Shown here in pieces: positions 1-37,901 of a stretch of 37,901 nucleotides of DNA. The stretch spans positions 1-37,901 of the forward strand of contig JAFGXD010000168.1 in the NCBI GenBank assembly GCA_016936815.1. Reading direction: 5' to 3'. Position 1 is the stretch's first letter. Each line of letters begins with the position of its first letter. The notes beneath the pieces are model-generated. The model did no database searches. It saw only the letters and a list, made by a program, of their open reading frames with translations, and was not told the origin of the DNA. This DNA comes from Bacteroidales bacterium. Lineage in GTDB: Bacteria; Bacteroidota; Bacteroidia; Bacteroidales; GWF2-38-335. A program made the position numbers and the translations under genes.

Positions 1-72
1 AATTCTTTCTTCCAATCATCATTACATTACGGCGGGTTTGGGGAATACAATGTTCGGGGCTAGAAAGGTTTA

Positions 73-185
73 ACTCCTAGCGGAGTATATTGCTTTGGAA
101 AAATTGAATTATAAACGAATTACGAAATAACGACAAACAAAATAACAACAAACGACAAACGAATTAACGACAAACGAACTAACAA
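73..185. repeat. Palindrome ACTCC-TAGC-GGAGT followed by ACGAAATAACGACAAAC / AAACGAATTAACGACAAACGA repeat tract (copy 1 of 2)
   Basis: ACTCC(73-77)/GGAGT(82-86), then degenerate AACGACAAACGAA units. A 21-bp exact match AAACGAATTAACGACAAACGA (157-177) and a 17-bp exact match ACGAAATAACGACAAAC (122-138) recur near 2968-3038. Confidence 0.75.
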
Positions 186-829
186 CAAACCACCCCCCTC
201 TCAATCGCCTCCCTAATTAACTGCGCCGTTGAACTTACTTTAAATTTGTTCCTGAGATTCTGACGGTGAGTTTTAACTGTTTTGTCGGATATAATTAACC
301 GGTCGGCTATTTGTTTGTCGGTTAGCCCTGCTACTATGTTTGTTAATATTTCTTTCTCTCTTTCCGAAAGACTAATTTGTAAAGAAAAATCGTCATCCAG
401 CTCTTTAACTGCCTCTTGCTTATTGGTCTGCTGAAAAAAGGTCTCCCCCCTGCTTAAGACTTCCAATGCCGTAAATAACTCCTCTCTTGAATGGGTTTTA
501 GAAAGATATCCATCAATTTTTTCATCTCTTAATTTTGCCATTAATTGCTTTCCGGTATAGGTGGTGAGAACCAATATTTTAATCTGTGGATATTGCTTTT
601 TAACCTTTCTGCAGGTTTCCATTATGTCGGATGATCCATCGTTTAAATTCAGGTCAACTATGGCTATTTCAATATGTTTGTTTAGTTGAGACAATTTTAG
701 AAAAAATTCATTGCTACTGTTTGCTACAGCCACAAGGTTAAATTTATTGCTCTTAGAAAGCGAATATTCTATTCCGTCAAGTACTATTTGATGATCGTCT
801 AATGCTATAATATTTACTTTAGTTTCCAT
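179..829 (-). CDS. LuxR/NarL-family response regulator (REC + HTH)
   Basis: ALDDHQ acidic pair, AIVDLNL phosphoacceptor Asp, C-terminal LSEREKEILTNIVAGLTDKQIADRLIISDKTVKTHRQNL HTH. Confidence 0.93.
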   Translation of the reverse strand: METKVNIIALDDHQIVLDGIEYSLSKSNKFNLVAVANSSNEFFLKLSQLNKHIEIAIVDLNLNDGSSDIMETCRKVKKQYPQIKILVLTTYTGKQLMAKLRDEKIDGYLSKTHSREELFTALEVLSRGETFFQQTNKQEAVKELDDDFSLQISLSEREKEILTNIVAGLTDKQIADRLIISDKTVKTHRQNLRNKFKVSSTAQLIREAIERGVVCC

Positions 830-832
830 GTT

Positions 833-2881
833 TTACAGATTTTTTGGAAATATTACCAAAGTTTTGCATCCACTTCCCGGTTTGGTCTCTATTTCAAGTT
901 TCCCATTATAATACTCAACTCTTTGAGCTATATTATTTAAACCCATGCCTTTGCTTGTTGTGTTTTGGTCAAATCCTTTGCCGTCGTCTTCCACAATTAC
1001 TTCAAAATGGGTTTCATTCTTAAGATTAAGTTTTATTTTTTTTGCTTCCGAATGTTTTATTGAGTTAATAATTAGCTCCTGAGCAGTTCTGTAAATTGCT
1101 GTCTTAAGGTCGGAATCAGGCTGTTTGTTGGTTTCCCAACCATTGAGGTTAAATTCAATTATGGCCTTAGAGCTTAAAGAAATTTCATCTATAAAATCGC
1201 CCAAACTTTCGGTTATGTCTCTATCTAAACTCGCAAAATGAGCCAATTGATGAGAAAACATCCGTACTTTTCTATAAGATGCTGTTACTTCTTTTTCAAC
1301 CTTATATAAAATTGAAATCTCGGGGTAATCGCCTGTTAAATTTGTTAGAATATTGCCCGCTCCGGCCAGACTGTTTCCTACGTCGTCGTGCAATTCTACC
1401 GCAATTTTTCTTCTTTCTTCTTCCTGTCCTTCTAAATGTGCCTTAATGGTATTATGCTTCATTTTTACTTCCAGGTTCTTTTTCTTCTGTTTGAAATAGA
1501 AAGCAATTGCAATAACCACAATTGTTAAAAGAAATAGCCCCGAAACAAGAAATAGTATGCTTATTCTGTTCTTTTCAATCTTTATATCCTTAATTCTTCC
1601 TGCCAGATTTTGCTCCTTAATTTGCTGTTGCTGTGTGGAAATTACATACTCTTTTTCATTTAGCTCGTATTGTGTTTTAAGCTCAAGAATGTATTTTCTG
1701 GTTTTTGTATTTACTAAAGAATCCGATATGCTTTGGTTCAATTTATAATAATTTAGTGCATCTTTGTAATTACCGGTTCTTTCAGATATTTTCGACATTT
1801 CCAATGCCAATATTTTCTGCATATCCATAAAATTATTGTCAACTGCAAGTTTGTAGCTTTCCTTAATAAATTGTATAGATTCGACATTATTCAATCTTTC
1901 AAAACATAAACCTTTTAGATATAAACTTTTACACAAACCATACACATGATTTGTTTGTAAATTTATTTTTTCGGCTTCCTCTGCATAGCTTAAAGCTAAA
2001 TTTATTTTTTGTAACTCGTAATATACAATTCCAATGTTTACAAGCGATGCAGCAAGACCAACTTTGTCGGAAACTTCTTTTCGTAAACCCATTTCCTTTG
2101 TGTAATTCTCCAAGGCATCTTTAAAATTCCTTTGTTTGGAAAGAATGTTTCCTAAATTTCCATAAGAATTTGCCAGACCATATTTATTGTTAGTTTTAAG
2201 ATAAATATCTAAGGCTTTTTCAAAATAACTTACCGAAATATCGTAATTGCTTAATGTGTCGGCAGAAAAATCGGAAATATTTTCAGCCAAATCCTCATAA
2301 ATCAAACCCAAATTAATATAGCAACTGGCTTTTCCGTTTTCAAAATTTAGCTTGTCGAAAATTTTTAGGGCTTGTAGCTGATATTCTTCTGCTTTCAAGT
2401 ATTTTCCCCATACAAAATACACGTTTCCAATATTGTTTAATGTTATTCCAACTCCTTTTTCGTCTTTTTCCTTCTCCTTAAGCTCTCTAGCAAATTCGTA
2501 CTGTTCTATGGCTTCTTTGTAAGTTCCAAGGTTAAAAAGAATATTTCCAATATTGTTATAAACTTTCGAAAGTCCTGTATTGTTGCCATTGCTCTTAAAA
2601 ATATCTGCTGCCAAATTCAAATACTCTATTGCTTTTTCGTATTCGTTTTTGTTTGAATAGGCCACCCCAATAATTAATTTACTTTCTCCCTCAACTTCAA
2701 CATTTCCTTCCTTTATGGAATTCTCAATTGTTTCTAAAAGAATCGTAATAGTACTATCCGGATTCGACAATAACAACAATCTGGCATATTCAACCTGATT
2801 CTTAAGTTGAATTGTCTTATCCTGTGAAACAAGTTGATTTACAAATAAAACCGCAAAGAATATTACAAAATATTTTTTCAA
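833..2881 (-). CDS. TPR-containing sensor histidine kinase (HisKA_3 / HATPase_c, NarX/DesK type)
   Basis: Multiple TPR motifs, a TM segment (ISILFLVSGLFLLTIVVIAIAFYF), H-box EEERRKIAVELHDDVGNSLAG, N/G boxes. The ORF track extends to TTG at 2968, but TTG at 2881 gives a good signal peptide (MKKYFVIFFAVLFVNQLVSQ). Confidence 0.88.
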   Translation of the reverse strand: MKKYFVIFFAVLFVNQLVSQDKTIQLKNQVEYARLLLLSNPDSTITILLETIENSIKEGNVEVEGESKLIIGVAYSNKNEYEKAIEYLNLAADIFKSNGNNTGLSKVYNNIGNILFNLGTYKEAIEQYEFARELKEKEKDEKGVGITLNNIGNVYFVWGKYLKAEEYQLQALKIFDKLNFENGKASCYINLGLIYEDLAENISDFSADTLSNYDISVSYFEKALDIYLKTNNKYGLANSYGNLGNILSKQRNFKDALENYTKEMGLRKEVSDKVGLAASLVNIGIVYYELQKINLALSYAEEAEKINLQTNHVYGLCKSLYLKGLCFERLNNVESIQFIKESYKLAVDNNFMDMQKILALEMSKISERTGNYKDALNYYKLNQSISDSLVNTKTRKYILELKTQYELNEKEYVISTQQQQIKEQNLAGRIKDIKIEKNRISILFLVSGLFLLTIVVIAIAFYFKQKKKNLEVKMKHNTIKAHLEGQEEERRKIAVELHDDVGNSLAGAGNILTNLTGDYPEISILYKVEKEVTASYRKVRMFSHQLAHFASLDRDITESLGDFIDEISLSSKAIIEFNLNGWETNKQPDSDLKTAIYRTAQELIINSIKHSEAKKIKLNLKNETHFEVIVEDDGKGFDQNTTSKGMGLNNIAQRVEYYNGKLEIETKPGSGCKTLVIFPKNL

Positions 2882-2935
2882 AATGAATTGAATTATTAAA
2901 AGATAAAGGAAATAAAAAAAACAGATTTCTCTACT

Positions 2936-3040
2936 ACTCCTTTTGGAGTATTTTTTTTTTGAATTCAAAACGAATTAACGACAAACGACAAACCAAGCAA
3001 CCACAAACGAATAAACAACAAACGAAATAACGACAAACTA
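2936..3040. repeat. Palindrome ACTCC-TTTT-GGAGT followed by ACGAATTAACGACAAACGA-type repeat tract (copy 2 of 2)
   Basis: ACTCC(2936-2940)/GGAGT(2945-2949), then 2968-2988 AAACGAATTAACGACAAACGA and 3022-3038 ACGAAATAACGACAAAC. Both strings are identical to copy 1. Confidence 0.75.
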
Positions 3041-3045
3041 CTTAA

Positions 3046-5079
3046 CTAATCCATTCTAACACCAATAACCAGAATATCGTCTATTTGTTCGAAATGATCG
3101 TTGTTTTGAACAGGATCGTGATGAGCTTTCCAGTTTTCAATGGTTTCGTCTAATATCTTGAATTGTTCATGCATACCTCTTGGTTGGATTTCCAATAGCA
3201 ATTCCTTAAAGGTTTTATACATAAACTTCTTGCCTCTAGGACCTCCAAATTGGTCGGCATAACCATCGGAAAATACATAGATAGAATCACCTTTTACTAA
3301 TTCTATTTCCTTATTTGTAAACGAAACTATTTCCTCACCGTAAATACCAATTGGCATTTTGTCGGCTTTTATTTCGTAAAGAATATGTGTATCGTTTTCA
3401 ACAGTTTTGGCATCTTCAATAACCGGACTATCTTTTAGTCTAACCAAATACATTGGATTGTTTGCTCCCGCATATTGAATCGATTTCCCATTCTTTTCAA
3501 TAACTACCATAGCTATATCCATTCCGTCTTTTGCTTCACCTTCCTTACCGGTTTGCCTTAGAGCTTTTATTACTTGTGCACGCAATAGATTTAATATTTC
3601 GTTAGCGCTGTGTTTTGTTCCTTTGTTTACTATTTCGTTAAGAAAAGCAACTCCCAACATACTCATAAAGGCTCCCGGAACTCCGTGTCCTGTACAGTCG
3701 GCAGCAGCAACAATAACAGAATCTTCGTATTCTGTAAACCAGTAATAATCTCCGGAAACAATGTCTCTTGGTTTGTTAAGAATGAAATAAGAGTCTAAAT
3801 TTCTTCCTATATAATCTTCCGGAGGTAATATTGCTCTTTGAATTCTTTGCGCATAAACAATACTATCCATAATTTCTTCCTTTTGTTCTATAATTTGGTC
3901 GCGCTGTATTTCAATAGCATCTCTTTGTGTTTCAATTTCTTCTTTCTGCTGACGAATTTCTTCGTTTTGCTCCATTATGGCAATATTCTTTTCGTTTAAG
4001 AGCTTATTTGCTTTCTTCTTAATCTTGTATGAACGGTAAATAAAATATCCTAAGCCGGCCATTACCAGTGAAAGAAAAACAAAAAGGTAAATAATAAGAT
4101 TTTGTGTGTTTACTTTATCTATCAGGTGAGATAATTCCGATTCTTGCTTCTTAATCTCAGCTTTCTGTTTTTCAAGAAATGCTTCCTGAACTTTAATTTC
4201 TTTTGTCTGCTTTTCTAGTTTTGCTGTTTTTTCGTCTAGTTCTTTGGTTTTTCTTTCCAGTTCAGCCGATTTTTCGTCTAGTTCTTTGGTTTTTGCGGCA
4301 AGTTCTTCTTGTTTCTGATTAACATCATTAATAAGTCTGGTAAGCTCCATCCTCTGCACATCAATCATTGCTTGTTGCTTCTTTATTTCTTCTCGCTGAA
4401 CTTCTATTCTTTTTGTTTGTTCAGCAATTTCCTTCATTTGCTTTTCAATTTCAGCTTTTTGTTGCTCAATTTGTTTAGACTGTTGCTCAACAACCTGTTT
4501 TTCAGCTTCTAACAATTTCTCGGTGCGTTCGTAAAGTTCTTCCCAATCGGTTTTATTTTTTACAGAACCGGCAAGGAATAATGCGGGTAATACAAATCCT
4601 TCGGCTGTAACTTTTTTCTCGTTTATTTCATACCTTTTTATGCCTTTTGGATCTACAATGAAGTTAATCATTGATGTATGATACTCATAGTTTTCAGTTA
4701 TTAATAGAATTTTTTTGCCTGCTATTTTGTTTGAAGCCAAATAAATATCGGTTTTTGTTTCATGTTTTTCAAAATATAAAACCTGAATATTATCTGCCTC
4801 GTCTAATGAATTTAAGTGCACTATTTTTATTGGTTTTCCATGAACTGTTATTCTCTTAGCTGCCTCGGTATTTAATGCATCGAAAAGAGATTTGTCTTTT
4901 TCAATAATCCCCAGATTATACTCGGTAATACTTCCTTCATTTGGCCAGGTAACCTGACTTACAATATCAAGAATATAGCGTGAACGCGCTTCGTCGGTAA
5001 AGGTTTTTGTCTGTGCAAATGAACCGAATGAGTTCGTTAATAACACAAATAAGAACAAGACAGAAAATATGTTTTTCAT
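3046..5079 (-). CDS. YfiR-like (DUF4154) periplasmic domain + coiled coil + TM + SpoIIE/PP2C-type serine phosphatase
   Basis: Signal peptide; N-terminal YfiR-like region (ARSRYILDIVSQVTWP...VLYFEKHE...); long heptad coiled coil; TM IIYLFVFLSLVMAGLGYFIY; NKPRDIVSGDYYW...AADCTGHGVPGAFMSMLG phosphatase motifs. Confidence 0.88.
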   Translation of the reverse strand: MKNIFSVLFLFVLLTNSFGSFAQTKTFTDEARSRYILDIVSQVTWPNEGSITEYNLGIIEKDKSLFDALNTEAAKRITVHGKPIKIVHLNSLDEADNIQVLYFEKHETKTDIYLASNKIAGKKILLITENYEYHTSMINFIVDPKGIKRYEINEKKVTAEGFVLPALFLAGSVKNKTDWEELYERTEKLLEAEKQVVEQQSKQIEQQKAEIEKQMKEIAEQTKRIEVQREEIKKQQAMIDVQRMELTRLINDVNQKQEELAAKTKELDEKSAELERKTKELDEKTAKLEKQTKEIKVQEAFLEKQKAEIKKQESELSHLIDKVNTQNLIIYLFVFLSLVMAGLGYFIYRSYKIKKKANKLLNEKNIAIMEQNEEIRQQKEEIETQRDAIEIQRDQIIEQKEEIMDSIVYAQRIQRAILPPEDYIGRNLDSYFILNKPRDIVSGDYYWFTEYEDSVIVAAADCTGHGVPGAFMSMLGVAFLNEIVNKGTKHSANEILNLLRAQVIKALRQTGKEGEAKDGMDIAMVVIEKNGKSIQYAGANNPMYLVRLKDSPVIEDAKTVENDTHILYEIKADKMPIGIYGEEIVSFTNKEIELVKGDSIYVFSDGYADQFGGPRGKKFMYKTFKELLLEIQPRGMHEQFKILDETIENWKAHHDPVQNNDHFEQIDDILVIGVRMD
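4227..4294 (-). repeat. 42-bp-period in-frame repeat within the coiled coil
   Basis: TTTTCGTCTAGTTCTTTGGTTTTT occurs twice with 42-nt spacing (CGTCTAG at 4233 and 4275). Protein: ELDEKSAELERKTK / ELDEKTAKLEKQTK. Confidence 0.8.
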
Positions 5080-5157
5080 AGAAATAAATTTTAAGCAAAA
5101 ATGAATCCCTTGTTTTTAGGTAAGACAAAAGTACATTTTATTTTCACAAATAGAAAA

Positions 5158-6375
5158 TCAGTGGCAAATTCTTAGTTTATCTTCTGCAGCCTTTTGGTGA
5201 CCTAAATCGGCGGCTTTTTTTAAATCCTCGCAAGCCTTTTTTGTGTTGTCAAGCGCATGAAAACTTGCTCCCCGGAGGTAATAAATTTCCGCATCCTGAA
5301 TATTTTTCAAGGCTTTTGTAAAATCGTCTATTGCTTCAGAAAACTTTCCTTTTTCGAAATAAAACTTTCCTCTTTTATGGTATGCTTCCCCGCAATTGGG
5401 GTTAATTTCCAAAGCTTTGGTGAAATCGCGCATTGCCATTGTTTCCTTTGCAGCTCCCATTGATGAATAAGAGACAGCACGTTCGTAGTAAGATTTAAAA
5501 AATTCTCTGTTATACATTATGGCTTTAGAATACTCCTTTATAGCCAAATCGTGTTTGTTTAAATTGCTATATGCCAGTCCTTTGTTGTGATAAACTTCCG
5601 GATCTTTTGTTTTTGTTTTTATTATGTATGCAGCAAAATCGTCGACGCTGCCTTGATAGTTTTTTAGTTTAAGTCGAACTTCTGCTCTAAGCAATACAGC
5701 ATTTTCGTTGTTACCAAGGGTAATTGCAGAACCCAGAGCTTTTTCTGCTCCGGTAAAATCGTCTGTTTTATTGCAACACAAGGCATATTGATAAAATGCA
5801 GAGGCATTTGTTTTATCAAATTCTGAGGCTTTTTTATAATGGTCTTTTGCTAGATCGAATTTTTCTTCCATAAAATACATTTCGCCCGAAAGGAAGTATG
5901 TTTCAGAGAGTTTTGAATTTAAACCAATGGCTTTATCAATTGTTTCTCTTGCTTTGGAAAAATTTTTCTCTCCGTAATACAAACTGCCCATTTTTTCCCA
6001 AGCTGCCGTATAAGTCGGTTTTATTGTTACAATGCTCTCTAAATCTTTAAGAGCCTCTTTCTTTTTATTCAATTTTAAATTAGCGTCTGATTTTAAAATA
6101 TAGGCTTCAAAATAATCGTTTTTTGCTTTAATTGCCGCCGAGCAATCTTCAACCACTTTGTTGTAGTCGGCAAGTCCAAAATATGCCAGGGCTCGCCCAT
6201 AAAAGGCTTCCTGGTAAAATGGGTCTTTTGCACAAACTTTATCGAATTCGGCAATAGCAGCCTGATATTGCTTTTTGTTGAGGTTTTCCATTCCTAAATC
6301 GAAAAAATTATTTATCGATTGAGAATTTAGGGTGAGAATCCACATAAATGCAAGAATAGCAAAAACTTGTTTCAT
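5158..6375 (-). CDS. Secreted/periplasmic tetratricopeptide repeat protein
   Basis: Signal peptide MKQVFAILAFMWILTLNSQS; roughly nine or more TPR-like 34-residue repeats. Confidence 0.88.
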   Translation of the reverse strand: MKQVFAILAFMWILTLNSQSINNFFDLGMENLNKKQYQAAIAEFDKVCAKDPFYQEAFYGRALAYFGLADYNKVVEDCSAAIKAKNDYFEAYILKSDANLKLNKKKEALKDLESIVTIKPTYTAAWEKMGSLYYGEKNFSKARETIDKAIGLNSKLSETYFLSGEMYFMEEKFDLAKDHYKKASEFDKTNASAFYQYALCCNKTDDFTGAEKALGSAITLGNNENAVLLRAEVRLKLKNYQGSVDDFAAYIIKTKTKDPEVYHNKGLAYSNLNKHDLAIKEYSKAIMYNREFFKSYYERAVSYSSMGAAKETMAMRDFTKALEINPNCGEAYHKRGKFYFEKGKFSEAIDDFTKALKNIQDAEIYYLRGASFHALDNTKKACEDLKKAADLGHQKAAEDKLRICH

Positions 6376-6419
6376 TTGTTTAAGGTTTTTTGGTTGAAAA
6401 ATTCAATTTCAATGAAAAT

Positions 6420-8081
6420 TTATTCAACAATAAAGTTTAACAAAAGTTCCTGACCAAAGTCGTATGGAAAATTAAGTATTTCTTTTTTTGTTTCAAAATC
6501 GAGGATAGAAATTTTGCCGTTTTTTCCCACTAATTCTCTGTTGCTGTTCCAATACCACCAGTGCATTACCATTCCGTCTTCGAGTTTGTCTGTAAATCTG
6601 AATTTGTAACAACCCGGTGTTAAAGAGATTTGGTGATTGTATTCGGTGGAGTCGGTGTAATTATTTGCTGAAAAAACCGGGTTTCCCATGGAATTGGTAA
6701 TTATTGTTTGATTTTCCTTTGCTCTACCTTTGTCGTTTGTTTCTATATGAATGATAAACTTCTGTGGTAATCTGGTGATTTCAGGAACAAGAGAACTTAA
6801 TTTGTTATTTTCTTTGTTTTCATCAATTTCCCCGTTAGGTAAAAGCAATTCGGCAAAAAATATTTTGCTCGAATAGTCGAATTCAGGAAGAGTAATTTCG
6901 GTAGTTTCCATAAATTTCAAAGCTCCTTTCCACTGATATTCAGATGTTTTTTTGGAGTTTGCAGAACCATAAACAATTTTTAGGCTGTAAAGAACATTTT
7001 TGCCCGAATTTCTTATTTTTATTACAGGATTGGCGCAAATAGGATTTATTCTGCTGTATTCATCTTTTTTGGAGGGGGCAATTATTTCAAGAATTTCGGC
7101 ATCGTTATTAAAATTTGCCTTTCCAAATTCGAAAAGCTGATGCGACATTCGGTACTCTCCACCTTTTTCGCCGTTGTTTTGGTAATTTTCAATAAAATAA
7201 TCTACGTAAATACTATCGTTTGGAAATCCGTAATCTGTTATGTTGAAATCATATTCATCTACTTTTGTTCCCGGACACCAGCCTGCACGGTTAAATGGCC
7301 ATGTTCCGCCCTGAGGATAAATTGGGTTAAAGCCGCAATCTTTCCAAACATTCCATCTAACAAATTTGTCTTCACCAAAGGAATATCCGTGGGTTTTATT
7401 ATCCCATTCGCAGCAGTTTTGCGGACCAAAGTGTCTGTGACCGGAGATTCTGGCTTTAATTGAAAATGTTTCTGCTTGTGAGTTAATTAGAAACCCTGTT
7501 TTTTGCAGGACTGAATCGTCTGCTAATTTTTCGTAAGTGTAAATACCGTTGGGCCAGATGTTTTTAACAGAAATAACATTTCGGGGAGGTGTTCCGGAGA
7601 TAAAAAGGAAGGTCAAGTCTAGTAATTCCTGATTATTACCGGTTTCGAGCAAAATATTGCCTTTAAGAATTGGGGCATAATCTGTAATATCGTACTCCCA
7701 CTTCCAGCCATCTTCTCCGCCCATTTTTAGTCGTTTTCCGTATGGGGTAACAAAGCTTCCTATTTCAAATTTTTCGAAATCTCCGTTTTTTGAGATATGT
7801 AACACGGTGTTTGTAAAATAGTCCCATTCGCCACAAGGAAAACTATCGCCTTTAGTTCTTTCGTCGCATTTAAGATGCTGAACCATAATTATTTTTCTCC
7901 ATTGTCCTGAATCGGGGAAATGAACAGTTTTTTTATAGGAAGCGCCCCAACCTTCCGGACTGGGGTCTTCCCAAGTAAAAGCTTTTACAATTATTGTGTC
8001 TTGCGATTTAGAATTGAAATTAAGCAACAATAAAAAGGCAACAATAAAGAGGAATGTTTTGAATTTACAATCCAAATTCAT
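6420..8081 (-). CDS. Peptide-N-glycosidase F-related secreted protein
   Basis: Signal peptide after M17 of the ORF. Blocks align by eye with PNGase F: CGEWD (cf. CDEWD), [10 protein letters not shown] (cf. EIGRFITPYW), [16 protein letters not shown] (cf. ISGWGHAKPY..GCAEWC), RAGWCPG (cf. RAGWCPG). Confidence 0.85.
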
Positions 8082-9321
8082 TCTTAATTTTGTCAACATA
8101 GTCAAGCTTTTCCCATGTAAAAAGTTCAACTTCCATTTCTTTTTTTCCTAGATATGGCGATTCGAAAGTTTTTTTCACAATTCTGCAATCTCTTCCCATG
8201 TGGCCATAAGCTGCAGTTTCGCGGTAAATAGGATTTCTTAATTTCAATCTTTCTTCAATTGCTGCAGGTCTTAGGTCGAATAATTTGGCAACTTTGTTTG
8301 CAATAATACTATCGTTTTCTTTAACTTTTGCTGTTCCGTATGTATTAACAAAAATGTTAATTGGTTGAGCTACTCCAATTGCGTATGAAAGCTGAACAAG
8401 AATCTCATCGCAAATGCCTGAAGCTACAAGGTTTTTGGCAATATGTCTGGCCGCATAAGCAGCAGAACGGTCAACTTTACTTGGATCTTTTCCCGAAAAT
8501 GCTCCACCACCGTGAGCACCTTTTCCGCCGTAGGTATCAACAATAATTTTTCTGCCTGTAAGTCCGGTATCGCCGTGAGGACCGCCAATTACGAACTTTC
8601 CTGTTGGGTTAACATGTAGAACAAAATCGTTTTTAAAAAGAGTTCTAACACGTTCGGGAAGTAATTCTATTGTTCTTGGAATAAGAATATTAGCAACATC
8701 GTCTTTAATTTTAGCAAGCATTCTTGCATCATCTTTATCAAAATCGTCGTGTTGAGTGGAGACTACAATGGTATGAATTTTTTCCGGACTATGGTCGTCG
8801 GAATACTGAATAGTTACCTGCGATTTTGAATCTGGACGAAGGTAGGTCATTAGTTTTCCTTCTTTACGAATTTTTGCCAGTTCCATAAGCAGGATGTGAG
8901 AAATGGTAATAGCCAGAGGCATATAATCGTCGGTTTCGCGGTTTGCATATCCGAACATCATTCCCTGGTCTCCGGCACCCTGATCCATACGGTCTGTTTT
9001 GTCTACGCCACGGTTAATATCGGGGGATTGTTCGTGAATAGCAGCTAGAACTCCACAGGAATTGCCATCGAACTGGTATTCGCTTTTTGTGTAGCCAATT
9101 TGGTTAACAACTTTACGTGCAGTTTCCTGAACGTCAATATAGATTTGTGACTTTACCTCGCCGGCCAAAATAACCTGTCCGGTTGTTACAAGGGTTTCGC
9201 AAGCTACTTTTGAATTTGGGTCGAAAGCCAAAAATTCGTCCAACAAAGCATCTGAAATCTGATCGGCAACCTTATCCGGGTGACCTTCGGAAACAGATTC
9301 GGAAGTAAATAAATATGACAT
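8065..9321 (-). CDS. metK: S-adenosylmethionine synthetase
   Basis: [63 protein letters not shown]. Confidence 0.98.
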
Positions 9322-9388
9322 TTTTAATAGTTTAAATAAATACTAAATAATTAATTTACAGTATTTTTTAGAAAATTGTGAGCTGACT

Positions 9389-9438
9389 GTTGCTTTAGCA
9401 TTTTTTTTTGTGGTTGCAATCAACTCAAATCTTTCCAC
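9389..9438 (-). ncRNA. SAM-II (SAM_alpha) type riboswitch aptamer upstream of metK
   Basis: Minus strand: GTGGAAAGATTTGAGTTGATTGCAACCACAAAAAAAAATGCTAAAGCAAC. P1 GTGG/CCAC; conserved GATTTRA....ATTGCAA loop; GCTAAA motif; pseudoknot GTTG/CAAC. Same topology and length as the known 52-nt metX SAM-II aptamer. Confidence 0.87.
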
Positions 9439-9449
9439 TAAATACGGTG

Positions 9450-9481
9450 TAAAAGTAAAAAGTATTTAGACTTGTTCCAAA
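9450..9481 (-). promoter_or_regulatory. Candidate Bacteroidetes-type promoter for metK leader (TTTG-N20-TACTTTTA)
   Basis: Minus strand TTTG (9478-9481), 20-nt spacer, TACTTTTA (9450-9457), one mismatch to TAnnTTTG. Places the TSS just upstream of the aptamer. Confidence 0.5.
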
Positions 9482-9603
9482 CAAATTGCAATTTAATTGA
9501 TGTATCTTTTATTTTCGTTTGTGGTTTTTTCTTTTGTTGTATAAAAAGAAGATATCTATGAAAACCTCTTAAGGATCAAATAATGAAAAGAAAAACTCTT
9601 CCT

Positions 9604-10647
9604 CTATTTAATCTCCTTCACAATAAAAATATACGTTGGAAAATGGTCTGAATAGCCACCTTTGTATGTGCTTCCTACGTAAGTTCTTAGTGGGTAGCCT
9701 TTGTACTGACCTTCGGCTTGCATCAGAAATTTCTTATTGAAAACAAAAGATTTATGAAAAATATATCCATTGTTCTCATCTTTTACCAAGCCGGGACTTA
9801 TTATTATTTGGTCGAAAAGATTCCATGCATCTCGGTATGCCAAAGAGCCAACTCCTTTTTTAAATAAACCTTCCATTGTATTGTAAAAAACACCTTCTTT
9901 TACTTCTTCTTTTTCGCTTACCGTTTTAAGATGCAGTTTTACACTTTCGTTGTTGGGATCGTCGTTTAAGTCGCCCATTATTATAATTTTAGCGTTTTTG
10001 TCTAAGTTTAATATAGAATCGCATATAGACTTGGTTAAATCGGCAGCAGCATTACGCAATGGCCTGCTTCTTTTTTCACCACCTCTCCTCGATGGCCAAT
10101 GGTTAACAATTACATGAATCATTTCTCCATCGAATTCTCCCGAAACCAAAAGCTGGTCTCTGGTATAGAAATCATCCATTCCCTCTATTTTAAGAGTGTA
10201 ACTGGCCGAATTTTTTAATTTAAAATACTTTGGCTGAAAAATTAATCCTACATCAACGCCTCGTTTGTCGGGAGAATCGTAATGAACTATTTCATATTTT
10301 CTGCCTTTTAACTTTTCCTGCTTAACCAAATCTTCAACAACAGTGCGGTTTTCTATTTCCGAAATTCCCAAAATCGCAACGCCGTCAGGAGTTAAATCTG
10401 TTCCAATCTGAGAAATAACATTAGCCATATTATCGAGTTTCTCGTAGTATTTGGCAGAATTCCACTTTTTGTCTCCCAAAGGGGTAAACTCTGTGTCTCT
10501 TACATCTTCGGTGTCCAATGTATCAAACAAATTTTCGAGATTGTAAAAACCAATACAACCTATTCTGAAATTTTTTTCGTTTTGTGCTGTTGAATTTAAA
10601 CTAATAGTAAAAATTAACGCAATGGTAATAATGATAGTCCTCTTCAT
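9604..10647 (-). CDS. Secreted endonuclease/exonuclease/phosphatase (EEP) family protein
   Basis: Signal peptide; ISEIENR, VNHWPSRRGGEKRSRPLRNAAA, IIMGDLNDDPNN, GYSDHFPTYI motifs. Confidence 0.9.
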   Translation of the reverse strand: MKRTIIITIALIFTISLNSTAQNEKNFRIGCIGFYNLENLFDTLDTEDVRDTEFTPLGDKKWNSAKYYEKLDNMANVISQIGTDLTPDGVAILGISEIENRTVVEDLVKQEKLKGRKYEIVHYDSPDKRGVDVGLIFQPKYFKLKNSASYTLKIEGMDDFYTRDQLLVSGEFDGEMIHVIVNHWPSRRGGEKRSRPLRNAAADLTKSICDSILNLDKNAKIIIMGDLNDDPNNESVKLHLKTVSEKEEVKEGVFYNTMEGLFKKGVGSLAYRDAWNLFDQIIISPGLVKDENNGYIFHKSFVFNKKFLMQAEGQYKGYPLRTYVGSTYKGGYSDHFPTYIFIVKEIK

Positions 10648-10672
10648 TTTGTAATTGTTATTTTTCAGTTTA

Positions 10673-10705
10673 CAAATCTACGTATTATTACTAGCATGTA
10701 CCCAA
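10673..10705 (-). promoter_or_regulatory. Candidate promoter for EEP gene (TTG-N22-TAGATTTG)
   Basis: Minus strand TAGATTTG at 10673-10680 with TTG at 10703-10705; spacer slightly long. Confidence 0.4.
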
Positions 10706-10778
10706 TTGTGTTGGACATTTTTTGTTAATTATTTATTAATTTTTTTTCCTGTTCAACATTTTGCTTATTATTTTGGCG

Positions 10779-10786
10779 TATCTTTG
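10779..10786 (+). promoter_or_regulatory. Candidate -7 element (TATCTTTG) for TonB receptor operon
   Basis: TATCTTTG matches TAnnTTTG 23 nt before the ATG at 10809; no convincing -33 element. Confidence 0.4.
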
Positions 10787-10808
10787 CCGTCTTAAGAAAA
10801 CCCATATA

Positions 10809-13352
10809 ATGAAACGAAAATTTTTACCTTTAATTCTATCCGTACTGCTACTTACGCCTTTTACAATATTTGCGCAGGTTCAACCGGATTCAACTCAGGC
10901 CGTTCAAGTGGCAATTCCAACAATTACTATTTCAGATTCCGAATTGGAAAACGAGAACGAATCACACGATTTGTCGGGATTATTGCAATCATCAAGCGAT
11001 GTGTTCGTATCAACGGCTAATTTCACTTTTTCTCCTTCCCGTTTTAGAATTCGGGGATACGATTCAGAAAATCACTCGGTGCATATTAATGGTCTTCCTG
11101 TTAACGATGTGGAAACCGGACGTGCATACTGGTCTTCCTGGGGAGGTTTAAACGATGCTGTTAGAAACAAAGAAGTTAATGATGGTGTTTCTATGTCCGA
11201 TTTCTCTTTTGGTGGTGTTGGAGGTTCTACCAACATTATTGCCAGAGCATCCGAGTACAGAACAGGTACACGATTAACCTATTCAGTTTCCAACCGTTCT
11301 TACAGAAACAGAGTAATGCTAACTCATTCAACCGGAATGAATGATAAAGGCTGGGCTTTTACTTATTCAGGATCTAGACGTTGGTCTGAAGAAGGTTATG
11401 TTGCCGGAACTTTCTACGATGCATGGAGCTATTTCTTTTCAGCAGAGAAAAAAATTAACTCGGCTCACTCTTTAGGTTTTACTGTTTTTGGCGCTCCTAC
11501 AAAAAGAGGAAAACAAGGTGTTGTAACTCAGGAAGTTCTCGATTATGCCGGCACAAACTATTATAATCCTTATTGGGGTTACCAGAACGGTGAAAAACGT
11601 AACGCCGCTGTTTCAAACTTCCACCAACCAATGGCTTTGTTTACTCATTACTGGAAAATAAACGAAAAATCGAAACTTACTTCTTCAGCAGGTTATTCAT
11701 TCGGAAGAGGAGGTTCAACTGCACTTAATTGGGATAACACAGGCGATCCTCGTCCCGATTACTATCGCTACTTGCCTTCTTACTGGTCGGAACCAATGGA
11801 CGATGAAGATTTGGCTTATCAATCGTACTACACAAACTTATGGACAGGCGACGAAGCTCCTCAATTAAATTGGGACGCCATGTATAATGCCAATTATAAA
11901 AACCTTTATACTATTGAAAATGTTGATGGTACAGCTAATAATCTTACCGGATACCGATCAATTTACATGATTGAAGACAGAAGAAATGATGTAACAAAAA
12001 CTATGATTAGCTCCGTTTACAATTCGAACCCAAACGAAAAAATGGCTATTGTTGGAGGTGTTAATGCTGTTTTGTTTAAAGGACGTAATTTTAAAACTGT
12101 TAGCGACCTTCTGGGTGGAGATTTTTGGTTAGATATAGACAAATTTGCTGAAATGGACGCTAATAATCCTGCTGTTATGGATAATAATCTGGATGTTCCT
12201 AACCATGCTGTTTACGAAGATGATGTTTTTGGTTACGATTACACAACTAACGTAAACAAATACGAAGGTTTCGGACAAGTTTCATACAGCCTTAAAAAAT
12301 TCGATTTGTTTTTAGGTATAGATCTTTCTCAAACTCAATTTTGGTACACCGGAAATATGCAAAACGGAAAATTTCCCGATGATTCCTACGGAGATAGTGA
12401 AAAACAAAGCTTTTTTAACTATGGCTTGAAAACCGGAATTCTTTACAAAATAACAGGAAGAAACTTTATTTCAATAAACGGAGCTTACCTTAACCGGGCT
12501 CCATTCATTAGAAACGCATATATTTCCCCAAGAACAAGAGATCATATTGTATCAGGTCTCGAAAGTGAAACAATTATTTCAGGAGATGCTAATTACATTT
12601 ACAGAGGACCACTTGTAAAAGCAAGACTTACAGGTTTCTACACTGAGTTTAACGACAGAGTTTGGGCAAGAAGTTTTTACCACGACGAACTAGCCACTTT
12701 TGTAAACTATATGATGACAGATGTTGATGTTATTCACGGAGGAGGTGAATTAGGTGTTGAGGTGAAGGCTTCACAAACAATTACAATTCAGGCAGCGGCA
12801 TCTAAAGCCGATTATTACTACAATTCAAGACCTAAAGTAACCATAGCGAGAGATAACGACTCCGAAATTCTTGCTGAAAACAGAACAGTTTTCTTTAAGG
12901 GATACAAATTGGGTGGAATGCCTCACACTGCTATTTCCGGAGGCTTAAAATATAACTCGCCAAAATTCTGGTTTGCCGGTATTAACGCCAACCTTTTCAG
13001 CGATATTTATGTGGAACCAAACCCGGAAAGACGAACCCTTGAAGCTTTGGAAGGTATTTACCCCGACGACCCTCAGTGGGATTTAATTCTGGAACAAGAA
13101 AAACTTCCCGATTATTTTACATTAGACATTTATGGTTATAAATCGTGGAAAGTAAAAAAATACTTTATTGGCCTTTATGTTGCTGTTGGTAACATCCTTA
13201 ACAAAACCGACATTAGAACAGGCGGTTTCGAACAACTTCGTTTCTCTACATCTTACGCCAGATTGCATACCGAAGGAATAGATAAATTCCCTTCAAAATA
13301 TTTTTATATGTTCGGAAGAACTTATTTTGTAAACATCAACTTTAGTTTTTAA
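10809..13352 (+). CDS. TonB-dependent outer-membrane receptor (plug + beta-barrel, no CarboxypepD_reg domain, no SusD partner)
   Basis: Signal peptide; plug-like FRIRGYDSENHSVHINGLPVNDVETGRAYWSSWGGLNDAV; C-terminal aromatic Phe ending a beta strand (YFVNINFSF). ATG at 10809 preferred over 10761. Confidence 0.9.
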   Translation: MKRKFLPLILSVLLLTPFTIFAQVQPDSTQAVQVAIPTITISDSELENENESHDLSGLLQSSSDVFVSTANFTFSPSRFRIRGYDSENHSVHINGLPVNDVETGRAYWSSWGGLNDAVRNKEVNDGVSMSDFSFGGVGGSTNIIARASEYRTGTRLTYSVSNRSYRNRVMLTHSTGMNDKGWAFTYSGSRRWSEEGYVAGTFYDAWSYFFSAEKKINSAHSLGFTVFGAPTKRGKQGVVTQEVLDYAGTNYYNPYWGYQNGEKRNAAVSNFHQPMALFTHYWKINEKSKLTSSAGYSFGRGGSTALNWDNTGDPRPDYYRYLPSYWSEPMDDEDLAYQSYYTNLWTGDEAPQLNWDAMYNANYKNLYTIENVDGTANNLTGYRSIYMIEDRRNDVTKTMISSVYNSNPNEKMAIVGGVNAVLFKGRNFKTVSDLLGGDFWLDIDKFAEMDANNPAVMDNNLDVPNHAVYEDDVFGYDYTTNVNKYEGFGQVSYSLKKFDLFLGIDLSQTQFWYTGNMQNGKFPDDSYGDSEKQSFFNYGLKTGILYKITGRNFISINGAYLNRAPFIRNAYISPRTRDHIVSGLESETIISGDANYIYRGPLVKARLTGFYTEFNDRVWARSFYHDELATFVNYMMTDVDVIHGGGELGVEVKASQTITIQAAASKADYYYNSRPKVTIARDNDSEILAENRTVFFKGYKLGGMPHTAISGGLKYNSPKFWFAGINANLFSDIYVEPNPERRTLEALEGIYPDDPQWDLILEQEKLPDYFTLDIYGYKSWKVKKYFIGLYVAVGNILNKTDIRTGGFEQLRFSTSYARLHTEGIDKFPSKYFYMFGRTYFVNINFSF

Positions 13353-13377
13353 TATCATGAAATTTAATTATAATAAA

Positions 13378-14637
13378 ATGAATAAATCAGCCAAATTATT
13401 AGTTTTCCTTGCATTGGCAGGAATTATTTTCACAGGATGTGTGAAGCAGGAATTTGATCAGCCCGAAAAGCAAAATATTCCTGAGGGAACAAAAATTACT
13501 ATTGCAGAATTGCGACAAATGGCAATAGATAGTGTAACAAATGTTCCGGGCGCCACTAAGTATCGTTTCGAAGAAGATTATTCGTTATATGCAACAGTTA
13601 CAATGGACGAAGCTCGTTCGGCAAATCTTTACAAATCTGTTTACGTGCAGGATGGAACAGGTGCTATTAACCTTCAGCTTTTATATTCCGGTAGTCTTTA
13701 TGAAGGCGATTCTATTCGTATTCAACTTAAAGGACTTTCTTTGTTGCCATACAACGGCGCTTTGCAAATTGACTCCGTAGATATTGAAAAAAATATTGTG
13801 AAATTAGCTACCAAAAGAACAGTTGAACCTGTTTCTGTTAGTATTACGGATATTATGACCGGCGCTTACGAAGCTACTCTTGTTAAAATTGAAAACGTTC
13901 AGTTTGTTGAGGGTGAAATAGGTCAGACCTGGGCTGCTTTTGAAGTCAATACAAACAGAACAATAGAAGATTGCGATGGTCAAACTATTATTGTTAGAAC
14001 AAGCGGTTGGTCTAATTTTTATGGCGACACTCTTCCTTCCGGAAATGGCTCTATGGTTGCAGTAGCAAGTGTTTACGGTTCCGACCTTCAGGTTTACGTT
14101 CGTTCCTTGGAAGAAGTTAATATGACAGCCAATCGTTGCGGAGAATCTGCCGGCACTACCTATCTATCTAAAGATTTTGCCGATAACAATGTAACTTCCG
14201 GTGGATGGGTTACAAAAAATGTAACCGGTGCCGTTAACTGGTATATTTATGAAGCCGCAGGCGATCCTTGTGGTGCTATAAAGAACTATATTAGTGGAGC
14301 AAATCAGGCTTGCGAAACCTGGCTTATTTCTCCTGCAGTTGATTTAACTTCAGCAACAAATCCTTACTTTAAATTCAGAAACGCTTGTTCTTACAGCGGT
14401 GCGGAAATGGAGGTTTTTGTTTCTACTAATTACGATGGCACAAGTGCTCCATCTACAGCAACATGGACTCCTCTTTCTTATGTTTTATCGGCAGGATTTT
14501 TTGCATGGGCCGATTCAGGAAACATAGATTTTAATGCATACAAAACTTCAAACGTTCGTGTTGCTTTTAAATACACCGGCTCTAGTACCGACGGAAGAAC
14601 TTGGGAAGTAGATGATATTAAAATAAAAGGTGAATAA
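13378..14637 (+). CDS. DUF5689 (OB-fold-like) lipoprotein with C-terminal choice-of-anchor J domain
   Basis: Lipobox LALAGIIFTGC; ITIAELRQMA...YATVTMDEARSANLYKSVYVQDGTGAINLQLL OB-like DUF5689 region; C-terminal SKDFADNNVTSGGW...CETWLISPAVDL...VAFKYTGSSTDGRTWEVDDIKI. Confidence 0.88.
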   Translation: MNKSAKLLVFLALAGIIFTGCVKQEFDQPEKQNIPEGTKITIAELRQMAIDSVTNVPGATKYRFEEDYSLYATVTMDEARSANLYKSVYVQDGTGAINLQLLYSGSLYEGDSIRIQLKGLSLLPYNGALQIDSVDIEKNIVKLATKRTVEPVSVSITDIMTGAYEATLVKIENVQFVEGEIGQTWAAFEVNTNRTIEDCDGQTIIVRTSGWSNFYGDTLPSGNGSMVAVASVYGSDLQVYVRSLEEVNMTANRCGESAGTTYLSKDFADNNVTSGGWVTKNVTGAVNWYIYEAAGDPCGAIKNYISGANQACETWLISPAVDLTSATNPYFKFRNACSYSGAEMEVFVSTNYDGTSAPSTATWTPLSYVLSAGFFAWADSGNIDFNAYKTSNVRVAFKYTGSSTDGRTWEVDDIKIKGE

Positions 14638-14641
14638 ATTA

Positions 14642-14674
14642 AATACCTCTTGCCTTTGGTAGGGGGTATTTTTT
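14642..14674 (+). terminator. Rho-independent terminator-like hairpin after DUF5689 gene
   Basis: AATACCTCTTGCC-TTT-GGTAGGGGGTATT, followed by a T run. Confidence 0.75.
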
Positions 14675-14707
14675 ACAATAAATAATAACTAAAAAAAATA
14701 ATTGCTT

Positions 14708-16003
14708 ATGAAAAAATTCTACTCATTAATTATTCTGTTGACTTTTGCTTTTGCTGCAAATGCTCAATATCTTTCAAAAGATTTCGCCGATAGTGATATT
14801 AACTCAGGCGGATGGACTACTCAGAATGTTACCGGAGCTGTAAATTGGTACATTTATGTAGCTTCAGGAAATCCTTGTGCTGCAATTAAAAATTGGGACG
14901 GAACAGTTAACAATGCTTGCGAAACATGGTTAATTTCTCCTTCTGTAGATTTAACTGCCTCAACAGAACCCGTTCTAACATTTAGAAATGCTTGTTCTTA
15001 TGATGGAGCTGTTCTTCAGGCTTACGTTTCCACCGATTATTCCGGAACCGGATTACCTGCAACTGCAACATGGACTGAACTTACTTTCGACCTTTCTGCA
15101 GGATTTTTTGCTTGGGCAAATGCCAATATTGATTTATCTGCTTACAAAACCAATGGTGTTTACATTGCTTTTAAATACACCGGTTCAAGTACAGATGGAA
15201 AAACTTGGGAAGTTGATGATATTAAAATCGACGAACCTACTACTGTTGAATTAGTTTATGCAACCCTTCCTCATACAAAAGATTTTGCCGACAACAGCCT
15301 TACTTCTGGTGGCTGGACAAACCCAATTGTTACAGGAACAACCAACTGGTTTGTTGCTGAACTTGGTGGCGATTATTTTGCAAAAATTACAAACTATTCA
15401 GGTGGTGCAAATACTGCAGCAGAATCTTGGTTAGTTTCTCCGGGAATAAAAATCGTTGGTACACCAAGTGTAACAATGTCGTTCCGTAATGCTTACAAAT
15501 ACGAAGGCGATCCTTTAAAATTAATGGTTTCAAGTAATTATTCAGGAGAGGGAAATCCTAATACTGCTACTTGGACAGATATTTCTTCTGATGCAACTTG
15601 GTCACCAGGCGAATGGGCTTTTGTTGGCTCAGGAGATATTACTTTACCATCTTTTACTAACGACACAATTTATGTAGCTTTTAAATACACAGGTTCCGCT
15701 ACCGATGGAAGTACTTGGGAAATTGATGATATTCAACTTACCGGAAGCTCAAACATAGATGAAAATGTTGTGGAAAATTTTAAGGTTTTCCCAAATCCGG
15801 CAAACGAAACTATAAACCTTGAAGGAAAAACAGCTATTCAATCTGTTCAGATTATTAATATTGCGGGAGAAATTGTTTACGATTCATTCTGCAATTCAAA
15901 AACATGGAAAATAGATGTTAGCAATTACGAAGCCGGAGTTTATATGGTTAAACTTAACTTGCTTGAAGGTTCTTCAATTACAAAAAGAGTTTTTGTTGAA
16001 TAA
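14708..16003 (+). CDS. Secreted protein with two choice-of-anchor J domains and T9SS type-A sorting domain
   Basis: Signal peptide MKKFYSLIILLTFAFAANAQ; two SKDFAD/TKDFAD...AFKYTGSxTDGxTWE(V/I)DDI modules; C-terminal FKVFPNPANETINLEG...GVYMVKLNLLEGSSITKRVFVE. Confidence 0.9.
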   Translation: MKKFYSLIILLTFAFAANAQYLSKDFADSDINSGGWTTQNVTGAVNWYIYVASGNPCAAIKNWDGTVNNACETWLISPSVDLTASTEPVLTFRNACSYDGAVLQAYVSTDYSGTGLPATATWTELTFDLSAGFFAWANANIDLSAYKTNGVYIAFKYTGSSTDGKTWEVDDIKIDEPTTVELVYATLPHTKDFADNSLTSGGWTNPIVTGTTNWFVAELGGDYFAKITNYSGGANTAAESWLVSPGIKIVGTPSVTMSFRNAYKYEGDPLKLMVSSNYSGEGNPNTATWTDISSDATWSPGEWAFVGSGDITLPSFTNDTIYVAFKYTGSATDGSTWEIDDIQLTGSSNIDENVVENFKVFPNPANETINLEGKTAIQSVQIINIAGEIVYDSFCNSKTWKIDVSNYEAGVYMVKLNLLEGSSITKRVFVE

Positions 16004-16048
16004 ACTTACAGCGCTTTTTAGCGTATAAAATTTATAAAATTTGACCAG

Positions 16049-16079
16049 AGTCACCGGTAATAAATTTTTACCGGTGACT
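16049..16079 (+). terminator. Strong inverted repeat (12-bp perfect stem), possible terminator or mRNA-stabilising hairpin
   Basis: AGTCACCGGTAA-TAAATTT-TTACCGGTGACT; weak U-tract (TTGAGTCTT). Confidence 0.55.
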
Positions 16080-16129
16080 TTGAGTCTTATGGAATCTGCT
16101 GATTCACCGTTTTCTAAAAAAATTGACCT

Positions 16130-17983
16130 ATGAAGATTTTAACATTATTACTGGCACTTTTCTTGTTTTCGGGTATTTCTGCCCAAAGAACAGGTTTATA
16201 TAACGGAACCGAAAATCTTACGCAAGATGATTTAAAAGCAGTTTTGCATCAAATAGTAAGAAACCATGTTCCACATTCTTACGATATGGCTAAGGAAATT
16301 CTAAAAGAATCCGATGCCGACCCAACTACTCCCGGAAATGTAATTATGGTTTATACAGGTCGCTCTCAAGATGGCGACAGCTACGGAACTGCAGGAAACG
16401 ATTTGCAACGAGAACATGTTTGGGCAAAATCTCATGGCGACTTTGGCGAAGATCCTCCAACGGGCTCCGATGCCCATAATCTTAAACCTGCAGATGCTTC
16501 AGTTAATGCAAGCAGAAGTAATTTAGATTTCGATTGGGGTGGAACTCCACATTCAGAAGCTACAGACTGCTCCTACGATTCGGACTCATGGGAACCCAGA
16601 GATGAAGTAAAAGGCGATGTTGCAAGAATAATTTTCTATATGGCAACACGCTACGAAGGAACAAGCGGAGAGCTCGATTTGGAACCTGCAGACTATGTAA
16701 ATACTTATCCTTATTCTATTCATGGAAAGCTTTCAACACTTTTGGAATGGAATAACCTCGATCCTGTTGATGAATTCGAAATGAACAGAAACAACATGAT
16801 AGAAAAATGGCAGAAAAACAGAAATCCATTTATTGATAATCCGCATTTTGCCAATTTAATATGGAACGATGGAACATTGCCGGTAATTACTTTTTCAAAT
16901 TTTAATATTAGTCCGGCTTTTCCAATTTACACAGATAACCCAACAATTAGTGTAAATATTTCTTCGTCTGCCGGAGCAATTAGTTCAGCTATTCTTTATT
17001 GGGGAACTACTTTGGGAAACATTAATAACGCTGTGAATATGAGCGGAACAGGAACTTTTACGGCAAATATTCTCGCACAGGCACAAAACACCAGGGTTTT
17101 CTACAAAATTGTTGCAAGCGACGGAACAAATTCACAAACATCAATAATGTATTCTTATTTGGTTCCCGAATATTTTTCGGGCTCAGTTACCTCAATTAGA
17201 GCTATTCAGGGAGAAACAACATCATCACCATACGCAGATCAAAATGTTTCAACAACAGGTGTTGTTACAGGTGTATTTCCTACCGGATATTTTATTCAGG
17301 ATGGATACGGACCATGGTCGGGTTTGTACATTTACGATTCGTATAACACACCAATGTTGGGAGACAGTATTGTGGTAAGCGGATTGATAACAGAATATTT
17401 TGGAATGACTGAAATGAAAAATATCTCTGCTTCCTACCTTTGCGGCGAAAACATGAATTTGCCTCCCCTTACTGTAATTCAAGCAGGTGAAGCTGCCGAA
17501 CAGTACGAAAGCGTTTTGGTAGGCGTTGTTGGAGCTAACTGCACCGATGCAGATGCCGGATATGGAATGTGGACAATAAACGACGCTTCCGGCTCTGTAT
17601 TTGTTCATAACAACACAAGTTATTCGTACACACCAACAATTGGTCAGCAGTACACAGTTACAGGGCCACTAAACTACACTTTTGGAGAATTTAAAATTGA
17701 ATTAAGAACTTCCGCCGATGTTCAACTGGGTTTGGGAATTGAAGAATCTGCAAACAATGGTCTTATTGTATATCCTAATCCGGCTAACGATTTATTATTT
17801 TTAGACAGTAACGAAATAATTTTCATAAAAGTTGAAATCTTTGATATAAACGGAAAAAAACTTTCTTTAGATTTTAATAAGGAAACAAAAAGCATTAATA
17901 TTGAAAGTTTGAAACCGGGATTGTACAACATTAAACTGGAATCGGATAAAAGTATTTATTATTCTAAATTTGTAAAACAGTAA
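16130..17983 (+). CDS. Extracellular endonuclease I family nuclease with OB-fold-like region and T9SS type-A sorting domain
   Basis: LQREHVWAKSHGDFGEDPPTGSDAHNLKPADASVNASRSNLDF (Endonuclease I H-N-N-type motif); STTGVVTGVFPTGYFIQDGYGPWSGLYIYD OB-like region; C-terminal LIVYPNPANDLLFL...GLYNIKLESDKSIYYSKFVKQ. Confidence 0.93.
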   Translation: MKILTLLLALFLFSGISAQRTGLYNGTENLTQDDLKAVLHQIVRNHVPHSYDMAKEILKESDADPTTPGNVIMVYTGRSQDGDSYGTAGNDLQREHVWAKSHGDFGEDPPTGSDAHNLKPADASVNASRSNLDFDWGGTPHSEATDCSYDSDSWEPRDEVKGDVARIIFYMATRYEGTSGELDLEPADYVNTYPYSIHGKLSTLLEWNNLDPVDEFEMNRNNMIEKWQKNRNPFIDNPHFANLIWNDGTLPVITFSNFNISPAFPIYTDNPTISVNISSSAGAISSAILYWGTTLGNINNAVNMSGTGTFTANILAQAQNTRVFYKIVASDGTNSQTSIMYSYLVPEYFSGSVTSIRAIQGETTSSPYADQNVSTTGVVTGVFPTGYFIQDGYGPWSGLYIYDSYNTPMLGDSIVVSGLITEYFGMTEMKNISASYLCGENMNLPPLTVIQAGEAAEQYESVLVGVVGANCTDADAGYGMWTINDASGSVFVHNNTSYSYTPTIGQQYTVTGPLNYTFGEFKIELRTSADVQLGLGIEESANNGLIVYPNPANDLLFLDSNEIIFIKVEIFDINGKKLSLDFNKETKSINIESLKPGLYNIKLESDKSIYYSKFVKQ

Positions 17984-18023
17984 TAATTTGTCTTTGCGCA
18001 GACACTAACAAAAATTAAAAAAG

Positions 18024-18578
18024 ATGAAGAAGAATTTTATTGGAATGGCCGGAGCAATAATCTTTCTAATAGGTGCTTTTATGCCATTGTTTACCGCTGA
18101 AGAAATAAACAAAAACTACGAACTTGAAGCTTCATATACTGTTTGGGGCTATAAAGGTTCATTGAAACATCTTGCTTCGGATTTTGTAATTGATTTTTCT
18201 GCATCCTATAATGGGGAAGTTGAGGTTGAAGCCTCCGACGAAAGATTAGCAGAATTAGATCTTAAAAGCACTGTTGAAGATATAAGCGAAGCAGAGGGAG
18301 TTGACAAGAAAGTACTTGAGTTTATCAATATTTTAGCATATCTGATGTTAATTTTGGGTGCATTGTTAATACTTGTTGCATTTATTAATAATAAGGCTTT
18401 GAATATTATATTTATGGTTTTGAGCATAATAGGAATTTTGGGATTATCATTCTTTATGTATGTAATAAGTGTAAAAGAATCTGAATTGGGTCTGGAACTG
18501 GCAATAGGATGTGGCTGTTATATTATGCTTTTTGGTTTGTTGCTGTATTTGTTTTCACCCAAAAAGAGATTTAGATAA
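18024..18578 (+). CDS. Uncharacterised small membrane protein (about 4 TM segments)
   Basis: N-terminal TM, soluble insert, and three hydrophobic segments at the C-terminus; family not recognised. Confidence 0.65.
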   Translation: MKKNFIGMAGAIIFLIGAFMPLFTAEEINKNYELEASYTVWGYKGSLKHLASDFVIDFSASYNGEVEVEASDERLAELDLKSTVEDISEAEGVDKKVLEFINILAYLMLILGALLILVAFINNKALNIIFMVLSIIGILGLSFFMYVISVKESELGLELAIGCGCYIMLFGLLLYLFSPKKRFR

Positions 18579-18591
18579 AAACTTCAAAATA

Positions 18592-18624
18592 TTTGTAATC
18601 TAATAGTCTATTTTATTATATTTG
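18592..18624 (+). promoter_or_regulatory. Bacteroidetes-type promoter for tRNA-Ala (TTTG-N21-TATATTTG)
   Basis: TTTG at 18592-18595, 21-nt spacer, TATATTTG at 18617-18624; 29 nt before the tRNA. Confidence 0.75.
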
Positions 18625-18653
18625 CACCCCAACAACTTACGTTCTTTTTATTC

Positions 18654-18727
18654 GGGGCATTAGCTCATCTGGCTAGAGCGTTAGACTGGCAGTCTAAAGG
18701 TGATCGGTTCAAGTCCGATATGCTCCA
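18654..18727 (+). tRNA. tRNA-Ala (anticodon GGC)
   Basis: GGGGCAT...GCTC-ATCTGGCTA-GAGC...TTAGA-CTGGCAG-TCTAA...ATCGG-TTCAAGT-CCGAT...ATGCTCC-A. Cloverleaf with the G3:U70 alanine identity pair; CCA not encoded. Confidence 0.97.
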
Positions 18728-18731
18728 CAAG

Positions 18732-18757
18732 GCTTCATAGAAATATGGAGCTTTTTT
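18732..18757 (+). terminator. Rho-independent terminator after tRNA-Ala
   Basis: GCTTCATA-GAAA-TATGGAGC-TTTTTT. Confidence 0.85.
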
Positions 18758-19541
18758 ATTTCTTAAAACCAAGGTTCAAAACCAATCCATCTTCAGCTAA
18801 AAATACATTTTCAGGTAATTTTTCGGCTACTTCGGCATGCAAACCCATCATGTGTGAAATATGGTTTAAATATGACCTTTGGGGTTTGCATATATTAATT
18901 ACTTGAAGAGCCTCTTCTAAATTGAAATGAGAAATATGTTTTTCAAGTCTTAAGGCATTAATTACTAGCACATCAAGGTTTTGCAGCTTCAATAATTCTT
19001 CTTCGGAAATATAATTTGTGTCGGTAATATAGGCTAAATTTCCAATTCTATAACCAAAAACAGGAAGCTTATAATGGTAAACTCTTATTGGAATTATTTC
19101 TAATCCGGAAATTTGAAAAGAATTATTTGTTATTTCATTTAGATTCATTTGCGGAATGCCGGGATATTTCTTTTCAGCAAAAACATAAGAAAATTCGTTC
19201 TCAAGAGAGTTTAAAACCCTTTTTTCGGCATAAACTTCCATAGGCTTTTTTTGTAAATAATTGAAAGCTCTTATATCGTCGGTACCTGCTGTATGGTCTT
19301 TGTGCTCGTGGGTAAAAATTATAGCATCCAATTTGCTAACATTCTCTCTAAGCATTTGTTGTCGAAAATCGGGGCCTGAATCTATTACAATGTTTATTTC
19401 TTCTGTTTCTATTAATACTGAAGACCGTAATCTTTTATTTCTAGAGTCATTTGAGGTACAAACGGGGCATTTACAGGCAATTACCGGAACACCCTGTGAA
19501 GTTCCTGTACCTAAAAATGTTAATTTTAATTTGCCCTTCAT
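18756..19541 (-). CDS. MBL-fold metallo-hydrolase (PhnP/YycJ-like)
   Basis: FLGTGTSQGVPVIACKCPVC; FTHEHKDHTAGTDDIR; YITDTNYIS; LNHISHMMGLHAE. Confidence 0.9.
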   Translation of the reverse strand: MKGKLKLTFLGTGTSQGVPVIACKCPVCTSNDSRNKRLRSSVLIETEEINIVIDSGPDFRQQMLRENVSKLDAIIFTHEHKDHTAGTDDIRAFNYLQKKPMEVYAEKRVLNSLENEFSYVFAEKKYPGIPQMNLNEITNNSFQISGLEIIPIRVYHYKLPVFGYRIGNLAYITDTNYISEEELLKLQNLDVLVINALRLEKHISHFNLEEALQVINICKPQRSYLNHISHMMGLHAEVAEKLPENVFLAEDGLVLNLGFKK

Positions 19542-19666
19542 TTCTGTTTTTTAGTAAACAATAGTAAAATTGTTTGCATGTTTAAAGACAAATGTATGAA
19601 TTAATAAAACAAGTTTAAGAATTTAGCCAAAACAAAATTTTAATAAAAAAAAGCAAAAATAAACTA

Positions 19667-19704
19667 AAAAGCCCTGCCTCAACAATAATTGTGAAGCAGG
19701 GCTA
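19667..19704 (-). terminator. Rho-independent terminator for M43 protease gene
   Basis: Minus strand AGCCCTGC...GCAGGGCT followed by TTTTT; arms at 19696-19703 and 19670-19677. Confidence 0.85.
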
Positions 19705-19722
19705 AAACTAAATGATAAAATA

Positions 19723-22002
19723 TTATTCAAGAATAATTTTCTTTGTAATTATTTCATTTTCAGTTGAAAGTCGAACAACATACATGCCGGTTTTTTCCAA
19801 TTGATTATTGGAAAGACGATAAGAATATTCTCCCGGATTAAGATTTTCACCAAAAAGGTCAAGAACTTCTTTTCCAAGCATATCGTAAACTTTTAAGCTT
19901 ACATATTCGGCTTTTTTGATGTTGAAAAGAATTTTTGCTTCCTCATTAAATGGATTGGGCTGAACCCTAAGGTCGAAACATTCATTCATATCTTCAATTC
20001 CAACAGGCTCTGATTCTATATTTATATTGTCTATGTATAAATTGTTTCCGCCATTGTTAATAAACACAAATTTAAATCTTACGTTGGAATAGTCTGTATA
20101 AGCCATAATGCTTATAGATTCATTTCTCCAATCGTCTTGAGAAGCCGGAGCAAATGAGGTTTCTTGCAAATCAACAGTTGCAAGATTAAAACCGATTTTG
20201 TTGTATCGCAAGAACCAGGTTTGTCCACAATCGTATGAAAGATAAACCTGCAGACCATCGTAAATGTCTGAAGTATCGGTAGTTCCAAAAATTGGATTGC
20301 TTGTAATGGTTCTTTTTCCTGCGTAAGCAATTCTAAATTTTAACCTTGGTGTAACATCTGGAGAAATTTGAGTCAAGTCGTAGGGTTCAGTAATAAACTC
20401 GTCTGCCGAAAATCTTGCATTAAGTGCGTAGTTTGCAAGTCTCAAACAACGTGTGCCTTCGTAAGCAGCAGTATCGGTTTCTTCCCAAGAAAGCCCTTCG
20501 GCATTCTGTATAATATAGCTGTTTGTTGCTCCCGGAGTTTCAAAAGTCTCCATTAAAGGAAGATCGTTTGTGTTTTCAGTATTATACACATAAATTATTC
20601 CCTCTTTTGTTAGTTCGTTATTACCTGAAGCATTTATTGCATTTAAGGTTACGCTGTAAACTCCTTCTGTGTCGTATGTTACTGTGGGATTTTGTTCTGT
20701 TGAACTTCCAGGAGTTCCACCTTCAAAAGTCCATTCCCAAGCATCGGCTTCTCCGTTAAACGACCAATCGGTAAAACTTACCTGGCCACCTTCGCAAGTC
20801 ATAAAATTGCTCCAGTAGAAATCTGCCACAGGGGCACACAATTCAGGAGATTCCAAAACTCCTGTGGCAACAAGGTTTTCGTAAGACCACAAATTTCTTC
20901 TTGTAGATTCGAGGGTTGAATTAATTCTTTCGAGCTGACCAACAGAAAAAAGATTTTGACACCACCCCGAGGCATAATCCATAAAATTTTGTACCATATC
21001 AGGTTCGTCAGGGCTATCTGTACTACAAGTGTTTTGGTCTAAAGGAGGACAGCCTTGAGTGGCTTCAAAAACCGGGGGAGTGTCGTCAATTTCGTCACCG
21101 TTAATTCCCAAAAATGGCATTGAAGTACAATTATCCATTCCAAGAATTGTAGCAACAAGGTTTTGGAAAGGATGGTATAAATTAAAAAAGTGACCTGATT
21201 CATGGGTAAAAACACGATTTTGGTTATTCATCCCAATTCCTGCAAAATCTGTTGCAGTTCCAATTGTTCCAACACAATCGTGACGAATAAGAACGCCGTC
21301 TAATAAAGTATCACCTCCTGTTCCGGAAAGCATATTATCGGGGGTAAATGGTGAAAGTCCACCAATTAAGGCGCCTTCGGGAAGTGTCATTCCTTCCGGA
21401 TAAATAAAACTAACTGCATAAACGTTCATATACATGCTATAAGGCCAGGAGTTTTCACGCATTACATTATATTGAGCGTAATCTGTTGCGGGGTCGTAAA
21501 CTCTGTCAATTCCATCGGTGCAATTTCCATAAGGGTCAATTTGAGCTAATCGGAATTCCATCTGACAATCGGCAGCACGAGGCTTAAAAAGCGGATAGGT
21601 TGCAGCAGTATCCTCATTCTGACGGCTATAATCAAGATTGATTTTTTCAATTGCATCTAAAATTTGTTCTTTTGAAATGTTCTCTATTCCTCCTTTGTGA
21701 ATAACATGAAAAACAACAGGAATAATTCTTTTACCATCAATTAGGGTGTCGGTTTTTGAATTGTTTCTGAAAGCATTAGGATCCTTTCTCAGTTTTGCAA
21801 TAATTTGTTTTACATTTTCTTCATGAACAAGATATTGATTCATAATTTCAGGGTTTTTCCTGATATTTTGGTTAACAACCTCGTCGATATAACAAGGCAT
21901 GTAGTTGTTATTGTGGTGTTTATGTCCACAATTATGTTCCTGAGCAAAGCACGGCCAAGCCAGAAACATCAGGCAAATGTTGGTGAGTAAGAAGTTTTTC
22001 AT
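19723..22002 (-). CDS. Secreted M43-like (pappalysin family) zinc metalloprotease with PKD domain and T9SS type-A sorting domain
   Basis: Signal peptide; RVFTHESGHFFNLYHPF (HExxHxxxxxH); PKD-like SFNGEADAWEWTFEGGTPGSSTEQNPTVTYDTEGVYSVTL; C-terminal LRVQPNPFNEEAKILFN...GMYVVRLSTENEIITKKIILE. Confidence 0.93.
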   Translation of the reverse strand: MKNFLLTNICLMFLAWPCFAQEHNCGHKHHNNNYMPCYIDEVVNQNIRKNPEIMNQYLVHEENVKQIIAKLRKDPNAFRNNSKTDTLIDGKRIIPVVFHVIHKGGIENISKEQILDAIEKINLDYSRQNEDTAATYPLFKPRAADCQMEFRLAQIDPYGNCTDGIDRVYDPATDYAQYNVMRENSWPYSMYMNVYAVSFIYPEGMTLPEGALIGGLSPFTPDNMLSGTGGDTLLDGVLIRHDCVGTIGTATDFAGIGMNNQNRVFTHESGHFFNLYHPFQNLVATILGMDNCTSMPFLGINGDEIDDTPPVFEATQGCPPLDQNTCSTDSPDEPDMVQNFMDYASGWCQNLFSVGQLERINSTLESTRRNLWSYENLVATGVLESPELCAPVADFYWSNFMTCEGGQVSFTDWSFNGEADAWEWTFEGGTPGSSTEQNPTVTYDTEGVYSVTLNAINASGNNELTKEGIIYVYNTENTNDLPLMETFETPGATNSYIIQNAEGLSWEETDTAAYEGTRCLRLANYALNARFSADEFITEPYDLTQISPDVTPRLKFRIAYAGKRTITSNPIFGTTDTSDIYDGLQVYLSYDCGQTWFLRYNKIGFNLATVDLQETSFAPASQDDWRNESISIMAYTDYSNVRFKFVFINNGGNNLYIDNINIESEPVGIEDMNECFDLRVQPNPFNEEAKILFNIKKAEYVSLKVYDMLGKEVLDLFGENLNPGEYSYRLSNNQLEKTGMYVVRLSTENEIITKKIILE

Positions 22003-22068
22003 ACAGTTTATTTTAAGTGTAAATGGGTTACAAATAGTTCCGGCAAACCGGATTATATGGGTTTTATT

Positions 22069-22650
22069 TTACCTATTTTTCTGAGAAAACTCTCTTCCGG
22101 CTCTTAACGCAGCCAAATTAGCTTTCACGACCTCTTCTCCTTTTCTTCCGAAAATTTGTCTTATTCCTATTTCAAATTTCTCGAAAGGTATATCAATAAA
22201 TGGAGAGGCAGCACCAAGCATAACAATATTTGAAGACCTTTTTGAGCCAATTTCCTCTGCAATAGCATCGGCATTAATAGCAATATGGTTTCTAATTTTC
22301 TTAATTTCAGTCATTACCGCATCAATTTCAGGATAATTATTGATATTTACAAATGGAGTAATATTTGTTACTAACCATCCTGTTTCATGAAGATATGGAA
22401 GATATCTTAACGATTCCATTGGTTCAACAGAAAGAATTAGATCTGCTCCACCTTTTGCAATAAGGTCAGAAGCTATTTCTTTATCAGAGATTCTCATGTG
22501 AGATTGAACAGCTCCGCCTCTTTGGCTCATTCCGTGAACTTCTGCCTGTTTAATTTGCAAATCGTTTGCCAAAGCAGCCATTCCCAAAGATGCAGCAATA
22601 GAGAGAATTCCCTGACCGCCAACACCTGCTAAAATAATATCTGTTTTCAT
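22069..22650 (-). CDS. iorB: Indolepyruvate:ferredoxin oxidoreductase beta subunit
   Basis: DIILAGVGGQGILSIAASLGMAAL...KQAEVHGMSQRGGAVQSHMRIS. Confidence 0.93.
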   Translation of the reverse strand: MKTDIILAGVGGQGILSIAASLGMAALANDLQIKQAEVHGMSQRGGAVQSHMRISDKEIASDLIAKGGADLILSVEPMESLRYLPYLHETGWLVTNITPFVNINNYPEIDAVMTEIKKIRNHIAINADAIAEEIGSKRSSNIVMLGAASPFIDIPFEKFEIGIRQIFGRKGEEVVKANLAALRAGREFSQKNR

Positions 22651-22662
22651 TTTATTATATTT

Positions 22663-24282
22663 TTATCTTAATCCTAATTCTTTAATTTTTTCGGCAAGGT
22701 TCTTATTTTTCATTGTCTGAACACATTGCCTTCTGGGAATAATTACCGAAACGCCATTATAAGCAAGTTCTTCCTTAATTATCTGAACCATTTCGTCGTG
22801 TTTGCTTTTTACAGGTGTAAAAACTCTAATGTGTTCCGGTTCAACTCCAAGACCAGCACAAATATCTTCAATTTTTCCAAGGGCAGCAGAATCCTGACCA
22901 CCTGTCATTCCGGTAGTAAAATTATCAGATATCATAACGGTTATGGGCGATTTGTCGTTAACAGCATCCAACAAACCTGTCATTCCCGAATGTGTAAAAG
23001 TTGAATCGCCAATAACACTAACCGCGGGAACAAGACCTGCATCGGCAGCACCTTTTGCCATTGTAATAGATGCGCCCATATCTACACAAGAATTAATTGC
23101 ATTAAATGGAGGATATGCACCAAGAGTATAACAACCTATGTCGCTGAAAACTCGACCTTTTCCGTAATCTGCCAGAGCAACATTAAGTGCGTTATAAGCA
23201 TCAATATGACCACAACCCTGACACATGGCAGGCGGACGGCTAGTAACAACAGATGGAACAGGTTTTCCCTCAACTGAAGGAAGTCCCATTGCCAAAGCAA
23301 CAAGATTTGGATTTAGTTCGCCATCTCTTGGAAGTGTACCATCTAAGCGACCTTTCACATTTTCTTTTTCTAAATAGCCTTTTATGAGTTCTTCTAAAAT
23401 TGGTGCTCCTTCTTCAAGAATAATCAGTTCATTACACTCCGAAGCAATTTTCTTCACTAAGCTTTTAGGAACAGGGTATTGAGAAACTTTAAGAACCGGG
23501 AAAGGAACTTTTTGGTCGGGGTAGTTTTCAACTAAATAATTATAAGCTAAACCGCAAGCAATTATACCTTTCGATTTATCGGCAGCATCAAAATACGTAT
23601 TGTAGCCCATTTCCTCTCCAGCTTTTTCCATTAAGTCTTGTTTGCTTAACAATTCTTTGTATTGAACTCTTGCAATAGACGGCAGAAGAACAAACTGAGT
23701 TGGGTTTTTTGGTAATTTCAGCTCGTTTTGAGGAAGTTGAGGTAAACGAGTAACGCCGGCACGGGAGTGAGCCAAACGGGTTGTAATTCTAATCATTACC
23801 GGAAGTCCGAATTTCTCAGAAAACTCTAATCCTTTATAAGCCATATCGTAAGCTTCCTGATGATTAATTGGTTCGAAAACAGGTAATAAACTAAATTTGG
23901 CGTAAAAACGTGAATCTTGTTCGTTTTGTGAAGAGTGCATTGAAGGGTCGTCGGCTGCAACAACAATCAAACCTCCATTAACACCCGTAATTGCAGAGTT
24001 TACATATGCATCTGCAGCAACGTTTAGTCCAACATGTTTCATAGCAACCATGGTTCTCTTTCCGGCATAAGACATTCCTAAAGCAGTTTCCATTGCGGTC
24101 TTCTCGTTGGCCGACCATGTTCTTTGTATTTTTAGTTCCTCAGCCTGTTTTGAAGCCTGAAAGTATTCCATAATTTCAGTGGAAGGGGTTCCCGGATAGG
24201 CATACATACCCGAAAGACCTGCATCCATTGCTCCCTGAGCAATTGCTTCATCTCCTAACAATAATAATTTCTGGTTTGACAT
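22663..24282 (-). CDS. iorA: Indolepyruvate:ferredoxin oxidoreductase alpha subunit, short form without C-terminal ferredoxin module
   Basis: LLGDEAIAQGAMDAGLSGMYAYPGTPSTEIMEY; CQGCGHIDAYNAL; TPP motif GDSTFTHSGMTGLLDAVNDKSPITVMISDN. Protein ends at PRRQCVQTMKNKNLAEKIKELGLR with no CxxCxxC motifs. Confidence 0.93.
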   Translation of the reverse strand: MSNQKLLLLGDEAIAQGAMDAGLSGMYAYPGTPSTEIMEYFQASKQAEELKIQRTWSANEKTAMETALGMSYAGKRTMVAMKHVGLNVAADAYVNSAITGVNGGLIVVAADDPSMHSSQNEQDSRFYAKFSLLPVFEPINHQEAYDMAYKGLEFSEKFGLPVMIRITTRLAHSRAGVTRLPQLPQNELKLPKNPTQFVLLPSIARVQYKELLSKQDLMEKAGEEMGYNTYFDAADKSKGIIACGLAYNYLVENYPDQKVPFPVLKVSQYPVPKSLVKKIASECNELIILEEGAPILEELIKGYLEKENVKGRLDGTLPRDGELNPNLVALAMGLPSVEGKPVPSVVTSRPPAMCQGCGHIDAYNALNVALADYGKGRVFSDIGCYTLGAYPPFNAINSCVDMGASITMAKGAADAGLVPAVSVIGDSTFTHSGMTGLLDAVNDKSPITVMISDNFTTGMTGGQDSAALGKIEDICAGLGVEPEHIRVFTPVKSKHDEMVQIIKEELAYNGVSVIIPRRQCVQTMKNKNLAEKIKELGLR

Positions 24283-24557
24283 ATTTCTGTGTTTAATAAT
24301 TTAACTTTCGACCAATTCATTCAAATGTTTTAATTTTTGAAATAAAAAAACTCTTTTTCAATAAAAGTGATTATAAAAACAAACAATTATTGTAAGAGTA
24401 TTTTTCGTTCGTAAATTTAGGAAGAATTTTTAAATAATTCAAAAACTTGTTATAAAACAATTTTTTCTTTGGGTTTTTTCGTCAAAAATTCTTTTAAACC
24501 AACTTACATTTTTAAGGTCTTCGGATAATTTTTATCCCACAAGGGGTTTTTGCTTAT

Positions 24558-25229
24558 TCAATACCTCATATCCTCAAGAATTTTATCGAAACCCTCTTTA
24601 AATTTGTAAACTGTAATTTGTTCTCTGAATTCTATTTCAATAATTTGCAGAAGAATAAGGTCAATTAGTAATTGTTCGGCATCCTGCTTTTTCATTCTTG
24701 TAAGTTTAAGGAGTTTGGGAAGGGAGATTTCCTTTTTTCTGTCAAGATAATCGAATAAAAGCCTTTCGTTTTCTCTAAATTCGATAAAGACAGGTTTGCC
24801 AAATTTTTCTCTCTTCCACACCTGAAGCTGAATGCGGTTTACAAGCAGATTTTTATCTCCGGTTCTTATGTAAGCCAACCACTTACCTTCTTCATTTTTA
24901 GCGTAATGCGGCATTTTGTCGCTTTTGTTTATATCAATTTCAAGAACGATTTTTCCTTCAACTTTCCACTCCTTGGTTTTAAAAATTATTTCGGGTTGAG
25001 AGTACATATTTGCTGCTGCTTCAACCATATAGAATTCTTCGTCGCTTCTAACTCCAGCTATTGCACCGTTGTCTTTTACACCAATTAGCAACTTGCCTCC
25101 TGCTGTATTGGCAAAAGCAACTAAAGAGCGTGCAATTTTTCTGGAATCGCTAATCTCGAATTTAAAATCCTGTTGCAAATGCTCCCCTTGTGCAATTAGG
25201 TTTCTTATGTAGTTATCTTGTTTAAGCAT
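24558..25229 (-). CDS. AlbA_2/Schlafen-like DNA-binding domain protein (putative transcriptional regulator)
   Basis: EHLQQDFKFEISDSRKIARSLVAFANTAGGKLLIGVKDNGAIAGV signature; C-terminal winged-helix-like region. Confidence 0.82.
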   Translation of the reverse strand: MLKQDNYIRNLIAQGEHLQQDFKFEISDSRKIARSLVAFANTAGGKLLIGVKDNGAIAGVRSDEEFYMVEAAANMYSQPEIIFKTKEWKVEGKIVLEIDINKSDKMPHYAKNEEGKWLAYIRTGDKNLLVNRIQLQVWKREKFGKPVFIEFRENERLLFDYLDRKKEISLPKLLKLTRMKKQDAEQLLIDLILLQIIEIEFREQITVYKFKEGFDKILEDMRY

Positions 25230-25397
25230 ACAAATTTTATTAGCTCACGACAAAACCTTACAAATTATCTGAAACTCTATAAAAATTATTGCTTCGTGAA
25301 TTTGTGACGAGTAACCAAGTGACGTGTAACGTAGCCACTATGTTACAACGGTTGTTTTTGTTCAACACAATTCATTAGTAAGCAATATTCCTAAGGG

Positions 25398-25922
25398 TCA
25401 ATATTTTATAAGCGAATACACTTCTGTATATTCTTTAAGTCTTTCAATTCCTTTTAGAAATTCAAGTTCTATAAGAAAATTTGTGTAAACTTTTTTAGCG
25501 CCAAGTTCTTGCAATAATTCTAAGGCTGCCAGAGCTGTTCCACCGGTTGCAAGCAAATCGTCGTGAAGCAATACAATATCTCCGGGATTTATAGCATCTT
25601 TGTGAATTTCTACAGCATCTTCTCCATATTCTAGCGAGTAGGTTTTCTTGAGTGTTTCGGCAGGTAGTTTACCCGGTTTTCTAACAGGAATGAAACCTGC
25701 ATTTAATTGTAAAGCAAGAATACTTCCAAAAATAAAACCTCTCGATTCTATTCCGGCAACTTTATTAATTCCTTTATTTCTATAATAATCAGCAATATGC
25801 TTGCTTAAGAAACTAACAATTTCAGGATTTTTAATTGCTGTTGTAATATCTTTAAAGAGAATTCCCGGTTTTGGAAAATCAGGCACATCTCTTATTGCTT
25901 GTTTTACTGCGTTTATGTCCAT
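25398..25922 (-). CDS. apt: Adenine phosphoribosyltransferase
   Basis: IRDVPDFPKPGILFKDITT; VAGIESRGFIFG; PRPP motif DIVLLHDDLLATGGTALAALELL. Confidence 0.97.
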   Translation of the reverse strand: MDINAVKQAIRDVPDFPKPGILFKDITTAIKNPEIVSFLSKHIADYYRNKGINKVAGIESRGFIFGSILALQLNAGFIPVRKPGKLPAETLKKTYSLEYGEDAVEIHKDAINPGDIVLLHDDLLATGGTALAALELLQELGAKKVYTNFLIELEFLKGIERLKEYTEVYSLIKY

Positions 25923-25959
25923 AGTTTTAGAAGTATTTTTGCTTTACAATTTGTGGTTT

Positions 25960-27336
25960 TTATATTTTTTCGAGTTGAACGGTGAAATGTCTCATAATGG
26001 GAGCTTCCGACACAATTTTGTAACCCGATTTAATACTGTCTCTTCTGTTATACACATTTATTAAAGCCTGTGCAATAACATCCATGTGGCGATATGTGTA
26101 AACTCTTCTGGGAATTGCAAGACGAAGAAGCTCCAGATTTGGATAACGATTTTCTCGTGTTTCAGGGTCTCTATCTGCCAATAATGTTCCAATTTCAACT
26201 CCTCTTATTCCACCTTCAAGGTAAAGTTCAATGGCCAGAGTTTGAGCAACATATTGTTCTTTTGGAAGATTTGGAAGCACTCGCTTTGCATCAACAAAAA
26301 CAGCATGTCCGCCAATTGGTTGCTGAATTGGAATACCGGCAGCTATAAGTTTCTCGCCTAAATATTCAACTTGTTTTATTCTAGATTCCAGATAAACAAA
26401 TTCAGTTGCTTCATCTAATCCTACTGCAAGTGCATTCATATCTCGTCCTGCCATTCCACCGTAGGTTATAAAACCTTCGAAAATTATATTGAAAGTACTT
26501 GCTTCCTTAAAAATTTTCTCGCTGTTTAGGGCAATAAAACCGCCAATATTAACAATTCCGTCTTTCTTACTGCTCATGGTCATTCCATCGGCATAAGTGA
26601 ACATTTCGGCAACAATTTCTTTAATTGTTTTGTTTTCGTAGCCTTTCTCGCGTACTTTAATGAAATATGCATTTTCCGCAAAACGGGCAGAATCGTAAAT
26701 TACCATAATGCCATATTTTTCCGACAAGGCTTTCACTTCCTTAAGGTTTTGCATAGAAACAGGTTGACCGCCCGATGAATTGCAGGTTAAGGTAACAATT
26801 ACACATGGAATATTTTCAGCAGGATATTCTTTGTAAACATTTTCGAGCTTGTTAAGATCTATATTTCCTTTGAAAGGATGTTGAAGGGTGGTGTTAAAAG
26901 CCTCATCTATTGTGCAATCTATAGCTTTTGCTTTTCTAAATTCAATATGTCCCTTGGTGGTGTCGAAGTGCGAGTTTCCGGGCACAACATTTCCTTCCTT
27001 CATTAAAACTGAAAAAAGAACATTTTCGGCAGCTCTTCCCTGGTGTGTAGGAAGAAAATACTCGAAACCGGTTAATCTTTTAATAGTTTCTTTTAAGTTG
27101 TAATAAGATGAAGCTCCTGCATAGCTTTCGTCGCCGGTCATTATTGCGGCCCACTGACTATCGCTCATTGCTCCGGTGCCCGAATCGGTAAGCAGGTCGA
27201 TGTAAACCTGATTAGATCGTAGGTTGAATAAATTGTATCCTGCATTTTTAATCCACAGTTCTCTTTCTTCGCGACTACTGCGGTAAATGGGCTCAACCAT
27301 TTTTATTTTATACGGTTCTGCATATGGTAAATTCAT
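25960..27336 (-). CDS. tnaA: Tryptophanase (tryptophan indole-lyase)
   Basis: Full-length beta-eliminating lyase (IDLLTDSGTGAMSDSQWAAIMTGDESYAG; MTMSSKKDGIVNIGG). Substrate-site residues match tryptophanase rather than tyrosine phenol-lyase: HFDTT, GIRGVEIG, MRHFT. Confidence 0.92.
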   Translation of the reverse strand: MNLPYAEPYKIKMVEPIYRSSREERELWIKNAGYNLFNLRSNQVYIDLLTDSGTGAMSDSQWAAIMTGDESYAGASSYYNLKETIKRLTGFEYFLPTHQGRAAENVLFSVLMKEGNVVPGNSHFDTTKGHIEFRKAKAIDCTIDEAFNTTLQHPFKGNIDLNKLENVYKEYPAENIPCVIVTLTCNSSGGQPVSMQNLKEVKALSEKYGIMVIYDSARFAENAYFIKVREKGYENKTIKEIVAEMFTYADGMTMSSKKDGIVNIGGFIALNSEKIFKEASTFNIIFEGFITYGGMAGRDMNALAVGLDEATEFVYLESRIKQVEYLGEKLIAAGIPIQQPIGGHAVFVDAKRVLPNLPKEQYVAQTLAIELYLEGGIRGVEIGTLLADRDPETRENRYPNLELLRLAIPRRVYTYRHMDVIAQALINVYNRRDSIKSGYKIVSEAPIMRHFTVQLEKI

Positions 27337-27388
27337 GATAGTTTAATTTTTAATTAATAATAAATAATTTGGAATAATACAGGCGGGA

Positions 27389-27410
27389 AGCGGGTTGTAA
27401 TTAACCCGCT
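27389..27410 (-). promoter_or_regulatory. GC-rich hairpin in tnaA upstream region
   Basis: AGCGGGTT (27389-27396) / AACCCGCT (27403-27410), perfect 8-bp stem with a 6-nt loop. Confidence 0.6.
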
Positions 27411-27463
27411 TATAAAATAAAACTATCGCGTTCTTTAATATTTAAGAAAAGGTTTTTGTACAT
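27410..27463 (-). other. Possible 17-codon leader mini-ORF upstream of tnaA (MYKNLFLNIKERDSFIL*)
   Basis: ATG at 27463, TAA at 27410-27412; the stop abuts the hairpin stem. No coding evidence beyond an open frame and its position. Confidence 0.3.
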
Positions 27464-27493
27464 GGTTTTTTCTTAGACCATAAAAATACAAAA

Positions 27494-28216
27494 TTATTTC
27501 TTCAAATTAGCAATTGCAAGAATAATTCCTAATGCTACACCTAAAACTGCTGCAAAAACTATTCTGTATTCTCCCGGCAGAAGAAAAGTTATTGTGTGCA
27601 TCGGGATCCAGAAAAACGGAATAGTTTTCTTAAAAACAAAGTTCCATTGAACCTTCCAGTTTAGCGCAGGGAAAATTTCTTTATATTTTATTGGTGAAAG
27701 AAATCCTGAAACAGTTCCGCCGTTGTTAATAATATGCGTATCGGTTATTTTGTGTAAGGTCATAAATACCGGTGCAAAAATTAGGTTTAGCAAAATGCTT
27801 ATTGAAAAAGCAGAAAGCAATCTTTCAACACCCAGATTATTTTCGAAAGCGGCCAGAATATCAGTCTGTTGCATTGAAGCAATTGAATTATTTACACCAA
27901 CAAATTTTTCCAAAACAACGGGGGAGCCCACCGAAAAAACCACAAAAGCGATTTGAATTCCAACACCAAGAATTCCCCAAACAATTGCTCGGGGTATTAA
28001 TCCGAAACCTTTGTAGGAATATATTCCTTTGGTAATTCTAAGGCCAATACATTCACCCAAAGTTGCCAAAATTGCAAATTTCAAAAAGCTTGTCGCTGCC
28101 CAGTATTTAGAATTAAAAAGAAAATCTTTGTGATAATCGGCTAAAAAGTCGAATGGCAAAAATGTTAAAATAATTACAAGAAGTAATCCTGCAAACGCAA
28201 AATCCTGTTTTTTCAT
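27494..28216 (-). CDS. Integral membrane protein, possibly Mpv17/PMP22-like
   Basis: Several hydrophobic segments; C-terminal WNFVFKKTIPFFWIPMHTITFLLPGEYRIVFAAVLG resembles the Mpv17 C-terminal motif. Confidence 0.5.
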   Translation of the reverse strand: MKKQDFAFAGLLLVIILTFLPFDFLADYHKDFLFNSKYWAATSFLKFAILATLGECIGLRITKGIYSYKGFGLIPRAIVWGILGVGIQIAFVVFSVGSPVVLEKFVGVNNSIASMQQTDILAAFENNLGVERLLSAFSISILLNLIFAPVFMTLHKITDTHIINNGGTVSGFLSPIKYKEIFPALNWKVQWNFVFKKTIPFFWIPMHTITFLLPGEYRIVFAAVLGVALGIILAIANLKK

Positions 28217-28222
28217 GGAATT

Positions 28223-28840
28223 TTATTTTACTATTTTTAGTTTTGGAGCTTCAGTGGCTTTAGAAACAATTCTTATAAAAGAGCCAAGCAATTCATAGGC
28301 AATAGAAAGTTCTTCGCCATCGAAAGAATCTTCCAAGGAAAGTATTTCCTGATTAAGGTAATTCTCAAGTTCAGGTTGCGTACCGAACATGCTTTCCATT
28401 AAGTCTTCCATTTTGTGTTTTTTAACAAAGGCTAACACAGCTTCTTCCGAAACTTGCATTGCCTCGGCCATTTCCTTGTTAAATTTTTCTATGGCAAGAA
28501 TTTGTTTTTCCTCATCTTCTTCTTTTGAAACGCCAAGTTTTTCAAGAATCTCATAATGGGTTTTTTCCTCATCTTCGTCAACCTGATCAATAACTTTTTC
28601 ATCTATTTGTGGAATATTGCCATTACCCTGTTTAAAAGCAAGATAAATAATATACGACAATTCTGTTATTTCGTCTTCAAGTTCAGGATCTAATTCAAAG
28701 TCTTCATACATATCGTGCATATAGGAAACCAAAATCGGTTGTTCTTTTGCAAATTTCATAAAAACTGCTTCAATAGTATTTTCGTCTATTTCTTCCCAAA
28801 TTTTTAGAGCTTCATTAATGTGTTTTTCATTTATTTTCAT
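28223..28840 (-). CDS. Uncharacterised acidic soluble protein
   Basis: Complete 205-aa ORF, very Glu/Asp-rich, mainly helical-looking; only 6 nt from the downstream membrane-protein start. Confidence 0.65.
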   Translation of the reverse strand: MKINEKHINEALKIWEEIDENTIEAVFMKFAKEQPILVSYMHDMYEDFELDPELEDEITELSYIIYLAFKQGNGNIPQIDEKVIDQVDEDEEKTHYEILEKLGVSKEEDEEKQILAIEKFNKEMAEAMQVSEEAVLAFVKKHKMEDLMESMFGTQPELENYLNQEILSLEDSFDGEELSIAYELLGSFIRIVSKATEAPKLKIVK

Positions 28841-28895
28841 AATAATAATGTTTTTGCTTACCGTTTATTTTTATTGGCGGCTAGCGATTAATAAT

Positions 28896-30953
28896 TTATT
28901 TTTCTATTCTAATTCTTGCGTCAACTGCAACAACTTTATCTGCTTTTCCCAGAAGTGGATTTAAATCCATTTCAAAAATTTCCGGAGCTACTGAAACTAA
29001 GGTCGATACACGAGATACAATTTCGGCAAACATAGCCTCGTTAACAGGTTCCTGACCTCTAACGCCTTTTACAATACCATAGCTTTTCAAACCTTTAATC
29101 ATTTCCAGAGCAGATTCGCTGCTAATTGGGGCAATTCCGGTTTTTACGTCTTTTAGAACTTCAATAAAAATTCCTCCAAGACCGCAAAGCACTAAGTGTC
29201 CGAATTTTTCTTCCCTCTTAGCTCCAACAAAGAGCTCAACTCCGCTAAGCATGGGCTGAAGCAGAATGGCCGTAGTGTCTTTAATCTGAATCATTCTATC
29301 GAATTCGGAAGCAACAATTTTAGGATCTTTTACATTAAGAACCACTCCACCAACATCTGATTTATGAACTGGACCAACAACCTTCATAACAACAGGATAG
29401 CCAAGTTTTGCTGCTTGTTCTACCGCATCTTCTCTGGTAGTAACAACAGCTTCGCCGGCACGACAAATACCTGCAGCATCTAGCAATTGTTGTACTTTTT
29501 CGGGACTAAGATATCCGTTTTCAGCCTCATCAATTATTTTTCTAATGCCCTGCTTGTCGTTTTCCGGAAGCTTTATTGTTTCGGGTTCGGGTTTAGCAGT
29601 ATTTACAATCTTGCAAAGGGCATTTCCAAAAACCACCTCATCGGGGAAATTAATTCTGCCTTTTGCCAAAAAATGAGCAATTTCGTCTTTAACATTTATA
29701 ACCGATGGCAAAATGGGGTAAATTGGCTTTTTACAGATTTTCATTTTTTCGTGGAGCAGGTCGTAAACATCGTAAACCTCAAAAAGACCCGGGCTTCCAA
29801 AAATTACTGCCATTGCATCAATATTTGGGAAGTCGTTTTCGCAGGCATCAATAATGTGTCCCAGTTGTTCGGCAGTTCCGGTAGCCAAGAAATCTATTGG
29901 GTTTGCCACCGACGATCCGGGAAAAAGTTTTTCAAGAAGTTCATCGGCTTTTTTTCCTTCAATATGAGGAACTGAAAGTCCGCCATTAGAGAGAGAATCG
30001 GTTAGCATTACAGCCGGACCGCCCGCATGAGTAATAATAGCAATATTTTTTCCGCTTAATTCCTTATGCATAAAAATTGAAGCAACGGTAGCCAATTCTT
30101 CTCTTCCTGAGCATCTAACAATCCCCGCTTTTTTAAACAGCGCATCAACAGCCGAATCGGAGCTTGCAAGTGCACCTGTATGACTAGATGCAGCACGGCT
30201 TCCGGCTTCTGAACTTCCCGATTTTACCGCAGCAATTTTGCAACCTTTTCTTATTAGTGAAGAAGCGTGTTTTAGCAACATTTCGGGCTTATTAATGCTT
30301 TCCATATAAAGAAGCTTAACACTACTACTTATTTTGGGGTCGTAATTTTCGTCCCAGTATTTTACAATTTCTTCAACTCCTAGCTGGGCTGAATTTCCAA
30401 CAGAATAAACAGAAGCAAAGGTTAGTCCTTTTGGCATTCCTGCTTCCATAATAAACACGGCAGTTGCTCCCGAACCCGATGCAAAATCAACACCTTTAGA
30501 ATCCAGTTTTGGAATAGGAGTTGTAAAAACACCGTTGTAAACAGGATTAAGAACGCCAATACAATTTGGGCCGATAAGACAACCATCAACTGAATTTATT
30601 GTTTCAACAATTTGTTTTTCAAGTAAGGCACCTGCATGGTTTTCTTCGCTAAAACCGGCAGAAAGAATAATAAAACCTCTTGTGTTTTTCTTTTTTGCAA
30701 GAATTTCAACCGTTTCAAGACAAAACTTTGCCGCAATGGCAATAATGGCAAGGTCAACCTGAGGTAAACCTTCGGGCGATTGATATGCTTTAATTCCTTG
30801 AACTGAATCTTGTTTTGGATTTACAACATACAAATTACCATTGAAATTGCCATCAATAAGGTTTTTAAGAACTTTTCCGCCCGGCGATTTAATATTATCT
30901 GTACCGCCAACAACAACAATACTTTTAGGATTTATAAGCGCTTGATTAATCAT
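28896..30953 (-). CDS. ADP-forming acyl/acetyl-CoA synthetase (fused CoA-binding/ligase + ATP-grasp)
   Basis: INPKSIVVVGGTDNIKSPGGKVLKNL; IGPNCIGVLNP; SHTGALASSDSAVDALFKKAG; ATP-grasp region LGYPVVMKVVGPVHKSDVGGVVLNV. Confidence 0.93.
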   Translation of the reverse strand: MINQALINPKSIVVVGGTDNIKSPGGKVLKNLIDGNFNGNLYVVNPKQDSVQGIKAYQSPEGLPQVDLAIIAIAAKFCLETVEILAKKKNTRGFIILSAGFSEENHAGALLEKQIVETINSVDGCLIGPNCIGVLNPVYNGVFTTPIPKLDSKGVDFASGSGATAVFIMEAGMPKGLTFASVYSVGNSAQLGVEEIVKYWDENYDPKISSSVKLLYMESINKPEMLLKHASSLIRKGCKIAAVKSGSSEAGSRAASSHTGALASSDSAVDALFKKAGIVRCSGREELATVASIFMHKELSGKNIAIITHAGGPAVMLTDSLSNGGLSVPHIEGKKADELLEKLFPGSSVANPIDFLATGTAEQLGHIIDACENDFPNIDAMAVIFGSPGLFEVYDVYDLLHEKMKICKKPIYPILPSVINVKDEIAHFLAKGRINFPDEVVFGNALCKIVNTAKPEPETIKLPENDKQGIRKIIDEAENGYLSPEKVQQLLDAAGICRAGEAVVTTREDAVEQAAKLGYPVVMKVVGPVHKSDVGGVVLNVKDPKIVASEFDRMIQIKDTTAILLQPMLSGVELFVGAKREEKFGHLVLCGLGGIFIEVLKDVKTGIAPISSESALEMIKGLKSYGIVKGVRGQEPVNEAMFAEIVSRVSTLVSVAPEIFEMDLNPLLGKADKVVAVDARIRIEK

Positions 30954-31162
30954 GAAATTGGTTTATAATTTTGTTATTATTAATAAATTAAAGAAACTAT
31001 TGAAAGTAAAAGTTGAATTTTAACAACAATTCTTTCGTTTCAAAAATATAAAAATAAAGGTTTCAAACCTGATTAAAATGAAATATTTTATCTTTAATTA
31101 TGAATATTTGGGAGAACGATACGGTTAAAGATTGATTCATTTTTTTTCTTGCAGAGACTAAT

Positions 31163-31170
31163 TATCTTTG
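31163..31170 (+). promoter_or_regulatory. Candidate -7 element (TATCTTTG) for ABC-F gene
   Basis: TATCTTTG 24 nt upstream of the ATG; no clear -33 element. Confidence 0.4.
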
Positions 31171-31193
31171 CGGCTTATTAATAAAATATACAG

Positions 31194-32825
31194 ATGATTT
31201 CAATAGATGGCCTGGGGGTAGAATTTGGCGGAACCACACTTTTTAAAGATATTTCCTTTGTGGTAAACGATAAAGACCGTATTGCTCTAATGGGAAAAAA
31301 CGGAGCAGGAAAATCAACTTTGCTTAAAATTATTGCCGGCGCACAAAAACCAAATCTTGGAAGAGTCTCCGCTCCCAAAGATGCTGTTATTGCTTATCTT
31401 CCTCAACATTTAATGACCGAAAACAAAAGAACGGTTTTCGATGAGGCTTCACAGGCTTTTCAAGAAATAATTGCATTACAAACTGAAATAGAAGAACTTA
31501 ACAACCAACTTTCTGTTAGAACCGATTACGAATCTGAAGAATATTTTAATATTATTGAAAGGGTTTCTGCGCTTAGCGAAAAACTCTATGGCAACGGCGA
31601 TTTTAATGTAGATGAAAACGTTGAAAAAATATTGCTTGGCCTTGGATTTCTTAGAAGCGATTTTCAAAGATTAACAGAGGAATTTAGCGGAGGATGGAGA
31701 ATGAGAATAGAATTGGCTAAAATTCTTCTTAGAAATCCCGACCTTATTCTGCTCGACGAACCTACAAATCATCTTGATATAGAATCTGTTCAATGGCTTG
31801 AAGATTTTCTTGTTAATAGCGCTAAAGCTGTAATAATTATTTCTCACGACAGAGCTTTTGTAGATAATATAACCAACAGAACTATTGAAGTTACAATGGG
31901 AAGAATTTACGATTACAAAGTAAATTATTCTAAATATCTTGAATTAAGGAAAGACCGAAGGGAACATCAGCAAAAGGCCTACGACGAGCAACAAAAAATG
32001 ATTGCCGAAACGGAAGTATTTATTGAACGATTTAAAGGAACTTATTCAAAAACTCTTCAAGTGCAATCCAGAGTTAAGATGCTTGAAAAGCTAGAATTAG
32101 TTGAGGTTGACGAGATTGACACCTCACATCTTAGGCTGAAATTTCCACCTGCCCCGCGCTCTGGCTCCTATCCTGTTATTGCAGATGGTGTTACTAAAAA
32201 ATATGACGAACATATTGTATTTGCAAATGCCTCTCTAACCATTAATCGTGGAGAAAAAGTGGCTTTTGTTGGTAAAAACGGCGAAGGAAAATCTACCATG
32301 ATTAAGGCAATTATGGGCGAAATTGAATTCGAAGGAAATCTAAATCTGGGACATAATACCATGATTGGATATTTTGCCCAAAATGAAGCATCTTTACTCG
32401 ACGAATCTTTAACAGTTTTTCAAACAATTGATGATGTTGCAAAAGGCGATATTAGAACAAAAATAAAGGATATGCTTGGTGCTTTTATGTTTGGAATTAA
32501 CGATTGGGACAAAAAAGTTAAGGTCCTTTCCGGTGGCGAAAGAACAAGATTGGCAATGATAAAACTTCTGCTTGAACCTGTAAATCTATTAATCCTCGAC
32601 GAACCAACTAACCATTTGGATATGAGAACAAAAGACATTCTAAAACAAGCTCTTTTGGATTTTGATGGAACTTTAATTCTGGTTTCCCACGATAGAGATT
32701 TTCTCGATGGAATGGTTAGCAAAGTTTATGAATTTGGCAATAAAAAGGTTAAGGAGCATCTAGAAGGAATAAAAGAATTTCTGGCAAGAAAAAAAATGGA
32801 GCAACTTAAAGAATTGGAAAGGTAA
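31194..32825 (+). CDS. ABC-F family ATP-binding cassette protein
   Basis: Two ABC modules: GKNGAGKSTLLK...FSGGWRMRIELAKILL...LLDEPTNHLD and GKNGEGKSTMIK...LSGGERTRLAMIKLLL...LILDEPTNHLD. Confidence 0.96.
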   Translation: MISIDGLGVEFGGTTLFKDISFVVNDKDRIALMGKNGAGKSTLLKIIAGAQKPNLGRVSAPKDAVIAYLPQHLMTENKRTVFDEASQAFQEIIALQTEIEELNNQLSVRTDYESEEYFNIIERVSALSEKLYGNGDFNVDENVEKILLGLGFLRSDFQRLTEEFSGGWRMRIELAKILLRNPDLILLDEPTNHLDIESVQWLEDFLVNSAKAVIIISHDRAFVDNITNRTIEVTMGRIYDYKVNYSKYLELRKDRREHQQKAYDEQQKMIAETEVFIERFKGTYSKTLQVQSRVKMLEKLELVEVDEIDTSHLRLKFPPAPRSGSYPVIADGVTKKYDEHIVFANASLTINRGEKVAFVGKNGEGKSTMIKAIMGEIEFEGNLNLGHNTMIGYFAQNEASLLDESLTVFQTIDDVAKGDIRTKIKDMLGAFMFGINDWDKKVKVLSGGERTRLAMIKLLLEPVNLLILDEPTNHLDMRTKDILKQALLDFDGTLILVSHDRDFLDGMVSKVYEFGNKKVKEHLEGIKEFLARKKMEQLKELER

Positions 32826-32843
32826 AATCTTTTCTTAACTTTG
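32814..32843 (+). promoter_or_regulatory. Candidate promoter for Cache/PAS kinase operon (TTG-N19-TAACTTTG)
   Basis: TTG 32814-32816, 19-nt spacer, TAACTTTG 32836-32843; overlaps the 3' end of the ABC-F gene. Confidence 0.5.
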
Positions 32844-32870
32844 AAAACCTTATTCCCAAAGAAGTAATTT

Positions 32871-34958
32871 GTGGCAAGAAACTATATCATATCAATAAAA
32901 ATAAGGCTCTTTCTGCCGGTTGCAATTATTATCTTGCTTGTAATTTTGTTTGCAACAATTTTTTCGGCAAGAACGTCTATCGAAACTGTTCAATCACAAA
33001 TAGAACACAATTTGGTTCAGCAAGTTACAACAATTAGTAAGATGTTTGAACGTGAAAAAACTCTAAAAACTGAAAAAGTCAACCGAAGTCTCAAAATCCT
33101 CCACGATTATTTTTTTTCACAAAAACTAAGCTTTTCACAAAAATCAGATACTCTAACAGCAATTAATCAGGAAACCGGTGAAAATGTTATTATTCCTGTT
33201 AATTTTTGGTATATAGATAACGACCTTTTGAACAGCTCAACTTATTTAGTCGACAAGCTAACTGAGCTAACAGGTGGTACTGTAACAATTTTTCAAAAAA
33301 CAAATTTAGGATTGCTTAGGATTTCAACCTCAGTAGTTGATTCTGCCGGCAAGAGAGCAATAAACACATTTATCCCCAAAAATTCTAAAGTCTGTAAAGC
33401 TGTTTTTGAGGGTGAAAAATACTTCGGTAGAGCTTTTGTGGTTGACGATTGGTATGTTACTGCTTATGAACCAATTATAATTAACGATACTGTTGTTGGT
33501 GCAATTTACGTTGGAAACAAGGAAAAAGATCTTGACGAGTTAAGAAAGATTCTAAGACAACTGGAATTTGGAATATCAGGTTATGCTTTTGTTTTCGATA
33601 ACCAGGGAAAAATGATTATTCACCCCAGAATTGAAGGTCAGAACTGGAAAGACTCTTCTCTTTTCAAAGAATTTACAAAAAATGAAAAAGGAATTGTAAA
33701 CTATAATTTCGAAGGTAAAAATAAAACTGCGGCATATATATACAATTCAGATTTTGAAATTTATATAGCCGCTGCAGTTGTTGACGATGAGGAATCTAGA
33801 GGAATGATTGGAAAAATTGTTTTTTCTTCTTCAATTATTGGAATTATAGCAATAATGGTAATGCTTATTCTGCTTTACCTTTTTACCGCCGACAGAATCC
33901 GCAAATTTCTTAAAAAACTCGAAACATCCAACAAAAAACTTGTTTCTGCCAAAGAAGCTCTTAAACAATCTGAAGAAAGATTTCAGAAGCTTTTCGATAG
34001 CACTGGCGATGATATTTTTGTAACAGATTCAACAGAAAGAATTATTGAAGTCAACCAGTCAACTTGTTCTAATTTAGGCTTTTCAAAAGAAGAACTTATT
34101 GGCCTTAAAATGAGCGATATAAAGACTCCAAAATATGCCCCTAAAGTTCACGAAAACAGAGAAATAATTTATAAACTTGGCACTTATACATTCGAATCGG
34201 AGCATGTTAGCAAAGACGGGAAAATTATTCCTGTGGAAATTACCAGTAGAGTTGTAAATTACAAAAACGAAAGACTAATACTTAGCGTTGCAAGAAATAT
34301 TGGTGTTAGAAAGGAAATGGAGCGAACTATACTTACAGCCGTAATTAGAGCCGAAGAAAAAGAAAGAGAGCGTTTTGCAAAAGATATGCACGATGGAATT
34401 GGCCCATTGCTTTCAACAATTAAGCTTTATGTAAACGAGCTTCAAAGCGAAACAATGGACAGGGAAGAAAGAAAAAAATTTGTTGAAACCAGCAACGAAA
34501 TTATTGATGAAGCTATTTCATCCACAAGAACGATTTCTAATAACCTTATGCCGCGAACTATTCATAAATACGGGCTTATTCGTGCAATGGATTCTTTTTG
34601 CGAAAAAGTCAACAAAGCAAATGCAGTAAATATCGATTTCCGTTATTCAAATATTGAAAGAATTGACAATAATTTAGAATTAATTCTTTTTAGAGTAATT
34701 ACTGAACTTATTAATAACACTCTAAAACATGCTAAAGCAAGTGTAATTAATATTAATCTTTCAAGAATTGAAAATAAAATTAACCTAAACTTTTCCGATA
34801 ACGGAATAGGTTTTAATGTTGAAGAAATAGTGGATTCAGATCATAAGGGAATGGGGTTAAAAAACATAGTTTCAAGAATAAAATCAATTAACGGTATTTA
34901 TAATTTCGACTCCGAAGAAGGCAAAGGTTTTGCCATTAAAGTTGAAATAGAACTCTAA
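32871..34958 (+). CDS. Cache + PAS sensor histidine kinase (HisKA_3/HATPase_c); GTG start
   Basis: N-terminal TM, Cache-type FGISGYAFVFDNQGKMIIHPRIEGQNW, second TM, PAS LFDSTGDDIFVTDSTERIIEVN, H-box RERFAKDMHDGIGPLLSTIKL, ATPase DNGIGFNVEE...GMGLKNIVSRI. Confidence 0.93.
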   Translation: MARNYIISIKIRLFLPVAIIILLVILFATIFSARTSIETVQSQIEHNLVQQVTTISKMFEREKTLKTEKVNRSLKILHDYFFSQKLSFSQKSDTLTAINQETGENVIIPVNFWYIDNDLLNSSTYLVDKLTELTGGTVTIFQKTNLGLLRISTSVVDSAGKRAINTFIPKNSKVCKAVFEGEKYFGRAFVVDDWYVTAYEPIIINDTVVGAIYVGNKEKDLDELRKILRQLEFGISGYAFVFDNQGKMIIHPRIEGQNWKDSSLFKEFTKNEKGIVNYNFEGKNKTAAYIYNSDFEIYIAAAVVDDEESRGMIGKIVFSSSIIGIIAIMVMLILLYLFTADRIRKFLKKLETSNKKLVSAKEALKQSEERFQKLFDSTGDDIFVTDSTERIIEVNQSTCSNLGFSKEELIGLKMSDIKTPKYAPKVHENREIIYKLGTYTFESEHVSKDGKIIPVEITSRVVNYKNERLILSVARNIGVRKEMERTILTAVIRAEEKERERFAKDMHDGIGPLLSTIKLYVNELQSETMDREERKKFVETSNEIIDEAISSTRTISNNLMPRTIHKYGLIRAMDSFCEKVNKANAVNIDFRYSNIERIDNNLELILFRVITELINNTLKHAKASVININLSRIENKINLNFSDNGIGFNVEEIVDSDHKGMGLKNIVSRIKSINGIYNFDSEEGKGFAIKVEIEL

Positions 34959-34969
34959 TACAATAAATT

Positions 34970-35617
34970 ATGTATGAACAAATTAAAATAATAATAGTTG
35001 ACGATCACGAGATTTTTCGTAACGGATTAAAAATGGTTTTGGGTAAACTAAAACATATTCGTGTTATTGCAGAAGCATCTAATGGAAAAGAGTTTTTGGA
35101 TATTCTTAACGACCATAAACCGGATATTGTTCTTTTAGATATTGAAATGCCGGTTCTAAACGGAATTGACGCTGCTGAACAGGCTCTTAAAATGTATCCA
35201 AATCTTAAAATTGTAGCTCTTACAATGTTTAACGAAGACGATTACATTCAAAGCATGATAGATGTTGGCGTTAAGGGCTTTCTAATAAAAAACATCAATA
35301 AAGAAACTCTGGATAAAGCCATTCAAACGGTTATGAACGGAGGCAATTACTATTCTGAAGAATTATTCGATTATTTTACTAAACAAATTTCCCGCGAGGA
35401 AAAAGTTGTTAAAGAGGATATTGGTTTAACCAGAAGAGAAAAGGAGATTTTGCAACTTCTTTGTGAAGGACTTAGTAACAAGGAAATAGCAGATATTTTG
35501 TTTGTAAGTGAACGAACAATTGTTGGTCACAAAACCAATTTGCTTTCAAAAACCGGCTGTAAGAACACCCTAAGTCTTATGTCTTATGCCATAAAGAAAA
35601 AGCTTGTTGTTATTTAG
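34970..35617 (+). CDS. LuxR/NarL-family response regulator
   Basis: IIIVDDHEIFRNGL; IVLLDIEMPVLNG; LTRREKEILQLLCEGLSNKEIADILFVSERTIVGHKTNLL. Confidence 0.95.
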   Translation: MYEQIKIIIVDDHEIFRNGLKMVLGKLKHIRVIAEASNGKEFLDILNDHKPDIVLLDIEMPVLNGIDAAEQALKMYPNLKIVALTMFNEDDYIQSMIDVGVKGFLIKNINKETLDKAIQTVMNGGNYYSEELFDYFTKQISREEKVVKEDIGLTRREKEILQLLCEGLSNKEIADILFVSERTIVGHKTNLLSKTGCKNTLSLMSYAIKKKLVVI

Positions 35618-35756
35618 TGTCTGCAAGAAAACTCCGATAACTTCCCTTGTTCTCGAAGTTTTCTTATCAGCCACTCTAGAAAATAGTTAATTTTCTTAAT
35701 AAGACTTTTTAGAATTACAAATTCTTACATGCTAACCGCATACATTATAAAATTTA

Positions 35757-35764
35757 TATATTTG
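35757..35764 (+). promoter_or_regulatory. Candidate -7 element (TATATTTG) for fabD
   Basis: TATATTTG 23 nt before the ATG at 35788; no clear -33. Confidence 0.4.
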
Positions 35765-35787
35765 CAGTAAATTTTAAAACTAATATT

Positions 35788-36675
35788 ATGAAAGCATACG
35801 TTTTTCCGGGTCAGGGCGCACAGTTTGTAGGAATGGGTAAAGATATGTACCAGCAATCTGCTTTGGCAAAAGAATTATTCGAAAAGGCAAATGAAATTCT
35901 TGGATTTAGAATTACTGATTTAATGTTCGAAGGTACCGATGAAGATTTAAAGCAAACAAAAGTTACTCAGCCTGCTATTTTTCTTCATTCAGTAATACTT
36001 GCAAAAACTTTGGGAGATAGTTTTAAACCCGAAATGGTGGCAGGACATTCCTTAGGCGAATTTTCCGCTTTAGTTGCAAACCAGGCACTTTCTTTTGAAG
36101 ATGGACTGGTTTTGGTTTCGAAAAGAGCAATGGCAATGCAAAAAGCCTGCGAAGCTGAACCTTCTACAATGGCTGCAATTTTAGGTCAAGACGACGATGT
36201 TGTGGAAAAAGCACTTTTGGAGATTGATGAAATTGTTGTACCGGCTAACTACAACAGTCCGGGTCAGCTCGTTATTTCAGGCTCTATTAAAGGAATTGAT
36301 ATGGCTATTGAAAAACTTACTGCTTTGGGGGCAAAAAGAGCCATGAAACTTCCGGTTGGTGGGGCATTTCATTCGCCATTAATGAATCCGGCAAAAATTG
36401 AACTTGCAGAAGCAATTAACAGTACAAAATTTTCAAACCCTATTTGTCCTGTTTACCAAAACTATCTTGCTTTACCATTTACTAATCCTGAAGATATTAA
36501 GACAAATCTTATAGCTCAGTTAACCGGACCGGTTAAATGGACACAAACCGTAATAAAAATGCTGGCAGATGGTGCAACATCTTTTACTGAATGCGGCCCC
36601 GGCAAAGTTTTACAAGGATTAATCAAAAAAGTAGATCGTCAAATTCCCGCCGAATCTGCTGAGTTTATCGCCTAA
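35788..36675 (+). CDS. fabD: Malonyl-CoA:acyl carrier protein transacylase
   Basis: VFPGQGAQFVGMGKDMY; VAGHSLGEFSALVA; KLPVGGAFHSPLMNPA. Confidence 0.96.
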   Translation: MKAYVFPGQGAQFVGMGKDMYQQSALAKELFEKANEILGFRITDLMFEGTDEDLKQTKVTQPAIFLHSVILAKTLGDSFKPEMVAGHSLGEFSALVANQALSFEDGLVLVSKRAMAMQKACEAEPSTMAAILGQDDDVVEKALLEIDEIVVPANYNSPGQLVISGSIKGIDMAIEKLTALGAKRAMKLPVGGAFHSPLMNPAKIELAEAINSTKFSNPICPVYQNYLALPFTNPEDIKTNLIAQLTGPVKWTQTVIKMLADGATSFTECGPGKVLQGLIKKVDRQIPAESAEFIA

Positions 36676-36699
36676 AACAAACTCTATTTAGATAAATTG

Positions 36700-36722
36700 A
36701 GCCCCGTTTTGGGGCTTTTTTT
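36700..36722 (+). terminator. Rho-independent terminator after fabD
   Basis: AGCCCC-GTTTT-GGGGCT followed by a T run. Confidence 0.92.
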
Positions 36723-36763
36723 GTTTAAAACAAAATTCAATTCACAATAATTCCTAATCAATA

Positions 36764-36794
36764 TTGCGATTGTCATATACATAATATATTTTTG
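36764..36794 (+). promoter_or_regulatory. Candidate promoter for dprA (TTG-N20-TATTTTTG)
   Basis: TTG 36764-36766, 20-nt spacer, TATTTTTG 36787-36794; 19 nt before the ATG. Confidence 0.6.
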
Positions 36795-36812
36795 CGTTCG
36801 AAAACAAATATA

Positions 36813-37901
36813 ATGAGCCAAAAATATCAAATAGCATTAAGTTACATAAGAAGTCTGGGACCTGTAATGGCTAAAAGACTTGTAGCCTATACGGGCACTT
36901 TGGAGGCTGTTTTTGAAGAAAAAATGGGGGTTTTACAAAAAATTCCCGGAATAGGGCAAATAGTAGCAAAAGAAATAATAAACTCCAAAGATGAAGCAAT
37001 AGCCTCTGCAGAAAAAGAACTTGAATTTGTCGCAAAAAACAAACTCAAAACCCTGTTTTATCTCGACAGAAATTATCCATCGAGGCTTCAGCATATACCC
37101 GACGCTCCTTTGGTATTATATTATAAGGGTTTACCTCAGTCAAACGATAGTAAAATATTATCTGTAGTTGGTACAAGAAATGCAAGTTCAAATGGATTGG
37201 ATGTTTGCGAAAGAATAATCTCCGATTTGGCTTCACATCACCCCGATTTGGTAATAATTAGCGGATTGGCTTACGGAGTTGATATTTGCGCTCACAAAGC
37301 CGCCTTACAAAATAAGCTTAGAACTTACGCTGTTTTGGCTCATAAACTAAACATGATTTATCCAAACATTCACGAGCAAACAGCTGAAAAAATAATACTG
37401 GAAGGAGCAGTAATTTCGGAATGTAATAGCAGAAGTTTATTCGATAAATACGGATTTGTTAAAAGAAACAGAATAGTTGCCGGCATGGCTGATGCTACTT
37501 TAGTTATTGAATCGGGAGAAAAGGGTGGGTCTTTAATAACTGCTGAATTAGCTCTTTCTTATAACAGAGATGTGCTTGCGGTGCCCGGAAGACCTTCTGA
37601 TGCAAGTTCCAAAGGTTGCAACAGGTTAATAAAAACCAACCGTGCCGCAATGGTAGAAACAGCCGAAGACATTGAATATATAATGGGATGGACAATCAAC
37701 AAGAGAAATACAGCTTTGCAAAAAGCTCTCTTTATTGAACTTAACGAAGAGGAAGAAATAGTATTGGATATTGTAAAAAAGCAAGGTCCAATAAGTATAG
37801 ATTTCATAAGCCTTCAAACAAATCTTCCAGTTAGCAAAGTTTCTCCGGTATTGTTAAGCCTTGAATTTAAAAACCTTATCAGAACAAGGCCTGGAAATTG
37901 T
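36813..37901 (+). CDS. dprA: DNA-processing protein DprA, partial (runs off the window end)
   Basis: Open from ATG 36813 through 37901 (363 codons, no stop), absent from the ORF track because it is unterminated. VVGTRNASSNG; VIISGLAYGVDICAHKAAL; AVPGRPSDASSKGCNRLI. Confidence 0.95.
   Translation, partial: MSQKYQIALSYIRSLGPVMAKRLVAYTGTLEAVFEEKMGVLQKIPGIGQIVAKEIINSKDEAIASAEKELEFVAKNKLKTLFYLDRNYPSRLQHIPDAPLVLYYKGLPQSNDSKILSVVGTRNASSNGLDVCERIISDLASHHPDLVIISGLAYGVDICAHKAALQNKLRTYAVLAHKLNMIYPNIHEQTAEKIILEGAVISECNSRSLFDKYGFVKRNRIVAGMADATLVIESGEKGGSLITAELALSYNRDVLAVPGRPSDASSKGCNRLIKTNRAAMVETAEDIEYIMGWTINKRNTALQKALFIELNEEEEIVLDIVKKQGPISIDFISLQTNLPVSKVSPVLLSLEFKNLIRTRPGNC

Follow-up and report, generated by a model that had tools for sequence, protein, structure and literature searches.

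Riboswitches of the SAM-II type are usually explained by one of two outputs, the hiding of a Shine-Dalgarno sequence (SD) or the formation of a terminator (PMC10907184; PMC6061858; PMC2258182). Several described systems bear on the element analyzed here. These include the SAM-II riboswitch of the metA/metX type (RF00521; PMC1273637) and SAM-V (RF01826), a related SAM-binding pseudoknot that has been reported in some marine Bacteroidetes and whose outputs rely on an SD (PMC6061858). In addition, SAM-II long loops (RF01726) were described in 2010 (Weinberg et al. 2010), with the taxa listed as Bacteroidetes and marine (PMC2864571). Finally, the metA SAM-II riboswitch of Sinorhizobium meliloti uses both an SD and a terminator and, like the element considered here, lies about 75 nt upstream of the start on which it acts; the available portion of that report makes no mention of an anti-aptamer strand of the kind presented below (PMC9373788).

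We analyzed a window comprising the whole 37,901-nt stretch of DNA from a Bacteroidales bacterium (contig JAFGXD010000168.1). The features of the locus, all of which are on the minus strand, are as follows.

9450..9485, minus: likely promoter, TTTG plus TACTTTTA, from motif enrichment in relatives
9385..9444, minus: SAM-II long-loop aptamer (RF01726)
9435..9438, minus: 5' strand of P1, GTGG, from sequence (partner 9410-9413)
9410..9413, minus: 3' strand of P1, CCAC, from sequence (partner 9435-9438)
9421..9424, minus: 5' strand of the pseudoknot (distal P2), GTTG, from sequence (partner 9389-9392)
9389..9392, minus: 3' strand of the pseudoknot, CAAC, from sequence (partner 9421-9424)
9394..9401, minus: last part of the A-rich loop and AUGCUAAA, the conserved 3' strand of P2 (AUGCUAA in 139/155 leaders)
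9368..9390, minus: putative anti-aptamer strand, able to pair with GTGGAAAGATTTGAGTTGATTGC, the 5' half of the aptamer (9438-9416)
8065..9321, minus: metK, S-adenosylmethionine synthetase, 418 aa

The original prediction had placed a SAM-II-type aptamer in the leader of a Bacteroidetes metK gene, and this much proved correct. When the whole window was scanned with cmscan, RF01726 was matched at 66 bits against a gathering cut-off of 44 (E = 9.7e-11, far above chance), with an alignment that runs the full length of the model (positions 1-60). The letters of the core at 9389-9438 are exactly those that had been claimed, and the GTGG/CCAC P1, the GTTG/CAAC pseudoknot, and the conserved blocks GATTTGA (9431-9425), ATTGCAA, and GCTAAA all lie on the minus strand where they had been placed. 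The identity of the downstream gene was likewise confirmed (NCBIfam TIGR01034, 513.6 bits); its ATG is at 9321, and the full RF01726 match sits 63 nt upstream. The covariance-model scan thus returned a significant match, the family being RF01726 rather than either of the two that had been named: RF00521, whose cut-off is 36 bits, reached only 11.9 (E 5.2), and RF01826 gave no match at E values up to 10. The window aptamer is like RF01726 in sequence, P1, pseudoknot, and phylum, scores above the curated cut-off of that family, and differs only by a 4-bp distal pseudoknot (GUUG/CAAC) and a one-base insertion relative to the consensus. With RF00521 it has in common the overall fold and the blocks GAUUU, UUGCAA, and GCUAAA, but its P1 and pseudoknot are separated by a longer loop, and its leader lacks an SD or terminator output. 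(Note that two matches in the window exceeded the gathering cut-off, the second being a tRNA gene at 18654-18727 on the plus strand [RF00005, 61.7 bits]. Elsewhere in the source genome, a further RF01726 match of 23.9 bits was rejected because it lies within coding sequence, and a second weak match scored 19 bits; three weak matches in genomes G003 and G014 were also set aside, one being terminator-hairpin-like and one lying in coding sequence.)

Because RF01726 had previously been listed in Bacteroidetes, the aptamer falls into a known family and the phylum is the expected one. Moreover, RF01726 exceeded its cut-off in 196/295 genomes sampled across the order, and metK was downstream in 156/157 retrieved loci with a recognizable core, so that the aptamer belongs to a known kind; it is one more member of a catalogued family, ordinary for the lineage and no surprise. 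These findings support the assignment of the element as a SAM-II long-loop aptamer ahead of metK and a predicted sensor of SAM. A second set comprised 79 named metK loci whose start could be read. The core motif preceded metK in 52 of these, mostly in Bacteroidales and Flavobacteriaceae, and was not found before metK in the loci sampled from Prevotella, Chitinophaga, Pedobacter, and Mucilaginibacter. As to whether the pairs are conserved in related metK leaders, as had been anticipated, P1 was paired in 153/153 scorable relatives, with compensatory A-U, C-G, and G-C variants included, whereas for the pseudoknot the expectation held at one of the four distal positions in the full set. This third pair covaries, being paired in 104/153 relatives versus 80 ± 3.6 in shuffles, and its excess is weaker among non-redundant leaders (28/41 versus 24.5 ± 1.6); at the remaining three positions pairing hardly exceeded that in shuffles, if at all, and these are near neutral.

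Immediately 5' of P1, the motif TAnnTTTG was present in 133/156 relatives, as compared with 7.4 in shuffles, and TAnnTTTG is the consensus of the Bacteroides -7 element (PMC7366714). In the window, TACTTTTA at 9457-9450 has one mismatch to this consensus, and TTTG occurs at either 9485-9482 or 9481-9478. The transcript thus likely starts a few nucleotides before P1, judging from these motifs.

The leaders of relatives were enriched, 3' of the aptamer, in TTCCC, CAATC, CAGTC, and TTTCC, which are complements of the aptamer 5' half. In the window, the duplex between 9390-9368 and 9438-9416 has a predicted energy of -20.1 kcal/mol (p 0.0002 versus shuffles), and when the pseudoknot strand is left out (9385-9368 only) the corresponding value is -13.6 (p 0.046). 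We compared the pairing of each leader with its own aptamer to its pairing with aptamers swapped in from other species. The pseudoknot 3' strand, a potential confounder, was left out so that covariation within the aptamer could not contribute; the signal held. Among 41 non-redundant Bacteroidales leaders, the mean duplex energy was -16.5 for own aptamers, as against -14.4 when aptamers were swapped and -12.1 when leaders were shuffled (own versus swapped, z -5.5, 0/10000 permutations), shared ancestry being reduced and still partly present in this comparison. Similarly, the values for 24 Flavobacteriales leaders, from which kinship was not fully removed, were -15.8, -14.2, and -9.4 (z -3.7). 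Shuffled leaders gave little gap between own and swapped aptamers, and thus base composition fails to explain the signal. We also classed aptamers by the variable segment that follows TTTG and scored leaders for 5-mer complements, which were present for the own class in 38% of leaders and for other classes in 10%. Examples include GATG with CATCC (4/4), AGTAG with TACTC (71%), and ATTG with CAATC (73%); some classes in this table do not match their own complement, and a convincing anti-aptamer was absent from leaders L028, L032, and L145.

That a downstream strand covaries with the aptamer 5' half in two orders points to an anti-aptamer fold that could not coexist with SAM binding and would resemble the second conformation of a switch. 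Consistent with this, the aptamer 5' half was paired to a substantial degree with the downstream strand (mean probability >0.4) in 27/34 leaders folded without constraint, and the window leader, folded likewise, forms the anti-aptamer helix (-27.2 kcal/mol, versus -9.7 with the aptamer blocked). Pairing, covariation, and predicted folds together suggest that the ligand-free leader would adopt this fold to the exclusion of the SAM-bound one. As far as the open-licence literature shows, an anti-aptamer strand in these leaders appears to be new, and a prior mention may exist. (The strand is 31% C and 10% G, and UUCCC recurs in 60 leaders versus 12 expected. This excess, seen for example in L005, L010, and L029, seems to go beyond what an anti-aptamer needs, the third C facing a U of P1; no further partner for UUCCC was found in the downstream leaders of relatives.)

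We looked for the outputs by which SAM-II riboswitches are known to act. Direct occlusion, in which the SAM-bound fold hides an SD adjoining the pseudoknot, is the described translational mode of SAM-II and SAM-V riboswitches, including that of metX (PMC10907184; PMC6061858). Here, however, it is highly improbable: an SD-like site was found in the last 22 nt of only 1/155 leaders, the core ends well short of the metK ATG (a median of 76 nt from GCTAAA in the retrieved loci), and the ribosomes of Bacteroidia do not recognize SD sequences (PMC9976891). Intrinsic transcription termination, which is the commonest mode reported for SAM-II in alpha- and beta-Proteobacteria (PMC2258182) and accounts for most proteobacterial SAM-II leaders, is also unlikely to operate, given that the window leader contains no intrinsic terminator and that terminator-like hairpins were no more frequent in relatives (9/155) than in shuffles (6). 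A run of T directly after the anti-aptamer helix was present in only 31/155 leaders (15 in shuffles), and a terminator made of that helix would act when SAM is absent, which is the wrong direction for metK. Thus, without SD sites and terminators, the usual SAM-II outputs do not fit here. Two further candidates were rejected. Sequestration of the metK start by the released anti-aptamer strand was not predicted in folding calculations, the unpaired probability of the start showing no overall change (0.527 versus 0.524), and pairing of the second codon of metK (AUGGG) with CCCA in the leader was weak (0.36 versus 0.21-0.30).

The reading we prefer, with a probability of roughly 0.7, is that the element is a SAM-II long-loop riboswitch that feeds back on metK as an OFF switch and has the anti-aptamer helix as its alternative fold. 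According to this reading, transcription would begin a few nucleotides ahead of P1, so that the aptamer emerges first. If SAM were bound, the pseudoknot would hold the aptamer 5' half; if SAM were absent, the 20-25 nt that follow in the leader would pair with that same half and take the aptamer apart. Less MetK would thereby be made when SAM is high. With neither an SD nor an intrinsic terminator present, the output would pass through one of two routes: SAM would either leave the anti-aptamer strand, with its many C and few G residues, accessible to Rho or another termination factor, or bury within the aptamer an A-rich AUG, a possible landing site for ribosomes. Within the open-licence literature searched, we found no description of such a mode of control for SAM-II.

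The first of these routes, in which SAM binding frees the anti-aptamer strand for Rho-type termination or RNA decay, is a tentative candidate. The composition of the strand and the recurrence of UUCCC speak for it, but the strand is C-rich because it is complementary to the G/A-rich aptamer strand, and the open-licence literature yielded nothing on Rho in leaders of this kind. The second route, in which the in-aptamer AUG would recruit ribosomes when SAM is low and serve as a standby site or open a short upstream frame that aids translation of metK some 76 nt downstream, we consider somewhat doubtful. In its favor, an AUGCUAA that follows a run of adenines (AAAAAUGCUAA-type motif) is kept in the large majority of leaders, adenines upstream being of the type that Bacteroidia prefer (PMC9976891), and in Sinorhizobium a SAM-II switch governs a start 74 nt downstream (PMC9373788). 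In the window the AUG opens a 16-codon frame, MLKQQSAHNFLKNTVN (9351-9401, minus strand), that ends 29 nt before metK. A conserved upstream peptide, however, was rejected as an explanation, with frame lengths close to those of shuffles and no convincing excess (among non-redundant leaders, 19.8 codons versus 18.0 by chance), and roughly half of the Flavobacteriales have a frame of no more than 4-5 codons. Moreover, the AUG motif may be kept for the structure of the aptamer alone, and the predicted fold leaves the in-aptamer AUG no more accessible than the start of metK.

The source genome contains, besides the SAM-II aptamer at metK, two SAM-I (RF00162) riboswitches over the cut-off. One (L243, G000:C27:13539-13648) precedes metH, as recognized by eye from the translation, and the other (L244, G000:C128:9226-9358) precedes a gene for a 382-aa protein followed by one for a ferredoxin-like protein, which we take to be a homocysteine-synthesis pair. 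Both classes were found in 65/295 genomes, SAM-I only in 22, and SAM-II only in 132; the direction is that of co-occurrence (Fisher p 0.08), and thus there is no mutual exclusion of SAM-I and SAM-II. In several genomes the two lie on one contig (e.g. G195:C1, G099:C35, and G203:C54), which argues against contamination. The SAM-I targets that could be recognized by inspecting translations were methionine-pathway genes, namely metH, cystathionine/homoserine sulfhydrylase enzymes, and aspartate kinase; metK was not among them, and two loci gave no clear gene.

It is about an even bet that these features reflect a more general arrangement, in which the conserved anti-aptamer of Bacteroidota metK riboswitches would constitute an SD-independent platform. 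The ligand-free leader would refold over the aptamer 5' half, the output would be either ribosome landing on the in-aptamer AUG or factor-dependent termination, and the same cells would use SAM-I for methionine synthesis genes and SAM-II for metK. What matters here is the platform rather than the aptamer, since the ribosomes of this phylum ignore the SD and neither usual SAM-II output applies. The conserved anti-aptamer thus offers a concrete target for mutation with which to address how riboswitches act in Bacteroidota, gut Bacteroides relatives included.

What the first reader, a model, noticed from the sequence alone, without database searches (positions are those of the whole stretch)
9604..17983. 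Candidate secreted nucleic-acid degradation and uptake locus (two nucleases, OB-fold lipoprotein, TonB receptor)
A secreted EEP nuclease/phosphatase is divergent from a cluster encoding a TonB receptor, a DUF5689 OB-fold-like lipoprotein 25 nt downstream, a T9SS-sorted adhesin-like protein and a T9SS-sorted endonuclease I. The TonB receptor has neither an N-terminal CarboxypepD_reg domain nor a SusD partner, so it is not a classical SusCD glycan system. The inferred model: cell-surface nuclease cleavage, binding by OB modules, import through the TonB receptor, and phosphate/nucleoside release by the periplasmic EEP enzyme. apt, for adenine salvage, is elsewhere in the window.
Basis: partly seen in the sequence, partly recalled or inferred. 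Interest (0 to 1): 0.7.

Follow-up and report, generated by a model that had tools for sequence, protein, structure and literature searches.

The report
TonB-type DNA uptake locus, Riemerella-like
This gene cluster is a relative of an outer-membrane gene pair that a duck bacterium needs to take up DNA for natural transformation, so it is more likely a DNA-import door for gene exchange than mainly a way to eat DNA, and it comes with a conserved nuclease-family gene whose role nobody seems to have tested.

Summary
The conserved core is smaller: a divergent EEP nuclease gene, a TonB receptor, then a DUF5689 lipoprotein. In loci picked only by the receptor, DUF5689 is the next gene in 88/99 and divergent EEP the upstream neighbour in 71/96. 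The receptor/DUF5689 pair is homologous to RA0C_RS04915/RA0C_RS04920 of Riemerella anatipestifer, where deleting either gene abolishes natural transformation (PMC8459023). I located that locus in a held genome (published comEC primers match exactly): comEC, two genes, EEP, receptor, DUF5689. Window proteins match at 42, 32 and 27% identity. Secretin is absent from the genomes tested; DprA lies in the window itself. Twenty-six Bacteroidia ComEC proteins lack the usual nuclease domain, so the untested EEP enzyme is a candidate for the missing entry nuclease. Endonuclease I (near 7 of 133 loci) and the adhesin are local additions. Best reading: a TonB-driven, pilus-independent outer-membrane DNA importer for transformation (confidence 0.72), perhaps also used for feeding. 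It is a new member of a barely described kind; the EEP partner and the spread beyond Flavobacteriaceae are the new points.

The parts
9604..10647 (-). EEP (Exo_endo_phos_3) secreted nuclease/phosphatase-family enzyme; candidate periplasmic entry nuclease
   Evidence: PF19580 E=8e-133; conserved divergent neighbour; expected catalytic residues kept in at least 105/106 homologues
10648..10808 (.). Divergent intergenic region between EEP and receptor genes; presumed shared promoter region
   Evidence: position only; no promoter shown
10809..13352 (+). TonB-dependent receptor, orthologue of RA0C_RS04915; proposed outer-membrane DNA channel
   Evidence: Plug; 32% identity, E=6e-145 to the Riemerella receptor; only match of the Riemerella receptor in this genome; beta-barrel model pTM 0.85
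13378..14637 (+). DUF5689 + choice-of-anchor J lipoprotein, orthologue of RA0C_RS04920; proposed surface DNA binder
   Evidence: PF18942 E=2.7e-43; choice_anch_J; E=9e-20 to the Riemerella protein; model pLDDT 91.5
14708..16003 (+). T9SS-sorted protein with two choice-of-anchor J domains; lineage-specific accessory
   Evidence: first domain 67.5% identical to that of the lipoprotein
16130..17983 (+). T9SS-sorted endonuclease I; lineage-specific accessory
   Evidence: PF04231 and Por_Secre_tail; near only 7 of 133 loci
36792..37901 (+). DprA, the cytoplasmic transformation factor of the same genome
   Evidence: PF02481 E=3.3e-71 and DprA_WH; the only DprA match in the genome

Best explanation
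The core of the locus is an outer-membrane DNA importer that serves natural transformation without a type IV pilus. The DUF5689 lipoprotein, on the cell surface, binds duplex DNA with its OB-like part. The TonB-dependent receptor passes the DNA through the outer membrane, driven by TonB. In the periplasm the divergently encoded EEP enzyme nicks or degrades one strand. Single-stranded DNA then passes through ComEC, which in these bacteria has no nuclease domain, to DprA and RecA. Shown in a relative: receptor and lipoprotein are each essential for transformation, and TonB mutants transform poorly. Shown here: homology, synteny, co-occurrence, absence of secretin. Inferred: DNA as direct cargo, surface exposure of the lipoprotein, the role of the EEP enzyme. 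Endonuclease I and the T9SS adhesin are local additions that may trim DNA or feed the cell.
For: Markerless deletions of RA0C_RS04915 and RA0C_RS04920 abolish transformation in R. anatipestifer (PMC8459023). The held locus L103 is that place: exact comEC primer matches, gene order comEC-x-x-EEP-receptor-DUF5689 fitting the locus tags, the published domains. Window proteins match it at E=2e-99, 6e-145 and 9e-20; the Riemerella receptor has one match in this genome. Three-gene synteny over 133 loci and co-occurrence of EEP with the receptor, 22/22 versus 3/15 same-class genomes. TonBA mutant lowers transformation without an iron-uptake defect (PMC8383284). No secretin. DprA in the window, ComEC and NamZ/DUF1343 in the genome. 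26/26 Bacteroidia ComEC lack the lactamase nuclease domain.
Against: No transformation of this organism is known. Lipoprotein identity to the Riemerella one is only 27%. DNA transport through a TonB receptor has not been shown directly. Flavobacterium johnsoniae has all the homologues but was not transformable under the conditions tried (PMC8459023). The HHH protein essential in Riemerella was not found in this incomplete assembly, though a homologue is in the congener. A surface endonuclease in the same cluster fits digestion better than transformation. ComEC also lacks the nuclease domain in genomes without the locus.
Confidence: 0.72

Rival explanations
1. Nutritional system: surface nucleases cut DNA or RNA, the DUF5689 protein binds the pieces, the receptor imports oligonucleotides, and the EEP enzyme releases phosphate or nucleosides.
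For: Endonuclease I and the T9SS adhesin follow in the same orientation here, in the congener G001 and, for endonuclease I, near six loci of other lineages. EEP enzymes can be phosphatases (family knowledge).
Against: The conserved core does not include endonuclease I or the adhesin. The orthologous pair is essential for transformation in Riemerella. No nucleoside transporter or nucleotidase sits beside the locus.
Confidence: 0.17
2. The receptor and lipoprotein import another ligand (glycan, peptide or cofactor), and the loss of transformation in Riemerella is indirect.
For: The anchor J part folds like adhesin and carbohydrate-binding modules; the receptor's nearest solved folds are PQQ, copper and siderophore receptors; inactivating M949_1556, in the same lipoprotein family, is reported to alter antigenicity and pathogenicity of R. 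anatipestifer (Zou 2015, cited in PMC12566107).
Against: Both deletions drop transformation below detection, like comEC, dprA and recA mutants, while many other mutants in the same screen are only reduced. The conserved partner gene is a nuclease-family enzyme. The DUF5689 part has OB-like matches to the ssDNA-binding Teb1.
Confidence: 0.09

Closest known systems
R. anatipestifer transformation genes RA0C_RS04915/RA0C_RS04920 (PMC8459023)
   Same: Homologous receptor and DUF5689 + anchor J lipoprotein in the same order; homologous divergent EEP gene; no secretin; ComEC without lactamase domain
   Different: Window receptor lacks the CarboxypepD_reg domain; comEC is not adjacent; endonuclease I and a T9SS adhesin are added
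SusCD glycan importers of Bacteroidota
   Same: TonB receptor followed by a lipoprotein gene; works like a receptor with a surface lipoprotein partner (inferred)
   Different: No SusD domain and no CarboxypepD_reg here; different lipoprotein family; nuclease partner instead of glycosidases
Type IV pilus/secretin DNA uptake of other Gram-negative bacteria
   Same: Same presumed task at the outer membrane, ahead of ComEC and DprA
   Different: No secretin in G000, G001 or Riemerella
EndA of Streptococcus pneumoniae
   Same: A separate nuclease supplies strand degradation where the ComEC domain is inactive (PMC12455585); proposed analogous role for the EEP enzyme
   Different: Not the same Pfam family as the EEP enzyme; the EEP role is untested

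Membership tests
Riemerella-type transformation module | Receptor orthologous to RA0C_RS04915 | tested here: met
   E=6e-145; sole match in the genome; the reverse best match in Riemerella was not run
Riemerella-type transformation module | Adjacent DUF5689 + anchor J/DUF5017 lipoprotein | tested here: met
   below the NCBIfam lipo_M949_1556 cut-off (180.7 versus 475 bits)
Riemerella-type transformation module | CarboxypepD_reg domain on the receptor | tested here: not met
   variable among orthologues, so not treated as defining
Riemerella-type transformation module | ComEC, DprA and NamZ/DUF1343 in the genome | tested here: met
   ComEC is cut by a contig edge
Riemerella-type transformation module | Three-HHH periplasmic protein (RA0C_RS02645) | tested here: inconclusive
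   not found in the 95%-complete G000; homologue in G001
Riemerella-type transformation module | Genes required for transformation | not testable with these tools
   needs mutants of this organism or a cultured relative
SusCD system | SusD-family lipoprotein and CarboxypepD_reg receptor | tested here: not met
Type IV pilus DNA uptake | Outer-membrane secretin | tested here: not met
   controls ring in six genomes
EEP nuclease/phosphatase superfamily (PF19580) | Family match and expected catalytic N, E, H, D, N, D, H residues | tested here: met
EEP nuclease/phosphatase superfamily (PF19580) | DNase activity rather than phosphatase activity | not testable with these tools
   needs enzyme assays

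The most novel reading that the evidence does not exclude
The EEP enzyme, the TonB receptor and the DUF5689 lipoprotein form one dedicated, pilus-free DNA-entry machine spread across the class Bacteroidia, in which a TonB-dependent receptor carries duplex DNA and the EEP enzyme is the entry nuclease that replaces the nuclease domain missing from ComEC.
Probability: 0.35. Interest if true: 0.82.

Novelty: new member of a known kind. Interest (0 to 1): 0.62.

Why it matters
How Bacteroidota bring DNA across the outer membrane without a type IV pilus is open. This ties an uncharacterised cluster to the genetic evidence on that step from Riemerella, extends it from Flavobacteriaceae to many families of Bacteroidia, and names an untested third gene as a candidate for the missing nuclease. 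DNA would also be an unusual cargo for a TonB receptor, and the answer bears on how these bacteria exchange genes.

Tried and rejected
Sequence searches of solved structures gave nothing useful for the receptor (only a stretch of NOMO2) and only a carbohydrate-binding domain for the lipoprotein. The NCBIfam hit of the adhesin gene to a T9SS DNase family is far below its cut-off, so I do not call that gene a nuclease. metK beside the EEP gene is not a conserved neighbour (one other of 133 loci). The locally built DUF5689 profile does not match the endonuclease I protein. A phmmer hit to endonuclease I in L036 was not confirmed by Pfam. Promoter and terminator scans were uninformative. The only paper in the library naming DUF5689 is PMC8459023; preprints are not held, so later work may exist.

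Full report
WHAT IS THERE. The five genes of the finding are real and correctly placed. The EEP gene (9604-10647, minus) is Exo_endo_phos_3 with a signal peptide. Divergent from it are the TonB receptor (start most likely 10809), the DUF5689 lipoprotein (start most likely 13378, 25 nt after the receptor), a T9SS-sorted protein with two choice-of-anchor J domains, and a T9SS-sorted endonuclease I. The C-terminal domain of the lipoprotein is 67.5% identical to the first domain of the T9SS protein, which suggests a recent duplication.

WHAT IS CONSERVED. I collected 133 loci in three ways. The 17 and 15 loci found through DUF5689-type queries cannot be used to count DUF5689. In the 101 loci picked by the receptor alone (L076-L096 and L133-L212), DUF5689 is the very next gene in 88 of 99 with a known neighbour, and EEP is the divergent upstream neighbour in 71 of 96 (my hand split of the listing). 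The loci are not all independent (L038 and L203 look like the same contig). Named records include Bacteroidales, Saprospiraceae, Chitinophagaceae, Marinifilum and Flammeovirga. Endonuclease I is within four genes downstream in only 7 of 133. So the core is EEP, receptor and DUF5689; the endonuclease and adhesin genes are local additions, kept in the congener G001.

CO-OCCURRENCE. In a 148-genome sample of the phylum, 37 genomes belong to the same class. All 22 with the receptor have an EEP homologue at E<=1e-40; only 3 of 15 without the receptor do (Fisher P=2.5e-7; by genus 15/15 versus 3/13, P=2.2e-5). Where the EEP gene is not adjacent it is still in the genome, in several cases tens of kilobases away. 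Limits: relatedness is only partly controlled, the EEP profile was built from linked genes, paralogues exist (one in this genome, on contig C8), and EEP homologues also occur in other classes without a receptor match at the cut-off used.

LINK TO TRANSFORMATION. PMC8459023 reports that markerless deletions of RA0C_RS04915 (outer membrane, carboxypeptidase-regulatory domain) and RA0C_RS04920 (DUF5689 + DUF5017) leave no detectable transformation in R. anatipestifer ATCC 11845. Locus L103 (genome G238, one contig of 2,164,087 bases) is that place. The two published comEC qPCR primers (PMC8383284) match it exactly at 1366-1474. The gene order comEC, 145 aa, 542 aa, EEP, receptor, DUF5689 fits tags 04895 to 04920 in steps of five, and the domains are those in the paper. 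By that count the EEP gene is RA0C_RS04910, which the paper mentions once, as an upstream gene not affected by the insertion. Window proteins match at 42% (EEP, E=2e-99), 32% (receptor, E=6e-145) and 27% (lipoprotein, E=9e-20), and the Riemerella receptor finds a single match in the window's genome, this one. The Riemerella lipoprotein passes the cut-off of the M949_1556 family. The paper states that the RS04915 homologue was found only in Flavobacteriaceae; the loci here show a much wider spread.

REST OF THE MACHINE. No secretin is found in G000, G001 or the Riemerella genome, while six control genomes ring. DprA is in the window itself at 36792-37901. ComEC lies at a contig edge; NamZ/DUF1343 is present. 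A triple-HHH protein is missing from the fragmented G000 assembly, but a homologue is in G001. The tonBA mutation in Riemerella lowers transformation without an iron-uptake defect (PMC8383284), as a TonB-driven importer would predict.

THE NUCLEASE IDEA. Most ComEC proteins carry a beta-lactamase-like nuclease domain that removes the non-entering strand; pneumococcus, whose domain is likely inactive, uses EndA (PMC12455585). All 26 Bacteroidia ComEC proteins scanned, Riemerella's among them, have the OB and channel domains and no lactamase domain at E<=0.01, and none has an H-x-[HD]-x-D-H motif. The EEP residues expected to be catalytic are kept in at least 105 of 106 homologues. The Riemerella authors list the strand-degrading step as unknown. 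The EEP enzyme is therefore a concrete, untested candidate. Against it: ComEC lacks the domain also in genomes without the locus, and EEP enzymes can be phosphatases.

STRUCTURES. The receptor model (pLDDT 86, pTM 0.85) has about 22 barrel strands by my count, a small plug and a disordered N-terminal tail that could hold a TonB box; its best fold matches are classic TonB receptors (PqqU, Fiu, OprC, FecA). The lipoprotein model (pLDDT 91.5) has two groups of strands in the DUF5689 part that I read as OB-like, and a jelly-roll-like anchor J part; hits include gingipain adhesin domains, carbohydrate modules and the two-OB telomere protein Teb1 (low TM-score for the last). The OB reading of DUF5689 is thus moderately supported. 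Of 151 DUF5689 proteins, 126 have a lipobox-like cysteine, often followed by K and then acidic residues, which recalls surface-export signals of Bacteroidota lipoproteins (from memory, not tested).

VERDICT. Shown: homology, order, co-occurrence, absence of secretin, and genetics in a relative. Inferred: DNA as direct cargo, EEP as entry nuclease, surface location of the lipoprotein, role of the endonuclease and adhesin.

Noticed in passing
36792-37901: dprA lies at the right end of the same contig, about 23 kb from the receptor gene; in the Riemerella genome it is about 46 kb from the receptor.
   Followed up: partly
13378-16003: The anchor J domain of the lipoprotein is 67.5% identical to the first domain of the next T9SS gene and 46% to the second, so the domain was copied between a lipoprotein and a T9SS cargo.
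   Followed up: partly
L085:13551-19451: A second, different TonB receptor with a 554-aa protein of unknown family and a cadherin-like endonuclease I gene sits about 5 kb from the standard locus; it may be a true feeding version.
   Followed up: no
L037, L040, L044, L045, L134, L136 and others: Many orthologous loci carry two DUF5689 genes in tandem after the receptor.
   Followed up: no
6420-8129: Protein with a PNGase F C-terminal domain; its reading frame as listed overlaps metK by 65 bases, so its true start is probably downstream.
   Followed up: no
24558-25229: Schlafen/AlbA_2 domain protein, standing alone next to the phosphoribosyltransferase gene.
   Followed up: no
19723-22002: T9SS-sorted M43 peptidase with a PKD domain.
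   Followed up: no
L104-L116 (genus groups of family f43): NCBIfam lipo_M949_1556, named after a Riemerella gene whose inactivation is reported to alter antigenicity and pathogenicity, is the DUF5689 gene of this locus; this links DNA uptake genes to an attenuated mutant.
   Followed up: partly
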